The notes beneath the pieces are model-generated. The model made no database searches, had not been told where the DNA came from, and saw only the letters and a list, made by a program, of their open reading frames with translations. A stretch of 64,000 bases of DNA, from the IMG/VR virus record IMGVR_UViG_3300044213_000107, positions 124,001-188,000 of that record. The stretch is one strand, 5' to 3'. Positions 1-64,000 of the stretch are shown one piece after another. This DNA comes from a virus. The translations under genes and the position numbers were made by a program. The number at the start of each line of letters is the position of its first letter. The first letter of the stretch is position 1.

Positions 1-144
1 AAAAATAGTTTTAAGAGATTCAACTACAAATTCCATGGTTGTTTGGTTATCATTTAGATAAATGACATTAAACAATTTTGGAGGTGCAAGATCTAATTTT
101 GGTTCAATACAAGTACGAGTCAAAGTTTCTGTGTTAGTTGTCAT
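1..144 (-). CDS. clpS: ClpS-like N-degron adaptor (partial, 3' end outside window)
   Basis: The first 48 residues are present and the gene runs off the window edge. After a short polar N-terminus the sequence PPKLFNVIYLNDNQTTMEF and following FVVESL match the ClpS core, where PP-x-(Y/F)-x-V-x(3)-ND-x(2)-T-x-MEFV is the family signature; the Asn-Asp and Met-Glu-Phe residues help form the N-degron pocket and the ClpA-binding face. ClpS delivers proteins with destabilising N-terminal residues to ClpAP. The ATG at 144 follows a weak purine stretch and lies just after the hsp20 terminator. ClpX lies 0.8 kb upstream in transcription, so two Clp-system components are encoded close together. Partial sequence limits certainty. 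Confidence 0.75.
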   Translation of the reverse strand, partial: MTTNTETLTRTCIEPKLDLAPPKLFNVIYLNDNQTTMEFVVESLKTIF

Positions 145-163
145 AATTTGTCTTTAAGTTAGA

Positions 164-183
164 AAGGGGAGTTGCCTCCCCTT
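164..183 (-). terminator. Rho-independent terminator after hsp20
   Basis: Eight base-pair stem (164-171 with 176-183, GGGGAG core) with a 4-nt loop, followed on the minus strand by TTTCT. It lies 18 nt after the hsp20 stop codon and before the ClpS-like gene. Confidence 0.7.
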
Positions 184-201
184 ATTATACTGCAACCTAG
201 A

Positions 202-642
202 TTATTTTGCAAATGTTATTGCAATTTTTTTAGGTTTGTCTTCTTCTGGAACTACTTGTTCAAGAGCAATAGCCAAAATACCATTTTTAACTGTTGCACC
301 ACGAACTTCAATGTGTTCGGCTAAAGGGAATGTGCGCACAAAATTGCGAGCCGAAATACCTTTGTGTAGATATTCTACATCATCGCGTTTTGCTTGCTCA
401 CCTTTAACTGTAAGCACATTTTCTTTGAGTTCTACGTCAATTTCACTTTCGTTAAAACCAGCGACTGCAACTTCGATTACATAATGTGTGTCATCAATTT
501 TGACTACATTATGTGGTGGATAATTGCCGTCTGTTTTGCTGTTTGCAAAAGTGCGATTTAACTGCTCAAACAAGTTGTCAAAGCCAATGGCATGACGGTG
601 TAAAGAGGGTAAATCAATCGTGTGAAGTGTAAAATTTGTCAT
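202..642 (-). CDS. hsp20: Small heat-shock protein, Hsp20 / alpha-crystallin family
   Basis: A 146-residue ATP-independent holdase chaperone. The alpha-crystallin domain spans roughly residues 35-135, with the strand pattern VIEVAVAGFNESEIDVE, then LTVKGEQ, and the near-C-terminal GILAIALEQ equivalent of the GxLxIxL signature. The C-terminal KKIAI resembles the I-x-I/V tail motif. The ATG at 642 is preferred over an upstream in-frame start because AAAGGAGA sits 7 nt before it. It has its own sigma70-like promoter and a terminator, so it is a single-gene transcript. Hsp20 genes are common in T4-like cyanophages and relatives, where a role in virion protein folding is assumed. Confidence 0.93.
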   Translation of the reverse strand: MTNFTLHTIDLPSLHRHAIGFDNLFEQLNRTFANSKTDGNYPPHNVVKIDDTHYVIEVAVAGFNESEIDVELKENVLTVKGEQAKRDDVEYLHKGISARNFVRTFPLAEHIEVRGATVKNGILAIALEQVVPEEDKPKKIAITFAK

Positions 643-708
643 TTTTGTTTCTCCTTTATAAGCAAGTTTTATGACTAAGTTGTGTAGCCCACTATTGGCA
701 CTACACAT
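643..708 (-). promoter_or_regulatory. Structured 5' leader of hsp20
   Basis: The leader between the predicted transcription start and the hsp20 ATG is about 66 nt and can form a hairpin with GTGTAG pairing to CTACAC around 680-705. Host sHSP genes often carry RNA thermometers in this place. I do not see a clean pairing that masks the AAAGGAG box, so a thermometer is only a possibility. Confidence 0.3.
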
Positions 709-714
709 TTATTT

Positions 715-742
715 ATTATACACAGAAAAAATCTTAATACAA
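715..742 (-). promoter_or_regulatory. sigma70-like promoter of hsp20
   Basis: On the minus strand TTGTAT (737-742), a 16-bp spacer and a perfect TATAAT (715-720). The -35 box overlaps the end of the bS21 gene. Confidence 0.65.
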
Positions 743-973
743 TCTTTTTGGTAAACTATCTGCTTCGATTTTCTTTTGCCAGCGACGCTTGGCTTGACTA
801 CGTGCTTTTTTACGAGCAGTAGTGGGTTTTTCGTAAAATTCTTTTTCACGAAGTTCTTGTATTAATCCAGTTTCTTGGATTTTCTTTTTAAATTTGCGCA
901 GGGCTTTTTCTACGTTATCGTAGCTAACGTAAACTGTTAGACCTCGTTTGCGACTTCTATTATCGTATGTCAT
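734..973 (-). CDS. rpsU: Ribosomal protein bS21 homologue
   Basis: A 79-residue basic protein with the bS21 layout: LTVYVSYDNVEKALRKFKKK at residues 12-31, then the hallmark REKEFYEKPTTARKKAR (43-59), a Lys/Arg-rich helix, and the terminal LPKRLY. bS21 sits on the 30S platform beside the 3' end of 16S rRNA and helps initiation; phage versions are thought to replace or compete with the host protein to favour phage mRNAs. The ATG lies two nucleotides after the clpX stop, so the two are probably cotranscribed. Length is slightly above the 70-71 residues of host bS21. Confidence 0.95.
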   Translation of the reverse strand: MTYDNRSRKRGLTVYVSYDNVEKALRKFKKKIQETGLIQELREKEFYEKPTTARKKARSQAKRRWQKKIEADSLPKRLY

Positions 974-974
974 A

Positions 975-2177
975 TTATGTGTAAATTGGTTCAGTTTTAT
1001 ATTTAACTGTTTCAGCAGTTATTTGTATTTTTTTATAGCCGGCTTGTTTAATTTCGGATATTTTATACAAAAATGGTTGTAAAGTTCTCTCTATGATGCT
1101 TTTTAATGCTCTAGCACCTATTTTCATGCTTGCAGCTTCTTCCGCAATGGTTTTTACAGCTTCTGGTGTAAATTCTAATGCAACCGAGTCTGCTTCAAAA
1201 TAAAACTGCATTTGTTTAATTAAATTGTTTTTTGGTTTAATCAGTATACTAACAAAATCATCTAGAGTTAATTTATTTACAGAAACCAAAACAGGAAATC
1301 TACCTACAAATTCAGGAATCATTCCATACTGTATAAAATCTTCCCAGTCAGCGGTGTCAGAAGTTTTTATGTTATTAGTAGTTGATCTAAACCCTATGCC
1401 GGTTCCGCGGCATCGTTGTTCTATAATTCGATCTAGATCACTAAATGCTCCACTGGCTATAAACAGTATGTTTGTTGTATCTATATCAATTTGGTCCAAG
1501 CTAGGATGTTTTTTGTTATTGCCAATTGGTACTCTGCATACTGTACCTTCAACTAGTTTTAATAGTGCCTGTTGTACACCCTCACCACTAACATCTCGAG
1601 TAATACTAGGCCCTTCGCTTTTACGGCCAATTTTATCTATTTCATCTAAAAATACAATTCCGCGTTGGCATGCTTCTACATCGTAATCTGCTTCAGCAAA
1701 TAAACGAGCAATCATGGTATCTACATCATCGCCAACATACCCCGACTCGGTTAATGTTGTTGCATCGGCAATAACAAACGGTACATTCAAGTATCGTGCA
1801 ATAGTTCGTGCTAATAATGTTTTCCCTGATCCAGTTGAACCAAATAACAATATATTACTTTTTTCTAATTCTACACGACTGTTAAAAAATACACGTTTAT
1901 AATGATTTGTGACCCCGACACTCAATGCTATTTTTGCAGCATCTTGGCCAATTACGTATAAATCTAAAAACTGTTTTATCTTAACAGGATCTAATGCTCG
2001 GTTTATTTTTTTGTCTGCTCTAAAGGTATCGTTGCGTTCTTTGTTTAATATCCCAGAACACAAATCTATACATTCATCGCAAATACCTGCATCGTTGGCA
2101 ACAATAAGTTTGTTTACATCGTTACGGGTTTTACCGCAAAAATTACAATGTATCAGCAGCGTGTTGTTGTCTTTCAT
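975..2177 (-). CDS. clpX: ClpX-like AAA+ unfoldase
   Basis: A 400-residue, near full-length ClpX. Visible elements: zinc-binding cysteines C11, C14, C33, C36; Walker A GSTGSGKT (113-120); pore-1 loop GYVG (146-149); Walker B FLDEID (176-181); an RKH-loop equivalent KKH (222-224); sensor-1 region NILFIASGAF; and the ClpP-docking IGF tripeptide (261-263). The C-terminal small domain has the sensor-2 motif IGARALKSI. Retention of IGF implies it can still dock on host ClpP; no clpP is seen in this window. It overlaps the upstream hypothetical gene by 35 bp and is followed by bS21. Likely role: redirecting host ClpP or remodelling complexes during infection (inference). Confidence 0.95.
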   Translation of the reverse strand: MKDNNTLLIHCNFCGKTRNDVNKLIVANDAGICDECIDLCSGILNKERNDTFRADKKINRALDPVKIKQFLDLYVIGQDAAKIALSVGVTNHYKRVFFNSRVELEKSNILLFGSTGSGKTLLARTIARYLNVPFVIADATTLTESGYVGDDVDTMIARLFAEADYDVEACQRGIVFLDEIDKIGRKSEGPSITRDVSGEGVQQALLKLVEGTVCRVPIGNNKKHPSLDQIDIDTTNILFIASGAFSDLDRIIEQRCRGTGIGFRSTTNNIKTSDTADWEDFIQYGMIPEFVGRFPVLVSVNKLTLDDFVSILIKPKNNLIKQMQFYFEADSVALEFTPEAVKTIAEEAASMKIGARALKSIIERTLQPFLYKISEIKQAGYKKIQITAETVKYKTEPIYT

Positions 2178-2526
2178 TGGCTCGTTGAGAAAAATAATCG
2201 AGTATATTGTTGATCTTATTTGCGTTTGCTAAAAAATTCTTAGGCCCATAATAATATGCCTGCGGTAGCGCAGCCAATCTATCTTTAACGGAACTAATTG
2301 TAGTTTCTTCGGTGTTTACAATCAACACATGGCTACGTGCAACTGCGGCATCTAACCATTCTAGATTGTCTAAATCGTATTTGTATAGATATACATTAAA
2401 TGATTCGTCATTGCCCGAACATAATATTGCTAGAGTTTCTACATCAACTGGACTAGCATCAATGATAGTCACTGTATGTTGTTCATCGTCAACAAAATCC
2501 GGGGGTGTAATAAAATTACTGGTCAT
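2143..2526 (-). CDS. Conserved phage hypothetical protein upstream of clpX
   Basis: A 127-residue acidic protein that I do not recognise. No signal peptide or membrane segment. The middle alternates hydrophobic strands and helices (HTVTIIDASP, VLIVNTEET), which could be a small alpha/beta fold. Its 3' end overlaps clpX by 35 bp and its start overlaps the membrane-protein gene, so translation is probably coupled along 4075 to 734. The coupling suggests, but does not show, a functional link with ClpX, for example as an adaptor. Confidence 0.6.
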   Translation of the reverse strand: MTSNFITPPDFVDDEQHTVTIIDASPVDVETLAILCSGNDESFNVYLYKYDLDNLEWLDAAVARSHVLIVNTEETTISSVKDRLAALPQAYYYGPKNFLANANKINNILDYFSQRANERQQHAADTL

Positions 2527-4075
2527 GTTTTACCTTTGCTAGATATGCTTCAATTTGGTCATGCTCGACATCAGTTAATAAGTCTGCATCGTATTTACCT
2601 GCGGCCAGTTGTTCTATTAACCAAGGAATATATGCTTCGTTGTAGGCATAACTGTCAGAATTGTTTCTATCCACTTCTACCCATTTTACTTTGTTCCACT
2701 TAAACAATCGAGGCGGTAAGTAATCAACTCGTAGGTACATATCACCTTTAGCAGGGCTTATCGGAAATGCAGTTCCAAATCCTGCAGAAATCTGCTGGTG
2801 CATTTCGTTGTCAGCTAACGCTGTTAAAAATGGCAGTTGCGATACATTTTTTTCTGCTATTTGATTGGGCTTTTCTATATTGCTGTCAAGCATGTCATCA
2901 ACTGCCGCCTGTTCCTCTTTGGTTAGCTCAGCAGACATCAAAGGAACATTGTCTTCGGGTTGACTGTTGGTAACCACCAAAGGTGGTTCTACCACAGGTT
3001 CTTCGGGCGTGTATACCAATGGTTTAACTTCAGTGCCTAGTCCTGTCCAAGGACGGTCCAAATAAGGATGTTTTTCAAACACTGACTTTTCGGGTTCTGG
3101 TTTAACAGGTTCATTAAACATCCATCCAGGCGGGTGCGGGTCAGAAAATGGTTCTGGCTCTACAGGATATTCTTCCTCCGATGCTGCCTGTGCTGCCTTG
3201 ATGTCTACTACATCCATTTGCTGGGACGGATCTTCTATTTCAGCTTTTTCTTCTGCGGTAGGAGGTTCTCCAACTTCTGCTACCCAAGAGTCGTGTTCAA
3301 CTTCTTGGGGTTCTTGTTCTTCGCGAATCCAAGCAAATGTCATTTGGCTGGCCAGTAACATCACAACTGCCAATGGGTCAAACACAATAACAATCAAAAT
3401 AATAACCCAAGTTACTGCTCGCTCCAGGATTGATGCATCTGGATTGTCCCCATACACAAATGCCGCAATGTATTTTATAGGACCAACTTCCGCTTCGACC
3501 TTTCGTACTTCGGCGGCAATAGGCGCACGGGCATCTGTAAGTTCCGCAATAGACTTCTGCGACTGTGATATTTCATTTTGAAGTCTAACACGTTCTTTCT
3601 GCTGGGACTTACGCAAAGCCACAGCTTTGTCGGCACCCTTTTCATCTGTTGAGCGGCCCAGTACTTGGTCCACTCCTTCATCCATCTGTTTAAGTGCCCG
3701 ACGGTCTGCTTCAATATTTTCCTTTTCGGTTTTAATTTTTTCATCATATATTGCTATTTTACTTTGAACATCACCTGATACTAATGTTTGGTCACTGTGT
3801 GCTTTCGAAAGGAAGCCAAATATACCTAAACTGGTAATAAACATTAGAATTGCCACTGCCGTAACTGCATAGGTTTTCATTAGTATGGGCAGTCGTGGCC
3901 AGTGTGCTTTAACCCAACTTGCGGTTACAAGTTTGCCAACTTCCAGGCTAATGCCCATAATAGCAATTGGTATGGCGGCGGCAGAGAAAATGGCCATTAG
4001 ACCCATTACCGAGTAGTAAATGGCCACGCCACTAATGGTTAAACCAGAAAGTAATAATAAGACTGCAAGTATCAT
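2516..4075 (-). CDS. Large phage membrane protein with coiled coil
   Basis: 519 residues. Hydrophobic segments at about 2-21, 25-46, 68-90 and 222-246 predict three or four transmembrane helices. Between the third and fourth lies a charged coiled coil (about 105-200). After the last helix comes a long acidic, proline-rich region (250-400) and a compact C-terminal segment with aromatic clusters. Similar membrane-plus-coiled-coil proteins occur near structural genes in T4-like marine phages, but the role is unknown. A late-promoter box ends 6 nt before the ATG and there is no ribosome binding site, so the message may be leaderless. Confidence 0.65.
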   Translation of the reverse strand: MILAVLLLLSGLTISGVAIYYSVMGLMAIFSAAAIPIAIMGISLEVGKLVTASWVKAHWPRLPILMKTYAVTAVAILMFITSLGIFGFLSKAHSDQTLVSGDVQSKIAIYDEKIKTEKENIEADRRALKQMDEGVDQVLGRSTDEKGADKAVALRKSQQKERVRLQNEISQSQKSIAELTDARAPIAAEVRKVEAEVGPIKYIAAFVYGDNPDASILERAVTWVIILIVIVFDPLAVVMLLASQMTFAWIREEQEPQEVEHDSWVAEVGEPPTAEEKAEIEDPSQQMDVVDIKAAQAASEEEYPVEPEPFSDPHPPGWMFNEPVKPEPEKSVFEKHPYLDRPWTGLGTEVKPLVYTPEEPVVEPPLVVTNSQPEDNVPLMSAELTKEEQAAVDDMLDSNIEKPNQIAEKNVSQLPFLTALADNEMHQQISAGFGTAFPISPAKGDMYLRVDYLPPRLFKWNKVKWVEVDRNNSDSYAYNEAYIPWLIEQLAAGKYDADLLTDVEHDQIEAYLAKVKHDQ

Positions 4076-4081
4076 AGAGTG

Positions 4082-4089
4082 TATTTATT
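4082..4089 (-). promoter_or_regulatory. T4-type late promoter box (AATAAATA)
   Basis: One mismatch from TATAAATA; box end to ATG distance is 6 nt. Confidence 0.5.
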
Positions 4090-4123
4090 GGTATTACTCT
4101 AACAGTTTACACAGAGTTTTTGA

Positions 4124-6334
4124 TTATGTCAAGACTTGCCAGCCGATTTCGCCCAAAACATCGGCATTATTTGATGTTGATGTGATTACTAAGGTAAGTG
4201 TATCCGAAACGTTGGCCAGTGTGCGACCAAGTTGGTATTGGAATATACCTTGACTTTCGAGTGTAATGGCAGTTCTGGCATCGGCATAGCCCGCGGCAAC
4301 TTCGGTGCCGCCCGAGACTGCGGTAGCGGCCGAGTCTACATCTACTGCACCAGTAGCAGTAGTACCGGTCCAGGTAGCACCAGTTAAGGTAGCATTCAAT
4401 AATAACGCCCACCGATAGTAGTTTACTGAAGGACTCAGGATGTCTACCTGTGTAGGGTTAACCACAGAATCTAATCTACTGCTATTCATTCTAATGCTGA
4501 CCAAAGGTATATATGTTCCTGCTGATGTAACACGTTTGGTAGTAACACCAGTGCCGGCTGTTTCGGTATAGCCAATTTCGTTGTAGCCGGCTTCGCTCAT
4601 TACACTACAACAAATCTGTTTCATTGTACTGGCCTGTGCGGTTGCACCAGTATTGGTTATTTCATAGCGTATGGGCAGAGTTGCTGTCTGCATATAGGTT
4701 GTGGTATAGTTAGTGCTGTTAGCGTGATGAAACTTGTGGCAACACACATATTGTCCATTGATCACAAAACCTGTGCGTACTGTGCCCACACCTAACCACT
4801 CAATGTCGCACCAGAATATTTGTGGTGCGGCTGTGTTAAGTGTAATGCCGCTAGGACCTGTGCCGTCTAATCGGTCATAGTTCCACGAACTCTGTGCTAT
4901 TCTTTCTTCGGCTAATGTTCCAGAACTTGAACTGCGAATAACCATATTCAGTGTACTGTTGGCCTGTTCAAAGTAAATGCCATTTGAGGCACCAAAGTAG
5001 CCCACACGCTGACGTAGGTTGTTTTGTGCTGGTGCCATAACAAAGGTACACAGGATAAGTAAACTCTTACCTGGCTGATAGTTGAACACACGCTTGGATT
5101 CACGTATGACCTCTGATCCTGAACTTGTGGTAACATTAAGATTACGTACATCGGCGTTGAAGTCGTAGGTAACAGTTCCGCCGGTGCTGACAGCATTACT
5201 AAACTGTCCTCGGGAGATATAACGCAAGGCACTATCAAATATAGTAACTGGTTCACTAACACGTAGTCGACCAAAAGCATCATAGGCAGTTGGTGTAAAT
5301 GTTACTGTTGGTGTGCCATTAATCGATACATTTGCATTAGAAGGAAATGTTGTAGTAATATTACCTGCAACTTGCCAAGGTGTTGTGCCTTGATTTACTG
5401 TAATAGGTTGGTCTGACCCACCAATGTTGCCGTAGATGTGTACGTTGCCAGTAATAGTAGGTAGTTGTGTTATTGATACATTACTTGGAAAGTTATTAAC
5501 ATTTACATTACCAGCAATAGTAGGTAGTTGTGTAATTGATACATTACCTGATACTCCTACACTACCTGTAACAGGTGGCATCTGTGTTATCGATACATTA
5601 CCTAAGGCAGGTAACTGTGTTATGCTTACATTACCACTTACACTAACTCCAGGTAGTTGTGTTATTGATATGTTACCTGATACACCAACATTACCTGTAA
5701 CAGCAGGCATCTGTGTAATGCTAACATTACTTGGGAAATTATCTACATTAACATTACCACGAACAGCAGGTAACTGTGTTATGCTTACGTTGCCAAGTGC
5801 TGGTAATTGAGAAATTGAAACGTTACCACTCACACCAACATTGCCACTTACTCCAACGTTGCCTGTGATAGACGGCATTGTGGTTATCGATACATTACTT
5901 GGAAATACAGGAAAATTATTTACATTAACATTACCAGTTATTGTTGGTAGTTGTGTGATACTTATATTACCAGGAAAGTTAGTAACCGCAACACCTGGCA
6001 TTTGTGTAATGCTAACATTACTGGGAAATGCTGGAAAGTTAGTTACAGCGACATTGCCAGCGACACGAACATTGGCGTTACCATCTAAACTTACTGGTAA
6101 CCAAGGTACTGTTAGTATACCAGATGTACCAATTTCATCAAGATGAACGTGTACTGCATTATCTGGAGTTGAATCAACTTGAACTACACCAGGAATATTT
6201 ACATTGCCACTAATGTTAATGTTGCCAGCAAAGCCTGTGCGTACAGTTACATCACCACCGTCATTTAGATAAAGAGCGTTGGTTAAATTTTGTAGTAACG
6301 GATTTACACCTGGGCCTTTGTTGCTGGTGCTCAT
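4124..6334 (-). CDS. Tail fibre / adhesin protein with GNVSITQLP repeats
   Basis: 736 residues. Residues about 25-330 consist of short imperfect repeats built on GN-(V/I)-(S/N)-(I/V)-(T/N) followed by QLP, QMP or NFP, which predicts a beta-structured trimeric shaft. Residues about 350-736 form a unique domain (DAFGRLRVSEPVTIFDS, then YISRGQFSNAV) resembling C-terminal domains of phage fibre proteins. No catalytic motif is visible. The stop is one nucleotide from the downstream region and the ATG lies directly after the neighbouring fibre gene, giving a block of fibre genes from 9.2 to 4.1 kb. The repeats could support slippage or recombination. Confidence 0.75.
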   Translation of the reverse strand: MSTSNKGPGVNPLLQNLTNALYLNDGGDVTVRTGFAGNINISGNVNIPGVVQVDSTPDNAVHVHLDEIGTSGILTVPWLPVSLDGNANVRVAGNVAVTNFPAFPSNVSITQMPGVAVTNFPGNISITQLPTITGNVNVNNFPVFPSNVSITTMPSITGNVGVSGNVGVSGNVSISQLPALGNVSITQLPAVRGNVNVDNFPSNVSITQMPAVTGNVGVSGNISITQLPGVSVSGNVSITQLPALGNVSITQMPPVTGSVGVSGNVSITQLPTIAGNVNVNNFPSNVSITQLPTITGNVHIYGNIGGSDQPITVNQGTTPWQVAGNITTTFPSNANVSINGTPTVTFTPTAYDAFGRLRVSEPVTIFDSALRYISRGQFSNAVSTGGTVTYDFNADVRNLNVTTSSGSEVIRESKRVFNYQPGKSLLILCTFVMAPAQNNLRQRVGYFGASNGIYFEQANSTLNMVIRSSSSGTLAEERIAQSSWNYDRLDGTGPSGITLNTAAPQIFWCDIEWLGVGTVRTGFVINGQYVCCHKFHHANSTNYTTTYMQTATLPIRYEITNTGATAQASTMKQICCSVMSEAGYNEIGYTETAGTGVTTKRVTSAGTYIPLVSIRMNSSRLDSVVNPTQVDILSPSVNYYRWALLLNATLTGATWTGTTATGAVDVDSAATAVSGGTEVAAGYADARTAITLESQGIFQYQLGRTLANVSDTLTLVITSTSNNADVLGEIGWQVLT
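5436..6060 (-). repeat. Short degenerate tandem repeats in fibre gene
   Basis: About 30- to 60-bp imperfect direct repeats, recognisable on the plus strand by the recurring words ATTGATACATTACC and GGTAGTTGTGT. They encode the GNVSITQLP units and are not a CRISPR array. Confidence 0.8.
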
Positions 6335-6335
6335 G

Positions 6336-7877
6336 TTATACTGCCACGTTGGCCCACTTGTTACGCAAGTACTTTTCTACAGAAATAATACTTGATGGGC
6401 TGAGTGCGGAGTTATACATAATAACTTCGCCTATGTTTAGACCTTGGGTTGAAGCTGTAGCATTAGTTAGATTTTTGCCACTTTGTGGAGGACGACCACT
6501 AAAAAATAAATTTGGTATTGGTGTGCCGGCAATAGTACCTTTAGTTGTTACACTACTTAATGTACCAGAAACACTAAATGATATACTGTTTGCGTTACAT
6601 GCCGTAACCGTTTGCGTACCATTTAATACCGCGGTCCCAACTGTAGTCCAGCTAGCTAATGTAATGTTTTGTCCTACTAAGTAAGGTGCCGTACCTTGGC
6701 TTGCTGACAGCATAACTGTACAAGTTCCACCGGAAACTGTAGTAGAGCTAACTGTAGAGCTAGCCAATGTAAATGTAGACGGTGGATTAGTTGTTGTGCC
6801 AACTGTGCCGGTAAATGTTAATGGGCAAGCATTACCGTCTAATCGTGCTTGGAAACGTGTGGCATTAGTTGCCTGTGTGCCATCAAACTTTAATACATGT
6901 ACGTGCCAACCTGTGGTACTTGCGGCATTACCTGTTGCAGTAGCACCGGATACAGTATAGTTATAGACACTGGCATTTGTACCAAAACTGATATCAACAC
7001 CTGCGTGGTCACTGCCTGTGATTGCTACGTTACCAGTAACTGATCCTACCTTGTATGCTATAGCCATAGTATAACCACTCAATGTACTGGCATTACCTAA
7101 CGGAACACGAAAAGCGTCGCCCGAGTTAAATCCCACATAAGGCATGTTAGCAGTAATGACACCTGATGTTTTTGTTTGACTTATACTTACATAATAAGTA
7201 CCAACGCCACCTACACCTGTGCCTAGTGCGGTAATATATGTTGCGGCGGTTACGCCTGTACCAACGATCATATTGTTTACACTGATTGTACCAGCGGATA
7301 TAGCAGATACTGTTAATACAATAGGAGTAACTGTTAATGTTTGGCTTGCTTGAGCGGGAATTGCTGTACCGGCCAAGTTGGTAATTGTCCAAGCACCGGT
7401 TGAGTTTGCTGTACCAGATTGATTAGCACTAATAATAGTGTTTGCAGGAATTGTACCACCACTTAATACATAGCCAATGACCACGCCACTGTTAGTTGGT
7501 GCTGTAGTAACGGTTAGAGTTGTTCCCGAAACTGAGCCAGTGAATGTACTTGCTGTGCCTGGAGCAATCGATCCTGTAAATGCTGCGGTACCTGGGACGG
7601 CAGTACCTGAGTTAAAATAAAAGTTTGGCAAGTTATACTGTGTTGTACCTAAGGCACCAAATCCATAGGTGCCCATTGGTGTACCGGAGTAGAACTTACT
7701 TAGCCAGCCTTGTACGGTATCGCCTGACTGAATTGGTGTGTGTGCAGCACCAGTAAAGTAACTTACCGAGCTGGCGTCATACCAGAAGTTAGCTTGTCCA
7801 AAACTGAACAAGTTACTACCAGTGGTGCTAACCGTAGGTGCGGCAATAACGTTCTTATGACGATGTAAGTTTAGCAT
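6336..7877 (-). CDS. Tail fibre / virion surface protein
   Basis: 513 residues, rich in Gly, Thr, Ser and Ala. The N-terminus reads [13 protein letters not shown], the style of phage appendage proteins with a lectin-like jelly-roll, and a similar YxDA start occurs in the LamG-type protein at 32.7 kb. The C-terminus ([12 protein letters not shown] then [10 protein letters not shown]) is the usual end of concanavalin/LamG-type domains in phage tail proteins. The central part has low-complexity Thr/Gly strands. Its ATG overlaps the stop of the upstream coiled-coil fibre gene. Role in receptor or glycan binding is inferred. Confidence 0.65.
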
Positions 7878-8842
7878 TAAGCAAATCCTGTAACCAAACT
7901 AGCAAGATATCCAATAGTACTATTAACGTATGTTACTGTTAATAAGTCTGTGGCATTGGCTGCAGTACTCAATGTTTTGTTTCCGCCAGCAAATTTCATA
8001 GAGCTTGTTAACAAGTAAGGACCGCCTGACGATGGTTGTGTTACTGCAAAGGTGACTGTTTGTCCACTCTGTGGATTATTAAACGCATTAAATGTAATGC
8101 TACCAGTTAATGTTAGTACTTGTAAGTCGCCGTTGGCTGGGTCTGGTGTGATAGTTCCTGTTGTTGTACCAGAGCCACTGGCAATAGTGTAAACTGTATC
8201 GCGAACATCACGAACTTGTAAAGTGTTGCCCATAATAACTGGAGTAATGTTAGTGAAAATCACATAACCACTTCCGTCTGGGTTTAGTGTAATGTTACCG
8301 TTAGTACCGCTAGGAGTTGTAATTTGTCCTGTGGCAGTTTGGATAATGTTAGCGGCCAATACGTTACCAGAATATACAGGCAAGTAACTTGCTACGTTAG
8401 CATTACTATAAGTAGATCCGCCGCCACCTAAGTTTACGTTGGCCCAGGTCTCGTATGCACCTACGTTAGCACTTAATGTTTGGATATTGGTAGCATTAGT
8501 AGCAATGTTGGTATTAGCACCAGTGATTTGATTTTGTAGTGATGTAACACTAGCATTAGCCCAGGTCTCGTATGCACCTACGTTAGCACTTAATGTTTGG
8601 ATATTGGTAGCATTAGTAGCAATGTTGGTATTAGCACCAGTGATTTGATTTTGTAGTGATGTAACACTAGCATTAGCCCAGGTCTCGTATGCACCTAAGT
8701 TGGCACTGATTGCCTGTGTAGCATAAGTCTTAACTGCTAATGCTGTTGTTTTTTGTGTTGTTCCACCATCTACTACTGGTAGTACTGTAGAGTCACTAAC
8801 ACTTGATAGTGATGATAGTGCTGAAATTTTTACATTTGCCAT
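7877..8842 (-). CDS. Tail fibre protein with duplicated coiled-coil unit
   Basis: 321 residues. An N-terminal segment ([12 protein letters not shown], then a [11 protein letters not shown]-type motif common at fibre N-termini) is followed by two identical 39-residue units of predicted trimeric coiled coil (repeat start [16 protein letters not shown]), then [15 protein letters not shown] and a C-terminal beta domain with [12 protein letters not shown] and [11 protein letters not shown]. The last two motifs recur in the 1607-residue fibre at 32.7-37.5 kb, so the proteins share modules. It starts right after a small virion gene. Confidence 0.75.
8442..8697 (-). repeat. Exact 117-bp tandem duplication
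   Basis: Units 8442-8558 and 8559-8675 are identical by eye, and a third partial copy of about 22 bp follows. Each unit is 39 codons, so the frame is kept. Confidence 0.95.
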
Positions 8843-8846
8843 TTTG

Positions 8847-9164
8847 TTATTCCGGTATTAAAATTAATCCGCTTTCTGTTGTTAATAGATCGCCTGTTTC
8901 TGCTTGTATGCCGTTGATAGGTGATAGTACACCTGCAATCCAAGGACGACCCAGAACAAGCCCCCCGGTGTTTGCGTTATCAACAATTGAGTTACCACTA
9001 TACTGTGTTGGCAACTCGGTAATGTCATATGTACTACGCAAATCTGCGTTAGTTGGGTTATCTCTATGTGCAAGATCAGCTGCACGTTTAGTAGCCGCTA
9101 GATCTAGTTTAGCTTTTTGCCGAGCTTCTCTAGTAGATAAATGTGCAATACCATTTGCTGACAT
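8847..9164 (-). CDS. Small virion-associated hypothetical protein
   Basis: 105 residues, lying between a late-promoter gene and the fibre block. The N-terminal third is a charged helix (STREARQKAKLDLAATKRAADL); the rest is loop-rich with GGLVLGRPW and ends ESGLILIPE. Family not recognised. The gene order, with a late-promoter gene just upstream sharing its stop/start position at 9164, supports a structural role. Confidence 0.55.
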   Translation of the reverse strand: MSANGIAHLSTREARQKAKLDLAATKRAADLAHRDNPTNADLRSTYDITELPTQYSGNSIVDNANTGGLVLGRPWIAGVLSPINGIQAETGDLLTTESGLILIPE

Positions 9165-9478
9165 TATGGTTTCTCCGCTTGATATCCTGGATACATGCTA
9201 GGAGCATTAGTTCTTATATCTGCAGGATTTTTTCTATGGTGCATATCGTCGCCTCCAGGAAAGGCCGCCGAAAGTGGGGCAACAATTTCATTTGGTTTGT
9301 TCGCATATTCAAGCTCGTTTGTCATACCAGATAGTTGTTTAATGATTGTAAGTTCGTCGGTTGTTGAATCAGGAGGATTTATAACTAAGTCAACTGTTGC
9401 AATTTCTTGTTCTTGTTGCTCGGCTGAATTTTGATCAACTAGATCAATAACTGTTCTTATAATGTCTGTAATCTTCAT
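9164..9478 (-). CDS. Small hypothetical protein, first gene of late fibre operon
   Basis: 104 residues with an amphipathic N-terminal helix (MKITDIIRTVIDLVDQ), an acidic middle and a His/Pro-rich tail (GGDDMHHRKNPADIR). I do not recognise the family. Two late-promoter boxes precede it, one only 4 nt from the ATG, and there is no good Shine-Dalgarno sequence. It is probably cotranscribed with the fibre genes downstream. Confidence 0.6.
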   Translation of the reverse strand: MKITDIIRTVIDLVDQNSAEQQEQEIATVDLVINPPDSTTDELTIIKQLSGMTNELEYANKPNEIVAPLSAAFPGGDDMHHRKNPADIRTNAPSMYPGYQAEKP

Positions 9479-9482
9479 ATCG

Positions 9483-9490
9483 TATTTATG
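9483..9490 (-). promoter_or_regulatory. Late promoter box (CATAAATA) proximal
   Basis: Ends 4 nt before the ATG of the 104-residue gene. Confidence 0.4.
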
Positions 9491-9502
9491 GATATTGCAG
9501 AG

Positions 9503-9510
9503 TATTTATA
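9503..9510 (-). promoter_or_regulatory. Perfect T4-type late promoter (TATAAATA)
   Basis: Exact TATAAATA on the minus strand, about 24 nt before the ATG and directly after a terminator, as expected for a gp55-dependent late start. A gp55 homologue itself is not in the window. Confidence 0.75.
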
Positions 9511-9520
9511 GTCAAAAGAA

Positions 9521-9539
9521 AACCCGCTTTTAGCGGGTT
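9521..9539 (-). terminator. Rho-independent terminator
   Basis: AACCCGC (9521-9527) pairs with GCGGGTT (9533-9539); minus-strand continuation is TTTTCTTTT. It ends the 63-residue gene and abuts the TATAAATA box. Confidence 0.85.
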
Positions 9540-9558
9540 GATGATAAGTGTGCAAAAT

Positions 9559-9750
9559 TTAAAGATTTTTAATATAATTGATAACTGCTTTGGCTTCTTG
9601 ATATCCCGATTCTGTTAACATGGCTTCGTTTATTTCGTTTAGTAAAGCCTGCTCTTGAGCATAATTGTGCATTACAAATGTCTGTCGATCAGTCATGCGT
9701 ATGTTATACAACACCGAGAACTGCTTAAATTGGTTATCTTTATTTTCCAT
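9559..9750 (-). CDS. Small hypothetical protein
   Basis: 63 residues, mostly predicted helical and acidic, with AQEQALLNEINEAML in the middle. No family recognised. A good ribosome binding site, AAAGGAAC, precedes the ATG and a terminator follows the stop, so it is very likely expressed. It is last in a run of small genes from 10.6 kb. Confidence 0.6.
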   Translation of the reverse strand: MENKDNQFKQFSVLYNIRMTDRQTFVMHNYAQEQALLNEINEAMLTESGYQEAKAVINYIKNL

Positions 9751-9770
9751 AATAGCGTTCCTTTTTGCAA

Positions 9771-10121
9771 TTAATCTAAGCGTGATCCGGAGTAGGCCTT
9801 AAAGCCGTACTTTTCAAACACTTTGGCGGCCGCTTCTGCACCTGCTTCCAGTGTATCTACATTCTGTACAGCCAATCCGCTGGGATTCCATACGCTGAAT
9901 GCTCGGGTGTAGTCTTGACGCACACCTGCGGCCTTGAGCATTTTACCAAGTTTAGTATTGCCTTTGATACCCCAAATATTAACCCAAGCAAAGCCGCACA
10001 TGCCTTGATCAACACCATTAAGACGAGTGCGAAAGAACGTGTCTGCGGCTACATAAGCAGCCTGTCGAGCTTCTGCCACAATGGCGTCTATTTGATTTTG
10101 TGTAAAATTGAGTGCGGTCAT
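9771..10121 (-). CDS. Conserved phage hypothetical protein
   Basis: 116 residues from the ATG at 10121, chosen because AAGGAGC lies 6 nt upstream; a longer in-frame extension lacks such a site. The C-terminal half (WNPSGLAVQNVDTLEAGA, then AAKVFEKYGF) looks like a small globular alpha/beta protein seen in other T4-like phages. No catalytic motif is evident. It is cotranscribed with the 68- and 91-residue genes. Confidence 0.6.
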   Translation of the reverse strand: MTALNFTQNQIDAIVAEARQAAYVAADTFFRTRLNGVDQGMCGFAWVNIWGIKGNTKLGKMLKAAGVRQDYTRAFSVWNPSGLAVQNVDTLEAGAEAAAKVFEKYGFKAYSGSRLD

Positions 10122-10131
10122 TTTTTGCTCC

Positions 10132-10338
10132 TTAGTTATCACTTACTTGTAAAACGTCTTTGTGCTCAACAATAACAGATTCACGTACTGCACCGTAGAC
10201 TTGAATTGGGATATCCAAGTCAACATGATGTGCAACTGTTCCACCTAACTGAACACGACTTAGTCGTACTCGGCCTGACACAGGGAAATCTCCGAGATAC
10301 GTACCTTTGATTTTTAATCCTTCTAGATTCCAAGTCAT
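10132..10338 (-). CDS. Small hypothetical beta protein
   Basis: 68 residues with alternating strands (LKIKGTYLGDFPVSGRV then GTVAHHVDLDIPI) and no helix-rich part. AAAGGAG 6 nt before the ATG. Function not recognised; it lies in the small-gene operon started by the TTGACC/TATAAT promoter at 10.67 kb. Confidence 0.6.
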   Translation of the reverse strand: MTWNLEGLKIKGTYLGDFPVSGRVRLSRVQLGGTVAHHVDLDIPIQVYGAVRESVIVEHKDVLQVSDN

Positions 10339-10351
10339 AACGAACTCCTTT

Positions 10352-10627
10352 TTATGCAGCTTGCTTGCGATCTTCCATCATTTCGCCGAGTATGAATTTT
10401 GCACGGTTCAGCTCTTTGCGAGCTTGTTCGGTATCGCCAAAAGACATTAGTTCTTGAGCATCTGACAAAATGCTCATTACAACCATTTCCAAACCAGTCA
10501 TACGAGCGGTAAAGCTTTCCATGTATTGTTTGCGGATATCAGATTCAGACATACCGTAGCAGTTTTTTTCAAATTCAGTAATACTAGGATCTTTGCCAGT
10601 ATCTAACATGAGAGCTTCAATAGACAT
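10352..10627 (-). CDS. Conserved phage hypothetical protein, helical
   Basis: 91 residues, predicted all-alpha. The central segment (TARMTGLEMVVMSILSDAQ) and the repeated acid/Met pattern resemble small regulatory helical proteins of T4-like phages, but no family can be named. It is the first gene after a near-consensus promoter and carries AAAGGAAC upstream of the ATG, so early expression is expected. Confidence 0.6.
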   Translation of the reverse strand: MSIEALMLDTGKDPSITEFEKNCYGMSESDIRKQYMESFTARMTGLEMVVMSILSDAQELMSFGDTEQARKELNRAKFILGEMMEDRKQAA

Positions 10628-10657
10628 ATTGTGTTCCTTTTTGTTTACTATGTGTTT

Positions 10658-10686
10658 ATTATACTAAAATGGGTGTTTTTGGTCAA
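10658..10686 (-). promoter_or_regulatory. Near-consensus sigma70 promoter
   Basis: TTGACC (10681-10686), 17-bp spacer, TATAAT (10658-10663). The -35 box lies in a small inverted repeat. Confidence 0.8.
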
Positions 10687-10703
10687 CCAAACGGTGTTGT
10701 ATT

Positions 10704-11018
10704 TTAGTGACTGTTCAACGCAGGGTTAAATCCATTGATTAACTCACGCTCTACGGCATGTGCGGGTTTGCGTCCACGCACAATGTCAACTAAAAGTACC
10801 GCAAAAGCTTCTGCACCATGCTCACGAATACTGCGGCATAAAGCCCACGATTTGTTTTCAGTTACTGCACGACGAACGTGCTTTTGAAAACGAACTTTTA
10901 GAGCTTTATTGATTTGTGCACCGCATACAGTAATACCAATATAACTTTCGTTAGTGTTAGTGTTCACTAACATGTATACTGCATGTTTTGTATCTTGGCG
11001 TCTTTTGCGTTTTATCAT
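10704..11018 (-). CDS. GIY-YIG domain protein (homing-endonuclease-like)
   Basis: 104 residues. A basic N-terminus (KRKRRQDTKH) leads into VYMLVNTNTNESYIGIT, which fits the GIY-(x10)-YIG signature, followed by R-rich helices and a near-C-terminal ELINGFNPALN that often ends this minimal domain. No DNA-binding extension is present. The ATG begins 6 nt after a TATAAT box with no ribosome binding site, so a leaderless transcript is likely. Free-standing GIY-YIG enzymes are common in T4-like phages; substrate unknown. Confidence 0.75.
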   Translation of the reverse strand: MIKRKRRQDTKHAVYMLVNTNTNESYIGITVCGAQINKALKVRFQKHVRRAVTENKSWALCRSIREHGAEAFAVLLVDIVRGRKPAHAVERELINGFNPALNSH

Positions 11019-11024
11019 GTATTA

Positions 11025-11055
11025 ATTATAACAGATTTTGGGCTCAAAAACGCAA
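11025..11055 (-). promoter_or_regulatory. Extended -10 promoter, leaderless GIY-YIG gene
   Basis: TGT-TATAAT (11025-11033) with a weak -35 (TTGCGT at a long 19-bp spacing). The start codon is 6 nt downstream of TATAAT. Confidence 0.55.
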
Positions 11056-11080
11056 AAACCCGCCAAAAAAGCGGGTTTTT
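11054..11080 (-). terminator. Strong hairpin terminator
   Basis: Ten-pair stem, AAAAACCCGC (11054-11063) with GCGGGTTTTT (11071-11080). A-run and T-run on either side make it usable on both strands. Confidence 0.85.
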
Positions 11081-11103
11081 GTGGTAAAAATACTACAAAA
11101 AAT

Positions 11104-11121
11104 GTAGTACTTTAGTACTAC
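11104..11121 (-). terminator. Second hairpin terminator just upstream
   Basis: GTAGTAC (11104-11110) with GTACTAC (11115-11121), followed on the minus strand by ATTTTTTG. It overlaps the stop of the 43-residue gene and forms a tandem terminator with the next hairpin. Confidence 0.65.
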
Positions 11122-11252
11122 TATCTTACAGTTTCTGTGTGTTTGTGTTTAATACTTTTTTTGAGTATTTTGAACCAGAATTTCTTCACACGTTCCATGT
11201 TGTGATCAAACTCGGCTCTATTCAGTTTCTGTATTAATTTTTTAAGTTTCAT
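11121..11252 (-). CDS. Short basic hypothetical protein (43 aa)
   Basis: Begins MKLKKLIQKLNRAEFDH and ends KHKHTETVR; very rich in Lys/Arg/His with an amphipathic N-terminal helix. AAGGA lies 8 nt before the ATG, and the stop is immediately followed by two terminators, which together support a real gene. Nothing about its role can be read beyond likely nucleic-acid or membrane-surface binding because of charge. Confidence 0.5.
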   Translation of the reverse strand: MKLKKLIQKLNRAEFDHNMERVKKFWFKILKKSIKHKHTETVR

Positions 11253-11267
11253 GACGGGATTCCTTGG

Positions 11268-11675
11268 TTATTGTATCACTTGAGTAAACACACGACCTTG
11301 ATAACTAAAGGTGACAGTTTCACCTTGTTGTACTGTCACTGGCACCAGACGACACACCTGACGAGCTTCTGCTCTAGCCGAATCGTGCCCCACATTGTTG
11401 CCAATGGCTCCACCTATGAGTGCACCCACTACACCTCCGGCCAATCTATCACGGTTGTTGCCCCCAATGGTACTGCCAATGGCTGCACCGGCCAAGGCAC
11501 CAATGGTGCTGTCGGTTTGACTGTTGTCTTGTATCACTGACTGTACCGAACACTGTTGCTGGTATGTGGTCAGGTAGCGTGGCTGGCGAGCAATCACCAT
11601 GGCAACATCTGCAGCCTGTTGAGCATGAGATGCCACTGCAGACCATAATAAAAAGAATGTGATTAATGTTTTCAT
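11268..11675 (-). CDS. Exported glycine-zipper envelope protein
   Basis: 135 residues. Signal peptide MKTLITFFLLWSAVASHA (1-18) with probable cleavage before Gln19. Residues about 56-98 form a glycine-zipper segment (IGALAGAAIGSTIGG, then GGVVGALIGGAIGN), as in the bacterial 17-kDa antigen/SlyB-like envelope proteins. The C-terminal part is soluble (VTVQQGETVTFSYQGRVF). No lipobox cysteine is seen at the cleavage site. It precedes a second exported protein and a SleB hydrolase, suggesting an envelope-modifying or lysis-related module; it may also be an acquired host gene. Confidence 0.75.
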   Translation of the reverse strand: MKTLITFFLLWSAVASHAQQAADVAMVIARQPRYLTTYQQQCSVQSVIQDNSQTDSTIGALAGAAIGSTIGGNNRDRLAGGVVGALIGGAIGNNVGHDSARAEARQVCRLVPVTVQQGETVTFSYQGRVFTQVIQ

Positions 11676-11676
11676 A

Positions 11677-11985
11677 TTAATTTGGTACCGCTACAATTTT
11701 ATGCACACCAGTTTGTGGGTCAACCATTTCTTGCCAGTGGTATCCAACAGGTGGTGCTTGCACAACTGTTTGTGGCTGTTGAACAACAACACTTGGTTGC
11801 TCAACCACAACAGTATTCGGACGTGCTAGTTCATATCCAACTACCCCTCCGATCACTGCAGGTGCTACCCAGCATCCGCCACATCCATAATATCCGCTGT
11901 GCCACCCGCCAAAACGATATGGCCCATGTGCCTGGGTTAGACCAAATGATGTTAGTAGTAAAAATAAAGCAACAACTTTTTTCAT
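11677..11985 (-). CDS. Exported Val/Gln/Pro-rich periplasmic protein
   Basis: 102 residues from the ATG at 11985, chosen for AAGGAGA 6 nt upstream. Signal peptide MKKVVALFLLLTSFGLTQA, then a Gly/Tyr/Trp/His-rich stretch (GWHSGYYGCGGC), a short hydrophobic glycine segment, a VVVEQPSVVVQQPQTVV low-complexity run and a C-terminal YHWQEMVDPQTGVHKIVAV. It looks like host envelope proteins of the YMGG/glycine-zipper group. Function unknown; paired with the neighbouring glycine-zipper gene. Confidence 0.7.
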   Translation of the reverse strand: MKKVVALFLLLTSFGLTQAHGPYRFGGWHSGYYGCGGCWVAPAVIGGVVGYELARPNTVVVEQPSVVVQQPQTVVQAPPVGYHWQEMVDPQTGVHKIVAVPN

Positions 11986-11995
11986 AAGATTCTCC

Positions 11996-12181
11996 TTAGT
12001 GTAGAACTCTTGTATTGCTAATGTCCTCAACATCATCAATACCGTATATATTTAGTATTTTACATACTTCGGCTGGATTTGTCAATGAAGTGGGCAAATA
12101 ACAACTTTTTAGTTCTCCGGTTTGCCCAATTACAAATACATAATCCGTTGGTTCTACTGTTGTTTGTTTTTCTTTAATCAT
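11996..12181 (-). CDS. Small hypothetical protein
   Basis: 61 residues from the ATG at 12181 (AGAGATAATATT precedes it); an earlier ATG at 12205 would overlap the SleB gene. Sequence has two short beta strands (YVFVIGQTGELK) and a helix. No family recognised. It sits between the lysin and the exported proteins. Confidence 0.5.
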   Translation of the reverse strand: MIKEKQTTVEPTDYVFVIGQTGELKSCYLPTSLTNPAEVCKILNIYGIDDVEDISNTRVLH

Positions 12182-12185
12182 AATA

Positions 12186-12794
12186 TTATCTCTTGTAAAA
12201 GACATGATTGTCTATAACAGCAACTGGTGTAATTTTGTATCCAGTTTGCAAACTTTTTTCATGGAAGTATGTTGCACCACCAGTGATGTCAACTTGTGAT
12301 TTTTTGTCAACACTTAACAATGCATATGCTATGTCAACACTTTGTTTCCATGAACTACTTTTCATATTAATAGGCAACAAATTTTCTTCGCAGACCCATG
12401 AAAATTGACAAACGTTGTCTTGTGATTGGTGCACAACTCCGCAGACGCTGTGTGGAAATAATCTACTGCTCATGCGATTAAGAACAACATAGCCAACTGC
12501 CATTTTTCCTGCAGGGCTTTGTGTGCCGGCTTCTCTATAAATGTTTTCAGCCATGCATTGTAGTTCTTGATTGTTTACCGGTTTCTTAACTTCCTCTGCA
12601 ACTACCGGTTTTATGGATCCTGCCTTAAGCGGAGGAATCACCGTAGAAATAAATTCTGTTGTAGAATTTGTGACGGCTCTTAGGTCATTCAAATCTACAC
12701 TCAGTTTCAAAATAAAACTAACACTACACATCAACAATACAAATAACAAAATGATTGTTGGTGTTGGCAGAAGTTGATTTTGGTTTATGATCAT
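12186..12794 (-). CDS. SleB-type cell-wall hydrolase, membrane anchored
   Basis: 202 residues. An N-terminal transmembrane segment (about 12-31) could be a signal-anchor. Residues 78-202 match the Hydrolase_2 (SleB/CwlJ) family: CMAENIYREAG with the likely catalytic Glu88, AVGYVVLNRM, FPHSVCGVV, CQFSWVC and the terminal NHVFYKR. These enzymes cleave peptidoglycan as lytic transglycosylases. It has AAAGGAGAT before the ATG and a possible late-promoter box. A SAR-type or anchored endolysin for host lysis is the best reading. Confidence 0.85.
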   Translation of the reverse strand: MIINQNQLLPTPTIILLFVLLMCSVSFILKLSVDLNDLRAVTNSTTEFISTVIPPLKAGSIKPVVAEEVKKPVNNQELQCMAENIYREAGTQSPAGKMAVGYVVLNRMSSRLFPHSVCGVVHQSQDNVCQFSWVCEENLLPINMKSSSWKQSVDIAYALLSVDKKSQVDITGGATYFHEKSLQTGYKITPVAVIDNHVFYKR

Positions 12795-12823
12795 TGAGAT
12801 CTCCTTTCATCTATCCTGTAAGA

Positions 12824-12831
12824 TATTTACA
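12824..12831 (-). promoter_or_regulatory. Possible late promoter box (TGTAAATA) of lysin gene
   Basis: One mismatch from TATAAATA, 29 nt before the SleB ATG. Confidence 0.35.
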
Positions 12832-12911
12832 GACAGGTTTAGCCAGTTATAATACTATATAACAGGTTTTTTGGTGGTTATAGTGGGTTTTTATCGCCGT
12901 TAACTGCGTAG

Positions 12912-13217
12912 TTAACCAGCAATCACATCTGACGATCCGCCGACAATACTGCCCGAATCACAACTGTCTCCAATTCTTGCAAGCGCCTTGCCACCAACAA
13001 TTACAGTGCCAGAACCGGCATTGATTGCGGCAGTATGATGTGCAGAACAATTTTTTCCACCATAGGCATGATCCTGTGTTGGATCGCCTACGCACTCAAC
13101 TGCTATGCCATTAACATATACATGAGCAGACTCGCCGGTAGGGCCAGTTAAGGTTGTGGTAGAATCACAACCGTGACCTGTTGAAACTGAATCACCTTGT
13201 CTTGCTACTCCGGGCAT
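12912..13217 (-). CDS. PAAR-domain spike-tip protein
   Basis: 101 residues covering a full PAAR domain: GVARQGDSVSTGHGC at the N-terminus, VYVNGIAVECVGD in the middle and VIVGGKALARIGDSCDSG near the end, with histidines and cysteines positioned for metal binding at the tip. PAAR proteins cap the VgrG/gp5-type central spike; T4 gp5.4 is the phage example. The ATG overlaps the stop of the upstream 104-residue gene. Confidence 0.9.
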   Translation of the reverse strand: MPGVARQGDSVSTGHGCDSTTTLTGPTGESAHVYVNGIAVECVGDPTQDHAYGGKNCSAHHTAAINAGSGTVIVGGKALARIGDSCDSGSIVGGSSDVIAG

Positions 13218-13531
13218 TATCCAAATACTCCTCCGGCACTGACTGGTTGGATACCAGTTGTGGTTTGAATGTAATGATTTTTCATCTCGTCAATCACTGC
13301 CGCGGCCATCATCACATGTTGTTTGCTGATGGAGATATTTTGTTTGAGATCAGATGTCAACAAACTCTGCATGAGACCAATGCCCTTGGGACTGGGCATG
13401 ACTGTACAGGGTCGGCTCACTGTGTAGGCCATCATTTCATCTGCCACCACCTGTGCCACCACTTCATCACCATTCACCAGTTTCATGGCAATGATATCAC
13501 CTTTGTCAAATTTTTGTGTGTTTATCAGCAT
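13217..13531 (-). CDS. Conserved phage hypothetical, small beta-barrel-like
   Basis: 104 residues. IIAMKLVNGDEVVAQVV resembles the strand 1-2 region of small Sm/SH3-like proteins; a PRPCTVMPSP turn and a basic helix follow. Homologues of this layout occur in T4-like phages next to PAAR or RNR genes, but I cannot give a function. It shares start/stop bases with both neighbours, so it is coupled to PAAR and glutaredoxin. Confidence 0.6.
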   Translation of the reverse strand: MLINTQKFDKGDIIAMKLVNGDEVVAQVVADEMMAYTVSRPCTVMPSPKGIGLMQSLLTSDLKQNISISKQHVMMAAAVIDEMKNHYIQTTTGIQPVSAGGVFG

Positions 13532-13770
13532 TATGCATCCTTGAGTTGTTCTTCAGTGAGTCGGCGGAGACCGTTGAATCCACCTTCCACAAACAGTTTT
13601 CCATCTTTGTAGATCTGCGGAACTGTTCGATGGCCTTCGGCTAATATAAATTCTCTAGCTTCAGGAACTTCATCAATTTTAATTTCTTCAAAGGCCACGC
13701 CTCGATTTTTTAATAATGCTTTTGCTTGATCACAAAAGCCACAATGATTTTTTGAATATACAGTTAACAT
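13531..13770 (-). CDS. grx: Glutaredoxin
   Basis: 79 residues with the redox centre CGFC (10-13), the cis-proline region TVPQI and the glutathione-binding GGFNGL. Reduces ribonucleotide reductase and other disulfides; the neighbouring nrdB and nrdA make RNR the obvious partner. One intervening 103-residue gene separates it from nrdB. Translation is coupled at both ends. Confidence 0.93.
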   Translation of the reverse strand: MLTVYSKNHCGFCDQAKALLKNRGVAFEEIKIDEVPEAREFILAEGHRTVPQIYKDGKLFVEGGFNGLRRLTEEQLKDA

Positions 13771-14081
13771 TATTCTCTTTCTTCTCGCACAGTAAAAATT
13801 GTCTGTGTCTCTAGTATATATCTATCAAAGAAGGCCTTCCATTCCAAATCTGTCCGTTTATTGCGTTCAGCAGTGGCTTCATCACGCCATACATACGTAT
13901 CAGGTCCAGCTATATCCATTAGACCTTCTGCGATTGCTTCTGCACGATACGCACGTTGTCTACGCTCTGATTCGTAGAACCGATCTTGTTCTTCTTTGCT
14001 GAGTGTTGCTACCCAATCATGTAATAACATGGGCCGAACACCTTCGGGCCATGCGTATTCAAAATGATGGCGAACCTGCAT
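13770..14081 (-). CDS. Hypothetical protein between nrdB and glutaredoxin
   Basis: 103 residues, charged and helical, with SKEEQDRFYESERRQRAYR in the middle and aromatic residues throughout. No motif recognised. Its start is immediately after the nrdB stop and its end overlaps the glutaredoxin ATG, so it belongs to the RNR operon; a role in nucleotide metabolism is only an inference from position. Confidence 0.6.
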   Translation of the reverse strand: MQVRHHFEYAWPEGVRPMLLHDWVATLSKEEQDRFYESERRQRAYRAEAIAEGLMDIAGPDTYVWRDEATAERNKRTDLEWKAFFDRYILETQTIFTVREERE

Positions 14082-15209
14082 TTACAAACTAAATCCTTTA
14101 AATGTATTGGTGTCTACGTCTTGTTTTGTGCCACCAATAACATAACTACTAATTTCAGTTTCTTGTGGTGCAACCTGCACTTCACTGCCAGCAATCCATT
14201 TTTGTGTCCAAGGCAATGGATTACTGCCAGGTTTTAATCCGCAGTCTAAGCCTACTGCAGTCATTCGTTTGCAGGTCAACCAATCAACATAATCACACAA
14301 CAATTGTCTATTAAGACCGATCATCGATCCATCTTTAAACAAATACTCTGCCCATGCTTTTTCTTGTGCAGCAGCCTGTAAAAACATTGCTTCACATTCT
14401 GCCTTGGTTTCTTCTCTGATTTTGACGAAATCTGCATCGTCGCCGGGCAACAATTTAATAAGCATTTGAGTGCTTCCTAGATGCACATTCTCGTCGCGGC
14501 AGATCAATTTAATGATCTTGGCGTTGCCTTCCATCTTCTTTAACTCTGCAAATGCCCAACTACATGCAAAACTAACATAAAAACGAATACCTTCAAGTGC
14601 ATTTACCGAGTTAATCGCCAGCCATAGTTTCTTTTTTAGTTCGTAGGTGTCAACAACAACTTCTTTGCCGTTGACAGAGTGAGTCCCGGCACCTAATAAA
14701 TTATAATAGTTGCCATACTCAATAACATCATCGTAGTATCGACTGATGTCTCGAGCACAATTTGCAATTTCTTCAATGTCCAGTAGACCATCAAAGATTT
14801 CGCTAGGGTTGCTGTACACATTGCGAATAATATGTGTATAGCTTCTACTGTGGATAGTTTCGTTAAACGTCCACGTGTTGATCCAAGTTTCCAATTCAGG
14901 AATACTAACAAGTGGTAGCAAGGCCAAACTTGGACTACGGCCTTGTACGCTGTCTAATAATATTTGTCTTTTTAAATTACTAGTAAAAATGTGTTGTTCA
15001 AACGGTGTTAGTTCTTTAAAGTCCTTGGCATCACGAAGAACATCAACTTCCTCGGGACGCCAGAAGAAACCTAATTGTTTATCTGTTAGTTTATCAAATT
15101 GCCTGTATTTTAATGTTTCATAACGTTGTAGTGTTGTTGGGCCTGACGGGTCCAGAAACATAAGTGCTTCTGTATGTTTTGTTTTATTATTGATGTTAAA
15201 AACGCTCAT
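14082..15209 (-). CDS. nrdB: Ribonucleotide reductase class Ia, beta subunit
   Basis: 375 residues, normal length. Iron ligands and radical tyrosine are conserved: D86 in LLDSVQGRSPS, then NETIHSRSYTH with E117, H120 and Y124 (equivalent to E. coli E115, H118, Y122). The later ligands are in LICRDENVHLG. The protein makes the tyrosyl radical for NrdA. AAAGGC before the ATG; nrdA stops 13 nt upstream. Confidence 0.97.
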   Translation of the reverse strand: MSVFNINNKTKHTEALMFLDPSGPTTLQRYETLKYRQFDKLTDKQLGFFWRPEEVDVLRDAKDFKELTPFEQHIFTSNLKRQILLDSVQGRSPSLALLPLVSIPELETWINTWTFNETIHSRSYTHIIRNVYSNPSEIFDGLLDIEEIANCARDISRYYDDVIEYGNYYNLLGAGTHSVNGKEVVVDTYELKKKLWLAINSVNALEGIRFYVSFACSWAFAELKKMEGNAKIIKLICRDENVHLGSTQMLIKLLPGDDADFVKIREETKAECEAMFLQAAAQEKAWAEYLFKDGSMIGLNRQLLCDYVDWLTCKRMTAVGLDCGLKPGSNPLPWTQKWIAGSEVQVAPQETEISSYVIGGTKQDVDTNTFKGFSL

Positions 15210-15222
15210 TGTATTTTTGCCT

Positions 15223-17529
15223 TTAGATTACACAACTGTCGCAGTCTGCTTGATCTTCAACTGATGCAGTTAATTCTTGAATTGCTTTTGTTGCCATTCG
15301 GTCAACGTCTATTTCGCCTTGCTGATCGTTTGTTTGGAAATAATATAATTGTTTAAATCCATATTTGTAGCACATGATCAAATGCTTGAGCATCTCACTC
15401 ATTGGGATTTTTTCATCTTCGTAGAATTTGGGATTATACGAAGTGTTGACACTAATGCCTTGATCAACATATTTTTGCAATATTGCACATAATTTCAAAT
15501 AGCCTTCTGGTGATCGTTGGTCCCATAATAATTCATATTTGTTTTTAAGTCTACGGAATTCTGGTACTACCTGTCTCAATGCTCCATGTTTACTTTGTTT
15601 TACGCTTACATAACTTCTTGGTGGTTCAATTCCATTTGTACTGTTGCTGATTTGTGCAGATGTTTCTGCTGGCATAATTGCCATAAGTGTTGCATTGCGA
15701 ATGCCAGTGTCTAGAATCTGTTCACGGAGAGCACGCCAAGGCATACGCTCTTGGTGTTCAACTAATTCGTCTACTTCACGTTTGTATGTATCAACAGGCA
15801 AACGACCATCTGCATATTTTAGATCATGCCAACGTGTGCAAGGACCTTGTTCTCGAGCCAAATCTGCTGATGCTTTGATCAAGTAATAACTCCATGCTTC
15901 GGCATATTCATCAACCAATGACAATGCAGCAGGATCACTATAGCTAACGCCGTTTTTAGCCAGGAAGTAAGCAAAGTTGATGATACCAATACCCAGTGGA
16001 CGGAATTCTTGTGTGGCTAATTCGGCAGCACGAATAGGATAGTTTTGATAGCTTAACAATGCATCTAATCCGCGAACTGCTAGTCTACACATCTTTTCAA
16101 AGTCTGCGGGACCGCGAACATTACCCCAGTTGATTGCGCTTAATGTACATAATGCAATGCGGCCATTTTCGTCGTTAACATCGGTTAATGGTACAGTAGG
16201 TAAATCAATTTCACTGCACAAATTACTCATTTTGATTGGAGCAATTTCTTCTTTAAAAGGACTGTGGGTGTTGGCGTGATCAACATTCTGCAGATAGATA
16301 CGCCCAGTGTCTTTGCGTTCTTGCATAAATCTACTAAACAAATCAACTGCTTTAACAGTCTTTTTGCGTAGCTTGGTATTACGTTCTGCACGTTCATAAA
16401 GTTCTTTAAAACGCCCTTGGTCGTTAAAGAATGCTTCATACATTTCTGGTACATCATGGGGGCTAAAACAGGTAATATCGCCACCTGTAATTAGTCTTTC
16501 GTACATTAATTTGTTAAATTGGACGCCATAATCCATGTGACGTACACGATTATCCTCTGTGCCTTTATTGTTCTTTAAAACCAATAAATCGTCAATTTCC
16601 AAGTGCCAAATAGGATAGTAAATTGTTGCAGCACCATTACGCACACCACCTTGACTACAACTGCGTGTTGCTGCTTGAAATAATTTAAAGAATGGTGTTA
16701 CACCCGTGTGGTAGGCATCGCCGTTCCTGATAGGCGATCCCAAAGCCCGAATTCGTCCTGCACCGATTCCGATACCAGCCTTTTGGGATACATACTTGAC
16801 AATGCTACTAGCAGTAGCGTTAATACTATCGAGGCTGTCATCGCTCTCAATAAGAACACAACTACTGAACTGCTTTTGCGGAGTACGCACACCAGCCATG
16901 ACCGGAGTAGGTAAACTGATGTCGTGATTGCTGATAGCATCATAGTACTCTCTAATATAATGTAGTCTTTGATTTGTGGGATATTTTTGAAATAGTGTAG
17001 CTGCAATCAACACATAAGCAACTTGAGGAGTTTCCATGATAGTACCAGTTACACGATTTTGTACTAGATACTTTCCTCTCCATTGTTCCATTGCAACATA
17101 AGTAAAATTTTCATCACGTTCATGTTTAACAAAACTGTTAATTTGCTTCCATTCATCTTCTGAATAGGCATTGACTAGATCTTGATCATAAAATCCAACA
17201 GCGGCATTTTTACGAACAATATCTATTAACGGCCAAGGTTGATAGTTGTTGTATACTTCTTTACGTAGATGATAGTTAATTAAACGACCAGCTACATATT
17301 GATAATTAGGAGTTTCTTCACTGATAAGGTCTGCGGCACTTTTGATTAGTGTTTCCTGAATATCTGTAGTTTTAATTCCATTATAAAATTGTAAATGACT
17401 TTTTATCTCAACTTCACTAGCACTAACTCCTGTGATACCTTCTGTAGCCCAGAATACCACCTGGTGTAATTTTTCTAAATTTAAATTTTCTCGTGTTCCA
17501 TTGCGTTTGAGAACTTGTATTTCGCTCAT
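15223..17529 (-). CDS. nrdA: Ribonucleotide reductase class Ia, alpha subunit
   Basis: 768 residues. An ATP-cone (about 3-95) is followed by the ten-stranded barrel. Active-site features: FSSCVLIESDD (first cysteine), SNLCSEIDLP (Asn, radical Cys and Glu), LCTLSAINWG (second redox Cys), and the C-terminal DCDSCVI with the CxxC shuttle pair that takes electrons from glutaredoxin. Reduces NDPs to dNDPs for phage DNA synthesis. AGAGG precedes the ATG. All catalytic residues are present, so the enzyme should be active and allosterically regulated. Confidence 0.97.
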   Translation of the reverse strand: MSEIQVLKRNGTRENLNLEKLHQVVFWATEGITGVSASEVEIKSHLQFYNGIKTTDIQETLIKSAADLISEETPNYQYVAGRLINYHLRKEVYNNYQPWPLIDIVRKNAAVGFYDQDLVNAYSEDEWKQINSFVKHERDENFTYVAMEQWRGKYLVQNRVTGTIMETPQVAYVLIAATLFQKYPTNQRLHYIREYYDAISNHDISLPTPVMAGVRTPQKQFSSCVLIESDDSLDSINATASSIVKYVSQKAGIGIGAGRIRALGSPIRNGDAYHTGVTPFFKLFQAATRSCSQGGVRNGAATIYYPIWHLEIDDLLVLKNNKGTEDNRVRHMDYGVQFNKLMYERLITGGDITCFSPHDVPEMYEAFFNDQGRFKELYERAERNTKLRKKTVKAVDLFSRFMQERKDTGRIYLQNVDHANTHSPFKEEIAPIKMSNLCSEIDLPTVPLTDVNDENGRIALCTLSAINWGNVRGPADFEKMCRLAVRGLDALLSYQNYPIRAAELATQEFRPLGIGIINFAYFLAKNGVSYSDPAALSLVDEYAEAWSYYLIKASADLAREQGPCTRWHDLKYADGRLPVDTYKREVDELVEHQERMPWRALREQILDTGIRNATLMAIMPAETSAQISNSTNGIEPPRSYVSVKQSKHGALRQVVPEFRRLKNKYELLWDQRSPEGYLKLCAILQKYVDQGISVNTSYNPKFYEDEKIPMSEMLKHLIMCYKYGFKQLYYFQTNDQQGEIDVDRMATKAIQELTASVEDQADCDSCVI

Positions 17530-17538
17530 TGATACCTC

Positions 17539-17988
17539 TTAATATTGTTCTAATTTTATGTCATTGCTGTTGTACGAATACTTCAGTACAAATTCTGTGT
17601 CTAATTGTTTTTTATTTACGATTTCCGTGTCAGTCAAATTAAGTATATATTTTCCCTCACGCAACCAAACTAAATTGTAATCATATCCCGTGGAACTGTC
17701 AAAATATATTTTTAACTCGGGTTTTAAGTCTTGGTTATGTTTTGTAAAAGCAATAGTATACACAATACCTAATGCTTTTGCAATATCACAGTAATAATTA
17801 TCAGAAATTAATTGCCATGGATCTGGCCATCCCTGCGGTGCCTTGGGATCAAGATAATATGGAACATAAGGGCAGGCAGCCCAAAACTGCTGTACTTGTT
17901 GTAAAGCAGTTAAGGTGTCAAGTTTATCTAGGCCGTCTCGAAAATGTTTCCAATGACTTATTCGTTCACTGGGTTTTAATTTGAACAT
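17539..17988 (-). CDS. Hypothetical protein downstream of tail spike
   Basis: 149 residues from ATG 17988, whose A is shared with the TGA stop of the tail-spike gene (TGATG), indicating translational reinitiation. The middle contains many Trp/Tyr/Pro residues (FWAACPYVPYYLDPKAP) and then strand-rich sequence. No catalytic motif is recognised. Coupling to a tail spike suggests a chaperone or associated virion protein, not proven. Confidence 0.6.
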   Translation of the reverse strand: MFKLKPSERISHWKHFRDGLDKLDTLTALQQVQQFWAACPYVPYYLDPKAPQGWPDPWQLISDNYYCDIAKALGIVYTIAFTKHNQDLKPELKIYFDSSTGYDYNLVWLREGKYILNLTDTEIVNKKQLDTEFVLKYSYNSNDIKLEQY

Positions 17989-19304
17989 CAAACAAAAGTT
18001 TTTATGTTGTATTTAATTGTTGTATTAGTTGTGGTAGAATAACATGTTATTGTACCATTTTGTAAAAATAGGTTAGCAGATAATCCAGTACCAGTTTCAT
18101 TATAATTGTCACTGAACAAAACAGTTGTACCATCATAGGTATAATTTACTGTTCCGTATCTATAACTAACGCCGTTGGTTATAGAATAACTAATTTCGCC
18201 TCCGCCATTTGATACAGTGCCTAAGGTTGTAGTAGTGTTCTGCGGTAATCCTAGAGTTTTACCATTGCTGATTTTATAATCACCAGCATAAAATCCATGT
18301 TCTTTACTATAATATGTGTCACCAACACTGACATTGTTTGCATTAAATGTACGGTTAATGGGAATAGTTACATTCCCATAATAGTTGCTGACACTAGAAA
18401 AACCAACGGTAACGTTTGAAAGAACTGCGCCAGTTGTTAGATAATCAAACTCGGAATTTATAACACGTACACTACTTACATTATTGCCATTTAAATTAAT
18501 ACCGGTGGCACCATTTGAAAACACGCAATGATTGAACGTAACTGCTCGAGTGACGGTAGTAGAATCAATGTTTGCTAAAACTATGTTTGCAGCTGCTGCA
18601 AAACTGCAATTAAAAAATAACGCAGAATTAACAGAATCAATTTCTAAAACTGATTTAGTTGTGCTTACCGATGAATTATAAAGACCTATGCCTTCAACTG
18701 TGATGTTATTAGCAGGACCAGTTGTAGCAGTAAATCCAGCATTAACTGTTGACAATACTGGATATGATCCACCAGATTGTATTATTACTGTATTTAAAGG
18801 ACCTTCACCGTATAAAGTTGCATATGGCGGAACATTAACTGCACCAGAAATTAAATATTTTCCTGCGGGAAAATAAATTGCTCTTCTAGATCTATAGTTA
18901 ACAGGTGTTACGCTTGAATTATATATTTGTGTCAGTGCTTGATTGATAGCTGCAGTATCGTCGGCTACTCCATCGCCGATTGCACCAAAATCTCTGATAT
19001 TTACAAAATCATCTAACTTACTTTGTAGAGTTCTCGTTACTCCGCCTAATCCCGGGGAAGTTGCTACTGTATAACCAGTATCAGGTCCGACATATGAATA
19101 AGATTTAACAACACCTGCAATATTTGTATACTGAGTTAGAATTTCAGTAACACCTTCACTAGGTGCGCCTTCTTGAATGGTGCCATTGCCAATAAACAAT
19201 CTACGTTGGTCAAGACTCCACCCTAATTCTGCACTTGCTAACTGTGGTAAATCTTGTTGGTACCCACGTCTGTGTTGAATGCGTGATATTTGTACTACCG
19301 CCAT
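17988..19304 (-). CDS. Tail spike with pectate-lyase-like beta-helix
   Basis: 438 residues. The first 45 residues (ISRIQHRRG then LGWSLDQRRLFIGNG) are an attachment module like that at the start of other T4-like fibres, including the 1607-residue protein here. At about 100-125 the motif NIRDFGAIGDGVADDTAAI is the signature of the pectate_lyase_3 beta-helix, followed by FPAGKYLISG and regularly spaced strands. Such spikes bind or degrade host surface polysaccharide. AAGGA precedes the ATG, and a late box lies 21 nt further up. Confidence 0.85.
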   Translation of the reverse strand: MAVVQISRIQHRRGYQQDLPQLASAELGWSLDQRRLFIGNGTIQEGAPSEGVTEILTQYTNIAGVVKSYSYVGPDTGYTVATSPGLGGVTRTLQSKLDDFVNIRDFGAIGDGVADDTAAINQALTQIYNSSVTPVNYRSRRAIYFPAGKYLISGAVNVPPYATLYGEGPLNTVIIQSGGSYPVLSTVNAGFTATTGPANNITVEGIGLYNSSVSTTKSVLEIDSVNSALFFNCSFAAAANIVLANIDSTTVTRAVTFNHCVFSNGATGINLNGNNVSSVRVINSEFDYLTTGAVLSNVTVGFSSVSNYYGNVTIPINRTFNANNVSVGDTYYSKEHGFYAGDYKISNGKTLGLPQNTTTTLGTVSNGGGEISYSITNGVSYRYGTVNYTYDGTTVLFSDNYNETGTGLSANLFLQNGTITCYSTTTNTTIKYNIKTFV

Positions 19305-19324
19305 GTCTAATCCTTGCTATTTTG

Positions 19325-19332
19325 TATTTAGT
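19325..19332 (-). promoter_or_regulatory. Late promoter box (ACTAAATA) of tail spike
   Basis: TAAATAC core shared with the other late boxes; overlaps the stop of the radical SAM gene. Confidence 0.45.
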
Positions 19333-20326
19333 CAGAATTTTGCAAGGGCTTGATCTTAAAATTGGACTTGGGTAAATGCCCTTGCATAGGCAGTCTAGCA
19401 TCTAATTTGTCAGGAGTTAAATAAAATCCGCATTGATTACAGGTATTCTCGGGCAATCTTTGTGTTTCAAACCAAGCATCTATTTCATTATCTTGGGAGT
19501 TAATGCCCACCGTTTTATAATCTGTGTAATAAGGTGCCCAGTCAGGATCTTCTGTTAAGTTATAACGCTCAAGTGTATCACCTATAGTTGCACGTACTGG
19601 ACATTTGTAAACATCTCCACGATAAATTTGTACATAGTTTTTAATATGACACATTGAATGATTTTGATTTTTTGCTTCTGTGTCAGTGTAAGGCCAAACA
19701 GGTTTTAAGGTGCTTCCGTATCCAGTATAATGCGGCACAAAAGGACTGTCGTGTTGAGCAGTTAAATTTAAAATAACATAATGATTATCATCGTTGGGCT
19801 TGCTCAGTATACTAAATTTTTTATAATCAGCATCCCAGGGTATATCTGTTTTCCAATACCAACCTTTTCCAGGCCATTTTGCTTCGTACGCGGCTATGAT
19901 CATGTCTTTTAATTTGGCATAGTTTGTAACTACTAAACTACTATATGGTTCAATATCACTGTGTTTAGTAACACTTAATGCCATGTTAACACCATTAGGA
20001 TCAACAAAACATTCATCAATTCGATCAAACAATTTTTCTAAATAATAGCCATTTGTATTAACCCATACATGACCATTTCGTGGCCATGTACGACGTGCGG
20101 CCAAATACCAATCTACCACCTGCGGATGCATCAGTGGTTCACCACCAAAGAGATTAACACGCTCAGGATTAATTCGTTTGCCCCAGAACGCCAACCACTC
20201 TTCAGCATCTTCTAATCGTACAGTGCCTTTTACACGATCATGATCACTAAATGTGCAACACCCTTCACATGCCAATTGGCAACTGCGTATAATAACTAAG
20301 TCTAAATGTTTTACTGGATGCTTCAT
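19328..20326 (-). CDS. Radical SAM enzyme with SPASM-like C-terminus
   Basis: 332 residues from ATG 20326, chosen because it forms an ATGA overlap with the nuclease gene. C16-x3-C20-x2-C23 (SCQLACEGC) is the canonical 4Fe-4S/SAM site; FGGEPLMHP is the GGE motif for SAM binding. C-terminal cysteines in CHIKNYVQIYRGDVYKCP and NTCNQCGFY suggest an auxiliary cluster. It is not QueE-like in size or layout. Substrate unknown; candidates are a peptide or protein modified in the phage or host. IscU/IscA genes are in the same operon, which could supply its clusters. Confidence 0.88.
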   Translation of the reverse strand: MKHPVKHLDLVIIRSCQLACEGCCTFSDHDRVKGTVRLEDAEEWLAFWGKRINPERVNLFGGEPLMHPQVVDWYLAARRTWPRNGHVWVNTNGYYLEKLFDRIDECFVDPNGVNMALSVTKHSDIEPYSSLVVTNYAKLKDMIIAAYEAKWPGKGWYWKTDIPWDADYKKFSILSKPNDDNHYVILNLTAQHDSPFVPHYTGYGSTLKPVWPYTDTEAKNQNHSMCHIKNYVQIYRGDVYKCPVRATIGDTLERYNLTEDPDWAPYYTDYKTVGINSQDNEIDAWFETQRLPENTCNQCGFYLTPDKLDARLPMQGHLPKSNFKIKPLQNSD

Positions 20327-21033
20327 GCGGTTAGATAATATAATTGTACACGTTTCAACCACTCGTCTGACCAGTGTTTAAATTCTTCTGTGTCTACCAC
20401 AAACTCTAGATATTCAGGAGTTGAATACGATCCATCTTCTAGTTGTTTAGGTTGTACACACATCATAATAACACCTTGGTCGATGTTGGTACCGTGTGTT
20501 TCGTTGTGTGCGGCTGCATAGGCTGCTAGTTGTAAAAAGTAATCGCCGATGTATTCACGCCGTTTAACTTTGTTACTTTGCTTGAAGTCTATGATCGCAG
20601 GACGACCTTTGTATACACCAATGCAGTCTGTGGTGCCGGCGTATAGTCCCGAATAATACACAGGAACTTCAACACCCCAGAATTCACTGACATTTTCTAG
20701 TCCTTGTAGAATAACCTGTGCAGCCATAAACCACGACGGGTGGGCATAAGGATTTGAAGGGAACTGCATCATCTGCTCACTTAGTATATACTGTTCTAAG
20801 TAGGCATGCATTCGTGTTCCACGATTTGCGGCTTCTGTGACAATTTGTTGTGCACGTTGTTCTCCCACAGCCTTTTTCCAATTGGCCAATGCTTGCCGAG
20901 ATTCTTCACTTTTGGTTTTATCTAAGATTGTTGTTACAGACGGAACTTTACTGCCATCTGGCAAACAATAATGTCTTTTACCCTCTATAGTTGTTCTACT
21001 AAGAGGGGCATAATTATATGGAGATTTTATCAT
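20323..21033 (-). CDS. PD-(D/E)XK exonuclease, RecB/Cas4-like
   Basis: 236 residues. Core motifs are RGTRMHAYLE (helix before the core), GTTDCIG with the first Asp, AIIDFKQS (the D-x-K part) and YFLQLAAYA (the Q-x3-Y motif IV). Length fits the single-domain RecB-family nucleases of T4-like phages. No cysteine cluster like that of Cas4/AddB is seen. Likely degrades or processes DNA ends; overlaps the radical SAM gene by ATGA. Confidence 0.85.
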   Translation of the reverse strand: MIKSPYNYAPLSRTTIEGKRHYCLPDGSKVPSVTTILDKTKSEESRQALANWKKAVGEQRAQQIVTEAANRGTRMHAYLEQYILSEQMMQFPSNPYAHPSWFMAAQVILQGLENVSEFWGVEVPVYYSGLYAGTTDCIGVYKGRPAIIDFKQSNKVKRREYIGDYFLQLAAYAAAHNETHGTNIDQGVIMMCVQPKQLEDGSYSTPEYLEFVVDTEEFKHWSDEWLKRVQLYYLTA

Positions 21034-21036
21034 TCT

Positions 21037-21357
21037 TTATATTCGGAAACTTTGACCGCAACCGCATTTATCACGTTCATTTGGATTTTGAAATTCAAAG
21101 CCTTCATTTAGGCCATTTTTAACATAGTCTACAGTCATGCCTTGTAAGTATACACAACTTTTTGGATCTACAAATATTTTACAACCTGCACAGTCGATAA
21201 CTTGATCTTCAACAGTGGGTGTATCTACATATTCGAACACATACGCAAGACCACTACAACCAGTTGTTTTTACACCTAGCCGAATACCTTCACCATGTCC
21301 TCGGCGACTAATAACTTGTTTAATTTTACTGGCAGCGGTATCAGTTAATGTTATCAT
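21037..21357 (-). CDS. iscA: IscA/ErpA-type iron-sulfur carrier
   Basis: 106 residues, full A-type carrier. The three ligands are present: Cys34 in KTTGCSGLAY and the CGCG pair near the C-terminus (KCGCGQSF). The protein accepts clusters from IscU and passes them to targets. Its start overlaps the end of the split iscU by 17 bp, an Isc-like order. Probable target here is the radical SAM enzyme encoded two genes downstream (inference). Confidence 0.94.
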   Translation of the reverse strand: MITLTDTAASKIKQVISRRGHGEGIRLGVKTTGCSGLAYVFEYVDTPTVEDQVIDCAGCKIFVDPKSCVYLQGMTVDYVKNGLNEGFEFQNPNERDKCGCGQSFRI

Positions 21358-21643
21358 GTTTCTTTTTATAATCTTCTACTGCAGCTTTAATAGCGTCTTC
21401 GGCTAGAATTGAACAATGGATCTTTACTGGTGGTAGCGCAAGTTCTTGAGCGATATCTGAATTTTTGATCTGTGTTGCCTTATCAATGTGCATACCTTTG
21501 ACCCATTCGGTAATCAATGAACTTGATGCGATTGCACTGCCGCATCCATAGGTTTTAAATCTCGCATCTGTTATTGTTCCAGTTGCAGAGTCAACCTTAA
21601 TTTGGAGTCTCATTACATCTCCGTTAACCGCAAGCTGGGGCAC
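21341..21643 (-). pseudogene. iscU: IscU C-terminal part (frameshifted relative to its N-terminal part)
   Basis: Carries almost the whole IscU core after the first active-site cysteine: GDVMRLQIKVDS, FKTYGCGSAIASSS with the second Cys, the LPPVKIHCS co-chaperone/Cys motif (LPPVK is the HscA-binding site) and AEDAIKA. It is one frame away from the fragment at 21624-21740 that holds the N-terminus and first Cys. The open frame begins at a GTG without a ribosome binding site, so independent translation looks weak. Either a real disruption, a recoding site or a sequence error. Confidence 0.85.
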
Positions 21644-21740
21644 CGACTAAGCCGGTCCCAACTTGCGCATCTCCTTTATCAAAAGTTCCCACATTACGTG
21701 GATTTTCAAAATGATCTATTACATCTTTACTGTAAGCCAT
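21624..21740 (-). pseudogene. iscU: IscU N-terminal part, ends at premature TAA
   Basis: 38 residues: MAYSKDVIDHFENPRNVGTF, then GLVGAPACG and TAA. This is the exact IscU start up to Cys37-Gly38, after which the family continues with Asp-Val-Met. GGGAG lies 6 nt before the ATG and a sigma70-like promoter lies upstream. Compared with the canonical gene there are 7 extra nucleotides (TTAACGG region) before the GATGTAATG that restarts the family sequence in another frame. Confidence 0.85.
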
Positions 21741-21762
21741 AACTATCTCCCGTGTGAAATGT

Positions 21763-21792
21763 AGTATATAATATTTACATACTACAAGTCAA
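21763..21792 (-). promoter_or_regulatory. Promoter of the isc/radical SAM operon
   Basis: TTGACT (21787-21792), 18-bp spacer, TATACT (21763-21768). A late-like TGTAAATA lies inside the spacer. Confidence 0.6.
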
Positions 21793-21801
21793 AATTTTTG
21801 A

Positions 21802-22248
21802 TTAACTAGCGGCTGCACGGCTGGCCATTGCAGCTACCGTTTTGTTTTCTTTATCAGCATCACCTAAACCAGCATTGGCAGCATCTAAATCTGATCCTGT
21901 TTCTGTTGGTTCATCTTCATATGGTTCCAAATATACATATTCTTCACCGTTTTCATCTGGTTCAATATTTTTGATTAGGTTTTTAACCGTATCATTTTGA
22001 CTATATGCATCTTTAAGCACTCGAGCATTGAACATTTCCGCGCCGGCATTACGAACTTGGTTAATAAGAGTTTTAACACTAACACGTGGAACACTATGGC
22101 CCATTTCGTTTGCACGATTTTGTAAGTATACCAATTGATCAACTAATATATTATCACCGCGCACATCAGCATGATCTTCAATACCATCAGTGTCATCTAG
22201 GCCAAGACCCAGATCATCGTCTTCAACAATAAAGTCGCGTGCTCTCAT
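21802..22248 (-). CDS. Putative internal head protein with capsid-targeting peptide
   Basis: 148 residues, acidic. The first nine residues MRARDFIVE end in I-x-E and are followed by DDDLGLGLDD, matching the T4 gp21 protease recognition (L/I-x-E) and the N-terminal capsid-targeting peptides of T4 internal proteins. A helical middle (LVDQLVYLQNRANEMG) and an acidic, Ala-rich tail follow. No enzyme motif. Its ATG overlaps the stop of the upstream coiled-coil gene. Packaging into the head is an inference from the prepeptide. Confidence 0.65.
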   Translation of the reverse strand: MRARDFIVEDDDLGLGLDDTDGIEDHADVRGDNILVDQLVYLQNRANEMGHSVPRVSVKTLINQVRNAGAEMFNARVLKDAYSQNDTVKNLIKNIEPDENGEEYVYLEPYEDEPTETGSDLDAANAGLGDADKENKTVAAMASRAAAS

Positions 22249-22946
22249 TAGCGTTTGTCTCTTCCTAATTCTGCAGTCCCGCCTGCAGCAGCATCTGTTG
22301 CGGCAAATTCGTCTGAATCTAAATCACTGCCCATGTCCATGCCTTGATCTGCAGCACCTGGTACTGGACCTAGATCTGGAGCTGCGGGTTCGCCGCCCAT
22401 TGCCATTGGTTGTCCAACTTGTTCGCCAGCTAACGATCTAGCAGCTGTATCGGCTGCATCACGACCCGAATTCATGGCCTGATACAGAGTATCTAGTGTA
22501 GGACGAATAGCCGTTTTAAATGCTTCAGCTTGATCGGCACTGATCTGATCACGTATGGTATCAACCAATGCAGGAACTTGTTCGTTCTGCATTTTGCTGA
22601 GTTTTTCTATCATGTCTTGTATGGTGTCAACAATGTCTTTGGCTGCTAAAACTGCTTGGCTCTTGCCCATTTCACTTTCGGCAATCATTTGTTGACGATT
22701 ATCTATCATCCAGCGATGTAGATTTTCACGTACCATTAATAGTTCCATGTACTGGGGATTACGTTCTGCGGTATGTATACCATGTGTATGTTTGATTTTT
22801 TCTAGGCTTTCACTGAGATTTCTAGCTAAACTGTATGCTTTCTTAAAGCTCAAATTTGTATAATCAATAGCAAAACCAAAGCGGCTTTCCATGACTTTGT
22901 TGGCTTTTTTAGCATTAAACTTTGTGTTCATTTCTGATAATTTCAT
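22248..22946 (-). CDS. Putative prohead core / virion coiled-coil protein
   Basis: 232 residues from ATG 22946, which makes an ATGA overlap with the upstream stop. Predicted long helices occupy 15-165 (SLARNLSESLEKIKHTH; AAKDIVDTIQDMIEKLSK), then a Pro/Gly/Met/Asp-rich tail. Composition and position beside the capsid-targeted proteins fit a prohead core or scaffold-type protein, but no specific T4 homologue can be named with confidence. Confidence 0.5.
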   Translation of the reverse strand: MKLSEMNTKFNAKKANKVMESRFGFAIDYTNLSFKKAYSLARNLSESLEKIKHTHGIHTAERNPQYMELLMVRENLHRWMIDNRQQMIAESEMGKSQAVLAAKDIVDTIQDMIEKLSKMQNEQVPALVDTIRDQISADQAEAFKTAIRPTLDTLYQAMNSGRDAADTAARSLAGEQVGQPMAMGGEPAAPDLGPVPGAADQGMDMGSDLDSDEFAATDAAAGGTAELGRDKR

Positions 22947-23488
22947 GACGGTTCGTCCCATATTTTATAGTATTTAGCCAATCTCAAACTTTTCTCTAGT
23001 AGAGATTTTGCAGTATCCAATTGGAGTTGATGCTCAATTAATTTATTATTTAACACATCTACCTTGAAATAATCCTTTTTCTTTCGAGCACGTTCAATAG
23101 TTTTAATGGTGCACAACATGTTTGATTGTGCTCTATGTACCAATGTGTCGTTGTTAGATATGTCTCTAGCTAGATTATAATATCTTTTTATATCACACAA
23201 ACAATAATAAATTGCAGATTGTTTATTATTAAAATTTTTAACAACATCTCCATTATGATGATGAACTGACCATAATAAACTTTCTTTAGATTTTTGTATT
23301 TTATAATGGCCAACTAAAAACCCGTGATTATTAATTGGTATAACCACGGGTTGTTTTGCATATTTGTTTAATTGTTGTTGTGTCCAGCGTTTTATATAGG
23401 TTGTTGCTAAATCTATAGATAAATCTTTTACTAAATCTTTTGCGACTTTATTATATCTTTTTTCTGTAATTGATGTGCCCGTTTTCAT
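22943..23488 (-). CDS. Conserved phage hypothetical protein
   Basis: 181 residues, basic, with a helix-rich C-terminal half and a central beta segment (VVIPINNHGFLVGHYKI). Contains several His/Cys residues but no clear metal motif. Proteins of this type occur in T4-like cyanophage head regions. Its start overlaps the 68-residue gene by 38 bp. Confidence 0.6.
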   Translation of the reverse strand: MKTGTSITEKRYNKVAKDLVKDLSIDLATTYIKRWTQQQLNKYAKQPVVIPINNHGFLVGHYKIQKSKESLLWSVHHHNGDVVKNFNNKQSAIYYCLCDIKRYYNLARDISNNDTLVHRAQSNMLCTIKTIERARKKKDYFKVDVLNNKLIEHQLQLDTAKSLLEKSLRLAKYYKIWDEPS

Positions 23489-23657
23489 GTCGTCTGTATA
23501 GTACGTCTTTATTGACTAATTGATTTGCTATTACTTGTTCTCGTTCTGACAATTTAAGTTTATCAATTATGGGTGATTCTTCAAACTTACCTAGTACATC
23601 TGCTTCTTCATTGGTAATAGGTAGTTGTAATTTATTTAATAGTTCTACTATTTTCAT
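23451..23657 (-). CDS. Small conserved hypothetical protein
   Basis: 68 residues, helix-turn-helix-like length and charge (LPITNEEADVLGKFEES then LKLSEREQVIANQLVNK), which might be a small winged-helix, though the motif is too short to assert. A late box ACTAAATA ends 5 nt before the ATG, with no Shine-Dalgarno sequence, suggesting a leaderless late message. Confidence 0.55.
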   Translation of the reverse strand: MKIVELLNKLQLPITNEEADVLGKFEESPIIDKLKLSEREQVIANQLVNKDVLYRRHENGHINYRKKI

Positions 23658-23661
23658 ATTT

Positions 23662-23922
23662 TTATTTAGTGGCTATGTGAACACCTAAAGTAATTAATCC
23701 TGTTATTAATACACCTATAATAGTAGTTCCGATTGCTACCAATGTTTTATATTGTCCGCTGTCGGCCGCAGATAAAGTATTTTTAATATCAACTAAATGA
23801 TCTTCAACTTTATCCATTCTTTCTTCAAGATTGCAAAGTTTTGTTTCCAAGTTACTATACCTTTCAGCGCATAACTCAACGTGCGCCTCTAGGCTTTTCT
23901 TTTCAATGTCTGTACCGGCCAT
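23662..23922 (-). CDS. Coiled-coil membrane protein, XhlA-like (holin candidate)
   Basis: 86 residues from ATG 23922; the longer form would need a TTG start. N-terminal coiled coil (AERYSNLETKLCNLEER) followed by one C-terminal membrane segment (about 62-84, VAIGTTIIGVLITGLITLG). This is the plan of hemolysin XhlA-type phage proteins, which can act as holin partners. The SleB-type lysin is 11 kb away, so a lysis role is only possible. Confidence 0.6.
   Translation of the reverse strand: MAGTDIEKKSLEAHVELCAERYSNLETKLCNLEERMDKVEDHLVDIKNTLSAADSGQYKTLVAIGTTIIGVLITGLITLGVHIATK
23663..23670 (-). promoter_or_regulatory. Late promoter box (ACTAAATA)
   Basis: Ends 5 nt before the ATG at 23657 and overlaps the stop of the XhlA-like gene. 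Confidence 0.4.
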
Positions 23923-24015
23923 TTTCCTGTATCTTTCTATAGTGGGCAAGATGCTGTCTAAATAGTATGCCTTAATAATGTGCCGTAAAGAGTGAGCCTA
24001 AGTGGTGCCTGAGCA

Positions 24016-24456
24016 TCAAATACTATTTAAGTCAAAGTGTCCAGGTTTAAAGTATGTATTTTTTATAGCACCATGGCAATAAAATATTGGCAACATAAAA
24101 CGTGCAGTTTCTTCCAGTCCTGTTATAACTGGAACTTGATTAAAATCTTCATGCAATAATGCTAAAGAGTCATTGTCTTTTAAATAAACATCTGCGTGTT
24201 CTATAGCAAAACTCCATACCCATACACGATGCTCACCAGCATACATTTCGCCAAACCCGCTATCAGCGTCTAGCTCAAATATATTATTAACAGGTTCGTT
24301 TAATATAACAGGTTGTGCACGTAGACTAACTGCTTGTATCGCAGTTTCCCAGTTACGTTGTTGATTGCGTGCAAGTATGTCGCCATTGTTTCGTGTGACT
24401 CCTGTGGCAGTTATATCCACTAAAGTAAATCCTGTATAAAACTGTAAGGTAGTCAT
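24016..24456 (-). CDS. Conserved T4-like phage virion-region protein
   Basis: 146 residues from ATG 24456. The N-terminal TLVDITATGVTR and RNQQRNWETAIQAVSLRAQP are recurring motifs of a conserved T4-like cyanophage protein with unknown function. Remaining sequence is aromatic-rich and acidic. A late-promoter box (GCTAAATA) ends 5 nt from the ATG with no ribosome binding site; the upstream in-frame Met would lie in the terminator of the neighbouring gene, so it is not favoured. Confidence 0.65.
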   Translation of the reverse strand: MTTLQFYTGFTLVDITATGVTRNNGDILARNQQRNWETAIQAVSLRAQPVILNEPVNNIFELDADSGFGEMYAGEHRVWVWSFAIEHADVYLKDNDSLALLHEDFNQVPVITGLEETARFMLPIFYCHGAIKNTYFKPGHFDLNSI

Positions 24457-24461
24457 GCAAG

Positions 24462-24469
24462 TATTTAGC
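24462..24469 (-). promoter_or_regulatory. Late promoter box (GCTAAATA)
   Basis: TAAATAC core immediately upstream of the 146-residue gene. Confidence 0.45.
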
Positions 24470-24476
24470 GGCCAAG

Positions 24477-24500
24477 AAAAAAGGCACAAAAATGTGCCTT
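24477..24500 (-). terminator. Strong terminator after small abundant virion gene
   Basis: AAGGCACA (24481-24488) pairs with TGTGCCTT (24493-24500), then a minus-strand TTTTTTCTT tract. Confidence 0.88.
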
Positions 24501-24522
24501 CTTTGTTGCGTACAATTAACTA

Positions 24523-24930
24523 TTAAGCTAGTTTGAAACCGCTTGTTGTAACTGTAACACCAGGACCTGCCCAAACGTTACCTGCAACGCCAATATTAGC
24601 GCCTACTGCAGCAATACGTGTAGCAATAGTTGTAGCTATTGGAGTAGCTGCACCTGTAGCTTCTAACATAACGCTCAATTGTGTACCATCATTTTGATAC
24701 ATAACGATTGTGCTGTCTTGGCCGATAAGACGTAAAATTGTCTCAACTGCACCACCAACTGCGCTTTCACCTGTAAAGCTTTGTGTGTTGCCTGGAACGA
24801 TCTTTAGGAACGTTGGGGCTTTTGTATTACCGCTATTTACAACGATACCAGCAGCTGTTCCGTGAACGCCTGTGTCTACATCTACTACGCCGGCTACATC
24901 GCCGTTAACTCTGATTTGTCCGATTGCCAT
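24523..24930 (-). CDS. Small beta-rich protein, probable abundant virion component
   Basis: 135 residues, low in charge and rich in Val, Gly, Thr and Ala (GDVAGVVDVDTGVHGTAAG; ATPIATTIATRIAAVG). It has its own late promoter (GATAAATA), a near-perfect AAGGAGA ribosome binding site and a strong terminator, a layout typical of highly expressed structural proteins such as head decoration or tail proteins. Specific family not recognised. Confidence 0.65.
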   Translation of the reverse strand: MAIGQIRVNGDVAGVVDVDTGVHGTAAGIVVNSGNTKAPTFLKIVPGNTQSFTGESAVGGAVETILRLIGQDSTIVMYQNDGTQLSVMLEATGAATPIATTIATRIAAVGANIGVAGNVWAGPGVTVTTSGFKLA

Positions 24931-24968
24931 TTTATTTCTCCTTAAATGTGTGCGTTACCGCATGTAAA

Positions 24969-24976
24969 TATTTATC
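24969..24976 (-). promoter_or_regulatory. Late promoter box (GATAAATA)
   Basis: One mismatch from TATAAATA; leader of about 33 nt to the ATG at 24930. Confidence 0.6.
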
Positions 24977-24990
24977 ATCTTGTACAAAAA

Positions 24991-26943
24991 TCAAGGATTG
25001 TGTGCAAAGTTGGCTGCACTAAAAACTCCCCGATTAACTAGTTTTATTTGTCCAGCTGGAGTATTTACCACAAAACCTTCGCCTTCGGGTTTTCCGTTAA
25101 CCTGTTGATGTATACCAACAACTTGTCGGTTTAACTGTTGAACAAGATTTTCTTTTAATTGATATATTGCTGACCAAATTGATAATACCGCCATAGCCCC
25201 AGCGGACTGATATTTTACATAACCTGCTGCAGTTTCGTGTCCATTATTCTGCAACCAAGGCAATAAATCTTCTTGTGCTTGGCCGGTAATGCGTTTATTT
25301 GTATAGGTTTTTATCGCTTGTATAGTGTCAGTATCAGCAGATTTTAAGAATCCGTTAGCAGCCGAACCGTGTGTTTTAATTGCAGCCGCGGTGGCTTTTA
25401 ACAATTGCACAGGCTCATTTACACGGAATCGCAGGCCTGCGTTTGCAGTAAGTATTGCAACAGAATCATTCTTATTAAGGCCTTGCCCATTCCAAGGAAC
25501 TGACTTACTGCCGGGTTCGGCAAAATATTGATGTACAACTACTCCACCTGTGTGCGTGGCTATTTGTTTACCTAATGGACTATTAGCATCTACACTATAT
25601 TCTACTGTGTTAGGACGAAAATGATATTGTCCATTTGTGGGCGTTAATGCGCCGGCCCACAACAGATCACCCCAAAAATATCCTGGATTATTGCCAACTG
25701 CAGCTTCGAGGCCGGGCCATATGTGTCCTAATTTACGATATAAATCAGGTCTTAGATGCGCAGAAGATTTTTGTTGATCGTACTGTTCCCAGGCTCGTGG
25801 ACTATCTGCAAGTACACCCTTGTCAAACATGTACTTGTCGCTAACAGACAATTTTCCGTTGGCATCACGACCAAATACTAGTGCAGGTTTTCCGTCCCAT
25901 TTAATAGTAATACGATTTGGTTCTTGGACTGTTAACATTAATTCTTTTAATGCAGTAGTTGCAGAATCTACTCCTTCGAATATGCTGTCCTCGGGATGAG
26001 GGATTTCTCCGGGACGCATAATGCTTTCTATCATCTCACGAACTTGTCCGGCACGTGCTTGGCGTTCTGCAGCTTTGTGCGCTTTAAATTCGCTGGTTGT
26101 TACTTTAACCAAACGTCCATTAATGTTTAAAACTAAACCTTCAATGTTGGGTCCCAGTTTAAACTTGTCTAATATATTAGGATGCGTAAGTATGTACTCA
26201 GCTAGTTCATCTTTTACGGATTGTATAATTTGTTTTAAGTTTTCTTTTGCTGCTGCATCATCACGTTTACGACTTTGTAATGTAGCTGTAGCTTCAGGAC
26301 CGAGACTCATAATAGGATCAATAAAACCCGATATATCAATAGGACCTGCGGTTTTTAAATCAGCATTTACAAACTTTATGCTGTCATTGCTTTGTTTGAA
26401 CAAACTAACTAAAATAGCGTTAGAATCAGGATGCGATTCCCCAGTACTTGCAACCAGCACATCAAACGGCACTATAGTCATTACACGACCTAGTTTTTCT
26501 TGGTCGTAGTTAATGGTAACAAATTTAATGCCTTCACCGGATACCTCGCCCATGGGGTTATAAAATAATTCGCAGACTATTTTTGTATCAGGTGGTAGTG
26601 TTTGTACGAACTGTGATGAAGTTATTATACGCCATATTTCGTCATAATGCCCGGCACGCAATACAATCTCATCACTGCTACCGCGACTACGTGCATGTGC
26701 TGTAAATGCCCCAGGCTCAAATATAGGACCTGTACGTGATCCTTCAAAGAAAGGTCGACCATCGGAACTTACACCAAATCGTGCTCCAGCACCATCTACT
26801 TTTAAACTAACTTCTAGATTGCTGAGTTGTCCGTGTAGTGTTCGGCCAATGTGTTGAATAAACTGTACAAATTCGACATCGGGCATTTTCTGCAGATGCA
26901 GCATTCCTGTGCGAGCAGTTGTTTGCACTTCTTCATCGATCAT
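24991..26943 (-). CDS. Double nucleotidyltransferase (two ligase-like domains)
   Basis: 650 residues. Domain A: motif I KVDG (48-51), FEGSRTG (66-72), CELF around Glu125, motif IV IEGLVLNI (268-275) and motif V RLVKV (278-282), all as in covalent DNA/RNA ligases and capping enzymes. Domain B repeats the pattern: KWDG (348-351) KPALVFG, GYFWGDLLWAG, and C-terminal EGFVV (622-626) with IKLVNRG (633-639). The two C-terminal segments look alike, so duplication is likely. Both nucleophile lysines are kept. No OB-fold or zinc finger is evident. It overlaps the Pol-beta-like gene by ATGA; the pair may work together on nucleic-acid ends. Confidence 0.75.
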   Translation of the reverse strand: MIDEEVQTTARTGMLHLQKMPDVEFVQFIQHIGRTLHGQLSNLEVSLKVDGAGARFGVSSDGRPFFEGSRTGPIFEPGAFTAHARSRGSSDEIVLRAGHYDEIWRIITSSQFVQTLPPDTKIVCELFYNPMGEVSGEGIKFVTINYDQEKLGRVMTIVPFDVLVASTGESHPDSNAILVSLFKQSNDSIKFVNADLKTAGPIDISGFIDPIMSLGPEATATLQSRKRDDAAAKENLKQIIQSVKDELAEYILTHPNILDKFKLGPNIEGLVLNINGRLVKVTTSEFKAHKAAERQARAGQVREMIESIMRPGEIPHPEDSIFEGVDSATTALKELMLTVQEPNRITIKWDGKPALVFGRDANGKLSVSDKYMFDKGVLADSPRAWEQYDQQKSSAHLRPDLYRKLGHIWPGLEAAVGNNPGYFWGDLLWAGALTPTNGQYHFRPNTVEYSVDANSPLGKQIATHTGGVVVHQYFAEPGSKSVPWNGQGLNKNDSVAILTANAGLRFRVNEPVQLLKATAAAIKTHGSAANGFLKSADTDTIQAIKTYTNKRITGQAQEDLLPWLQNNGHETAAGYVKYQSAGAMAVLSIWSAIYQLKENLVQQLNRQVVGIHQQVNGKPEGEGFVVNTPAGQIKLVNRGVFSAANFAHNP

Positions 26944-28025
26944 TTTTTGTAGTAACTAGCGTGTAATTGTTGTATAGCAGCTTTATCATAAGGAACGGCT
27001 AATACACGTGTCATAAAGTTAAAGGCCGCAGTCTTTTCTTCATTGTCTCGTGTAGGATCATCTCGATAAAGTTCTTGCCCTTGTGGACCATATAATGTAT
27101 ATGCAAATCCTAGTATAACGCTGGCCTGTTGTTTGGCATTAAAATATTTTTTAACCAGTTCTAATGTTCCGACAAAACTCCAAAACTTGTTTACATCAGC
27201 AGGATCAAACTCATTGCCAAAGAATATGCGGCACATAGCCAACAAGTTTGTTTCGTATGTGCTTTCTTTAGTAGGAACTTCTTTAAACACAGGCAAGCCA
27301 TCTATTTCACGTTGTTGACCATTATCTACTACTGGTTTTAATTTATAGCGTAGGCCACGAGTTACTGCAAAAGCAAGATCAGTGGTTTTAACTTGTTTAG
27401 GTGTTTCTCGTTTGCCAGATAACACCACAACATCGCGCAGACTAGGTGTACTCAATGCTCGTAACAGGTATTTGTGGAATACACCTTTTACTCCCTGTTC
27501 TAGATCTTCCCAGGCACTGCTGTGACTAAAACGAGACCACTCAGTCGGTGCACCTTTTTCATATTGCACCTGCTCTAGATCAATCTGTACATTTTGGCCA
27601 AATTCTGTTAAATGCCATAGTGTAATAAACTGTTCAGCTGAAGTTTTATATCCAATGAATCTTGCTGGACCAATGGTTTTTCCTGCAGCAGAATCAAGGA
27701 ATTTTTGTATTGTTTCGGCGTTAGTTTCATCTACTTGTGTGTCTATGTCCCCGGCTTTGGTTTTCTTTGCACGTCTAAATGCATCGTCGGGCAACTCAAG
27801 ATTAAACCAATGTAAACTCGATCCACTTAAAAATTCTTGGCTCTTTAACAGTTTAGGATTCCATAGTGGATGTCCAGCAAATTTATGATATGCAGAATTT
27901 ACAGCGGCCAGTAATTGTTGTAACGTAGGTACCATTTGCTGACGTAGCTCAAGTTGCATTGCTTGTGCTTCTTGATCGCCAATTTGTACATTGCCACCTT
28001 CAATTAAAAATTCACGTGCTCTCAT
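26940..28025 (-). CDS. Pol-beta-superfamily nucleotidyltransferase with capsid-targeting peptide
   Basis: 361 residues. The first nine residues MRAREFLIE end in L-x-E followed by GG, matching a T4-type prohead-protease site and capsid-targeting peptide. Residues 64-99 contain LSGSS (G68-S69), then GDIDTQVD with D93-x-D95, and a third acid in VQIDLEQV (D149): the GS-DxD-D arrangement of minimal nucleotidyltransferases. The rest is helical with a basic patch. It overlaps the gene on each side (TAATG upstream, ATGA downstream). Possible activity: nucleotide addition to RNA, DNA or protein; packaging means action just after injection (inference). Confidence 0.72.
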   Translation of the reverse strand: MRAREFLIEGGNVQIGDQEAQAMQLELRQQMVPTLQQLLAAVNSAYHKFAGHPLWNPKLLKSQEFLSGSSLHWFNLELPDDAFRRAKKTKAGDIDTQVDETNAETIQKFLDSAAGKTIGPARFIGYKTSAEQFITLWHLTEFGQNVQIDLEQVQYEKGAPTEWSRFSHSSAWEDLEQGVKGVFHKYLLRALSTPSLRDVVVLSGKRETPKQVKTTDLAFAVTRGLRYKLKPVVDNGQQREIDGLPVFKEVPTKESTYETNLLAMCRIFFGNEFDPADVNKFWSFVGTLELVKKYFNAKQQASVILGFAYTLYGPQGQELYRDDPTRDNEEKTAAFNFMTRVLAVPYDKAAIQQLHASYYKK

Positions 28026-29089
28026 TAACGGCTTTTCATCCTACGCCACAATGCTTCGGCTATGTCAACGGTTTCTTCGACTGGCACTTTTTCTAACGAT
28101 TGCATATAATTGCGTTGTTGTGGAGTCAAATTTGGTGCAGCAGGTGCCGCCGCAGCTATTGGAGATGCATATGGATTATTCATACTATAAGCACCTCTTG
28201 CTGTTGTTGCTTGTGGGAGTTTAGGCGTCTGAGGTTTTTTAGCTAACATACCTGTGTATGTTATATTAGGCTGTTGGCTAGACGCTGGAGTTGTTTGTGC
28301 TGTTGGCTCTACGGTAATAGAAGGTTCTGGTGTTGCTTGTTTAGTTCTTGAGCCGGTACCAGTACGTGCTCGTAGTGCATCACCAAATCTCCGATCTAGT
28401 CCCAAGGCATCTGCAGTACTGGCTGCATAACTTACTGGTGCTGATAACGTTCCCGGTGCTGCAGTTGGTGTATTGGCAGCAGCTGGTGTTGTTGCAGTTG
28501 GTGTATTTATAGCAGTCGGTTCTTCAATAGGTGCGCCACCAACTGCTTGTACTCCGGTGTTATAACCTTTCCTTGCAGCACGGCCTATGCCTTGTGGTAT
28601 ACCAGCTACCGCACCAACTGCTCCAGCAGCACCACCTAGAGCATTTGCTGCCCCTTTACCTACTGAGGTAACTGCTTTTCCTAAGTTAGTGCCTTTAGCA
28701 CCTAAATATTGTCCTGCTTGACCAACATCTTTTTCGACTGCGTCGTAAGCACCTGCACCTTTTTGAGCAATGTTTTTACCTGCATTGTATACACTTGAAA
28801 CAGGCCTTGCAACAGCTTGTCGAAATGTTTCTGCACCGGCATTGCCAAGTGCATTTGCGGCACCAGCAACTGCATTGCCAGTTTGTTGTAATCCTTTTGA
28901 GTACGCATTGGCTCCGCGCTCAATAGATTTTGCTCCGCGTTGTATGGCACCGGGCATTTTAGATAGTTTTTGGCCTGCCCATTTCGCACTTTTTCCTACA
29001 TTGTTTACCGCAGATTTTGCACCACGCCTAACATCATTCCAACTTAATTCATCTATTTGTTGTTCAGTTAAAACTTCATTTACTTTCAT
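28025..29089 (-). CDS. Ala/Gly/Pro-rich internal virion protein with capsid-targeting peptide
   Basis: 354 residues. N-terminal MKVNEVLTE ends in L-x-E, then QQIDELSW; the same 9-residue spacing is seen in two other genes here. Then comes a long Lys/Ala/Gly-rich amphipathic region (40-190: repeated AGKNIAQKGAGA-like helices), a Pro/Thr-rich linker (190-330) and a compact tail VDIAEALWRRMKSR. It resembles injected internal head proteins by composition only. Coupled to the nucleotidyltransferase gene by a TAATG overlap. Confidence 0.6.
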   Translation of the reverse strand: MKVNEVLTEQQIDELSWNDVRRGAKSAVNNVGKSAKWAGQKLSKMPGAIQRGAKSIERGANAYSKGLQQTGNAVAGAANALGNAGAETFRQAVARPVSSVYNAGKNIAQKGAGAYDAVEKDVGQAGQYLGAKGTNLGKAVTSVGKGAANALGGAAGAVGAVAGIPQGIGRAARKGYNTGVQAVGGAPIEEPTAINTPTATTPAAANTPTAAPGTLSAPVSYAASTADALGLDRRFGDALRARTGTGSRTKQATPEPSITVEPTAQTTPASSQQPNITYTGMLAKKPQTPKLPQATTARGAYSMNNPYASPIAAAAPAAPNLTPQQRNYMQSLEKVPVEETVDIAEALWRRMKSR

Positions 29090-29334
29090 TATTTCGTTTC
29101 GTGTCTACGCACGCCTCTAACAAATTTTTTGGGATCTTGGCTTTTAATGCTGTTAAGCAATCTGCGCTCTAGATCTAGTGCTTGCTGGTCGCCATAGTTT
29201 TCGCGAATAAAATTGATAAGATTTACAGCACTTTGTATAACATGCTGGGCGCGACTTTCAACTAAGTTTGCCGGATCTTTAACGGTTGGCATGCTGGCCA
29301 ATTCATCAAGAATACTACGGGTATGCTTCTGCAA
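29089..29334 (-). CDS. Small helical hypothetical protein, probable TTG start
   Basis: 81 residues. GGAG lies 6 nt before a TTG at 29334; the frame continues further upstream to another TTG at 29346, but that codon overlaps the GGAG. All-helical with RAQHVIQSAVNLINFIREN and a basic tail. A late-type box (CATAAATA) lies about 20 nt upstream. It starts the head/virion operon that includes the nucleotidyltransferase genes. Confidence 0.55.
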   Translation of the reverse strand: MQKHTRSILDELASMPTVKDPANLVESRAQHVIQSAVNLINFIRENYGDQQALDLERRLLNSIKSQDPKKFVRGVRRHETK

Positions 29335-29354
29335 GATAAACTCCAATTTATTGT

Positions 29355-29362
29355 TATTTATG
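29355..29362 (-). promoter_or_regulatory. Late promoter box (CATAAATA)
   Basis: One mismatch from TATAAATA; serves the 29.3 to 25 kb operon. Confidence 0.5.
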
Positions 29363-29419
29363 AGTGTTTATTAAAGATATCGGAATAGTAAATTGGCTAT
29401 ATTTTTAAACATAACATTG

Positions 29420-30871
29420 TTATACTCCATTTTTTAACCCAGCCAACATCTGTTTAAGTTTAGTGCTTTTTGCTTCGCCTGTGACCTTAGGTGCACCACC
29501 GGGAGCAATATCAAGTGGATCAGCAATACCTTCTTTTAACTTTGGGATTTCCCATTTAGTAGCTGGTTTAGTCTCGGCAGTAGGGTTCTTTATTTGATTC
29601 ATGATATTCATTGATTTTACCGGGCCACCTCCTGCTTCGTTAGCATCTACACCGGGATCAGTGATACGCATAGTTTCAACGTTGTATTCTAGATCAATCT
29701 TTTGTCCTACACCAGTACTATTACGTGATTTCATACATTGTATTTGATAGCGTCCACGTTCACGCATTGCTCTAGATGTAAAAATACCAAACACATTATC
29801 TGCTGTGTTAATTTTACTGATACCACCGGCAATATGGCTGTGATCAAACTCAGGTTCATCTACTGCACTACGATTTAACTGACTTGCAGTTACCATTAAC
29901 ACGCCTAGTTCTTTGGCCAAGTTACGTAATTCTTCTGACACATACTTGTCCTTGATAAACTGATCATTGGGATTGACTTTGACACTCACTGGCATCAACA
30001 AATCCAAGTAGTCAATCATCATAAAGTCAACTTGACGTCCTGTTTGTATTTGATACTCTTTTAAGAAACTGCGAATGTCGTTGATGTTGCTTTGTGCCGG
30101 CAATGCTTTGATCTGATATGTTCCAGACTTTTTACCCACCATACGAACTTTGAGTTCTGTGGTTTCAATGTCCTTGCGAATATCTTTAGTACTCATACTT
30201 GCTAACATTGCATCTGTTCTAAGTGCGGTCATTTCTTCTGACAATTCTAGACTGATGTATACACCATGCAGTCCTGCTTGCACCCAGCTCAGTGCTATGT
30301 TCATCATAACCAATGACTTGCCTGAACCTGAACCACCAGCAAAAATATTAAGTTCGCCGCGGCTAAAGCCACCGTATAACAATCTATCAAGTTGTGGCCA
30401 ACCTGTGCTGACTTGTCCACCAGAATTAAAGTACCGGTTAATACGCCCACTGGGATCTGCAAAGTAGTCTGTGCCCATGTCCTTGGTTAGACTAATTTGT
30501 ACAGCGTCTTTGATAAGTTTCTCCACAGGCTCATATTCGCCTTTTTCCAACAGGTCTGCGGACTTTAAAATTGCACGCTCCAGCTCTTGACGACGTGTGA
30601 ATTGTTCAAATTCATCCAAAAACCAATTGCTGTTTGCAGCTGATACAGGAACTGCTCGAAGTTCAACGTTTGTGGTTGCTTTGATTTGATCATATGTAGG
30701 CAGAGTCTTGTATTTGTCTGAATACTCAATGATGAACTTTGCAGTTTCTCTAAGACTGCGATCAAAGTTTTCTGGATTGTAAATATTCTGCACTCGCACA
30801 AAATCCTGTGCATCAGACAGCATGGTTTCTAATAATAATTTTTGTAATTCTGTTGTGTATTCTTTAGTCAT
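29420..30871 (-). CDS. Replicative DNA helicase, DnaB/T4 gp41-like
   Basis: 483 residues from ATG 30871, which shares its A with the primase stop (TGATG). An N-terminal helical domain (1-150) leads to the RecA-like core: Walker A GGSGSGKS, MIDYLDLLMP as Walker B, TASQLNRSA (motif H3) and the arginine-finger-like QCMKSRNS. Acts as 5'-3' hexameric helicase with the primase. The C-terminal 60 residues are Lys/Pro/Gly-rich and variable. Confidence 0.93.
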   Translation of the reverse strand: MTKEYTTELQKLLLETMLSDAQDFVRVQNIYNPENFDRSLRETAKFIIEYSDKYKTLPTYDQIKATTNVELRAVPVSAANSNWFLDEFEQFTRRQELERAILKSADLLEKGEYEPVEKLIKDAVQISLTKDMGTDYFADPSGRINRYFNSGGQVSTGWPQLDRLLYGGFSRGELNIFAGGSGSGKSLVMMNIALSWVQAGLHGVYISLELSEEMTALRTDAMLASMSTKDIRKDIETTELKVRMVGKKSGTYQIKALPAQSNINDIRSFLKEYQIQTGRQVDFMMIDYLDLLMPVSVKVNPNDQFIKDKYVSEELRNLAKELGVLMVTASQLNRSAVDEPEFDHSHIAGGISKINTADNVFGIFTSRAMRERGRYQIQCMKSRNSTGVGQKIDLEYNVETMRITDPGVDANEAGGGPVKSMNIMNQIKNPTAETKPATKWEIPKLKEGIADPLDIAPGGAPKVTGEAKSTKLKQMLAGLKNGV

Positions 30872-31923
30872 CAATGTTCCTGTAAATTACTATATAGTTT
30901 CTTTTTCTTTAGTTCAATCTTTAAGCGGCTCGTTTCTTTAGCGGCTAAAATACTTTTTAGCACAAACAATTTTCCATAGCGATCAACTGCGGCCGATACA
31001 TCTTTAATGTCGGCTTCCCATTCGGGGAAACTAACCGACCAGCCGTACTCTATAGCGGCATCAATAAGTTTTACGCCAGCACGGTCTCGATCTGGTACAA
31101 CAATAACCTCACGAGTTAAACTGTCAATAACGTCGGCTTGAATTTCACTACATTCATTGCCTAGTATAGCAACACCGTCAATGGCCATTGCGTCAAACGG
31201 GCCTTCAACTACAACAACAAATTTAGCGTCTGGCAGTTGTAGATCTGTGTTAAACACATAGTTAGACTCGTAATTAGAATGATATTTGGGCTTAACATTA
31301 TCTTCAATGGCTCTGGCAGTGTATCCAATTATTTCTTTTTTCCAAGTGAACGGAACAATAACACGCTTGTGTAAGTTGTATGCAGTAGTTTCTGTCGTAT
31401 AAAACTCGTACTTTTTGAAATCAATGTTTCGTTTGTAGATATAGTCAAATGCTTGAACAAACTGTGGGTGAACCAGTTCGTCTTCGTCTTGAAGCGTCAA
31501 AAACGTTTTCCACTGACTAAAACTAACACTGCTGTCGGGTAATGCCCTGGGTTTAAAATCAATTTCCTGTTGTGCTTCTTCCGCAAACGTTTCTGGGGGT
31601 GCTACTAGATCTTTTACGCGGATTGCTTCGATTACCAGTCGTTTGACTTCGTTCTCTGACGCACCAAACCATGATAATAGTTTTCGAAATTTATAAGTTA
31701 AGTGCCGGCCAGGAATATAACTAGCTTTGAAATTGCAGTTAAAGCAATGATATGAAACACCACCATCTGAGTTTATAACAATACCACCACGCCCACGAGT
31801 GTCCGCAGATTCACCGTTATGGTGACAACAGGGTGCGTTAAAACTAGTCCATCCCGAAATAGCATTAGTTTTACGTTTTACTGGCAATAATAGTTGTACT
31901 GCGTCTTGTATAGGCGTAAGCAT
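30871..31923 (-). CDS. DNA primase, T4 gp61-like
   Basis: 350 residues. N-terminal zinc ribbon (CCHH at 32-35, CFNC at 60-63), then an RNA-polymerase-like region and a TOPRIM domain with VVVEGPFDAMA (the Glu) and VVPDRDRAG (the DxD pair). Works with the gp41-like helicase encoded by the next gene. The ATG is 6 nt from TATAAT and no ribosome binding site is visible, so the operon mRNA is probably leaderless. Confidence 0.92.
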   Translation of the reverse strand: MLTPIQDAVQLLLPVKRKTNAISGWTSFNAPCCHHNGESADTRGRGGIVINSDGGVSYHCFNCNFKASYIPGRHLTYKFRKLLSWFGASENEVKRLVIEAIRVKDLVAPPETFAEEAQQEIDFKPRALPDSSVSFSQWKTFLTLQDEDELVHPQFVQAFDYIYKRNIDFKKYEFYTTETTAYNLHKRVIVPFTWKKEIIGYTARAIEDNVKPKYHSNYESNYVFNTDLQLPDAKFVVVVEGPFDAMAIDGVAILGNECSEIQADVIDSLTREVIVVPDRDRAGVKLIDAAIEYGWSVSFPEWEADIKDVSAAVDRYGKLFVLKSILAAKETSRLKIELKKKKLYSNLQEH

Positions 31924-31929
31924 ACTATG

Positions 31930-31957
31930 ATTATACAGTAAATTTTGAAAAAATCAA
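31930..31957 (-). promoter_or_regulatory. Promoter of primase-helicase operon
   Basis: TTGATT (31952-31957), 16-bp spacer, TATAAT (31930-31935); start codon 6 nt downstream. Confidence 0.75.
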
Positions 31958-31962
31958 ATTAT

Positions 31963-32694
31963 TTAAATGCCGTATCTGCCGCGAATTGAATTATGATTGC
32001 TGGCCATTTCGGTAGCGGATAACACTCTACTGTATATAGCCGCAACACCCACATTACCATTCCAATAGTTATCGGCCGCCCCAACATTTTCACTAGTAGC
32101 TGATTGATATTGATAAAATGTTACGCCAGATGTTGATGTACCTAGTTGTTGTCCATTGAAATAATAAGTTTGTACTCCGGCAGTAGTATGTGTAACAGCA
32201 CATGTAAACCAGTTGCCTGTGGTATAAGGAAGGTTAGCACTAAGGGTACCTGACCAACCGTTGCTAGGTCCTGTACTCCAATGTAGTTGATAGGCTGAAC
32301 CAGAATTGTAGGCATAAAGACTAAAGTTTCTATTATTACCTCCATTATCTGTACCTATCATATTACGATAAGTACCCGATGATAATGAAGCTATTGTGCC
32401 AGCAAAAAATACTGTCTTGCCAGTATATGTTTTATTAAATTTACTACTAGCAGAACTTGAGTACTGATTGGTTCCATTTAGGGTAAAATATCCGCCGGTA
32501 CTGGCGCTGTAGGAGGGTGAATTTTGTAGAGTACCATTGGCACCGTTACCGCTTAGGTCATACCAAGTTGAGCCGGTGCCGGGATAACTTGTGATATTAC
32601 CAGCATCAAGATATAACAATGTCGAACTGTCTTTAATAAAGTGTGCGTCGTTAACGAATCCAACGTTACGTAATGTTACGCCTTGAATAATCAT
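31963..32694 (-). CDS. LamG / concanavalin-like tail fibre protein
   Basis: 243 residues. TWYDLSGNGANGTLQNSPSY and FTLNGTNQYS are the standard start of laminin-G-3/concanavalin lectin domains; GVAAIYSRVLSATEM and NHNSIRGRYGI near the C-terminus complete it. Such domains bind sugars at fibre tips. The ATG touches the end of the 1607-residue fibre gene, so it is probably coexpressed and may be its tip protein. Confidence 0.8.
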   Translation of the reverse strand: MIIQGVTLRNVGFVNDAHFIKDSSTLLYLDAGNITSYPGTGSTWYDLSGNGANGTLQNSPSYSASTGGYFTLNGTNQYSSSASSKFNKTYTGKTVFFAGTIASLSSGTYRNMIGTDNGGNNRNFSLYAYNSGSAYQLHWSTGPSNGWSGTLSANLPYTTGNWFTCAVTHTTAGVQTYYFNGQQLGTSTSGVTFYQYQSATSENVGAADNYWNGNVGVAAIYSRVLSATEMASNHNSIRGRYGI

Positions 32695-35600
32695 TACAAT
32701 CTCTCGATGGTTACAAAGTTGCCGTATGGACTTGAAGCACTAGTTGTCATCCAAGTGATGCGATACATTTTGTTAGCAGTTGTATCTGTGAGTACAGTTG
32801 TAGCAGATGACCCTGCTGCACTAAACCACCATCCAGCGACTCCTAACAGAGCAGGAGTTGTAGTTGCTGACATAGTGCTATTCGTACCTTGAGCGTTAGC
32901 AACTGTGCCACTACCAAGTTGATAAGTTATAGCATAAGCATAAGTGGTAGTACCACTTACTGTGCCAGCATAAATCCATACACCGCTACCTGATGTTTTG
33001 ATTTGTATCGCTAAGTTGTCTAATGACAATGTAGTGTTAAGTGCTAAGTTTGCTGCTGAAGCCTTGGCAATCCTTCCGCCACCAGGAACAACAACATCGC
33101 CGCCCACTGGATTTAGCACAATAGCGTATGGTGTGGCATTGCCACCATAACCACTTTGTATCCATTGAGCATAACTAACACTAGTGCCGTTTAATGTAGC
33201 ACCCGACGGATACTGACCAAAGGTCAAGTAGTTGCCACCAGCACCACCTAACACTATACCAGCACCTGTTTGAATAGCACTGGCAGTTGGAGCAACTTGA
33301 ACCCCGCTTAAAATACTATGTTGTTGTACAAGATTGTTATTGCCAACAGTTAAGTTGCCAGCAACACTAACAGTATTGCCAAACCAAGCTGGAGTAATAC
33401 TAGTAACTACAAACTGTCCTATGCCATCTGGATTAACAGTAATATTACCGTTGGTACCACTGGTACTAGTAAGTGTGGTATTGCCACCAAACACAAGATC
33501 ACTGTTTGTTGGCATTGTCAAGTTGCCGGTGTTATCAAATGTAAATGCGTAACTACCAGCCACCAAGGTAACGTTAGAACTTGATCCTGTAATGTTTCCG
33601 GTACTGTTGTAGTTTAAGTTAGTCAGGTATTGACCACTACCAACAAAGTTAGCGGCCGTGACGTTACCGGAGTAAGTTGATGTGGTGCCAATACTGTTGC
33701 CGTATTGTGTGCCCGAAATATTACCCGCTGTGATATTGCCTAGTAAGTAAGCGGCTACTTGTGTATTACCGTAACTGATCGATGTAAATGGAGTTCCATT
33801 AGCATAGAAAAATCCAGAAGCCAACACATTGCCTGCTGTGATGTTGCCGGTTGTCGAGACTGTGTTGCTACCAAAGCCGGACAATAGTGCTGTAACATTG
33901 GCATTACCATAGATTGTCTGCGGTGCAGCCAGTTCAATAAACTCCCATTGTGGTCCACCAGCTTCACCGAATGTAAATGACCCACTCCAGGCGCCAACAC
34001 TACGAACTGTGTATGTATGTGAGCCTGCTGCGGGAGTATCAATGGTTGAAATGTTGTAACTGACATTCATACCACTTACACCGCTTTCAAGCCAGAATTG
34101 ATTTCCTATTGCAGTGCCATCTCTGTAAAACTGTATTTTACCGTATTGGCTTGATCCGCCAGGATTAGCATCACCGTTCAAACTAATATAAACAGGGAAT
34201 CCATATGTGGTAAATGTTGCTGTGGCAATAGTTTGACCAGTAGCTGTAATACTTCCACTAATGCTGTTAGTCTGAATACTATAGTTCATTGGCACTTGAA
34301 TATTGCCAGTGTTTAAGGGACCAAATGTACCGTTAGCATACAACACATTTGTTGCACTACCTGTCAAGTTGATTGCACTGATATTACCCAAATTAGTTGC
34401 TGAGATATTACCAACTGAGATGTTGCCCGATAGGTAAGCCGCTACGTTAGTGTTGCTGTATGTACCTGTTTGTGGATTAGCAACAAGGTAGGCAGCTACT
34501 TGTGTGTTGCCATAGTTACTTGACGCAAACGGAGTTCCGTTGGCCCAGAAGTAACCAGATGCCAGAATATTTCCAGCCGATACATTACCAGAATATGTTG
34601 GCAAATAACTTGCTACGTTAGCGTTGCCGTATGTTCCACCAATACCAGACAATATTGAAACGCCATTTGCAGCCCAATAGTAACCGCTGCCATAAAAACT
34701 TTGTGCATTGCTGTTTTGGCCTACACTAATATTGCTGTTAAATTGTGCATTACTAGACACTGTTAGTCCCAGATTCACCGCCGAGCCATTAACGTTAATT
34801 CGGTTGTTGAAACTAATGCCACTTCCGTTGTCAGTAGTAATAGTATTATCTAAACTGTGGAACTGCATATGACCTATAGTCAAATTGCCAGTAGATACAT
34901 TTCCAGATAACAAAGCATTTACATTGGTATTACTATATGTTGAGCCAGTAGCAAAGTTTGTATTAGCCCAAGTATAAAAACTACCAACGTTGGCATTTAA
35001 TGTCTGAATACTTGTGTTGGCTGCAGTTACGTTAGAGTTAATGCCTGTGATGATACTGCTTGTTGGCAAATAACTTGCTACATTACTATCATTATAGTTA
35101 CCGGTAGAACCAGACAATGCGGTTCCGTTAGCATAAAAATAACCCGAGGCAAATACATTACCAGAGTAAATATTGCCCATAATCACCGAACCATTAGCCT
35201 GAACTGCAATAGGTGCAGTGGCTGCGGCTGCATTAGCATCAAATGTAATTAGTGCACGAGTCACACCTGACCCTGGTGCACCATTGTATCTGTATAATCC
35301 AAATGTATTGTGTACGGTACTGCTGTTGTTGGTATGACCAACCCCGGCTGCGTCCCACCAATCCCAATCCCAGAGTACGGTATTCTTAAATCCCGATGCA
35401 GGATTACCAAAACTAACTGCAAGATTTCCGGTGTTAACCCCATCACTCCAGTTGCCAATTTCTAACCAGGTGCTAGGGTTTGTGTTGTTTATACCAGTAT
35501 AACTTTGTATATGTATTTTACCAGCACCGCCACTATTTAAATTAATACCTACGCCCGAGTCCAGACTACTAATTGTATCGCCCGAAAAAGTAATGTTTCC

Positions 35601-37517
35601 AGTGTTGCCTGCAACAATAATTTGTGAGTCAACATAGCTCTTCATTGCAGTGTTAGCTGATATAATAGCCGCATTAGCTGCTGTCACATTAGCGTTGATG
35701 CCTGTTATGATACTACTTGTTGGCAAGTATGCCGCAACCTGTGTATTTCCATAGTTACTTGACGCAAACGGAGTTCCATTGGCCCAGAAGTAGCCAGTTG
35801 CACTAACATTACCTGTTGTAATATTACCTGTTAGGTATGCCGCAACGTTAGTGTTGCTATATGTAGAATTACTAAAATGTGCATTAGCCCAAGTTTCATA
35901 TGCTCCAATGTTGGCATCTAATGTATTAACGTGGTTGAATACACTACCTAAGTTTGCATTAATTGTATTTTCATATGCACCAACGTTGGCATTTAATGTT
36001 TGTATGCTTGCGTTGGCTGCCGTAACGTTTGCATTAATTGAGGTAATGCTATTTGTAATCGAGCCAATGGCTCCGGCTTCTGCGGCTAAGTTTGCAGCAA
36101 TCTCAGAAAGAGTATCCAATGTACCTGGAGCAGAGTTAATTAAATTATTAATTGCCGTACTAATCTGATAATCAGTATACCCTTTTAATGCGGTGTTAGC
36201 CGTAGTAACTTGATTATTAACATAGTTAGTCATCACTGTATTACCACTGTCAACATAACTCTTCATTGCTGTATTAGCAGTTACAATTGAGGTATTGGCA
36301 CTTGTGATTCCTGATTGTAGTAAAACATCTTGAGCATTGACATAACTAACTACTGCGGCATTGGCAGTAATAATTGCGGCGTTGATTGCTGTAATGTTGG
36401 CACGTAAGCCGGTGATTTCTGACTCTTGTAATGCGGCATTACTTTGTAGTCCGGCGATAACTGAACTGGTAGGTAAGTAACTGGCTACATTTGAGTTACT
36501 GTATGTACCAGCATATGGTTGACCATTTGCATATGTAAATGAACTAGCCGAAATGTTATTAATAACAATAATATTTCCGCTGCCAATATTACCAGTTGTT
36601 GTAATTACTCCGTTGTTTGGAATTTGAATATTAGTTAATAAACCACCATCACCAACAAATTGATTGGCATTTACAGTAGCAAATGTAACTGTGTCACTAG
36701 TGCCCAGTGTTTGATTAATACCAGAGCCGGCTCCAAGATAAGCGGTGTATTGACTTGAATTATCACTGTAGTTGATGCCCATAGTGGTCAAGGAGCCCAG
36801 GCCGGTGATCACTGCAGGACTACCAACAAAATTTATGGTTCCGTCATAATTGCCCAAATATGTGGCCACATTGACATTGGCGTAGGTGCTGGCCACGAGA
36901 GAATTAATTTGTGTCTGTTGTGCGGATACATTGGAAGCAACAGAAACCAGACTGTCATTTTGTGTCACTGCATTGGACCACAAATTTGATATCTGCAAGT
37001 TAGCTGCAGTTTGTCCGCCAAGTATAGTCCCGATACTATTTTCATCATTTTGAATAGCAGTAGCAATCTGACCTAGTGTGTCTAAAATTGCAGGTGCATT
37101 GGCCAACAAAGCAATCTTATTATTAACATAAGATACCACCGCGGTATTAGCAGTCACAATGCTAGATTCAATTCCGGTAATTGTTGGGTCAGATGGCAAG
37201 TATGCGGCTACATTGGCGTTAGTATAAACCAATGATTGCAGACTAGAGATATTAGCATTGATTCCAGTTACATCTGTCTGGTGTATGTTAGCCACTGTTG
37301 CTGTTAATGCGGCTACGTTTGCTGCAATAGTTGACAATTGTGCAACCTGAGCTGTAGTAGCCAAAGGAAATCCGCCAGGGGTTAATCCATCTTGTAACCG
37401 CAGGGTGTTTAATCCTGTATCAATGACTACTTCACCTATTGGGCCAGTATATGCGGCCACATTAGCGGTTGGTCCACGCTTTAATAAAATTTGAGTCAAG
37501 CGAATATTGCCCGCCAT
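32694..37517 (-). CDS. Long tail fibre protein (1607 aa)
   Basis: Residues 1-60 (IRLTQILLKRGPTANVAAY, then GEVVIDTGLNTLRLQDG) are the attachment module also seen on the tail spike at 18-19 kb. Most of the rest alternates predicted coiled coil (units with ITSINANVTAANASIQTL) with beta repeats of YSNTNVAAYL and YFWANGTPFASS. Near the C-terminus GTNGNITVNPDG and TPAWFGNTVSV match the fibre at 8 kb. Length matches long tail fibres of large myoviruses. The ATG overlaps the upstream stop as TAATG. Confidence 0.85.
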   Translation of the reverse strand: MAGNIRLTQILLKRGPTANVAAYTGPIGEVVIDTGLNTLRLQDGLTPGGFPLATTAQVAQLSTIAANVAALTATVANIHQTDVTGINANISSLQSLVYTNANVAAYLPSDPTITGIESSIVTANTAVVSYVNNKIALLANAPAILDTLGQIATAIQNDENSIGTILGGQTAANLQISNLWSNAVTQNDSLVSVASNVSAQQTQINSLVASTYANVNVATYLGNYDGTINFVGSPAVITGLGSLTTMGINYSDNSSQYTAYLGAGSGINQTLGTSDTVTFATVNANQFVGDGGLLTNIQIPNNGVITTTGNIGSGNIIVINNISASSFTYANGQPYAGTYSNSNVASYLPTSSVIAGLQSNAALQESEITGLRANITAINAAIITANAAVVSYVNAQDVLLQSGITSANTSIVTANTAMKSYVDSGNTVMTNYVNNQVTTANTALKGYTDYQISTAINNLINSAPGTLDTLSEIAANLAAEAGAIGSITNSITSINANVTAANASIQTLNANVGAYENTINANLGSVFNHVNTLDANIGAYETWANAHFSNSTYSNTNVAAYLTGNITTGNVSATGYFWANGTPFASSNYGNTQVAAYLPTSSIITGINANVTAANAAIISANTAMKSYVDSQIIVAGNTGNITFSGDTISSLDSGVGINLNSGGAGKIHIQSYTGINNTNPSTWLEIGNWSDGVNTGNLAVSFGNPASGFKNTVLWDWDWWDAAGVGHTNNSSTVHNTFGLYRYNGAPGSGVTRALITFDANAAAATAPIAVQANGSVIMGNIYSGNVFASGYFYANGTALSGSTGNYNDSNVASYLPTSSIITGINSNVTAANTSIQTLNANVGSFYTWANTNFATGSTYSNTNVNALLSGNVSTGNLTIGHMQFHSLDNTITTDNGSGISFNNRINVNGSAVNLGLTVSSNAQFNSNISVGQNSNAQSFYGSGYYWAANGVSILSGIGGTYGNANVASYLPTYSGNVSAGNILASGYFWANGTPFASSNYGNTQVAAYLVANPQTGTYSNTNVAAYLSGNISVGNISATNLGNISAINLTGSATNVLYANGTFGPLNTGNIQVPMNYSIQTNSISGSITATGQTIATATFTTYGFPVYISLNGDANPGGSSQYGKIQFYRDGTAIGNQFWLESGVSGMNVSYNISTIDTPAAGSHTYTVRSVGAWSGSFTFGEAGGPQWEFIELAAPQTIYGNANVTALLSGFGSNTVSTTGNITAGNVLASGFFYANGTPFTSISYGNTQVAAYLLGNITAGNISGTQYGNSIGTTSTYSGNVTAANFVGSGQYLTNLNYNSTGNITGSSSNVTLVAGSYAFTFDNTGNLTMPTNSDLVFGGNTTLTSTSGTNGNITVNPDGIGQFVVTSITPAWFGNTVSVAGNLTVGNNNLVQQHSILSGVQVAPTASAIQTGAGIVLGGAGGNYLTFGQYPSGATLNGTSVSYAQWIQSGYGGNATPYAIVLNPVGGDVVVPGGGRIAKASAANLALNTTLSLDNLAIQIKTSGSGVWIYAGTVSGTTTYAYAITYQLGSGTVANAQGTNSTMSATTTPALLGVAGWWFSAAGSSATTVLTDTTANKMYRITWMTTSASSPYGNFVTIERL
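34480..36500 (-). repeat. Imperfect modular repeats within long tail fibre
   Basis: Several 60- to 200-bp segments recur with high identity, e.g. the stretch at about 34500-34560 and 35745-35805 (both contain GACGCAAACGGAGTTCC). They encode the same shaft module and could recombine. Confidence 0.75.
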
Positions 37518-38017
37518 TATAGTGTTCCCCCGTCAACAACGATTTCAGTACCAACAGTTGGTGCCGGTGCTTGTGTGGCATAATAAGCAGGTAAAACCAT
37601 TAAATCTAATGGAACCCCGTAGTTATCATCAATATACACCGGACTTGCTACGTTGGTTCCGGTGTTTATTTGTTTTACTGTAAGTTTGTATAGTCTTTGT
37701 TCTAAACTGTCGATTGTGGTTTGATCTAACACTATTGACCCTTGTCCTTTTGTGATAGTACTAAATGAAACTGCATAACTGCCAACGGTTAATTGATTTG
37801 TGGGATCTTGTATGTCTACTTGAAGTGCATAACCAGTTAAATCAACCGATTTTTGGTCTTGATTTAGGCAAACGATTTGTATAGGATTATCTATACCCTG
37901 ATATACTTTTATTGTTCTGTTATACACGACTCTGTTTCTCCCACCCGTGAACAATGTTGGGTCCAAAAATTGAACCATCAATGAATTCGGATATAAATAT
38001 GTTTTGATGCATTGCAT
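37517..38017 (-). CDS. Tail-associated protein upstream of long fibre (start uncertain)
   Basis: 166 residues if started at ATG 38017; a longer form from 38038 is unlikely if the late box overlapping that ATG is used. Beta-rich: NRTIKVYQGIDNPIQIVCLN then VDLTGYALQVDIQDP and LYKLTVKQINTG, a pattern common in baseplate or fibre-attachment proteins. Coupled to the fibre by TAATG. May connect the fibre to the baseplate (inference). Confidence 0.6.
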   Translation of the reverse strand: MQCIKTYLYPNSLMVQFLDPTLFTGGRNRVVYNRTIKVYQGIDNPIQIVCLNQDQKSVDLTGYALQVDIQDPTNQLTVGSYAVSFSTITKGQGSIVLDQTTIDSLEQRLYKLTVKQINTGTNVASPVYIDDNYGVPLDLMVLPAYYATQAPAPTVGTEIVVDGGTL

Positions 38018-38037
38018 AATTTGCGATCTTAATAACA

Positions 38038-38045
38038 TATTTATC
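38038..38045 (-). promoter_or_regulatory. Late promoter box (GATAAATA) of fibre operon
   Basis: Overlaps the first possible ATG (38038) of the gene, which argues for the internal start at 38017. Confidence 0.5.
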
Positions 38046-38052
38046 GTATACA

Positions 38053-38424
38053 GTGGAAGAAATAAAACAGCTTTTAGAACGTTATCCCTACTTAACTTAC
38101 CTTACGTACGGTGGTAATGATTATGTAGGTATCGTGCAAAATGTAGATGATATTATCACCACGATCTATGATTATTCTATACTGCGAACTGCAGAGGAAA
38201 AGGCAAGATTCTTAGAATTAGGTGATGTTTGGTGGTGGGAAAGCAATCGCGGAATACCTATTAATCTATTTTTAAAACAAGATTGGACACCATTTAAAGC
38301 TGTTTTACGCACAATGAACAGCAAAGACGTAGAAATAAAATTAGGCCCTTATGTGAGCCTAAAAGAAATGAGTGCAAAACGCAGCAAACGTCGAAGTATT
38401 ACTTTGATTAGGAAGCTGACGTAA
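38053..38424 (+). CDS. Conserved T4-like hypothetical protein, lone plus-strand gene
   Basis: 123 residues, GTG start. Begins EEIKQLLERYPYLTYLTYGG and contains DDIITTIYDYS and WWWESNRGIPINLFLKQDW; the family is conserved in T4-like cyanophages but has no function assigned that I know. A TATAAATA lies on the plus strand at 37992-37999. It is the only plus-strand gene before 59.5 kb and ends tail-to-tail with a 17-bp overlap on the next minus-strand gene. Confidence 0.75.
   Translation: MEEIKQLLERYPYLTYLTYGGNDYVGIVQNVDDIITTIYDYSILRTAEEKARFLELGDVWWWESNRGIPINLFLKQDWTPFKAVLRTMNSKDVEIKLGPYVSLKEMSAKRSKRRSITLIRKLT
38331..38362 (-). terminator. Terminator inside the antisense of the plus-strand gene
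   Basis: Stem TTAGGC (38341-38346) with GCCTAA (38357-38362), followed on the minus strand by TTTTATTTCT. It ends transcription of the 38408 gene within the coding region of the opposite gene. Confidence 0.6.
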
Positions 38425-38983
38425 TCAAGTTCATATGAACAACTACAAGATGTGCATATCCTACTGCATGTGCTTTTTTAAATACATAGCCATCTTCAGT
38501 TTTATCCCATATAGTTTTAGCCGCTTCTGTCCAAGGCAATCCAATTAAATGACGTTTACCCGGACGTATAATAGCTAAAAACATAGCCATGCGCGGTATA
38601 GTGTTTACTGCTTCAGGCATTTTTAGTAATGTATCATAGTGATTGCCAATATGTATCAGTTTACTGCAAAATTCAGGATCATATAGTTTATCCCATGCAG
38701 GCTCAGTGTTCATTAACTTGATTAAATGTTCTTCGTTCTTTATCTGTGTATATAATGACACATTTAAAAAGTCTAACTTTGTATAACCTAAATCTTCTGC
38801 ACGTTTGTAATCTATACTAGCCGCACCTAAAAATGGATCTGTGGCTATGTCTGTGGGATACACTCCAGTATTGTGTTTAATTAGCGCACCGTCACGCAAT
38901 ATACTCGCAGGAGTTAGATCAAGCAGTTCTATTGCTTGTGTTCTATCTCCAAAGTCTATGTCAATATCTGATTTAAATTTCAT
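38408..38983 (-). CDS. Hypothetical protein with DnaE-like sequence patches
   Basis: 191 residues. SDIDIDFGDRTQAI resembles the catalytic PDxDxDF of C-family polymerases, and the segment HNTGVYPTDIA with LGYTKLDFLNVSLYTQI recalls DnaE motifs around the palm (VHAAGV; KFDFLGL). It is far too short to be a polymerase. It may be a remnant or an unrelated fold with chance similarity. It is conserved in gene order with the neighbouring small genes. Confidence 0.55.
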   Translation of the reverse strand: MKFKSDIDIDFGDRTQAIELLDLTPASILRDGALIKHNTGVYPTDIATDPFLGAASIDYKRAEDLGYTKLDFLNVSLYTQIKNEEHLIKLMNTEPAWDKLYDPEFCSKLIHIGNHYDTLLKMPEAVNTIPRMAMFLAIIRPGKRHLIGLPWTEAAKTIWDKTEDGYVFKKAHAVGYAHLVVVHMNLITSAS

Positions 38984-39221
38984 TTCCTGCCCATTTTAAT
39001 GCAAACATAGTTGAATAGCTTTCTTTATTCCCAAAAAAACGAAAATGTATTTCTTTTTTACCAGTCATGAATGTCCAGTCGTAATCGGTGTTTCGTTCTA
39101 ATCCCATATCCCTACACCACTGGCTCATTGCGATGGCTTCTCCCGCAGCGTCTCTTTGATTATTATATGGGACCACAATTAATTTCACAGGCCGGCCTTT
39201 GCCAAAATATCCTTGACCCAT
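38973..39221 (-). CDS. Small conserved hypothetical protein
   Basis: 82 residues: VKLIVVPYNNQRDAAGEAIAMSQWC, then DYDWTFMTGKKEIHFRFFG. Predicted alpha/beta. Overlaps the upstream gene by 37 bp and the downstream gene by 11 bp, but the clean protein-like sequence supports expression. No function recognised. Confidence 0.6.
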   Translation of the reverse strand: MGQGYFGKGRPVKLIVVPYNNQRDAAGEAIAMSQWCRDMGLERNTDYDWTFMTGKKEIHFRFFGNKESYSTMFALKWAGNEI

Positions 39222-39895
39222 TCAGTGTCTGCTAGGTAATCTTGAAACTTCTTTTGCCAAAAGTCTGGATCTATGTATTTGATGATCATTCCAATCTGTG
39301 TTTCATCTAGTCGTTCAAGCAAATCCCTGCCACTGGCACAATTGAATATCACCCAAGGACTGATCCTGCCATTTACAATATGATGACAAATGCGATTTGT
39401 GTTACCAAATCTAAAATAGTCCCGAAAACCGTTTCGTAGATCTGGATGTGCGTCTGCATAATCCTGCATTTCTTTTAGTGCTCGTTCTAATGCATCTTGT
39501 ACCGATTCTCGTTTGAGGTATTCAAATAACCACTCATCATACAAACTATCTTTACACCAATAGTCTAGTTTTTTATTATTCTTCAATAACCAATCTGCAA
39601 AACTTGAAAAGTTAATGCAACGTATACTAACACAATACCTGCCAAACTTAACAAACGCATTATAGTAAGGACTTGCCGCAAAATCTGTATAGCTCTTTAG
39701 TTTTGCCGATCCTTGAGTAACTTCGTAAAATCGCAGATATGATCTTAATCCAAACTGTACGCCAGTTTCATTTTCCTGTTGCCAACGACGTTTTTGCTCG
39801 CAGAGATGCGCACTAAGTGTAGATTCCCGGCCGTATTCTTTTTCGCAGTATTTACACTTATAACTCTTTTTTAATTCGTTCGTCTGTGAATCCAT
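39185..39895 (-). CDS. C2H2-type zinc-finger hypothetical protein
   Basis: 236 residues from ATG 39895 (GAGAAC upstream). Residues about 12-33 contain CKYCEKEYGRESTLSAHLC, a C-x2-C-x12-H-x-C pattern like a zinc finger. The rest is aromatic, helix-rich and conserved-looking (YFRFGNTNRICHHIV). Possibly nucleic-acid binding. Lies in a tight operon of phage-specific genes. Confidence 0.65.
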   Translation of the reverse strand: MDSQTNELKKSYKCKYCEKEYGRESTLSAHLCEQKRRWQQENETGVQFGLRSYLRFYEVTQGSAKLKSYTDFAASPYYNAFVKFGRYCVSIRCINFSSFADWLLKNNKKLDYWCKDSLYDEWLFEYLKRESVQDALERALKEMQDYADAHPDLRNGFRDYFRFGNTNRICHHIVNGRISPWVIFNCASGRDLLERLDETQIGMIIKYIDPDFWQKKFQDYLADTEWVKDILAKAGL

Positions 39896-40340
39896 GTTCT
39901 CTAGCCAACTGCTTAAGACTGCTTGTATCGTTGAGTTCTCGGAGTAAGTCAATTTCGTCTTCTTTTAAATGTGGATAAATTTCTCGTAAAAACTTTGAAG
40001 CTTTGCTGTCACTGCCTTCTTTCTTTTTCATACCAATCCATTTATGGTATTGTTTTCCGAGCCCGGGACTTACTGTTGTTGCCGATAACCATTGTAGTTT
40101 AGGATGCTTTGCAATAGCAAAAAAGTTTTTGTTTAATTGTTCATTGGTGCACATAAGATAATATTCCTGCAAATCAATCTTGCCTTGCACACTACTGCCC
40201 CACCGTATCATAAGATAGTTGCTGAACTTTTTCTTTTCTTCGTCAGTTAAGCTATCATAAAAGTCTCTGTTCTTACGATCAAACTGCAACATTTCATTGG
40301 CTATGTTTAGTTTGTCCGATTTATCTATACTGGATGCCAT
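39858..40340 (-). CDS. Conserved phage hypothetical protein
   Basis: 160 residues. Charged N-terminal helix (IDKSDKLNIANEMLQFDRKN), YLMIRWGSSVQG in the middle and a C-terminal segment SSLKQLAREHGFTDERIKKEL that looks like a small helix-turn-helix. AAAGGA precedes the ATG. Resembles an uncharacterised T4-like family; no activity can be assigned. Confidence 0.65.
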   Translation of the reverse strand: MASSIDKSDKLNIANEMLQFDRKNRDFYDSLTDEEKKKFSNYLMIRWGSSVQGKIDLQEYYLMCTNEQLNKNFFAIAKHPKLQWLSATTVSPGLGKQYHKWIGMKKKEGSDSKASKFLREIYPHLKEDEIDLLRELNDTSSLKQLAREHGFTDERIKKEL

Positions 40341-40651
40341 AACAATCCTTTTTTGTCATCATTGTTATTTTCTTTGCTTAAATGATATACTATTATAGCA
40401 CGTTCTAGTGCATCTTGTACAGCAGGATTTGTCCGGGCTTCTCGACGTATATCGGCCCATAGTTGATCTTCTTTCATCCTTTTAAGCCGATCTTCTGCAG
40501 GTTCATCTATGGGCCGGCGGTGCCCGTTAATGGGATTGTAGTCCCAGCCTATTGCAACTCTAGTGTTGGGATCTGCACCCATTTCACGTGCATAAGTTAC
40601 GTCACCATCTCGTTCATATATGTATGTTGCGCCTGGTTTAAGTTGACTCAT
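40325..40651 (-). CDS. Conserved phage hypothetical protein
   Basis: 108 residues. YIYERDGDVTYAREMGADP then GWDYNPINGHRRPIDEPAEDRLKRM is a conserved-looking motif string; the C-terminus is helical. No function known. Start lies one base past the upstream stop and the end overlaps the next gene by 16 bp, indicating coupled translation. Confidence 0.6.
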   Translation of the reverse strand: MSQLKPGATYIYERDGDVTYAREMGADPNTRVAIGWDYNPINGHRRPIDEPAEDRLKRMKEDQLWADIRREARTNPAVQDALERAIIVYHLSKENNNDDKKGLLWHPV

Positions 40652-40652
40652 A

Positions 40653-41159
40653 TTACCATGCCTTTGAATAATCTATAACCTCACTGTGTCGACTGATATC
40701 TTTTATAAAATACGCACACAAGGGTTTTTCTACTCCGGATTCTAACGGCACCGCCAGTAATTGCCCGGGTTTGAGTTTGGGGAAATACCATTTTACATCT
40801 GAGTAAATGTCTGTGATTTCTACTTTTAAAAATTCTGGCCTAAAACTTGATAGTGGATTAAAACAAAATACACTAAATCCACGGTCATTAATACTGGTAA
40901 GTGGAACTACTTCTAGGTCTCCGAGATCAGGTTCTCCAATCAGCACACTCCAATCCACTGGCATATTGATTGTGTGTTCTCCGACTTTTAATACTAGCGC
41001 CGGACTGTTAAACGACTCTAAAAATATAAGAGGAATGTAAAAGTAATCGGGATTTTTAGGATCGCTGTTATCAAGAACAGCAAATCTCATGTCATCTATT
41101 TCTTCTGGGATGTCGTTTAACTCATACGCACTGTTGTTATCTAGTGTTAATATTCTCAT
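40653..41159 (-). CDS. Conserved phage hypothetical beta protein
   Basis: 168 residues, strand-rich (ALVLKVGEHTINMPVDWSVLIGE; GQLLAVPLESG). No signal peptide. Its family appears in T4-like genomes but is uncharacterised. ATGA overlap with the SGNH hydrolase upstream. Confidence 0.6.
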   Translation of the reverse strand: MRILTLDNNSAYELNDIPEEIDDMRFAVLDNSDPKNPDYFYIPLIFLESFNSPALVLKVGEHTINMPVDWSVLIGEPDLGDLEVVPLTSINDRGFSVFCFNPLSSFRPEFLKVEITDIYSDVKWYFPKLKPGQLLAVPLESGVEKPLCAYFIKDISRHSEVIDYSKAW

Positions 41160-41770
41160 TTTAATATTTCTTCTTTTAATATTTTTGCTGCCAATTCTTG
41201 TGTGGCTGTGTCTGTGTGAAAACTTGGGAAATCAATATTATTTCCGTTAACAAAAAATTCATAATATATGCAAAAATCTCTTGGCAGTACTTTATACCTA
41301 ATATTATTTTTTTCTATTTGATTAGTCCAATAACCAATTAACCAATTATTTTTTATTTCATCTATTTCTTGTATATGTATATGACTGATATACATTTTCA
41401 TAGCATCAACAACTTGATTAGACAGTTTAAATTCAGTTTTTCTATCTAATAGACTTACAATATTCCTAGAAATAAAATGCTTATCTTTGCCTGGTCTAAA
41501 ATTCTTTAATGATATATCAGATGATAATTGAAAAGGTGATGAAGCAGGATCTATAATTTCTACCCTGGGACCGTGTGTTGGCCCTATTATGATATAATCA
41601 ACTTTTTGTAGAATTGCTTCTTCAATTTGCAGGCAAATGTCAAATGTGCTGACCCCAGGTAATGCTAAATTTATTATATCAAATTGATTTGTCAATAATT
41701 CACTGAAATGTTTCCCAGGAAGGCGATGGTCAACAGCCATAAAACTATCGCCACATACTGCTATTTTCAT
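41156..41770 (-). CDS. SGNH-hydrolase-like protein
   Basis: 204 residues. The block-I motif AVCGDSFM (Ser9) and a block-III-like ALPGVST are present, and a His in FPSFHTD near residue 183 could be the catalytic base, though spacing to the Asp is unusual. SGNH enzymes are esterases or acetyl-transfer enzymes on sugars. It is next to a methyltransferase gene; both are A/T-richer than the neighbouring replication genes and may be an inserted surface-sugar pair. Confidence 0.55.
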   Translation of the reverse strand: MKIAVCGDSFMAVDHRLPGKHFSELLTNQFDIINLALPGVSTFDICLQIEEAILQKVDYIIIGPTHGPRVEIIDPASSPFQLSSDISLKNFRPGKDKHFISRNIVSLLDRKTEFKLSNQVVDAMKMYISHIHIQEIDEIKNNWLIGYWTNQIEKNNIRYKVLPRDFCIYYEFFVNGNNIDFPSFHTDTATQELAAKILKEEILK

Positions 41771-42373
41771 TTATTTTATTCTCCAGGTTGTGTAATACGC
41801 AAATCTTTTTTTTCGGTCTAATGGAGTTGGGTCAAATACACTAGTAATATCAAAATCTCCAATTTTTTCGTAGCCCAGGCTATCCATTGCAAAGTTAAGA
41901 TGATTTTGACCATATGACATAACTATATTAGAAGTTTTATAATCACTGTATCTCATACCAGGGCCATTTGGTAGTTCATAAGCTGCAATTATTCGGTCTT
42001 CTGAGTCAATACCTAAAAGATTTTCTAATAAAATATACTTTGGTTTTATAAAATTTACAACATGTTCTATGATATTCAGCGGAGATGGACTATGGTATAA
42101 AATACCATAAAGTACTACCGCATCAAATTCTCCCACAGAATTTAAACAATGGTTAAAATCATCTACTATAACATTAACAGTGGGAAAATTATTTTTTAAT
42201 CGTTGAGCAGCATCACGATTTAATTCAATTACCGTTAGATTATTGGTATATTTTAATATATGTTTTGTAAAAGCACCTTCAAATGGACCGAGTTCCAACA
42301 CTTTTAAATCAGTTAAAATAGGGAAATTTCTTTCGCTGATGACTCGAAAACGTTCTATATCATCTTGTTGCAT
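41771..42373 (-). CDS. Class I SAM-dependent methyltransferase
   Basis: 200 residues. SAM site VLELGPFEGAFTKHI (motif I), acidic VIELNRDA (motif II), DFNHCLNSVGEFDAVVLYGILYHS (motif IV region). Small-molecule type. The neighbouring SGNH gene suggests sugar or lipid targets. GAGAAC precedes the ATG. Confidence 0.8.
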   Translation of the reverse strand: MQQDDIERFRVISERNFPILTDLKVLELGPFEGAFTKHILKYTNNLTVIELNRDAAQRLKNNFPTVNVIVDDFNHCLNSVGEFDAVVLYGILYHSPSPLNIIEHVVNFIKPKYILLENLLGIDSEDRIIAAYELPNGPGMRYSDYKTSNIVMSYGQNHLNFAMDSLGYEKIGDFDITSVFDPTPLDRKKRFAYYTTWRIK

Positions 42374-42383
42374 AATATTGTTC

Positions 42384-43841
42384 TCATTGCCACTCGGCTT
42401 TTTCTACAGTAAACGGATATTCGGCTTCCGTATAAAATTTCTTGCGTGCAGTCAGATGTCTCTTCGCAAATTTGCAAGTACTTGTGATATCCCAGATTTG
42501 TACAAAGTCCTTGTCCTCCGCTTTCCTAATACCTCGCCCAATTGATTGTATAACCCTGACAAAGCTTTTTCCGGGCTCCACAAGAACCAAATTAAAAATC
42601 CTAGGGATATTAATACCCACAGCGGCCACACCATAAGTCGCCACAATAATCTTATCAGATGACACTGCCACTTCGTCATATTCTTCCTTTCGATCTTTTG
42701 CTTTAGTTGAACCACTTACAAATACTGCTCGATCACCCAGGCGTTCTACTAATAACTTTCCTGTAGCAATACGATCCACCAGAACAAGCGTGTTGCCAGT
42801 TTCATTTACACGGGTGATTAGATTACGCATATAATCTAGTCTGCCATCGGTTTCTAGTAGGTATTTTAATTCTGTTTGATAGTCTCGATATTCAACGTGA
42901 TCGACTAATTGTACTATATTTACATGGCAGTTAGCAAGATGGCCGGCATCCTGAAGATCACTAGCACTTAGTTTTCCCACTACCGGGCCAAGGCTACAAA
43001 ATATACTAACTCGAGCATATTCTTCTTTGGGAATAGTTCCTGTTAGTCCCCAACGTATTGGCACGTGGGCGAACACTCCGGTAAGCAAAACTTTTAATGC
43101 ATCTGCCTTGGCCATGTGCACTTCATCAACAATAACACAAACCACATCTTCAATAAAGTCCCCGATAGTAACATCTGCTTCGTAGTTCTTTGTATTTTTT
43201 AATAATACATTTAGGCTTTGCCAAGTACATATTGTATGAGTATGCCCAAACTCTTTACGGTCTCCGAAATAAACACCGGTGTCAAGACCTAGATTACGAT
43301 AGTCATCTTCAGTTTGTGTTACTAGACTTTTGTTTGGTACGATAACAATGCTACGCCCATATGTTTCTACGCTCCTACTCAGTGCTGCCGTCATAATTGT
43401 TTTACCTGCACCTGTGGCAACTTCCTGGAGGCTCTGGGGATTAGTAAAAAAGTTATTTAGAATAGGAACTTGGTAATCCCTGAGCCAAATAGGTTCCCCG
43501 GCTCGGGGGTGCCCTTTAGGCCAAGTACGGTCAGCAAACATATCTTCTGAGGCTTCAGGGAATTCAAATTTGGTAGAGTATTCACGTAGGTCCTCTACTT
43601 CAATGTCGTAGCCTTCGCTGTCTAGAAAAGTGAGAATGTCCGGGAGTAAGTTAATGTAGGTACTACCACCAAGTTGAAAGAACGCAACTTTACCATCCCA
43701 ACGTCCTAATCGCACACTTGGCTGATATCGCGCTCCAGGGATTTCGTACTTGAATTTGTCCACTAGTTTTTTTCTAGTTGACAATTCTAAGCCTTCTATC
43801 TTTACGTTTACTTCATCTCGTATAATTAGTTTTGCAGTCAT
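42384..43841 (-). CDS. uvsW: UvsW-like SF2 helicase
   Basis: 485 residues. Small N-terminal domain (KFKYEIPGARYQPSVR, KVAFFQLGG), then helicase motifs: Q-like RDYQ, Walker A ATGAGKTIM, motif II VDEVHMAKA, motif III LTGTIP, and the second RecA domain with VFVSGSTKA, GVAAVGINIP and QSIGRGIRK (motif VI). UvsW unwinds branched DNA and removes R-loops, shifting T4 from origin- to recombination-dependent replication. Confidence 0.95.
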   Translation of the reverse strand: MTAKLIIRDEVNVKIEGLELSTRKKLVDKFKYEIPGARYQPSVRLGRWDGKVAFFQLGGSTYINLLPDILTFLDSEGYDIEVEDLREYSTKFEFPEASEDMFADRTWPKGHPRAGEPIWLRDYQVPILNNFFTNPQSLQEVATGAGKTIMTAALSRSVETYGRSIVIVPNKSLVTQTEDDYRNLGLDTGVYFGDRKEFGHTHTICTWQSLNVLLKNTKNYEADVTIGDFIEDVVCVIVDEVHMAKADALKVLLTGVFAHVPIRWGLTGTIPKEEYARVSIFCSLGPVVGKLSASDLQDAGHLANCHVNIVQLVDHVEYRDYQTELKYLLETDGRLDYMRNLITRVNETGNTLVLVDRIATGKLLVERLGDRAVFVSGSTKAKDRKEEYDEVAVSSDKIIVATYGVAAVGINIPRIFNLVLVEPGKSFVRVIQSIGRGIRKAEDKDFVQIWDITSTCKFAKRHLTARKKFYTEAEYPFTVEKAEWQ

Positions 43842-43847
43842 TGATTA

Positions 43848-45008
43848 TTATTTTTTCTTACTAGTATACACATCTTCTGCAAAGAATACAACCTTCTCGG
43901 CACGTTGGAGTAGCAGAGATTTTTCGCCGCCAAACATCATTCCTTGTGTGCTTACCAGCAACGGTATTGTATTTTCCATGTTTACATTATACTTATTCAT
44001 AAACACCAGCTTTTTTTCACCTTTTGGTAAAAATTCTACGACGTCTTTACCCATTCCTGCATCAATAATTTGATCCTGCGGCAACAACGACAATACTGTT
44101 TTCTTAAATGAATCTCTCAGGCTAGGATCATATACATAAATTGGCCAACGGTCAGTAAGGTCAGCATACTCTACGATTTCTTCTAACACAATATTTTCAA
44201 TTTTTGATTTTGTCTTTATATGTCTGTCTACTAGATATCCACTTAGAGATCTGCGTTCTGTTTCTATAGCGTTGTAGATTTCACTGCTAACTGTATAACC
44301 TAGCACACTTGAGTAATCCACTAAACGATATAGATTATCATGAGCAAATCCACCAAGATATTCGTTGATGTATTCGGTCATTGTCACAGGTGCATTTGTA
44401 ATCACACAACCTTGATCTGTTAACTGTAACTCAATTGCATACGGTTCTGCTTCTGCGGTCTGTACTAGTTTATACAAATCCAGAACTTCTTGATCTATAG
44501 TAAACCCATGTCTTTGTGCAATGTCAACAGCAATTATAAGTATAGGTTCTGTTAGGCCAGCAAGCCAGACCTTAAGATTACTGTTCCATTTTAGTGTTCC
44601 ATTTGCTATTTTAGCTGCTTCTTTAAGATCTGTGATTATTTGGTTATTGTAGGAAAATCGTAGATGTAAAAAATTATCTTTTAAGTACAGACTGCGAGTA
44701 CGATCTATTTCCCTGAGTGGCAATCTGTATATTGGACGATTAACAGGTTCAACATCTATGCCTTTTTTTGCCAATTGACGACTATATTTTAATAAAATCT
44801 TGCAGGTTAATTCAGCTTGTCGATCAGTTAGTGGTTGATTGGCTATGGTAGTTTGAGAAACCGTATCGACAAAATTAACATCGTACCTGGCTAGGTTAAC
44901 GATCGGTTCACTGGCAAACATCCATCCCGATTTAACATTGCCCGATACTACGTCCCTGAGTCCGGCTAATACTTCTAAATACTCTTCAACAGTACTAAAT
45001 TGTTTCAT
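43848..45008 (-). CDS. UvsW-adjacent protein with HARP-like segment
   Basis: 386 residues. Residues 130-165 (LHLRFSYNNQIITDLKEAAKI, then LKWNSNLKVWLAG) resemble the HARP domain of annealing helicases such as SMARCAL1, which binds branched DNA. The rest is alpha/beta with no NTPase motif. Lying directly before uvsW in the same operon, it may be a substrate-recognition partner. The start codon is 6 nt after TAATAT, with no ribosome binding site, pointing to a leaderless mRNA. Confidence 0.65.
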   Translation of the reverse strand: MKQFSTVEEYLEVLAGLRDVVSGNVKSGWMFASEPIVNLARYDVNFVDTVSQTTIANQPLTDRQAELTCKILLKYSRQLAKKGIDVEPVNRPIYRLPLREIDRTRSLYLKDNFLHLRFSYNNQIITDLKEAAKIANGTLKWNSNLKVWLAGLTEPILIIAVDIAQRHGFTIDQEVLDLYKLVQTAEAEPYAIELQLTDQGCVITNAPVTMTEYINEYLGGFAHDNLYRLVDYSSVLGYTVSSEIYNAIETERRSLSGYLVDRHIKTKSKIENIVLEEIVEYADLTDRWPIYVYDPSLRDSFKKTVLSLLPQDQIIDAGMGKDVVEFLPKGEKKLVFMNKYNVNMENTIPLLVSTQGMMFGGEKSLLLQRAEKVVFFAEDVYTSKKK

Positions 45009-45014
45009 AGGTGT

Positions 45015-45044
45015 ATATTAACACATTTGTTAAATGCAAGTCAA
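45015..45044 (-). promoter_or_regulatory. Promoter of HARP-like/uvsW operon
   Basis: TTGACT (45039-45044), 18-bp spacer, TAATAT (45015-45020); ATG 6 nt downstream. The -35 box lies at the end of the preceding terminator T-tract. Confidence 0.55.
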
Positions 45045-45048
45045 AAAA

Positions 45049-45068
45049 ATCCCTGCCGAAGCAGGGAT
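45049..45068 (-). terminator. UUCG-loop terminator
   Basis: ATCCCTGC-TTCG-GCAGGGAT on the minus strand followed by TTTTTT: 8-bp stem with the stable UUCG tetraloop, ending the AAA+ ATPase gene. Confidence 0.92.
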
Positions 45069-45071
45069 AAA

Positions 45072-45112
45072 ATATCGCCCAAAGAAAGGAGCTAGAAAAA
45101 CACGGGCGATAT
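45072..45112 (-). other. 3'-UTR hairpin with anti-Shine-Dalgarno loop
   Basis: Nine-pair stem ATATCGCCC/GGGCGATAT encloses a 23-nt loop that on the minus strand reads CTAGCTCCTTTCTTT, complementary to Shine-Dalgarno sequences of the AAAGGAGCT type. It lies between the ATPase stop and the UUCG terminator. Confidence 0.6.
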
Positions 45113-45117
45113 AAAAA

Positions 45118-46149
45118 TTATACTTTCATACAGGTTGTTTGAGCCATTAGTTTCCATTTAATTGGAAAGCTCTTACGCAATTGTGCAACCTTGATTGCCA
45201 TGCGCAAACTCATTTCACGCAATTTATTTTGATTGACTTCCATAAACTCAATCACTTCATCTTGTGCAATCTGCTCTAGGTCCATGTCTGCAAACAATGC
45301 ACCGTCTTGCGCAATCTGCTTGATACGCAAAATCTTATCACGCATTGTATCCAATGTCAAATCAAGATAGTGACAACGGCTTTGTAACGCATCTAAATGA
45401 TCACGAAGTTTTTGACTCTTGAGTCCATCAAACTTGAGATTAGTGATAAAAATCACACTTCCTTTAAACTCAAAACTATCAGGGATGCCTTCTCTACGCA
45501 GGGTAGAGCTTTCTGACAACCAACTAATTTTGCGTTTCTTACCAGAGTCCAATGCACCTTTAAGCAAGTTAAGTGACACGTCATCTAATAAAATGCTATC
45601 ACAGTCGTCAAACACAACTACACAATTGGGATCCGAATACTTGTACAAAGTTTGATACAAACCAATCGGTGTAGCACTACCTTTAACAACTTCTGCACGT
45701 AAACGCTTGCCAGCAATTTGGTCAAACAAACATGCTTTCTCGATGATTTGCTCTACACCAAAACTCTTACCTACTCCAGGAGGACCCGACACAATCATAG
45801 CACGAATTTCGCCATTGGTTGCGGCTTTTGTCATTTCGTCTAGGATCTCAAAACGCTCACGGATACGTGCAATAACTTCTTCGTCGGTTTCAACAGGAGC
45901 AGCCGTATGTGTAGGAGCAACTGCGACTGACGCAGGTACATCGGCACCAGCGACAAACTCATAGTCTGCAGGACTAGAAACTTTAACACGAATCTGCTCA
46001 GGAAAGCCCGGAAAGATACCGCCATTCATAACAGTAACATATCCACCTTTGGCAGTAGATTTGTACTGCTCAACAAGTTGGAATACTAACCCGGAAACAT
46101 CTGTTGTGCGATATGCACCTGAAGTAATACGAATAAATGCGTTTGACAT
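45118..46149 (-). CDS. AAA+ ATPase
   Basis: 343 residues from ATG 46149 (AGGAGCT 6 nt upstream). An N-terminal strand-rich domain (about 1-90) precedes the ATPase core: Walker A GPPGVGKS, Walker B VVVFDDCDS, sensor VIFITNLKF with the Asn, and an arginine-finger-like LQSRCHYLDL. This type is conserved in T4-like marine phages; role unknown (perhaps DNA packaging, replication or host remodelling). It has its own terminator-promoter module. Confidence 0.85.
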   Translation of the reverse strand: MSNAFIRITSGAYRTTDVSGLVFQLVEQYKSTAKGGYVTVMNGGIFPGFPEQIRVKVSSPADYEFVAGADVPASVAVAPTHTAAPVETDEEVIARIRERFEILDEMTKAATNGEIRAMIVSGPPGVGKSFGVEQIIEKACLFDQIAGKRLRAEVVKGSATPIGLYQTLYKYSDPNCVVVFDDCDSILLDDVSLNLLKGALDSGKKRKISWLSESSTLRREGIPDSFEFKGSVIFITNLKFDGLKSQKLRDHLDALQSRCHYLDLTLDTMRDKILRIKQIAQDGALFADMDLEQIAQDEVIEFMEVNQNKLREMSLRMAIKVAQLRKSFPIKWKLMAQTTCMKV

Positions 46150-46179
46150 TTCAGCTCCTGTTTTGTTTAATATGTGTAT

Positions 46180-46208
46180 ATTATAACATGATTTAAAAAC
46201 CCGAGCAA
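46180..46208 (-). promoter_or_regulatory. Promoter in terminator-promoter module (ATPase gene)
   Basis: TTGCTC (46203-46208), 17-bp spacer, extended TGT-TATAAT (46180-46188). The -35 box is in the loop of the upstream terminator. Confidence 0.8.
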
Positions 46209-46221
46209 GCATCGGGTTTTT
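46195..46221 (-). terminator. Terminator fused to promoter
   Basis: Ten-bp stem AAAAACCCGA (46195-46204) with TCGGGTTTTT (46212-46221), loop of 7 nt. Confidence 0.85.
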
Positions 46222-46242
46222 GAGTGTTGCATTTTTGCAACA

Positions 46243-46455
46243 TTATTTTTCTGTGGGTTTTTCAGTTTCTAGCGTAAAAAGTACCAATTTGTAAAGGTAA
46301 AAAATAACCAGGCCCAGAAAAAAATTGTTTACAAGGTGGTGCATTGTTTCCGGGGAAACATTATCCGTTATAAAATTAAGAATGTATGCTACCGCTGTAA
46401 GTAGAATTAACATTCCTGCAGTGATAATTGCGGCTTTAAGTTTAAGGTTTCTCAT
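46243..46455 (-). CDS. Small two-helix membrane protein
   Basis: 70 residues from ATG 46455 (TGGAGAAC upstream; longer form would need TTG). Two hydrophobic helices: about 8-29 (AAIITAGMLILLTAVAYI) and 41-62 (NNFFLGLVIFYLYKLVLF), with a short charged tail. Holin-like by size and topology, but its early-type promoter and distance from the lysin make another membrane role as likely. Confidence 0.6.
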   Translation of the reverse strand: MRNLKLKAAIITAGMLILLTAVAYILNFITDNVSPETMHHLVNNFFLGLVIFYLYKLVLFTLETEKPTEK

Positions 46456-46497
46456 GTGGTTCTCCAAAGTTAAGTATGATTTAATTCCTGTACGTGT

Positions 46498-46526
46498 ATT
46501 ATAGCAAAATGCCCATTGCAGGGCAA
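46498..46526 (-). promoter_or_regulatory. Promoter of the membrane-protein gene
   Basis: TTGCCC (46521-46526), 17-bp spacer, extended TGC-TATAAT (46498-46506). The -35 box is in the arm of a weak hairpin, TGCCC/GGGCA at 46510-46525. Confidence 0.75.
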
Positions 46527-46530
46527 ATTG

Positions 46531-46911
46531 TTATACTTCTAAGTTGTAGTCTTTTCGCAACACTTCTAGGCATTGCTCGCGGGTGCGCTTGGTTACAACA
46601 ACTTTTCCACCAAAAAATCCCACGTAAAGATTACGGTGCTCAACAAACTTCACTTCGCCATCTGCGCCTGTGTGTTTTTGACGCACAGGCGCTTTTTTGA
46701 CTGCAGCTTTGGCTTGTGGGATTTTTGCAACTTTTTCCATGGGTTTGGAAGGTAATACTTTGGTATTAGTTTTTGTTTCAGTTTTGAACCCGTGTTTTTT
46801 GTCGTACTTGGCAATAAATGCTTCGTCTTTGCCCCATGTTGCCAAAAGACGACGAACTTCAGTACCGGGCAGTTGATTCCAATGAATAACAGGGTCTGTC
46901 CAATTTGTCAT
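46531..46911 (-). CDS. Lys-rich hypothetical protein
   Basis: 126 residues: an N-terminal helix (HWNQLPGTEVRRLLATWGKDEAF), a Lys/Ala/Pro linker (KIPQAKAAVKKAPVRQKHTG) and a C-terminal beta-alpha segment with NLYVGFFGGKVVVTKR. It might bind nucleic acid. AAAAAGGAGC ribosome binding site and its own promoter; weak terminator downstream. Confidence 0.6.
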   Translation of the reverse strand: MTNWTDPVIHWNQLPGTEVRRLLATWGKDEAFIAKYDKKHGFKTETKTNTKVLPSKPMEKVAKIPQAKAAVKKAPVRQKHTGADGEVKFVEHRNLYVGFFGGKVVVTKRTREQCLEVLRKDYNLEV

Positions 46912-46941
46912 TTAGGGCTCCTTTTTGTTTCGTATGTGTGT

Positions 46942-46970
46942 ATTATAGCACCAGAAAGAAACCCGCACAA
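46942..46970 (-). promoter_or_regulatory. Promoter in terminator-promoter module
   Basis: TTGTGC (46965-46970), 17-bp spacer, extended TGC-TATAAT (46942-46950). Confidence 0.8.
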
Positions 46971-46981
46971 TCTGCGGGTTT
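46959..46981 (-). terminator. Terminator overlapping the -35 box
   Basis: AAACCCGCA (46959-46967) pairs with TGCGGGTTT (46973-46981), loop of 5 nt. Confidence 0.85.
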
Positions 46982-47005
46982 TTGAGTGTTGTTTTTAGAC
47001 AACAA

Positions 47006-47227
47006 TTAAAATTTGTTATCCATGTCTATTTTATAGACTTTGGCTAACGCGGCCGTTAACTGTCGATAATTTTCTTGAGCCGCTCGATACCCATCGTCGT
47101 ATCCTTCTTGGTATCGTGGGTCAGTGGTTAATTTTTCCTCGTCTTCGTTTAGACTTCGAAGTAGTGCACGGAGTTGTCCTGCTCCGCCTCGAGGCATTTG
47201 TGGAAAATTATTACTATCAAGGGACAT
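47006..47227 (-). CDS. Small acidic hypothetical protein
   Basis: 73 residues. Central repeat-like EGYDDGYRAAQENYRQL segment is helical; the N-terminus is flexible. GAGGAGA lies 6 nt before the ATG and the gene overlaps the 83-residue gene upstream by 11 bp. No function recognised. Confidence 0.6.
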   Translation of the reverse strand: MSLDSNNFPQMPRGGAGQLRALLRSLNEDEEKLTTDPRYQEGYDDGYRAAQENYRQLTAALAKVYKIDMDNKF

Positions 47228-47465
47228 TTTTAATCTCCTCTACACGTATGCCTTTCATTATAAGCAGAATGGCTTCTTGCTCATCAACAATGCGTTCCTT
47301 TTGGAATTTTTTAGCATTTAAAATAATTACACGGTGAGTGATATCTCCGTTAATGTCCGTTTCTTTTTTGTGAACAATAAAACGTTCTTCATTGTCGTGT
47401 TTTATTTCACAATCGGGGTCATTACGGTATCGATTCCTGTCATCAACAACTCGATATTGTTTCAT
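47217..47465 (-). CDS. Small hypothetical protein
   Basis: 82 residues from ATG 47465 (AAAGGATG upstream). RYRNDPDCEIKHDNEERFIV then HRVIILNAKKFQKER suggests alternating strands and helices. An in-frame extension to 47540 runs into structured non-coding sequence and is disfavoured. No family recognised. Confidence 0.55.
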   Translation of the reverse strand: MKQYRVVDDRNRYRNDPDCEIKHDNEERFIVHKKETDINGDITHRVIILNAKKFQKERIVDEQEAILLIMKGIRVEEIKNVP

Positions 47466-47540
47466 TTTGAAACATCCTTTTATAAATGTTGCTGATTTGC
47501 CGTTGATCTTGTACCGGCCTATCCGGCCAAGACCTACCAT

Positions 47541-47645
47541 TGATACGATCGCTGGACTCGCTGTATGTTCGCATCTGACATTGCATCAGGGGCCAGCGAG
47601 TGACTCCAATCAGCCTGGAGTTATTTGTATTATTTGCTACTTTTA
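47541..47645 (-). other. Structured non-coding segment between small genes and methyltransferase
   Basis: Contains stem ACTCGCTG (47556-47563)/CAGCGAGT (47594-47601), an alternative CGCTGG/CCAGCG pairing using the same arms, and hairpin ACTCCA/TGGAGT (47603-47621). It does not fit tRNA geometry and has no U-tract. It may be a leader, a small RNA or a transcription-attenuation element. Confidence 0.4.
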
Positions 47646-48374
47646 TCAGGTATTTGATTGAACCTGTGGGGCAACGATTGTTTTATCTTTTCGTTTAGTG
47701 CCCGGTCTTTGGAATTTTTTGGGCTTACTGGTTTTGATTTCATTTTCGAGTCCTTCTCCTGTAAATACAGATAGATTTGGTTTAAGTTTTTCTTTAGGTT
47801 TTTTTGGCTCTGCCGAAGTTATCTTGTTAATAATAACTCCAAGTTTCTTAAGAGTTGCGGTTAATTCCTTTTCTCTTAATTTCTTCTTTTCTTCTTTTAA
47901 TCGTTTTTCTTTTGCTTTTGTTTCTTTTTTTCTTCTTCTTTCTTCTTTTAATTTTCGTTTTTTGTCCATTTGATTAAACTTATAATCAAATTTTAATGCA
48001 TCAGCACAGTATATATTCTGTTCTACAATCGGGCGTAAATCTTCTCTACCACATAGCAATCGTTCTCTGCATAAGTCCACATTGTCCTGCATAAGGTCAA
48101 CACCGTAGATGGTAGATAATGCTTCTTCAAAGGTAGCACCATTCTCCATTTTACGGATTAACACTTCGCCAAGGAACTGTCCATCACCACAACTAGGATC
48201 TAAATATGTTTTTGTAGAATCTGTAAACAATTCAGTAGGTAATTGATCTAATATTTCTTGCACAAGCAGAGTGGGGGTAAAGACTTCTCCTGTTGCCTTT
48301 ACCCTTGTTTGTTCTCGCTCAACACCGCCCATGTAAGTGCGATTGCGGATATAGTCAATTACCTTACTTAACAT
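47646..48374 (-). CDS. Partial N6-adenine methyltransferase with coiled-coil tail
   Basis: 242 residues from ATG 48374. GEVFTPTLLVQEILDQLP and YLDPSCGDGQFLGEVL are motifs X and I of adenine-N6 DNA methyltransferases, and IYGVDLMQDNVDLCRERLL is motif II. The catalytic NPPY motif is missing; instead a very charged Lys/Glu helix (about 150-190) and a basic tail follow. It overlaps the large helicase-methyltransferase gene by 11 bp. It may be a degraded partner or a regulatory SAM-binding subunit. Confidence 0.75.
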   Translation of the reverse strand: MLSKVIDYIRNRTYMGGVEREQTRVKATGEVFTPTLLVQEILDQLPTELFTDSTKTYLDPSCGDGQFLGEVLIRKMENGATFEEALSTIYGVDLMQDNVDLCRERLLCGREDLRPIVEQNIYCADALKFDYKFNQMDKKRKLKEERRRKKETKAKEKRLKEEKKKLREKELTATLKKLGVIINKITSAEPKKPKEKLKPNLSVFTGEGLENEIKTSKPKKFQRPGTKRKDKTIVAPQVQSNT

Positions 48375-51300
48375 TTGCTTCAATGTAATCAATTTCTTCT
48401 TGTGTTAGGCCAAAGTGAGTATATAGTTCTGCGTCAGTCCAGATCTTACTAGCGAGTTTAGGCAATGATGACAACACTTTTCCATTAAGGAAACCGCTCC
48501 ATTTACCTGTGTTTACGACAAATTTGTAAAGTTTGCTATTAAGATAACTTAGAATATGTTGCGATTCTGCTGAGTTTGTTAAAATATATTGGCATACTTC
48601 TGAGGTTCCTAGATGGCCTTCACTATAGAAAGGTTTAAAATAACCACTTGTAGTCCAAATAATCTTAGACTTTAAAAAGTCTTTTGATTGTTTTTTACAA
48701 AATTTTGTTTGAGCATTAGTATGGAATGTTTCATACTTGTAAGTCGAGTCTTTAGTGTCAGAAAAATTCTTATGCTTATGGTCGCTATGGCACGATGTAT
48801 CGCAAAGAATATCTAACTTGGAGTGAGCTGAGTTAATTACTTTATCATGTATAGGAAATGTTTTAGAGAAATTTCTCGGAAGATATTGGAGTTTAGCAAG
48901 GTCAACTTCTAGTCCGTCAATTAATGCCGTTGAGGTATTCTTATTTTTTTGCATAACCCATGCTGTAAAACTACTACCAACTGTAAAATATTTTCCAACT
49001 TCAGTATCGACCCAAATCAAAGAGTTATCTTTAAACATTTTAAGGACTTGACTGTTTGGGCTCATCCAACTGTCGGGGGTAACAAATGCAATATACCCAT
49101 TTGTGTTGAGTAGTTCGACCCCTTTGTCAACAAACTTACTCCACAAATTATGACTCTTGGGTTGTTTTGTCCCCTTGTCATTGTTACCTTGATAAGGAGG
49201 ATTACCTACTACTACATCAAATTTCATATCAAACTCCAATTCTGTAAAATCGCCTTTCACTACTGTGATGCTAGGGTATTTGCGTTTAATCTGATTGCAG
49301 AAAAAACTGTATTTGTCATTATACACAATCTTGTCTACAATATCAACGCCAAACATATCCACAAGCACGTCAATCTCCGATCCGTGACCACCGGCCGCTA
49401 CAAGTATCTTTTTGCAATGTTTACTTTTAATAAAACGCTTTAGTTCTTTATTATCAAAAATATCAAACCAAAGTTTAGTATCATCTTTAAGAATGGCCAA
49501 GGCATTATTCTCAATATGCTTCTGTTTATTATTATATTTACTCATCCGCACAATCATATCCAGAGTAGAAATTTCTAGTCTAGGTGACAGTCGTTTGATA
49601 GACGCAGGCTTAATTCCGTAAAGTTCTGCAAACTCTCTGCTCATTTCTGCATCAGCATCAATGATGTCCACACACTCAAGGAAACTCTCACCTTGATAAT
49701 TACTCAAAGCCAAGACAGTTGTGGCACTTCCGTTGATCATACGGATTGCTTTTTCTACGATTGCTTTAAGAGGATTTTTTTTTGGACGGCCCGATGCTGT
49801 ATTGCCCGAATCAAAAGTCTTGCCAGTGGCAACGACTTTGTCAATTTTAGATTTCTCTGCCTTGCTTCCAGATGATCGTTTAGCCAATTCGCTAAGGTCT
49901 TCTATCTCTTCCGAAGTCAAATCTTCAATAGTAAGACGAGTATGTGCATTAGCAATTTCTAACAGTTTATTGTTGTCTTCAAACTGATTAATAACTTCTT
50001 CAGCATCAATCCATTGCCCGGAAATCATGTCCTTGATGTTGACGCTATTCATTACTGTCCGTACAGCATCAGGGTAGGTCATACCCTTTTGCCGAATTAG
50101 CAATGCCGCTTCTACTGCTACGCTCATAACAGTATTACGAGTCTTACTTTGATCAAATGCAAAGTCAAAGATGTGACCAAACTTCTTGCCAAAGCCAGGT
50201 GTAAGGCAACGGCTATATTTTTGCATGTAAGGATAGACATCGCCGCCTTCTTGCATAAACAAACAGGCTTGGATCTCAGGAATACTATAACTACGAGTAC
50301 CCATCATATTAGTAATCACTAACAGTTTATCACGTCCCGGATAGTATCCGTTTTGCAAACGCACCAATTCTTCTTTGGTAAGACCTTCGGCTTCTTTGTT
50401 ATCTGTATAATCGCCGTTAAGAATCAACACCTTGTGTTCTGCACAATGCTTCTCAATGATTTCTGCCAAAGCCTCCATTGCCTTTTTAGAGATGTTAACA
50501 AACAACATAAGATTGTTAATAATCTCACCTGCGGCTTGGCTCAGGTTCATTCCGTAGATAGGCTGATACCCTAACAAGTCTTGGAAAACTGCGGCAATAA
50601 ATTTTTCTTGCGAACGAGCCTTTTCGAGGATTTTATTAATGTTTGGCAACACATCCTTGTCAAAGTCTTCCAATAGTTTGTTCATCTTTGGATTAAACAA
50701 CATATTGTAGAATCGACGCACTACTACATTAGGAATGCTCGGATCTTGTTCTACCATACAGTAAGGAACACTAATAATTTCGTCAATGGCATTCTTACCA
50801 AATGCCTTTGCTAGTCGACCAATATTAGTACCACTAGCATTGATCCGTGTTACAGTCTTGTTTGCTAGAATGTATTCAACTTTTTCGACTTGGCTGTCAG
50901 TATGAGTACCAAAGTCTGTTTCCTCTAGCAAGGCAATATGGGTGCCTTGTAGTTGATTAATCCATTCATATTTTTCTTCTACTTCGGGGTTAAGGCTGAT
51001 AAACACAACGGGCATCTTACCATCTGCGATAGCCTGTTGATACTGTTGTTCTGCGTCCGATTCAGCGGCATCGATAAATGTCACGTCAGCGAAGTCAACG
51101 TATTTAGAAACTTCGTCTTTGTATGATGTTTTAACACTAAGACCGACACCGTAGGCCATGATAAACATAGACTCGTGGCCAAATTCTTCTCGCATGTTTT
51201 TTGCAAGAGACAGGAACAAGATAGTTTTACCAATTCGGGCAGCAAGTTCGCAGACAAAATTAGTTACAACTCCATTTTGTCGAAGAGCAGACAATACCTT

Positions 51301-51786
51301 TTTAATAACAAGAATCTGAATATCTCGTAAATTTACAGCCTGCTTTTCATGATCGGGGTTAAGTTTTGCGGCACACCTGCGGATTTTCTCATTGAGCCAA
51401 ACACGTATGGGTTCAAAATCTTTTGACTTAACAAAATCCTCAATAAAATATTTTTCTACTGCAATCTTAAACAATTCTGAATGGCGATTAGAATCAGGGC
51501 GAGGCAATTGAGCGGCAATAGATTGACGAACTATTTCATGCAAAGCATGATCACGATATCCGGGTTCAGGAATCGTATCTAGCAAATACTTTTGCCAAGA
51601 AACATTTTTAGAACTAGAAAGACTTAATTGTCGTTCGGCAATAGTGCCTTCAACTGTATCACCGATACCAAACTGTAAGAAACCAGTAGACACCATCGCG
51701 TCAATCCAAGTTTCTTCAGTCATTACGTAGATACCTGTAGTGTCAGTTGCAAGACCAAATTCTACAGGACTTTTAACGTAACTCAT
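48364..51786 (-). CDS. Helicase / adenine-N6 DNA methyltransferase fusion
   Basis: 1140 residues from ATG 51786 (TGGAG 7 nt upstream). An N-terminal region (1-170) precedes a helicase-like ATPase with AARIGKT (182-188) and LLEETD (286-291), and further Type I/III-R-like sequence. Residues about 810-960 form a methyltransferase: ILVAAGGHGSE (SAM site) and GNPPYQG (NPPY at 862-865), then FVTPDSWM. The C-terminal 200 residues resemble a target-recognition domain. No clear PD-(D/E)XK nuclease is seen. Layout recalls single-chain Type ISP/IIG restriction enzymes without the nuclease; likely self-methylation or anti-restriction. Confidence 0.75.
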   Translation of the reverse strand: MSYVKSPVEFGLATDTTGIYVMTEETWIDAMVSTGFLQFGIGDTVEGTIAERQLSLSSSKNVSWQKYLLDTIPEPGYRDHALHEIVRQSIAAQLPRPDSNRHSELFKIAVEKYFIEDFVKSKDFEPIRVWLNEKIRRCAAKLNPDHEKQAVNLRDIQILVIKKVLSALRQNGVVTNFVCELAARIGKTILFLSLAKNMREEFGHESMFIMAYGVGLSVKTSYKDEVSKYVDFADVTFIDAAESDAEQQYQQAIADGKMPVVFISLNPEVEEKYEWINQLQGTHIALLEETDFGTHTDSQVEKVEYILANKTVTRINASGTNIGRLAKAFGKNAIDEIISVPYCMVEQDPSIPNVVVRRFYNMLFNPKMNKLLEDFDKDVLPNINKILEKARSQEKFIAAVFQDLLGYQPIYGMNLSQAAGEIINNLMLFVNISKKAMEALAEIIEKHCAEHKVLILNGDYTDNKEAEGLTKEELVRLQNGYYPGRDKLLVITNMMGTRSYSIPEIQACLFMQEGGDVYPYMQKYSRCLTPGFGKKFGHIFDFAFDQSKTRNTVMSVAVEAALLIRQKGMTYPDAVRTVMNSVNIKDMISGQWIDAEEVINQFEDNNKLLEIANAHTRLTIEDLTSEEIEDLSELAKRSSGSKAEKSKIDKVVATGKTFDSGNTASGRPKKNPLKAIVEKAIRMINGSATTVLALSNYQGESFLECVDIIDADAEMSREFAELYGIKPASIKRLSPRLEISTLDMIVRMSKYNNKQKHIENNALAILKDDTKLWFDIFDNKELKRFIKSKHCKKILVAAGGHGSEIDVLVDMFGVDIVDKIVYNDKYSFFCNQIKRKYPSITVVKGDFTELEFDMKFDVVVGNPPYQGNNDKGTKQPKSHNLWSKFVDKGVELLNTNGYIAFVTPDSWMSPNSQVLKMFKDNSLIWVDTEVGKYFTVGSSFTAWVMQKNKNTSTALIDGLEVDLAKLQYLPRNFSKTFPIHDKVINSAHSKLDILCDTSCHSDHKHKNFSDTKDSTYKYETFHTNAQTKFCKKQSKDFLKSKIIWTTSGYFKPFYSEGHLGTSEVCQYILTNSAESQHILSYLNSKLYKFVVNTGKWSGFLNGKVLSSLPKLASKIWTDAELYTHFGLTQEEIDYIEANVK

Positions 51787-51958
51787 CTTCATCTCCAAAA
51801 TCTGCAGAATCAATTTGATCTTGCCAGTATACACGAGCCTCGGCTTCATTGTCAAAGGTTTCCAACACCTTCATTCCACCAAGAGGATGCGGAAACCACA
51901 CCAAGAATTTTCCGCTGTCCTCATCTTGTGTACAGTACAATTCTACCGGTTCGTTCAT
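51773..51958 (-). CDS. Small acidic hypothetical protein
   Basis: 61 residues: KFLVWFPHPLGGMKVLETFD and ARVYWQDQID suggest a mini alpha/beta fold. It is the first gene after a perfect TTGACA-17-TATAAT promoter and overlaps the helicase-methyltransferase by 14 bp, so it is probably the leader gene of that operon. Function unknown; an inhibitor of host restriction would fit the place but is speculation. Confidence 0.6.
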   Translation of the reverse strand: MNEPVELYCTQDEDSGKFLVWFPHPLGGMKVLETFDNEAEARVYWQDQIDSADFGDEDELR

Positions 51959-51987
51959 ACAACCACCGCTTTCGTTAATATGTGTAT

Positions 51988-52016
51988 ATTATAACACCAA
52001 AAGAAAACCCTGTCAA
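51988..52016 (-). promoter_or_regulatory. Perfect consensus sigma70 promoter
   Basis: TTGACA (52011-52016), 17-bp spacer, extended TGT-TATAAT (51988-51996). The TTGACA is formed by the loop and 3' arm of the terminator. Confidence 0.9.
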
Positions 52017-52028
52017 ACACAGGGTTTT
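52004..52028 (-). terminator. Terminator containing the -35 box
   Basis: AAAACCCTGT (52004-52013) pairs with ACAGGGTTTT (52019-52028), loop CAAAC. It ends the GT9-like gene. Confidence 0.88.
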
Positions 52029-52050
52029 TGGGTGTTGTACAAAAACAACA

Positions 52051-52821
52051 CTAGAAATACTGGCAATTTGTGCGTGGAAAAAAGCACTCATTTTGGCGCA
52101 AAGGCTTTCCCTTCCAAGTTTCGCAAATTGCGGCTTTTCCAAGTCCCATGGCCAAACTATAAACAAAATTTTGATTTGCCATTACCAAATTTGCACCTGC
52201 AACAATGCCAGCAAGTTCTAAAAAGTCTGCTACCGGGCGATACTCAATCGCCACACCCACGGTCTGGACAAACTCTGCATGCTCGGCCGGGCTGCCTACA
52301 AATATGCCGTTGGCGCCAAGATCACCATCGGCCACAATTTCACGCCATAGAGCATCACCGTTTGGATCTCGATAACGTGCAGTTCTTGAGACCACAATTG
52401 GTTGAGTTTCAATTGGGTCTGCTTCCAACCAAGGTGTATCATAGTCCTGCATGGCAAATGGCAAACCAAAAGTACGGTGATATGCCTCCACATAGTTGCC
52501 TTCAAAGCCTCGCCACAGCACACCTCTAAAACGATCCAGATCCACATCGGGTTCTGACATGCCGGTTCTCCAATCGCCAAAGCTCTGAATATATGATTGT
52601 CGCCGCAACAAAGGTACTAACTGATAGTAATCTTGTTCTGTGAGACGTCCTCGATGTGCTGGATCAACTTCGTCGGGACGATATCCATACTGGCTTACAC
52701 AATTTTCAATGTTGTTTAATGCCACTAGAAACATGGCATTGTTTTCTGCTGCCATTTTTTTTACTACAGAGAGAGAATAAATCAAGTCTCCCAAGGTTCC
52801 TGAGTGCCGATAAGTTGTCAT
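52051..52821 (-). CDS. GT9-like glycosyltransferase
   Basis: 256 residues from ATG 52821 (ATGA overlap with the upstream gene). HSGTLGDLIYSLSVVKKM resembles the N-terminal GDxI-x-(T/S) motif of family GT9 (ADP-heptose LPS transferases), and NGIFVGSPAEHAEFV and AGIVAGANLVMANQNFVYSLAMGLGK match the second domain. It probably adds sugar to host LPS or a phage glycan. Confidence 0.75.
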   Translation of the reverse strand: MTTYRHSGTLGDLIYSLSVVKKMAAENNAMFLVALNNIENCVSQYGYRPDEVDPAHRGRLTEQDYYQLVPLLRRQSYIQSFGDWRTGMSEPDVDLDRFRGVLWRGFEGNYVEAYHRTFGLPFAMQDYDTPWLEADPIETQPIVVSRTARYRDPNGDALWREIVADGDLGANGIFVGSPAEHAEFVQTVGVAIEYRPVADFLELAGIVAGANLVMANQNFVYSLAMGLGKAAICETWKGKPLRQNECFFPRTNCQYF

Positions 52822-53372
52822 GGTTTTGTATACTTCCAAAGTCCAAGATGTGGGTTGATGTCTGCATCAGGCAACAGTTCTGCAACTGCTTGTTTCACTC
52901 CAGGCCATGCCCAATCATCACCGGCCAACATACTGCCAGGTTTGACTTTCTGGAGCCACTTTGTGATGTCGTTGACAACATCTTCATACTCGTGACTGCC
53001 GTCAATCAATACAAAGTCTAAACTATTGTCGGCGTATTGTTCGACTGCTGCCATGCTAGATAAACGAACAGGATGCAGAATATGGCTTAGGCTTCGTGTG
53101 TTAGTTAAAAACTCATCATAAAGCGTATCATTGACCACTGCAGGATCTTGTTGATGAACATCTTCTGCCAAGCTGCCTTTCCATGTATCTACACAATCAA
53201 CACGAATGTTTTTTCCACTATTAGCAATTACTACTCCAAGATAACAACTGCTTCGTCCGCGCCAGGATCCTATTTCAACAAAGTGTGCTGTGTCTGGCGC
53301 TAGTTGTACCGCAGCGTCGTATATAGATTCGTAGTTAAACCAGCCTTGTATGTTTTGATAAAAATGTTCCAT
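52818..53372 (-). CDS. SAM-dependent methyltransferase (type 24)
   Basis: 184 residues. FVEIGSWRGRSSCYLG is the SAM-binding motif, VDTWKGS and LDFVLIDGSHEYEDVVNDI the characteristic later motifs of Methyltransf_24 (the SxIDGxHxY region) found in sugar and antibiotic methylation. A paralogue of the same family lies at 60988. TAATG overlap with the GT9 gene upstream. Confidence 0.85.
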   Translation of the reverse strand: MEHFYQNIQGWFNYESIYDAAVQLAPDTAHFVEIGSWRGRSSCYLGVVIANSGKNIRVDCVDTWKGSLAEDVHQQDPAVVNDTLYDEFLTNTRSLSHILHPVRLSSMAAVEQYADNSLDFVLIDGSHEYEDVVNDITKWLQKVKPGSMLAGDDWAWPGVKQAVAELLPDADINPHLGLWKYTKP

Positions 53373-54247
53373 TATAGTACCTTTAAAATTTCTTCGGTTA
53401 TTTTTGCAGTATCAAAGTTATTATTGCAAGGTGTGTTGCCTTTACTGCATACTAAATGACTCACTGGACGCTGTTGATGATCATTACAACCACGACAATC
53501 TTCTAGCGTTTGTACGGCAACACCACGGGATCCTGGAGGTAGTATTACTTCGGGGCGCAGATGTGTAAGTAGTGCAATAATCTGTGTACCACTGGCAGCT
53601 GCACACCAGTATGGTCCCGAGTCTATACCCGCAAAGGCTCGGGCACCGTTGCATAGCCACATTAGTTCTTGATTGTTAAATCGTGCACGTGCATCAACAA
53701 ATAAAGGATGATCAACAAAATTATCAGTCTGACCGCCAACACACACAACCTTAAAGTCAGCACGTTCTTCAAACAGTTTTGTAAATACATCTAACCAAAC
53801 CGCCATTGTAATGTTTTTAGCAGTCCAGTGCCAGTTACGCATGTGCACAACAATATATCTATCAAGTTCATTTTCATAACAAAAATTCAATACACGTGTT
53901 TTATCTTCGTCGCCGGGAAACAACTCAATCTGTGGAATTAAAGTGTTTGCGCCAAACGCACGGAACATATAGCTCGAAAGATAATTTTCAGTTGGATTTA
54001 ACTCATAGGCATTATCTAAATTTATAAACAAGTCCCAGCGATCAACGTCAGGCACCTGGTTAACAGGGAAAATATTTCTAATATGTGGGTTGTTGCGATA
54101 TACTTCAGCAAAGTCTGTAGCAATATCAATATTTGCGTTAGATCCATATCTGGTTTTTAATTCACGTACAACCGCCGTGCTCATAATAACATCACCGATA
54201 GCGGCACGTCGTTGTACTAATATATTAATAGGTTGTTCTAATTTCAT
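53372..54247 (-). CDS. GT9 family glycosyltransferase
   Basis: 291 residues. NILVQRRAAIGDVIMSTAVVRELK is the canonical GT9 start, YIVVHMRNWHWTAKN with VCVGGQTD and FAGIDSGPYWCAAASG the nucleotide-sugar-binding second half. Several cysteines lie in a C-terminal CRGCND segment. It acts on surface glycan or LPS core. Coupled by ATGA to the next gene. Confidence 0.88.
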   Translation of the reverse strand: MKLEQPINILVQRRAAIGDVIMSTAVVRELKTRYGSNANIDIATDFAEVYRNNPHIRNIFPVNQVPDVDRWDLFINLDNAYELNPTENYLSSYMFRAFGANTLIPQIELFPGDEDKTRVLNFCYENELDRYIVVHMRNWHWTAKNITMAVWLDVFTKLFEERADFKVVCVGGQTDNFVDHPLFVDARARFNNQELMWLCNGARAFAGIDSGPYWCAAASGTQIIALLTHLRPEVILPPGSRGVAVQTLEDCRGCNDHQQRPVSHLVCSKGNTPCNNNFDTAKITEEILKVL

Positions 54248-55296
54248 CTGTCAAGTGCTTGTGCAATTAAATTGGTAAATTCGTGATCGGGTCTTTGCCG
54301 TAATAATAAATTCTTGTTATGTTGCAGAATAGGCATTGATTGTTGATACGCAGACTTTATAACAGATTTTGGTTGTTGTAAAAACGCTAACATACTTTGT
54401 GTAAATCTAAATAATCGTTCAGCATTGTCTTCAATGTCATCATAACTTTCGTCAATTATACTACTAAATGTAATATAACCCAAACTTCTTAGATACCGTA
54501 ATGAATAAGCAGGGCCCAGATACATAAACAATTGGTAATAGTGAATGGCATTAAAAACTTTTTCACTTAAAAATACACCAGTGTCGTAGAATGTATCTGT
54601 AATTATGCCTAGATAACTGTCAAGATAAAACTTTCTAGGAGTTTGGTAAAACTCAATGGTATCATCTAATGGTGGTAATGGCACACGATTTTGTATGGTG
54701 TTGCAGGTTTCAATGATATGGCTGTGTGCAGACTCGGGAAAACGAGCAATTAAAAAATCACTGGGTATACGACTGACCACGCATTTGTAATTTACTAGAT
54801 TGTCTTTTATCAAATCATTTTTTATAAGATTGGCTAAAATATATCTGCGTGGATAAAGATCTTTGCTGCTGGCCCAATAAAACTTGTGCGGTCTTTCTAC
54901 AGGAAAGTCTTGCCAATTGGTATATGATGATTGATTAACATACTCTTGCCAGTGTAGTGTACTAACATAATCAAATATCAACATTCTGTAGTAAGGAAAT
55001 TTTGGTTTGACGGTTATGCGAAAATCATCACCAGTTAATCTTCCGTTGAATACGATTATGGGATTTGGTCTTGCAGAATAAAAATCATTTATTGGCTTAA
55101 ACCAATGATCGTATTCTTCTAGATTTTGAAACAGGCCCATGAACACAATCAGTGTGTGATCGTTGGCAATTGACGCTTCAACTTCGGGCATAAAATCCCA
55201 CATGTATTCGGTGTGTTGTGTAAAGAATTTATGTACAACAAAATTATCTGTGGGTATTTCTAATCTAAGTTCATACTCACCAGTATTGTAAATCAT
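54244..55296 (-). CDS. Putative glycosyltransferase (phage family)
   Basis: 350 residues. The segment FLSEKVFNAIHYYQLFMYLGP then SLRYLRSLGYITFSSIIDESYD is a conserved motif of a phage glycosyltransferase-like family with a C-terminal GT-B-like half; IVFNGRLTGDDFR lies in the N-terminal half. Exact activity unknown. Coupled by ATGA to both neighbours. Confidence 0.65.
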   Translation of the reverse strand: MIYNTGEYELRLEIPTDNFVVHKFFTQHTEYMWDFMPEVEASIANDHTLIVFMGLFQNLEEYDHWFKPINDFYSARPNPIIVFNGRLTGDDFRITVKPKFPYYRMLIFDYVSTLHWQEYVNQSSYTNWQDFPVERPHKFYWASSKDLYPRRYILANLIKNDLIKDNLVNYKCVVSRIPSDFLIARFPESAHSHIIETCNTIQNRVPLPPLDDTIEFYQTPRKFYLDSYLGIITDTFYDTGVFLSEKVFNAIHYYQLFMYLGPAYSLRYLRSLGYITFSSIIDESYDDIEDNAERLFRFTQSMLAFLQQPKSVIKSAYQQSMPILQHNKNLLLRQRPDHEFTNLIAQALDR

Positions 55297-55652
55297 TGGC
55301 TTGCGTGGTCCTGTTTTATTTCACGCACAGGGTCATTGAGTATTTCAGCGATGGCATTTTTATATCTAACACGATAATTATTAATATCTCTTATTTCTAG
55401 CGCACGGCGTCCTATCTCAGCAAGATCAACTCCGTCTAAACGACATTTTTTAAAATCGTCTTCGAGATTCCAAATACTAAAATGAATACGTTCTAGTTCA
55501 TATAAATTATCTTGTATTAGCTCTATTGGCAATTTATCGATTTCAGTTTGATAAAAATCCAATTCTGCTTGATTTGCTCCATTGGTTTTTGTGTGCTTTA
55601 CACGAGCAATGGTATACCTATCAACTAATTCAATTACCGGGAACTTGAACAT
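55293..55652 (-). CDS. Conserved hypothetical, surface-sugar cluster
   Basis: 119 residues. IELVDRYTIARVKHTKTNGAN is a conserved start of a small helical family often found in LPS gene clusters; the rest is charged and helical (EIGRRALEIRDINNYRVR). No activity is known. Overlaps the glycosyltransferase downstream by ATGA and the methyltransferase upstream by 23 bp. Confidence 0.6.
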   Translation of the reverse strand: MFKFPVIELVDRYTIARVKHTKTNGANQAELDFYQTEIDKLPIELIQDNLYELERIHFSIWNLEDDFKKCRLDGVDLAEIGRRALEIRDINNYRVRYKNAIAEILNDPVREIKQDHASQ

Positions 55653-56856
55653 CTATAGTGGCCTTTGGAAAATATTTTACAAATACATCATTTGCATTGT
55701 TTCTACGTTCTAGAATCCTGCGTTTAATTTCTGTATAAAAATTCCAAGCAAGTGGCACAAATGCTATTCGATCATTATTTGTAAAACTATCTAGGTATTC
55801 TGATCCCACAATAAGACATTTTTGTCCCGGAGTATAGTGTCCTTGTTTAAGTGGATTATCGTCGACAACACAGTCTAATGGAAATTTAATATAGTTCAAT
55901 ACAGTATTGCCTTTGGCAGCTGCGCCATAACCAACTAGATGATAGCCCTGCGACTTTAAATCTTGTAAAGTGTTTGTTAATACCGTCATGTTTTCTTTGA
56001 CTTCTTGGGCCCATTGATGATAGTAGTCTGCAGATAACAACCCTAGTTCACATTCGCGAGCAATTAAGTTTTCGATGCGAGCAGGATTTCCACGTTCGTG
56101 GCTTATAACAAATATATAACTTGTTCCATGTATTGGTGTTTTTTGCACATCAACTAGGTGCATACCTGCTCTTTTACAAAGCTCATGCATGCTGTTGATA
56201 TTGTAAAAATTTACATGCTCATGGTATATTGTATCAAATTCACCGTTTGGTACCATATCTGCTTGGCTTGTCTGTACAAAAAACAAGCCGCCGGGTGCTA
56301 GTAAAGGTCGAAGTGCTTGCAAATACTCCAACGGAGCAGGATTATGTGCAAAACTGTTTTGTGCGACAATTATGTCAAACTTTTGATCAATTGTTTTTGC
56401 TAGATCTGGGCCAAAAAAATCACACCAGACCTGATGGTTTGCACTACTCGACGGGTAAAGATTTTCAGCAGGGTCTATGCCATATGTGTTTAAGCCTAAT
56501 TTTTTAAAAGCATTTAACTGGCTACCATCGTTGCAGCCAATATCAAGCACATTACCGGGCCAATGGTGAATGTATTCACGAGCAAATCTAGCAAACCATT
56601 CCATGTAGTCAAGATATGTTTTGGTTGTACCACTAACATACAGATAATTTTTGTAGATAATCTCGGGATCAACTACATGTGTTAGTTGTAGATGAAAGCA
56701 ATGACTGCACCTATTAACTGCCAGTGGATAAGAGCTTTCAGTGTCATCTTTGTTGACGTAATTATTTGCTAATGGTTGGTCTGTTAGATCTAATGTTAAT
56801 TCTAAATCTTCTGAGCCACAAGCAAGACATTCATTTAATTCCGTTAATGTGTTCAT
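55630..56856 (-). CDS. Sugar C-methyltransferase
   Basis: 408 residues from ATG 56856. N-terminal zinc site CLACGS..CSHCFH, then the SAM site VLDIGCNDGSQL, then C-terminal GYGAAAKGNTVLNY and DDNPLKQG. This three-part architecture (Methyltransf_13, MTase, Methyltransf_14) is typical of NDP-hexose C-methyltransferases such as NovU-like enzymes. It would act on dTDP-keto-sugars made by the dehydratases in this cluster. Confidence 0.9.
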   Translation of the reverse strand: MNTLTELNECLACGSEDLELTLDLTDQPLANNYVNKDDTESSYPLAVNRCSHCFHLQLTHVVDPEIIYKNYLYVSGTTKTYLDYMEWFARFAREYIHHWPGNVLDIGCNDGSQLNAFKKLGLNTYGIDPAENLYPSSSANHQVWCDFFGPDLAKTIDQKFDIIVAQNSFAHNPAPLEYLQALRPLLAPGGLFFVQTSQADMVPNGEFDTIYHEHVNFYNINSMHELCKRAGMHLVDVQKTPIHGTSYIFVISHERGNPARIENLIARECELGLLSADYYHQWAQEVKENMTVLTNTLQDLKSQGYHLVGYGAAAKGNTVLNYIKFPLDCVVDDNPLKQGHYTPGQKCLIVGSEYLDSFTNNDRIAFVPLAWNFYTEIKRRILERRNNANDVFVKYFPKATIDVQVPGN

Positions 56857-56857
56857 A

Positions 56858-57568
56858 TTAGTTTTTAATAGCAGCTCCGTTGGGAGCAATGGCACCTTCT
56901 ACGCCAAGTAAAGGTACTTCTTGTACATGTTCGGCGTTTAAAAAACGATATAGTACATGTTCAATGTCAGTGTATCCACCTTGCGCAACACGTTCGGCAA
57001 AAAAGTTTAAACTATCATCATATACTTGAATGATTTCTTCTGTTAGTGCAGTGGGCCATGACCAAAGTCTAGCCATATACTGTGCTGCAGTTTGTGTTAC
57101 TTCAAAAGGAAACTGGCTTTTATATTTTGGCCCAATAACTATTTTTGAGTTATCGTCATACAAGGACAAATTAAAATCACTGTTTAACAAGTATCTACCA
57201 GACATTTTGTGTATGCGGTCAACATCTGCAAAATCGCCGTCATCTTGACATTGCCTAATGGTCCTACCAAAACACATAATCTCAGTGGAGTTTTTTACTA
57301 CATCCCAGTTGTCTGTTCCGTTATAGATTGATTGCACTGCAGCATCTGTAGTATAGTCAATGAACACATCACTGTTATCTTCTAATATTTGGCTTTGTTC
57401 GTCGGTTAACGGTACTCCAGTGCATTCCATAATCACTATCTTGCTACCAGGAGCATGTTGATGTATGCTCTGAATAGTTGCCAGTGTTTGTACCAAACGT
57501 TCTTCGGGCGTGTATACCCCAAATCTGCTGTTAATAGCAGAAGTTACAATAAAACAATGTCGTGTCAT
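56858..57568 (-). CDS. Putative sugar-cluster transferase/hypothetical protein
   Basis: 236 residues from ATG 57568 (ATGA overlap). HCFIVTSAINSRFGVYTPEERL and APGSKIVIMECTGVPL give a GT-A-like start, and RIHKMSGRYLLNSDFNLSLYD has a DxN motif near the usual nucleotide-sugar site. I cannot assign a CAZy family. Its position between a dehydratase and a C-methyltransferase suggests surface-glycan work. Confidence 0.6.
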   Translation of the reverse strand: MTRHCFIVTSAINSRFGVYTPEERLVQTLATIQSIHQHAPGSKIVIMECTGVPLTDEQSQILEDNSDVFIDYTTDAAVQSIYNGTDNWDVVKNSTEIMCFGRTIRQCQDDGDFADVDRIHKMSGRYLLNSDFNLSLYDDNSKIVIGPKYKSQFPFEVTQTAAQYMARLWSWPTALTEEIIQVYDDSLNFFAERVAQGGYTDIEHVLYRFLNAEHVQEVPLLGVEGAIAPNGAAIKN

Positions 57569-58599
57569 TTGCTTAACCACCTATCATTAGCAAGAGTCCA
57601 ACGAACTACTTCTTCGATTCTATCGCTGAGTTTAATCTTTGGCTCCCACCCTAGCGATTTTAACAGTCCGCCATCTAACGCATATCGTAAATCATGCCCG
57701 GGACGTGATCCGTGGAAGTCTACCATTTCATAGTTTAACACACGGTCCTGCGCACGAGCAATCATTTGTGCTAGGGTTAGGTTATCAATTTCTTCTGTGC
57801 CTACTAGGTTAAATTTAGGACAATGTGCATGCCCATAATCACCTTGGTGTTTGTAGTCTTTAAGACTTAAAATAAACATTAAACCTTCAGCAACATCCCG
57901 AGCATGAATATACATGCGTGTGCCAGCGTGTCTACGTGTAGGATCGGCATGAATAAACACCTTTTCGCCGTCTCTTGCACGTTGGATAACCATTGGGATA
58001 AATTTTTCTGGATGTTGACGTTCGCCAAACACATTCATTGTATGTGTTACCACAATTGGCATCTTGTATGTGTTTTCGTAGGCTACACAAAATTCCTCTG
58101 CGGCTGCTTTACTTGCTGAATAAGGGTTTGTGCTGTTATAGCGATCGTATTCTTTATACGAAACACCCGGAGGTGCTACACCAAAGATCTCATCTGTAGA
58201 GAAATATACAAATCGTTCTAGGTCAGGCAAATGTCGACGTGCGTAATCTAACATGTTTACAGTACCAACTACGTTGTCTTGCACAAACTCCATAGGGTAT
58301 TGGATGCTACGATCAACGTGCGATCCTGCAGCTAGATGTAAAATAATATCAACTGCACCAATTTGTTTTACAATCATTTCATTAAGCTCGGCTTTGAGAT
58401 CATGAAATACAATCCGTAGTCTACCAGCAACTTCTGCAGGGTCATGTTCTTGTAGCATGTCGTGTAGTCGGTTTAGGTTTCCGCTGATATCTAATCGATC
58501 CAAACATACAATATTCCAGTCTGTGTCTCTTAAGATCTTATCAATAACATGGTGCGCAATAAAACCGGCACCGCCAGTAATCAATACATTTTTTGTCAT
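57565..58599 (-). CDS. rmlB: dTDP-glucose 4,6-dehydratase-like SDR
   Basis: 344 residues from ATG 58599. Rossmann motif TGGAGFIAHH, the tandem FSTDEIFG and catalytic Y-x3-K in NPYSASKAAAEEF, RRHAGTRMYIHARD and GHDLRYALD. Converts dTDP-glucose to the 4-keto-6-deoxy intermediate. A second RmlB-like gene lies at 62643, so the cluster carries two paralogues. Confidence 0.9.
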   Translation of the reverse strand: MTKNVLITGGAGFIAHHVIDKILRDTDWNIVCLDRLDISGNLNRLHDMLQEHDPAEVAGRLRIVFHDLKAELNEMIVKQIGAVDIILHLAAGSHVDRSIQYPMEFVQDNVVGTVNMLDYARRHLPDLERFVYFSTDEIFGVAPPGVSYKEYDRYNSTNPYSASKAAAEEFCVAYENTYKMPIVVTHTMNVFGERQHPEKFIPMVIQRARDGEKVFIHADPTRRHAGTRMYIHARDVAEGLMFILSLKDYKHQGDYGHAHCPKFNLVGTEEIDNLTLAQMIARAQDRVLNYEMVDFHGSRPGHDLRYALDGGLLKSLGWEPKIKLSDRIEEVVRWTLANDRWLSK

Positions 58600-58614
58600 A
58601 GTTTCTTTCAATTG

Positions 58615-59478
58615 TTAATTATAGCAATAGGGCGGCAATAGGTCAACTGCTGTAGTATCAGCTGATTCAATTACCCATTTACTAAATTTTGGGTCCTGCA
58701 TGGCTCGGGGAAAATAACTGTCTAACTGCACAGGTTGGTAGCTGTCGTTGGCAGTACGTGCCCAACTCTTGCCTTCTCGAACACTGGCTTCGGGATCAAT
58801 TTGTGCAATAAATTCTGGATAGTTTACTTCTTGGTGTGCAAAACTCTGTGCTTTGTTTACTAGCCAATCCCGATCGCCCATGTAGCCAAAATGCCACCCC
58901 GCATGTTCAACCACGGCAATACCGTCTCGACGATACTGATAAGGATGATCAAAAAACTGAAAACGCATCTGTCTAAATGAATCTGGCAACAAGGTATCAA
59001 ACACTGCACGACGCCCGGCCATGGACCAAATGCCATATCTGTCAGGATCAAGTTTCATGTTGTTGAATTTAAAATTATACAGTGGCATGCGCAGTGCATA
59101 CACAGTTTCCGGAGTATTGATCATGTATCGTACTGCGTCAGCACGTACGATTTCATCACAGTCAGAAATCATAATAAGATCATTTGGATTAGCTTGTTCA
59201 ATGCCACGAAAGATTTGGTTGCGTTGATATATGTCATTGACCCAAGCATCGGGGTTCCTTGGCATATCCTCAACTTGTATATAAATGATTTTATCAGCCC
59301 AGGGTTTATACCGATCGGCATTTTCTTGGTAATAAAAAGGTTTGTCCCGACTAGTGAATGTAGTATTGGATTCAACCAAAACAAAATGGTCAACCACATC
59401 ATATAGTTCACGTAGTCTAATTTCAAGTAAATCAAATTCGTTGTGGAATGGAAAACAGTCGTAGATTTTCATATACAT
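58615..59478 (-). CDS. GT17-family glycosyltransferase
   Basis: 287 residues if started at 59478 (ATG at 59472 equally likely). YDCFPFHNEFDLLEIRLREL with VVDHFVLVESNTTF is the GT17 signature (beta-1,4-N-acetylglucosaminyltransferase family), and MISDCDEIVRADAV holds the DxD-type acid motif. The ATG at 59472 is 6 nt after a weak -10, TTAAAT, and TTGACA lies 17 bp further up; no ribosome binding site, so leaderless translation is possible. Confidence 0.88.
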   Translation of the reverse strand: MYMKIYDCFPFHNEFDLLEIRLRELYDVVDHFVLVESNTTFTSRDKPFYYQENADRYKPWADKIIYIQVEDMPRNPDAWVNDIYQRNQIFRGIEQANPNDLIMISDCDEIVRADAVRYMINTPETVYALRMPLYNFKFNNMKLDPDRYGIWSMAGRRAVFDTLLPDSFRQMRFQFFDHPYQYRRDGIAVVEHAGWHFGYMGDRDWLVNKAQSFAHQEVNYPEFIAQIDPEASVREGKSWARTANDSYQPVQLDSYFPRAMQDPKFSKWVIESADTTAVDLLPPYCYN

Positions 59479-59522
59479 ATTTAACTATAATAAATACTTG
59501 ATGTCAAATTTTCAAGGATCAT
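59473..59522. promoter_or_regulatory. Divergent promoter region, strand switch
   Basis: Minus: TTGACA (59502-59507), 17 bp, TTAAAT. Plus: TATAAT at 59486-59491 with weak -35, overlapping TATAATAAATA, which resembles a late box. The 44-bp gap separates the minus- and plus-strand halves of the glycan island. Confidence 0.55.
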
Positions 59523-60164
59523 ATGCACGCCGTAGCTTCAATTAATACCAGTGATTACCAAGTTTTAGCCGATCTAACAGATGCTCCAAAACGTGAGTTT
59601 TGCGACCGTTATGGCTACGAATTCTTTGTGTTAAAAGAATTAAAATACAGCCCAATTATGGGTTTTAATAAAGTTGCTTATGTACTTGATATTTTTCAGC
59701 AACGTCCGGACATTGAATGGTTGTTGTTTAGTGAGTGCGATGCTACAATAACAAATCTAACTATTAGCATTGATGACAAGATCGACGATGATTACCATTT
59801 TATTATTCCTGTGGATCGTTTGAACCTAAATGCCGGAAACTTTTTGGCTCGCAACACTGAGCAGGGTCGTGCGTATCTGCAGATGATTGTGGACTCAGAA
59901 GACCAATACAAATCTGCAGAATGGGCCGAGCAACAGGTAATAATTGATACTATAGATCAATACACTGACATAGTTAAAATTGTAGCACAAAGAGAAATGA
60001 ACAGTTATGAACCGGCGATTTACGATTATTGTGATGCTCGCTTTGATATATTGGGCAACAGCGGTGCCTGGGAACCCGGAGACTGGATCGTACACTGGCC
60101 AGGAACTTACTTACCAACTAGGCTTGCACGAGCACAAGCAATTGCTCAGGAGATCGTTCGATGA
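59523..60164 (+). CDS. GT34-like glycosyltransferase
   Basis: 213 residues, AAGGATC before the ATG. YGYEFFVLKELKYSPIMGFNK and LLFSECDATITN match the galactosyl/mannosyltransferase GMA12/MNN10 (GT34) pattern, where an acid motif at the second site binds the nucleotide sugar; SGAWEPGDWIVHWPG completes it. ATGA overlap with the epimerase downstream. Confidence 0.75.
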   Translation: MHAVASINTSDYQVLADLTDAPKREFCDRYGYEFFVLKELKYSPIMGFNKVAYVLDIFQQRPDIEWLLFSECDATITNLTISIDDKIDDDYHFIIPVDRLNLNAGNFLARNTEQGRAYLQMIVDSEDQYKSAEWAEQQVIIDTIDQYTDIVKIVAQREMNSYEPAIYDYCDARFDILGNSGAWEPGDWIVHWPGTYLPTRLARAQAIAQEIVR

Positions 60165-60988
60165 AAATACTTATTACCGGAGTAACAGGATTTTTGGGTC
60201 GTAGCCTACAAGAGTTTTATGACCATAAAAAACACGATATTTGTCTTGTGTATAGAGGTTTTAATTTAACAAATACACTCAACAGTTATAAACCAGATTT
60301 GATCTTACATTGTGCTGGAGAAATTTACAAACCCGATTTGATGTACCGTACTAACATTGGCATGGTGGAAGAAATATTAGAATGGGTTAGACGCAATCCT
60401 GCTGCAAGAATGGTACAAATAGGATCAAGCAGCGAATATGGTACTGTTAAGCGTGCCACACGAGAAACCGATGCTATTGCTCCTGTTGATGTGTATTCTG
60501 CTACCAAAGGAGCCGCAACACTGCTGTGTCAAGGATACAGTCGCCAATTTGATTTACAAGTTGCAGTGGCTCGTATATACTCAGGGTATGGTGCGCATGA
60601 ACGTCCACACAGATTATTTCCACGTTTATATCGTGCATTTTTTCAAGATGAACCAATGACGTTATTTGATGGGGTACATGATTTTATCTACATAGATGAT
60701 TTTTTACGTGGCATTGATCTGTTGGTAAACGCAGAACGTTGGCCATCGGGAGAAATAGTAAACTTTGGGTCAGGCACACAATATCGTAATATTACTGTAT
60801 TAAAACTTTGGGAAAATATTACAGGACGTACTGCCCCCGTTGAATACATCAATAGATTTAGCAAGCCGTTTGAAACTGATTTTTGGCAATGCGATACCAC
60901 TTATGCTAAACAGCAATATGGATTTGTAACCGAATACAGTTTAGAACAAGGCATAGAAGATTTTATAAAGAAAATGGAAGTTAAGTAA
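60161..60988 (+). CDS. NAD-dependent sugar epimerase/dehydratase (SDR)
   Basis: 275 residues. Rossmann GVTGFLG near residue 7, IGSSSEYG, and Y-x3-K in VYSATKGAA; C-terminal FDFIYIDDF-type segment is read as VHDFIYIDDFLRG. Short for the family and without RmlB motifs, so more like GDP- or dTDP-hexose reductases or epimerases. TAATG overlap with the next gene. Confidence 0.85.
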   Translation: MKILITGVTGFLGRSLQEFYDHKKHDICLVYRGFNLTNTLNSYKPDLILHCAGEIYKPDLMYRTNIGMVEEILEWVRRNPAARMVQIGSSSEYGTVKRATRETDAIAPVDVYSATKGAATLLCQGYSRQFDLQVAVARIYSGYGAHERPHRLFPRLYRAFFQDEPMTLFDGVHDFIYIDDFLRGIDLLVNAERWPSGEIVNFGSGTQYRNITVLKLWENITGRTAPVEYINRFSKPFETDFWQCDTTYAKQQYGFVTEYSLEQGIEDFIKKMEVK

Positions 60989-61548
60989 TGTTTTGCCAAC
61001 CAGGATATAATTTTTTTGCAAGAGAACTAGCATCGAGTACATACAACTATTTAGAAATTGGGGTGTTCAACGGTGATAGCATAGCAGGTCTAGCTAAAAT
61101 TCACCCAAATAAAATTGTATTTGGAGTAGACCCTTTTATCGAAGATGGATGCACAACCGAACACACACAAGTCAGTGAAAATGAAACAATGACCACCCAA
61201 CGTGAAAACACCTATGCTAACACCAACGGATTAGAAAATATTGTTTTATTTGAAATGTTAAGTTCAGATTTTGCAAATATGTTAACTGATGAAATGATCG
61301 CCGACATGAATGTAGCATGGGTGTTAATTGATGGCAGTCATCATTATCCAGATGTAATTAGTGATGTGCACTTGGCTATGAGACTTATCGGGGATCGAGA
61401 AGGCGGAATAGTTTTTGACGATTTAAATTTAGAAGGTGTTGCTCAAGCGCACAAAGAATTTTTAAACACATACCAAGATCGTATATCAAGTGCACGTGAT
61501 ATTTACGATACTCATCCCGGACACATCATTGCATATAAAATAAATTAA
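60988..61548 (+). CDS. SAM-dependent methyltransferase (type 24)
   Basis: 186 residues. YLEIGVFNGDSIAGLA (SAM site), FGVDPFIED and VLIDGSHHYPDVISD are the same motifs as in the paralogue at 52818. It likely O-methylates a surface sugar. Two bases separate it from the transketolase half. Confidence 0.85.
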   Translation: MFCQPGYNFFARELASSTYNYLEIGVFNGDSIAGLAKIHPNKIVFGVDPFIEDGCTTEHTQVSENETMTTQRENTYANTNGLENIVLFEMLSSDFANMLTDEMIADMNVAWVLIDGSHHYPDVISDVHLAMRLIGDREGGIVFDDLNLEGVAQAHKEFLNTYQDRISSARDIYDTHPGHIIAYKIN

Positions 61549-61549
61549 C

Positions 61550-62167
61550 ATGACTGCACTAGAACGAAGAATTATTGATATAACGTATCAAGAACGCCTA
61601 AGTCATTTGAGCAGTACGCTAAGTGCGGCACCAATACTTGAAGAAATATATAACATCCGTAAACCCGATGAAGTTTTTGTACTTAGTAACGGGCATGCAG
61701 GATTGGCATTATATTGTGTACTCGAACAAAGATTTACCACTGTAAACGCAGTGGAACTACTGCACCGACATGGAATACACCCAAGTCGCGACATAGACCA
61801 TCATTTGTATTGTTCAACTGGCAGTTTAGGGTCGGGACTGCCTATTGCTGTTGGGCATGCACTAGCAACTCCAGATAAAAAAGTATACTGTATGATCAGC
61901 GACGGAGAATGTGCCGAAGGATCAATTTGGGAATCATTACGTTTTGTCTACGAGCATAAAATTGACAATTTAGAAATATACGCAAATATAAATGGCTTAG
62001 GTGCATACGATGCCATTAACATAGATTATCTTGTGCGTAGACTACAAAGTTTTTTACCACGCATAAACATTAGGATCAGCAAACCATTAAAATGGTCGTT
62101 TGCCCAGGATCTTCTTACACATTATTATGTGCTTAAAAAACAAGACTACCAGGAGATCATGGCATGA
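61550..62167 (+). CDS. Split transketolase, TPP-binding (N-terminal) half
   Basis: 205 residues. VFVLSNGHAGLALYCVLEQ, STGSLGSGLPIAVGHALA and the TPP/metal motif SDGECAEGSIWE with NINGLGAYD fit the PP domain of transketolase-like enzymes; the first residue of the usual GDG is Ser. The second half is encoded by the next gene with an ATGA overlap, the same two-gene form used by many bacteria in surface-sugar clusters. Confidence 0.88.
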   Translation: MTALERRIIDITYQERLSHLSSTLSAAPILEEIYNIRKPDEVFVLSNGHAGLALYCVLEQRFTTVNAVELLHRHGIHPSRDIDHHLYCSTGSLGSGLPIAVGHALATPDKKVYCMISDGECAEGSIWESLRFVYEHKIDNLEIYANINGLGAYDAINIDYLVRRLQSFLPRINIRISKPLKWSFAQDLLTHYYVLKKQDYQEIMA

Positions 62168-62646
62168 GAAAAGAATGTGCTCAACTGTTGTTAGAAGAAA
62201 TGTCAGTAAATGATAAAATTCGTGTGATCACTGCTGATCTCGGGTTTGGCATTCTAGACCACATACGAAATGCTTACCCAGATCGTTTTTATAATGTGGG
62301 TGCTGCAGAACAACTAATGATTGGTGTTGGCATAGGAATGGCCGAAGAAGGTCTTGTACCTGTTTGCTATTCAATGAGTAGTTTTTTATTGTATAGGCCT
62401 TTTGAGTTTTTGCGTAACTATGTCAACTACGAGCACATACCAGTTAAGTTATTAGGGTCTGGTCGCGATCAAGATTATAGTCACGATGGTGTTAGTCACT
62501 GGGCACACGACGACGAGCTAGTATTAAACGCATTACCAAATATTAAAATGTATAAGCCTAATAATTTAGATGAGTTAAACATTAATTTTAATGAATACAT
62601 TAATAGTTCCAATCCTGCTTATTTAAATCTAAGGAGAGCAATTTGA
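62164..62646 (+). CDS. Split transketolase, PYR half
   Basis: 160 residues. IRVITADLGFGIL, YNVGAAEQLMIGVGIGMA with the catalytic Glu that activates TPP, and SFLLYRPFEFLRN. It lacks the C-terminal third domain of full transketolase. The gene ends in a stop overlapping a TTG start for rmlB. Confidence 0.88.
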   Translation: MRKECAQLLLEEMSVNDKIRVITADLGFGILDHIRNAYPDRFYNVGAAEQLMIGVGIGMAEEGLVPVCYSMSSFLLYRPFEFLRNYVNYEHIPVKLLGSGRDQDYSHDGVSHWAHDDELVLNALPNIKMYKPNNLDELNINFNEYINSSNPAYLNLRRAI

Positions 62647-63572
62647 GTACTAAAGTAGTTTATGTAACAGGATGTCTTGGATTTATTGGATATCATGTAA
62701 CTGTTGCTTGTTTAGAACGTGGTTGGTATGTTAGAGGCATTGACAATATAACTTATGCAAGTAATATTGATTTTTTGCCTAAATTACAAGCATACCCAAG
62801 ATTTTATTTTGAGCAAACAGATATAAACAACATTGAAAAGTTATACGAGTGCGATTATATTATAAACACCGCCGCAGAAACTCACGTCGACAATAGTATT
62901 GTTAGCAGTGATGTATTCTTGCGTAGCAATATTAATGGCGTACACCGACTATTAGAATTAATTAAAGCCAGTAAACAAAAACCTACTTTATTGCATTTTA
63001 GCACAGATGAAGTCTACGGAGACATTGTCGAAGGTGCACACACAGAAACAGATTTGCTAAAACCAAGTAATCCATACTCAGCAACCAAAGCTGCAGCTGA
63101 TATGTTGATTAGTGCCTGGGCCAGAACATTTGATGTACCATATGTTATGGTTCGGCCAACAAATAACTATGGTATAGGACAATACACAGAAAAGTTCATT
63201 CCTCATAGTATCAAATACTATATGCTAGGTCGAGCTATTCCTTTACACAATGCCGGTACTCCTAGACGAACATGGCTGCACGTAAGCGATACCGCTAGTG
63301 CAATTATTGCTATTATCGATGCCGGCGTAAAAAATGAAATTTATAACATCTCAGGAAACTACGAAACTGATAATTTAACTGTTGCTCAACGTATTGTTGA
63401 ACTAGCAGGCGGTGCAGGAGAATTTGATTTGAGCATTACTCGCCCTGGCCAAGATGTGCGTTACGCTGTTGATGACACCAAAATAAAAGCCCTAGGTTGG
63501 CAACCTAGAGCTGATTTTGACACTGAACTTGCATTAATTGTAGATTACTACAAAAACAAGTTTGTTTGGTAA
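62643..63572 (+). CDS. rmlB: dTDP-glucose 4,6-dehydratase (RmlB-like), TTG start
   Basis: 309 residues. TTG at 62643 is chosen because AAGGAGAG lies 6 nt upstream and it overlaps the previous stop. VTGCLGFIGYH (Rossmann, with Cys in the usual Gly-rich turn), FSTDEVYG, Y-x3-K in NPYSATKAAAD, and RRTWLHVSD are visible. A second copy of the same step is at 57565, perhaps serving a different sugar. The stop lies directly next to the stop of the minus-strand gene. Confidence 0.9.
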   Translation: MSTKVVYVTGCLGFIGYHVTVACLERGWYVRGIDNITYASNIDFLPKLQAYPRFYFEQTDINNIEKLYECDYIINTAAETHVDNSIVSSDVFLRSNINGVHRLLELIKASKQKPTLLHFSTDEVYGDIVEGAHTETDLLKPSNPYSATKAAADMLISAWARTFDVPYVMVRPTNNYGIGQYTEKFIPHSIKYYMLGRAIPLHNAGTPRRTWLHVSDTASAIIAIIDAGVKNEIYNISGNYETDNLTVAQRIVELAGGAGEFDLSITRPGQDVRYAVDDTKIKALGWQPRADFDTELALIVDYYKNKFVW

Positions 63573-63737
63573 TTAATCAACAATTTCGTCTTTGCTGACT
63601 TTTTCACCTAAGTATTGTTTAATAACTCTGATTAACTTACGCTCAGTATCATAAACAAACTCATTTGCGTCATCTTCGGTATTTACTACAAGAATAAAGC
63701 CATTTGCGGCTCTGCGTATTTCGATAGATTCAAACAT
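63573..63737 (-). CDS. Small conserved hypothetical protein (54 aa)
   Basis: Starts MFESIEIRRAANGFILVV and ends GEKVSKDEIVD; alternating strand-helix, acidic. AGGAG lies 8 nt before the ATG and a good promoter precedes it. Similar short proteins occur in T4-like genomes. Its stop is tail-to-tail with rmlB. Confidence 0.65.
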   Translation of the reverse strand: MFESIEIRRAANGFILVVNTEDDANEFVYDTERKLIRVIKQYLGEKVSKDEIVD

Positions 63738-63766
63738 TGAAAAACTCCTGGATTATTGATAGTATA

Positions 63767-63795
63767 AGTATAGCAGATTTTTTATTCTGTGTCTA
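63767..63795 (-). promoter_or_regulatory. sigma70-like promoter
   Basis: TAGACA (63790-63795), 17-bp spacer, extended TGC-TATACT (63767-63775); -35 overlaps the stop region of the next gene. Confidence 0.7.
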
Positions 63796-64000
63796 CAGGA
63801 TATTCTTTTAAATCTAATAAATGGTAATCGAATTTAACAATTTGATTTTCGTAATTGTCGTAATTCTTAATAAGGTTGCCCATATATTTTGCGAATCGTG
63901 TATGATTTGCTTCTTCCAGGTGGCCTTTTCTATCATCCATACAAGGCATAGGATCAGTTGCCGAATTTTCATTATTAGTTATGGTTTCAAATGCAAAATC
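63782..64000 (-). CDS. Hypothetical protein (partial, 5' end outside window)
   Basis: The last 72 residues are readable, ending LLDLKEYPVDTE. The segment GHLEEANHTRFAKYMGNLIKN looks helical. No motif recognised. The open frame of 73 codons runs to the window edge. Confidence 0.6.
   Translation of the reverse strand, partial: DFAFETITNNENSATDPMPCMDDRKGHLEEANHTRFAKYMGNLIKNYDNYENQIVKFDYHLLDLKEYPVDTE

Follow-up and report, generated by a model that had tools for sequence, protein, structure and literature searches.

A predicted head-packaged set of nucleotidyltransferase and ligase-fold enzymes in a T4-type phage

The stretch of DNA that we analyzed (the window, 64,000 nt, which covers bases 124001-188000 in an IMG/VR phage record 260.7 kb long) encodes two overlapping genes, the products of which we call P and K-D. 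P is a predicted Pol-beta-fold nucleotidyltransferase that starts with a putative capsid-targeting propeptide, while K-D joins two ligase-fold domains, K and D, the latter corresponding to DUF6267. We propose, at roughly even odds (a probability of about 0.5), that these two proteins are one version of an injected, head-processed end repair and ligation set consisting of P, K and/or DUF6267, and a third nucleotidyltransferase, H. Our computational analysis establishes the folds and the conservation of the active sites, of the module and of its cleavage sites. Head packaging and the architecture of the module are well supported, whereas injection, the substrate and the cooperation of the enzymes are inferred. 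The features on which this reading is based are listed in Table 1.

Table 1. Features of the P and K-D genes and of their neighborhood, in window coordinates
Feature	Position	Strand	Evidence or remark
148-aa protein, start MRARDFIVE	21802..22248	-	start nearly identical to the targeting peptide of P
K-D, double ligase-fold protein, 650 aa	24991..26943	-	Pfam, AF2, Foldseek
D domain, aa 301-650 (DUF6267)	24991..26043	-	KWDG348-351, D426, E622-G, K634
D motif I, KWDG	25891..25902	-	predicted adenylated Lys348; 61/61 relatives
K domain, aa 1-300	26044..26943	-	KVDG48-51, E125, E268-G, K280
K motif I, KVDG	26791..26802	-	predicted adenylated Lys48; 63/63 relatives
MIDE|E, [LIFV]xE site opening K-D	26929..26943	-	matches position of P/K site in fused relatives; putative role here
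ATGA stop-start overlap of P and K-D	26940..26943	-	translational coupling
P, Pol-beta-fold nucleotidyltransferase, 361 aa	26940..28025	-	phrog_19290 (unknown function), AF2, Foldseek, motif conservation
P third carboxylate, D149	27579..27581	-	kept in 66/66 distinct relatives
P motif D93-x-D95	27741..27749	-	kept in 66/66 distinct relatives
P motif GS68-69	27819..27824	-	kept in 66/66 distinct relatives
Putative capsid-targeting propeptide MRAREFLIE	27999..28025	-	predicted prohead-protease cut after E9, mature start GGNV
354-aa Ala-rich protein adjoining P	28025..29089	-	CTS-like start MKVNEVLTE
Virion structural protein	29089..29346	-	phrog_11854, E 1.3e-17
gp41-like helicase and gp61-like primase	29420..31923	-	immediately upstream of the P/K-D neighborhood

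The phage is of the T4 type, since its genome encodes homologues of the major capsid protein gp23 (E 1.9e-99) and of the prohead protease gp21 (PF03420, E 1.7e-25) and, inside the window, of gp41 and gp61. It also has 25 tRNA genes and a DNA ligase distinct from K-D, and PADLOC returned zero matches. The gp41/gp61 neighborhood is common to X1, Moby, Syn9 and locus L007. Late-promoter-like ATAAATA sites are found near 29355-29361 and 24969-24975, but they allow no inference because the window holds fewer such sites than chance alone would give (10 vs 25.3).

P matches no Pfam family at E ≤ 1, RlaP and other Pol-beta models included, and an NCBIfam search with P and K-D gave no match. The AF2 model of P, computed from 57 aligned relatives, has a mean pLDDT of 95, and Foldseek ranks DNA polymerase beta first among its structural neighbors (probability 0.98), with further matches including Pol mu, AsfvPolX, terminal uridylyltransferases (TUT), MenT4 and JHP933. 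As the best E-value is just 5e-3, P is a divergent Pol-beta enzyme. The GS, DxD and D149 signature from which the initial annotation had recognized this superfamily is invariant (Table 1), as are E151, D174 and K180 (66/66 distinct relatives). Active site and modeled fold together place P in the Pol-beta nucleotidyltransferase superfamily.

As for K-D, its C-terminal half matches DUF6267 (PF19782) with 122.1 bits, far above the gathering cut-off of 27. An alignment subset was used in which the motif columns of every row lie on the correct half; three mixed K/D alignments, which set D sequences against the K half or had the K C terminus in the wrong place, were excluded. Among distinct relatives, K48, D50 and E125 of the K half are invariant (63/63), with E268 and K280 kept in 62/63, and K348, D350, G351 and D426 of the D half are present in 61/61, with E622 and K634 in 59/61. 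Relatives of K occur in X1 (where motif I reads KLDG), Moby (KMDG) and numerous viral contigs, and the sequence contains E268-GLV in K and E622-GFV in D. All the motifs quoted in the initial annotation are therefore present, and their conservation in distinct relatives argues against chance. The AF2 model of K-D (37 alignment rows) has a pLDDT of 92.5 and a flexible joint near residues 304-312; as for P, it displays the expected fold. In the PDB, Foldseek places a Naegleria RNA ligase on top (E 1.6e-4, probability 1.0), followed by an archaeal RNA ligase and T4 Rnl2, and then by DNA ligases and tRNA ligases, these hits being for the whole protein rather than for each half. Among viral models, DUF6267 relatives come first, some of them named cytidyltransferase-like, and phage RNA ligases follow. 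Both halves thus carry motifs I, III, IV and V of covalent nucleotidyltransferases on a predicted ligase fold, each with a conserved active-site lysine, as had been proposed.

How narrowly these proteins can be classified is set by the profile searches. PF09414 (RNA_ligase) matches neither K-D nor any other protein of the genome, Pfam found no OB-fold or other DNA-ligase domain in K-D, and neither single-sequence nor profile searches with P, K and D against the sequences of solved structures produced anything usable. The three assignments consequently rest on fold and motifs. Since they match neither PF09414 nor the named Pfam Pol-beta families, P, K and D are placed at the superfamily level only, D being in addition a DUF6267 member. 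The Foldseek E-values are modest for both P and K-D, and fold alone cannot tell RNA ligation from DNA ligation, nor either of them from capping.

The two halves of K-D are not copies of each other. K and D are distant relatives by hhalign (probability 90%, E 1.8e-6) and their families are found apart in other phages. A recent duplication was rejected because this probability is only 90% and the families differ, so that the "duplicated" enzyme of the initial annotation is better described as K joined to DUF6267. A replicative DNA ligase was likewise rejected as an identity for K-D, the genome encoding a separate one. Both reading frames and their overlap are as originally described. The P frame terminates in AAA AAA TGA (26940-26948), where a -1 slip could, speculatively, fuse P with K-D.

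The extreme N terminus of P is the part that suggests a destination. Residues 1-9 are the sole segment of its AF2 model with a pLDDT below 50, and an LIE stands at residues 7-9. In T4, CTS propeptides are about 10 residues long, and the gp21 cleavage logo is exemplified by LIE-9 (PMC9026906). We found 160 relatives of P in viral contigs and analyzed the best 80 of these. In all 57 with a prefix, a Glu precedes the invariant GGN and the P3 residue is L, I, V or F, while the prefixes themselves differ in sequence and in size, with 9-22 aa in some and 124-143 aa in those where another domain comes first. Prefixless relatives (in X1, Moby and Vibrio phages) start at M-GGN, which suggests that both kinds share one mature N terminus. 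The start of P thus fits, as judged from sequence, a T4-type CTS with a hydrophobic-x-E site; within the pair, K-D has just MIDE. Together with the gp21 and gp23 homologues, these data favor the earlier reading of MRAREFLIE as a cleaved targeting peptide.

A survey of the genes around P upholds the pair and extends it. The 64 distinct P proteins include three without downstream room, leaving 61 assessable loci. At 60 of these, K is either fused to P or encoded downstream of it in the same orientation, and 54 have H as well, always in the order P-K-H; 43 loci encode a single P-K-H polypeptide. The two-gene system of the initial annotation is therefore real and widespread, but that description had overlooked the conserved third partner, the protease site between P and K and the frequent polyprotein form. 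H is an NMNAT-like HIGH nucleotidyltransferase. Its profile is nearest to the archaeal NMN adenylyltransferase MJ0541 (E 2.4e-8), which NCBIfam supports, G29 and H30 of its HxGH motif are kept in 75/75, and PF01467 scores above cut-off. Arrangements vary. P, K and the HxGH nucleotidyltransferase are the three genes following gp41 at L007, and form one 1245-aa protein at L009. DUF6267 is fused to H at L118-L122 and L177-L180, adjoins H in cyanophage-like contigs and Syn9, and at L106, L112, L149, L151 and L154 is joined to another Pol-beta-like domain, P', which starts with E|GG(N/A) and is related to P (hhalign 94.7%, E 6.3e-8). The phage studied here has its own H, remote from P and K-D (around 33.4-34.5 kb of the genome) and divergent in its C-terminal motif. 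It starts with MFIAEMFIKE, which resembles a capsid-targeting peptide, and adjoins another protein starting with MKTTDFIVE.

The polyprotein forms contain a second kind of putative cleavage site. A [LIFV]xE site occurs in 45 of 45 distinct P/K linkers, mostly immediately ahead of K, whereas composition shuffles yield 21.5 linkers with a site; when E is replaced by D, K or A, the counts are at or near the shuffled values. In the K/H linkers of P-K-H fusions the motif is found in 0 of 41, vs 10.9 expected. As the linkers derive from related proteins, these counts are not independent. Where K, D or H is encoded by a gene of its own, the protein frequently has a CTS-like start ending in [LIFV]xE.

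Published mass spectrometry bears on the location of H. H-type proteins were detected in virions of S-SM1 (PMC3037559), S-SZBM1 (S-SZBM1_140, PMC9146016), S-SCSM1 (gp91, together with its neighbor gp90, PMC9602691) and S-CREM2 (gp154, PMC10665884), although the authors of these studies caution that such detections may be co-purified contaminants. S-SZBM1_140, S-SCSM1 gp91 and S-CREM2 gp154 match our H profile and start with MRFRQFIIE, MKSFLQFLKE and MKNFSSFLTE, respectively, and S-SCSM1 gp90 weakly resembles Syn9 gp182, whose gene precedes DUF6267. We found no virion detection of P or K in the literature, and the DUF6267 protein of S-SZBM1 (gene 141) is absent from the virion detections in the portion of the report available to us.

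These observations suggest the following mechanism. Capsid-targeting peptides would carry the proteins into the prohead, where the gp21-type protease would cleave after (L/I/V/F)-x-E, releasing P with its invariant GGN start and, in the polyprotein versions, a K-H unit as well. The enzymes would then reach the host along with the phage DNA and, if they cooperate, act early in infection: P would most likely add one or more nucleotides to damaged nucleic-acid ends, the ligase domain or domains would seal these ends via Lys-AMP, and H would supply NAD+ or another adenylylated dinucleotide. The likelier substrate is RNA, such as tRNA cleaved by a host defense, because RNA ligases top the fold matches of K-D and the genome has a separate DNA ligase; its tRNA genes also favor RNA over DNA, but these points are not decisive. 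A defense against tRNA or RNA cleavage, with DNA as an alternative substrate, is thus plausible. The constancy of the K-H or D-H linkage suggests that H serves the ligase step, through NAD+ or another AppX. The role of H is nevertheless the weakest link of this mechanism, and simple end repair offers no evident place for it.

Of the other explanations, the one that survives best, while rather unlikely, is that the genes encode an injected NHEJ/BER-like kit in which a PolX-like gap filler and a DNA ligase mend nicks, gaps and ends of the incoming genome. That the leading structural neighbors of P are Pol beta, Pol mu and AsfvPolX would fit, as would the DNA ligases, AsfvLig included, among the matches of K-D and the proximity of the replication genes gp41 and gp61. 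RNA ligases, however, outrank DNA ligases for K-D, in which Pfam recognizes no OB-fold or other DNA-ligase domain, and the phage already has a DNA ligase of its own. We find it unlikely that the set instead counters defense through NAD+, with H restoring the NAD+ consumed by host NADases and the ligase-fold and Pol-beta domains modifying host proteins or small nucleotides. H is indeed NMNAT-like, such proteins recur in cyanophage virions, and one study proposes that the Pol-beta nucleotidyltransferases of polyvalent proteins act on proteins (PMC5512222), but the tight tie between ligase-fold domains and H, seen in K/H linkers devoid of a protease site and in D-H fusions, would be left unexplained. 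Doubtful in turn is virion end-tagging, in which H would make AppX (e.g., NAD+), the ligase-fold domain closely tied to H would draw on such activated compounds to attach or seal groups at RNA or DNA ends, and P would extend or prime these ends. If true, a polyprotein processed by the head protease would chemically mark, protect or repair nucleic-acid ends during the opening minutes of infection, by a chemistry not described for injected systems.

Two further readings are the least probable. It is very unlikely that MRAREFLIE is a coincidence and the pair ordinary cytoplasmic enzymes, as K-D without a full CTS and the relatives in X1, Moby and Vibrio phages that begin right at MGGN might suggest, since the prefixes, otherwise variable, uniformly have Glu at P1 and a hydrophobic P3, and matching sites recur at K starts and in P/K linkers. 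A structural or scaffold role, with catalytically relic enzymes as internal head cargo or core, would agree with the CTS-like N termini, the presumed virion location and the head proteins encoded nearby, but is even less credible because it does not explain why the catalytic residues of P, K and D are near invariant in distant relatives.

The preferred end repair and ligation set has partial precedents. T4 packages many unrelated head cargoes by means of a short propeptide ending in L/I-x-E and the gp21 protease (PMC9026906, PMC3012670). P resembles the T4 internal head proteins Alt and IPI-III in having such a hydrophobic-x-E propeptide and a gp21-type protease in its genome; what differs is the cargo, which here comprises three nucleotidyltransferases conserved as a set and in many cases made as one polyprotein that has a protease site inside it. 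Tailed phages also encode polyvalent proteins, large and multidomain, for which injection is predicted and whose domains include Pol-beta nucleotidyltransferases (Iyer et al. 2017, PMC5512222). They differ from the present set in its T4-type CTS and protease sites, and the passages searched do not describe a Pol-beta, ligase-fold and HIGH nucleotidyltransferase order; multidomain P/K/H fusions exist in relatives, with P and K-D as separate genes in the window. In RlaP systems, a Pol-beta nucleotidyltransferase is paired with an ATP-grasp RNA ligase and is predicted to restore lost nucleotides before ligation (PMC7824862). Here too a Pol-beta enzyme stands alongside a ligase-fold one, but there is a partner H, head packaging and no RNA-ligase or Pol-beta Pfam match in the window proteins. 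African swine fever virus also encodes a Pol-beta-family enzyme and a ligase (AsfvPolX and AsfvLig, both fold matches), yet this virus is unrelated, its pair is for DNA repair and there is no H. The NMNAT-like virion proteins of S-SCSM1, S-CREM2, S-SZBM1 and S-SM1, published as lone NAD+ enzymes, here appear as part of a set. There is thus precedent for CTS proteins that are injected, for polyvalent proteins and for the pairing of a Pol-beta enzyme with an RNA ligase, while no description of the P-K-H set was found in the literature searched, which covered few subscription papers.

DUF6267, previously a family without function, gains a ligase fold and a link to K, and along with several "unknown function" PHROG families of many T4-type phages it acquires a fold, active sites and partners. 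The peptides predicted for virions are mature GGN starts and, in polyprotein phages, starts right after the P/K site. If our reading is true, these phages inject ready-made end-processing enzymes that are freed from a polyprotein by the head-maturation protease.

In three relatives, P, the Pol-beta-fold nucleotidyltransferase, is preceded by an additional N-terminal domain whose motif fits the zincin-like HExxH signature. Since this domain ends in a glutamate directly ahead of the GGN with which mature P is predicted to begin, the head protease would release it from the nucleotidyltransferases.

The module formed by P, the ligase-fold K and the NMNAT-like H also varies in how its parts are joined. 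One relative encodes a P-K-H fusion extended by further domains. A Vibrio phage protein in which KTDG ligase-like motifs were spotted by eye appears to be a third fusion of a ligase-type enzyme to H. In the window, a frameshift at the junction of P with K-D, the double ligase-fold protein, could possibly append the latter to P. In several phages, the module adjoins a gene whose D...SxKK pattern resembles that of PD-(D/E)XK nucleases, a possible fourth partner; its S-SCSM1 version, gp90, carries a virion-protein annotation. In L007, the gp41-like helicase gene that precedes the module appears to be interrupted by an intein.

Coordinates of the module variants, neighboring genes and other cargo
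Feature	Coordinates	Details
Domain ahead of P, ~140 aa	L087:5593-6009; L076:5587-6003; L094:5575-6003	LAHEL(T/V)HA
Gene adjoining module	L004:6914-7858; L001:7032-8036; L189:27459-28793 (S-SCSM1 gp90); L005:3194-4924 (Syn9 gp182)	
P/K-D junction	window 26940-26948	P ends AAA AAA TGA; K-D start codon overlaps, -1 frame
P-K-H fusion, 2135 aa	L036:6001-12405	extra NTP_transf_2-like stretch, Amidoligase_2 domain, DUF6934
Ligase-like protein with C-terminal H domain	L002:8472-9923	one polypeptide, downstream of P
gp41-like helicase	L007:2960-4765	insertion between CVHPETE-type start and SHNTGAGKS
IscA/HesB-like and IscU/NifU-like genes	window 21037-21643	adjacent; recognized by eye only
Radical-SAM gene	window 19328-20362	
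tRNA array	G000:C1:195743-204218 = L018:7743-16218	25 genes, most amino acids
Further CTS-like starts	L012:6038-8562; L015:4229-7207; L020:5348-5683	MRATEFLLE, MRIKEIILE, MFISDLFEKE, MLLAEIISE

The genome that harbors the window also encodes a tRNA array, and two putative iron-sulfur assembly genes beside a radical-SAM gene are unusual cargo for a phage. Finally, additional protein starts resembling T4-type capsid-targeting sequences (CTS) point to a larger predicted packaged complement in this phage.

Follow-up and report, generated by a model that had tools for sequence, protein, structure and literature searches.

Terminator-type hairpins laid over extended -10 promoters at gene borders of a large phage

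Sequences of terminator type and promoter sequences overlap at gene borders of a large bacterial phage, and this overlap is real, recurrent and non-random. Judging by sequence, we consider it probable (roughly 0.62) that the resulting modules are compact cassettes that would end one gene and start the next, resembling promoter early stem-loop (PeSL) cassettes but with the two elements overlapping. The window, meaning the whole 64,000-nucleotide stretch analysed, comprises bases 124001-188000 of a virus record of 260,723 bases (IMGVR_UViG_3300044213_000107). Its proteins match phage helicases and ribonucleotide reductase (NrdA), and the nearest cultured matches of its ATPase gene (45.1-46.15 kb) are PA5oct-like jumbo phages (Arenbergviridae) at ~40% identity; the virus is a large bacterial phage with some T4-like genes. 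Direct DNA comparison of a 24-kb half-window with the known phages of a phage collection returned no close relative, an Rfam search gave no match and a tRNA search found none.

Four modules lie on the minus strand, at 46.2, 46.5, 46.95 and 52.0 kb (Table 1), and, as the earlier note had described, their -35 elements (TTGCTC, TTGCCC, TTGTGC and TTGACA, respectively) each stand exactly 17 bp before an extended TGnTATAAT. By sequence this is a sigma-70-like promoter, TTGnnn-17-TGnTATAAT with a conserved start region. The further claim that the -35 lies in a hairpin or its loop, with the 3′ arm and U-tract as spacer, holds for 46.2, 46.95 and 52.0, where an AACCC-N11-GGGTT hairpin of 9-10 bp places the -35 at the end of the loop and the start of the 3′ arm, and where the spacer begins with that arm and the T-tract. 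At 46.5 the -35 instead forms the 5′ arm of a 5-bp stem. The consensus -35 is present only at 52.0 (6/6) among the four; 46.5 matches it at 4/6 positions and 46.2 and 46.95 at 3/6 (TTG only), so that at the latter two promoter function probably leans largely on the extended -10. A promoter at 10.67 kb, previously thought similar, has only the 5-bp palindrome TTTGGTTGACCAAA and no U-tract, and lies within chance (p=0.13). The region of fused modules had also been drawn from 45.009 kb, but that end adjoins a different type of arrangement with an ordinary UUCG-loop terminator.

Table 1. Positions of the modules, a neighbouring terminator and the accessory block in the window
Feature	Position	Strand	Remarks
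Module 52.0, hairpin AAAACCCTGTGTTTGACAGGGTTTT, then CTTTTGG	52004..52028	-	10-bp stem, contains -35, d=+14.5
Module 52.0, -35 TTGACA	52011..52016	-	in loop and 3′ arm
Module 52.0, -10 TATAAT	51988..51993	-	TG extension, 17-bp spacer, ATACACATA after -10
Module 52.0, second palindrome TGTTG-N8-CAACA	52033..52050	-	immediately 3′ of upstream stop codon
Module 46.95, hairpin AAACCCGCAGATTGTGCGGGTTT, then CTTTCTGG	46959..46981	-	9-bp stem, d=+7.5
Module 46.95, -35 TTGTGC	46965..46970	-	
Module 46.95, -10 TATAAT	46942..46947	-	17-bp spacer
Module 46.95, second palindrome TGTTG-N8-CAACA	46987..47004	-	
Module 46.2, hairpin AAAAACCCGATGCTTGCTCGGGTTTTT	46195..46221	-	10-bp stem, d=-14.1, under usual cut-off
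Module 46.2, -35 TTGCTC	46203..46208	-	
Module 46.2, -10 TATAAT	46180..46185	-	17-bp spacer
Module 46.2, second palindrome TGTTG-N8-CAACA	46225..46242	-	immediately 3′ of upstream stop codon
Module 46.5, weak hairpin TGCCCTGCAATGGGCA, then TTTTGC	46510..46525	-	5-bp stem, d=-32.9
Module 46.5, -35 TTGCCC	46526-46521	-	overlaps hairpin 5′ arm
Module 46.5, -10 TATAAT	46498..46503	-	17-bp spacer
45.0-kb neighbour, adjacent type	45015..45068	-	UUCG terminator, T-tract into TTGACT, 18-bp spacer, TAATAT
Accessory block between modules 46.2 and 52.0	46243..51958	-	ORFs of 70, 126, 73, 107, 248, ~1140 and 61 aa

Terminators were scored by the d'Aubenton-Carafa d with a cut-off of d>0, a value reached by 0.2% of random stretches. 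All four sites had been taken for terminators; 52.0 and 46.95 do score as intrinsic terminators, as does a copy at 104.4 kb of the record (d=+11.9), whereas 46.2 is marginal, under the cut-off, and 46.5 is weak and clearly fails. With intrinsic terminators the modules share a G+C-rich stem and a T-tract, but their loop and 3′ arm carry the -35 and their T-tract is spacer. With extended -10 sigma-70 promoters they share TGnTATAAT and a TTGnnn at 17 bp, but their -35 is often off consensus where the hairpin needs it. Two other terminators deserve mention. The best plus-strand terminator of the record (46664-46692, d=+36.5, 13-bp stem, T6) falls within the minus-strand ORF of 126 aa and would thus stop antisense transcription, and a strong terminator at 11025-11075 (d=+13.7) is followed by TGTTATAAT 28 nt beyond, an adjacent arrangement and not a fused one.

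The overlap exceeds chance in the record. Searching its full length for the motif yielded 20 promoters. In 6 of these a strong stem covers the -35; shuffles that kept base composition and not order had a mean of 0.99 (maximum 4 in 400). Of the 26 terminators predicted, three have a -10 no more than 22 nt away, each at exactly +14, where 0.42 would be expected. AACCC-N11-GGGTT occurs in seven copies, six at a promoter with the -35 inside and the -10 in register; repeats with gaps other than N11 have no -10 in register. Modules 46.2, 46.95 and 52.0 are 71-74% identical over 80 nt and are thus copies.

The arrangement also recurs in many uncultured phages, for which CCC-N5-TTGnnn-GGG-N14-TATAAT provides a searchable signature with at least 85 non-redundant copies in public viral contigs. 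When the gap was left free, the distance from ACCC to TTGACA in viral contigs was 5 or 6 in 51 of 81 non-redundant cases among the matches listed. A stricter form, ACCC-N5-TTGACAGGGT-N13-TATAAT, gave 2 matches in 84,980 bacterial and archaeal genomes, which is near chance (~0.5 expected for its 20 fixed bases, by our estimate). Across 224 non-redundant promoters taken from the record and from 160 related or motif-bearing loci (among the matches listed), strong hairpins cluster just before the -35, in the adjacent position, and again over the -35 and spacer, and the overlap takes several geometries across phages. TTG-17-TGnTATAAT occurs just twice in PA5oct and just twice in RB49. A match in an Acinetobacter phage (E 0.01) proved to be an ordinary terminator without a -10, not a fused module, and matches in Escherichia phages at E 0.2 are weak. 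Other hairpin forms were also seen: in one relative, L020 (8991-10001), three short gene cassettes follow one another, each carrying a TTTGCCCARAAATGGGC promoter hairpin in which the -35 is the 5′ arm and no U-tract follows, and in other phages palindromes fill the spacer up to the -10, as in L170 (4117 and 4368), L109 (8245 and 9222) and RB49 (33312, 43008 and 158946). These spacer-filling palindromes, which have no U-tract, look more like operators.

In the window, each module sits between a stop codon and the ribosome site of the following same-strand gene, whose start codon comes a few tens of bp after the -10, so the compaction pointed out in the earlier note reads well; the modules show how tightly phages can pack a gene border. 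Of 84 modules in the wider set (among the matches listed), 78 come after the end of a same-strand ORF, a position that is partly expected because phage genes are mostly unidirectional. The four modules sit in and around an accessory block that is absent from 80 related loci holding the ATPase gene: none of its seven ORFs was found there, and since some of these loci are short, absence from those is weaker evidence. The same 80 loci contain a 386-aa gene in 65 cases and a UvsW-like helicase gene in 74. In relatives, the interval between the upstream gene (52.05-52.8 kb) and the ATPase gene is filled by other genes and measures from ~0.7 kb upward, and such variability fits, by analogy, the cassette shuffling described for PeSLs. 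In one relative (L034:7351-10001) the same two flanking genes enclose what by eye are genes for GroES- and GroEL-like chaperonins. The largest gene of the block (47646-51855) encodes a ~1140-1163-aa protein whose C-terminal part gave a DNA-methyltransferase match and which, upstream of that part, looks helicase-like; it is possibly modification or defence-related, and the 248-aa ORF overlaps its end.

PeSL cassettes of T4-type phages were reportedly described by Arbiol et al. 2010 (Genome Biol Evol 2:140) and Comeau et al. 2014 as strong, early-expressed sigma-70-like promoters with an adjoining stem-loop that ends transcription, present in several copies between which genes are exchanged by recombination. 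Our comparison with them runs through citing papers and stretches of RB49. In the parts of the citing literature that concern them, these cassettes combine a promoter with a stem-loop and are associated with cassette shuffling (PMC4503421; also PMC3950731). As far as those parts go, the modules share with PeSLs a sigma-70-like promoter joined to a stem-loop, and a repeated occurrence among small accessory genes where gene content varies. They differ in that the RB49 stretches have terminator-like hairpins upstream of an intact TTGACA, whereas here the -35 itself lies in the hairpin; in some RB49 promoters the spacer itself contains a palindrome. A search of largely open-access literature for fused terminator-promoters found no clear earlier description. 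The modules appear to be a tighter variant of the known promoter-terminator cassettes of T4-type phages.

If the modules are such end-and-start cassettes, a host sigma-70-type extended -10 promoter (TTGnnn, 17 bp, TGnTATAAT, ATACACATA at the start region) would start the downstream gene, and the terminator-type hairpin of the upstream same-strand gene would be laid over its -35, so that the spacer opens with the 3′ arm and T-tract. The T-tract would most likely be where the upstream transcript ends, and the new one would begin some 25 bp further, and copies would be repeated between accessory genes, at cassette borders, as PeSL motifs are. That the hairpins terminate, that transcription starts at the modules, that it is early and that the copies serve recombination are points we infer from the sequence. 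The palindrome ACCC-N11-GGGT could instead be an operator at which a dimeric phage or host regulator, bound across the -35, represses or activates, the hairpin being incidental. The spacing is indeed strikingly fixed, many modules retain CCC and GGG although the enclosed and flanking bases pair little, and related phages carry the spacer palindromes without a U-tract mentioned above. We nevertheless find this explanation unlikely, since the arm and the -35 co-vary: among the 85 modules (matches listed), a -35 other than TTGACA/T pairs with the 5′ arm in 10 of 13 cases, against 11 of 72 for the remainder (Fisher 2e-5). Both inner pairs are present in 21 of these modules versus 10.1 in shuffles, the 9 nt after GGG hold 5.2 T in the modules (among the matches listed) where other promoters have 2.6, and the best copies reach terminator scores. 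Although the outer arms are not alike from one module to the next, they pair above shuffles (mean 2.09 versus 1.36). Taken together, the co-variation, the inner pairs and the T-rich stretch favour a selected terminator-type hairpin that bends the -35. The module sequences are related by descent, and stricter removal of redundancy weakens the co-variation (Fisher 0.027 with 28 modules, 0.055 with 11). Because many modules have little or no inner pairing and only 6 of the 85 (among the matches listed) pass as terminators by core-hairpin scoring, an operator role is possible for part of the family. Most relatives retain the orthologous promoter in front of the ATPase gene without an overlapping hairpin, which makes the promoter the conserved part.

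Crowding could also account for the overlap: terminators and promoters share short gaps between genes and might have met by accident, or through a copy that was duplicated, at no benefit. The copy relationship of 46.2, 46.95 and 52.0 agrees with this, as does Acinetobacter phage Acba_1, whose plain terminator has a near-identical hairpin without a -10 and shows that such hairpins can come near a -35 unaided. This explanation sits poorly, however, with an overlap that appears in several geometries in different phages and above shuffles, and with departing -35 boxes that retain their pairing with the arm, and we regard it as quite improbable. According to the earlier note, structure in the RNA or the DNA could disturb both termination and initiation where they overlap; read in this way, the overlap would be a regulatory switch. 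The geometry lends itself to this, as a DNA cruciform would disrupt a -35 placed in loop or arm, but arms of 9-10 bp are short for cruciform extrusion. Moreover, a terminator hairpin is a fold of the emerging upstream RNA and not of the promoter DNA, and by itself leaves the -35 in double-stranded DNA unhidden; with the DNA promoter unblocked the idea of interference is not needed, and we give it very little credence. Occlusion of the promoter by passing polymerase is a plausible candidate effect. A polymerase that releases the upstream RNA in the T-tract might also be already on the next promoter and restart there, a handover that we suggest by analogy and hold to be decidedly doubtful. In vitro, polymerase is retained on the DNA once intrinsic termination has occurred and is able to restart nearby (PMC6978380), and there, too, a promoter stands beside the point of RNA release; that system differs in being in vitro, with E. 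coli polymerase and constructed templates on which terminator and promoter are separate. Such restarting makes the handover testable, and the modules are natural constructs with which to ask whether polymerase, once it has terminated, starts again from a promoter at that very position. If it does, traffic through the upstream gene would feed the downstream promoter.

A second palindrome, TGTTG-N8-CAACA, accompanies three of the modules (Table 1) and occurs at 75456, 75868, 86160 and 104453 of the record. It lies immediately 3′ of the upstream stop codon, with the -10 exactly 40 nt away in five promoters and 33 and 53 nt away in two more. We considered it as an activator site and rejected this, since its distance to the -10 varies in the record (40, 33 or 53) and it abuts the -35 in other phages. 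TGTTG..CAACA has 25 matches in the record versus 2-13 in shuffles, and the palindrome is also found upstream of promoters in relatives.
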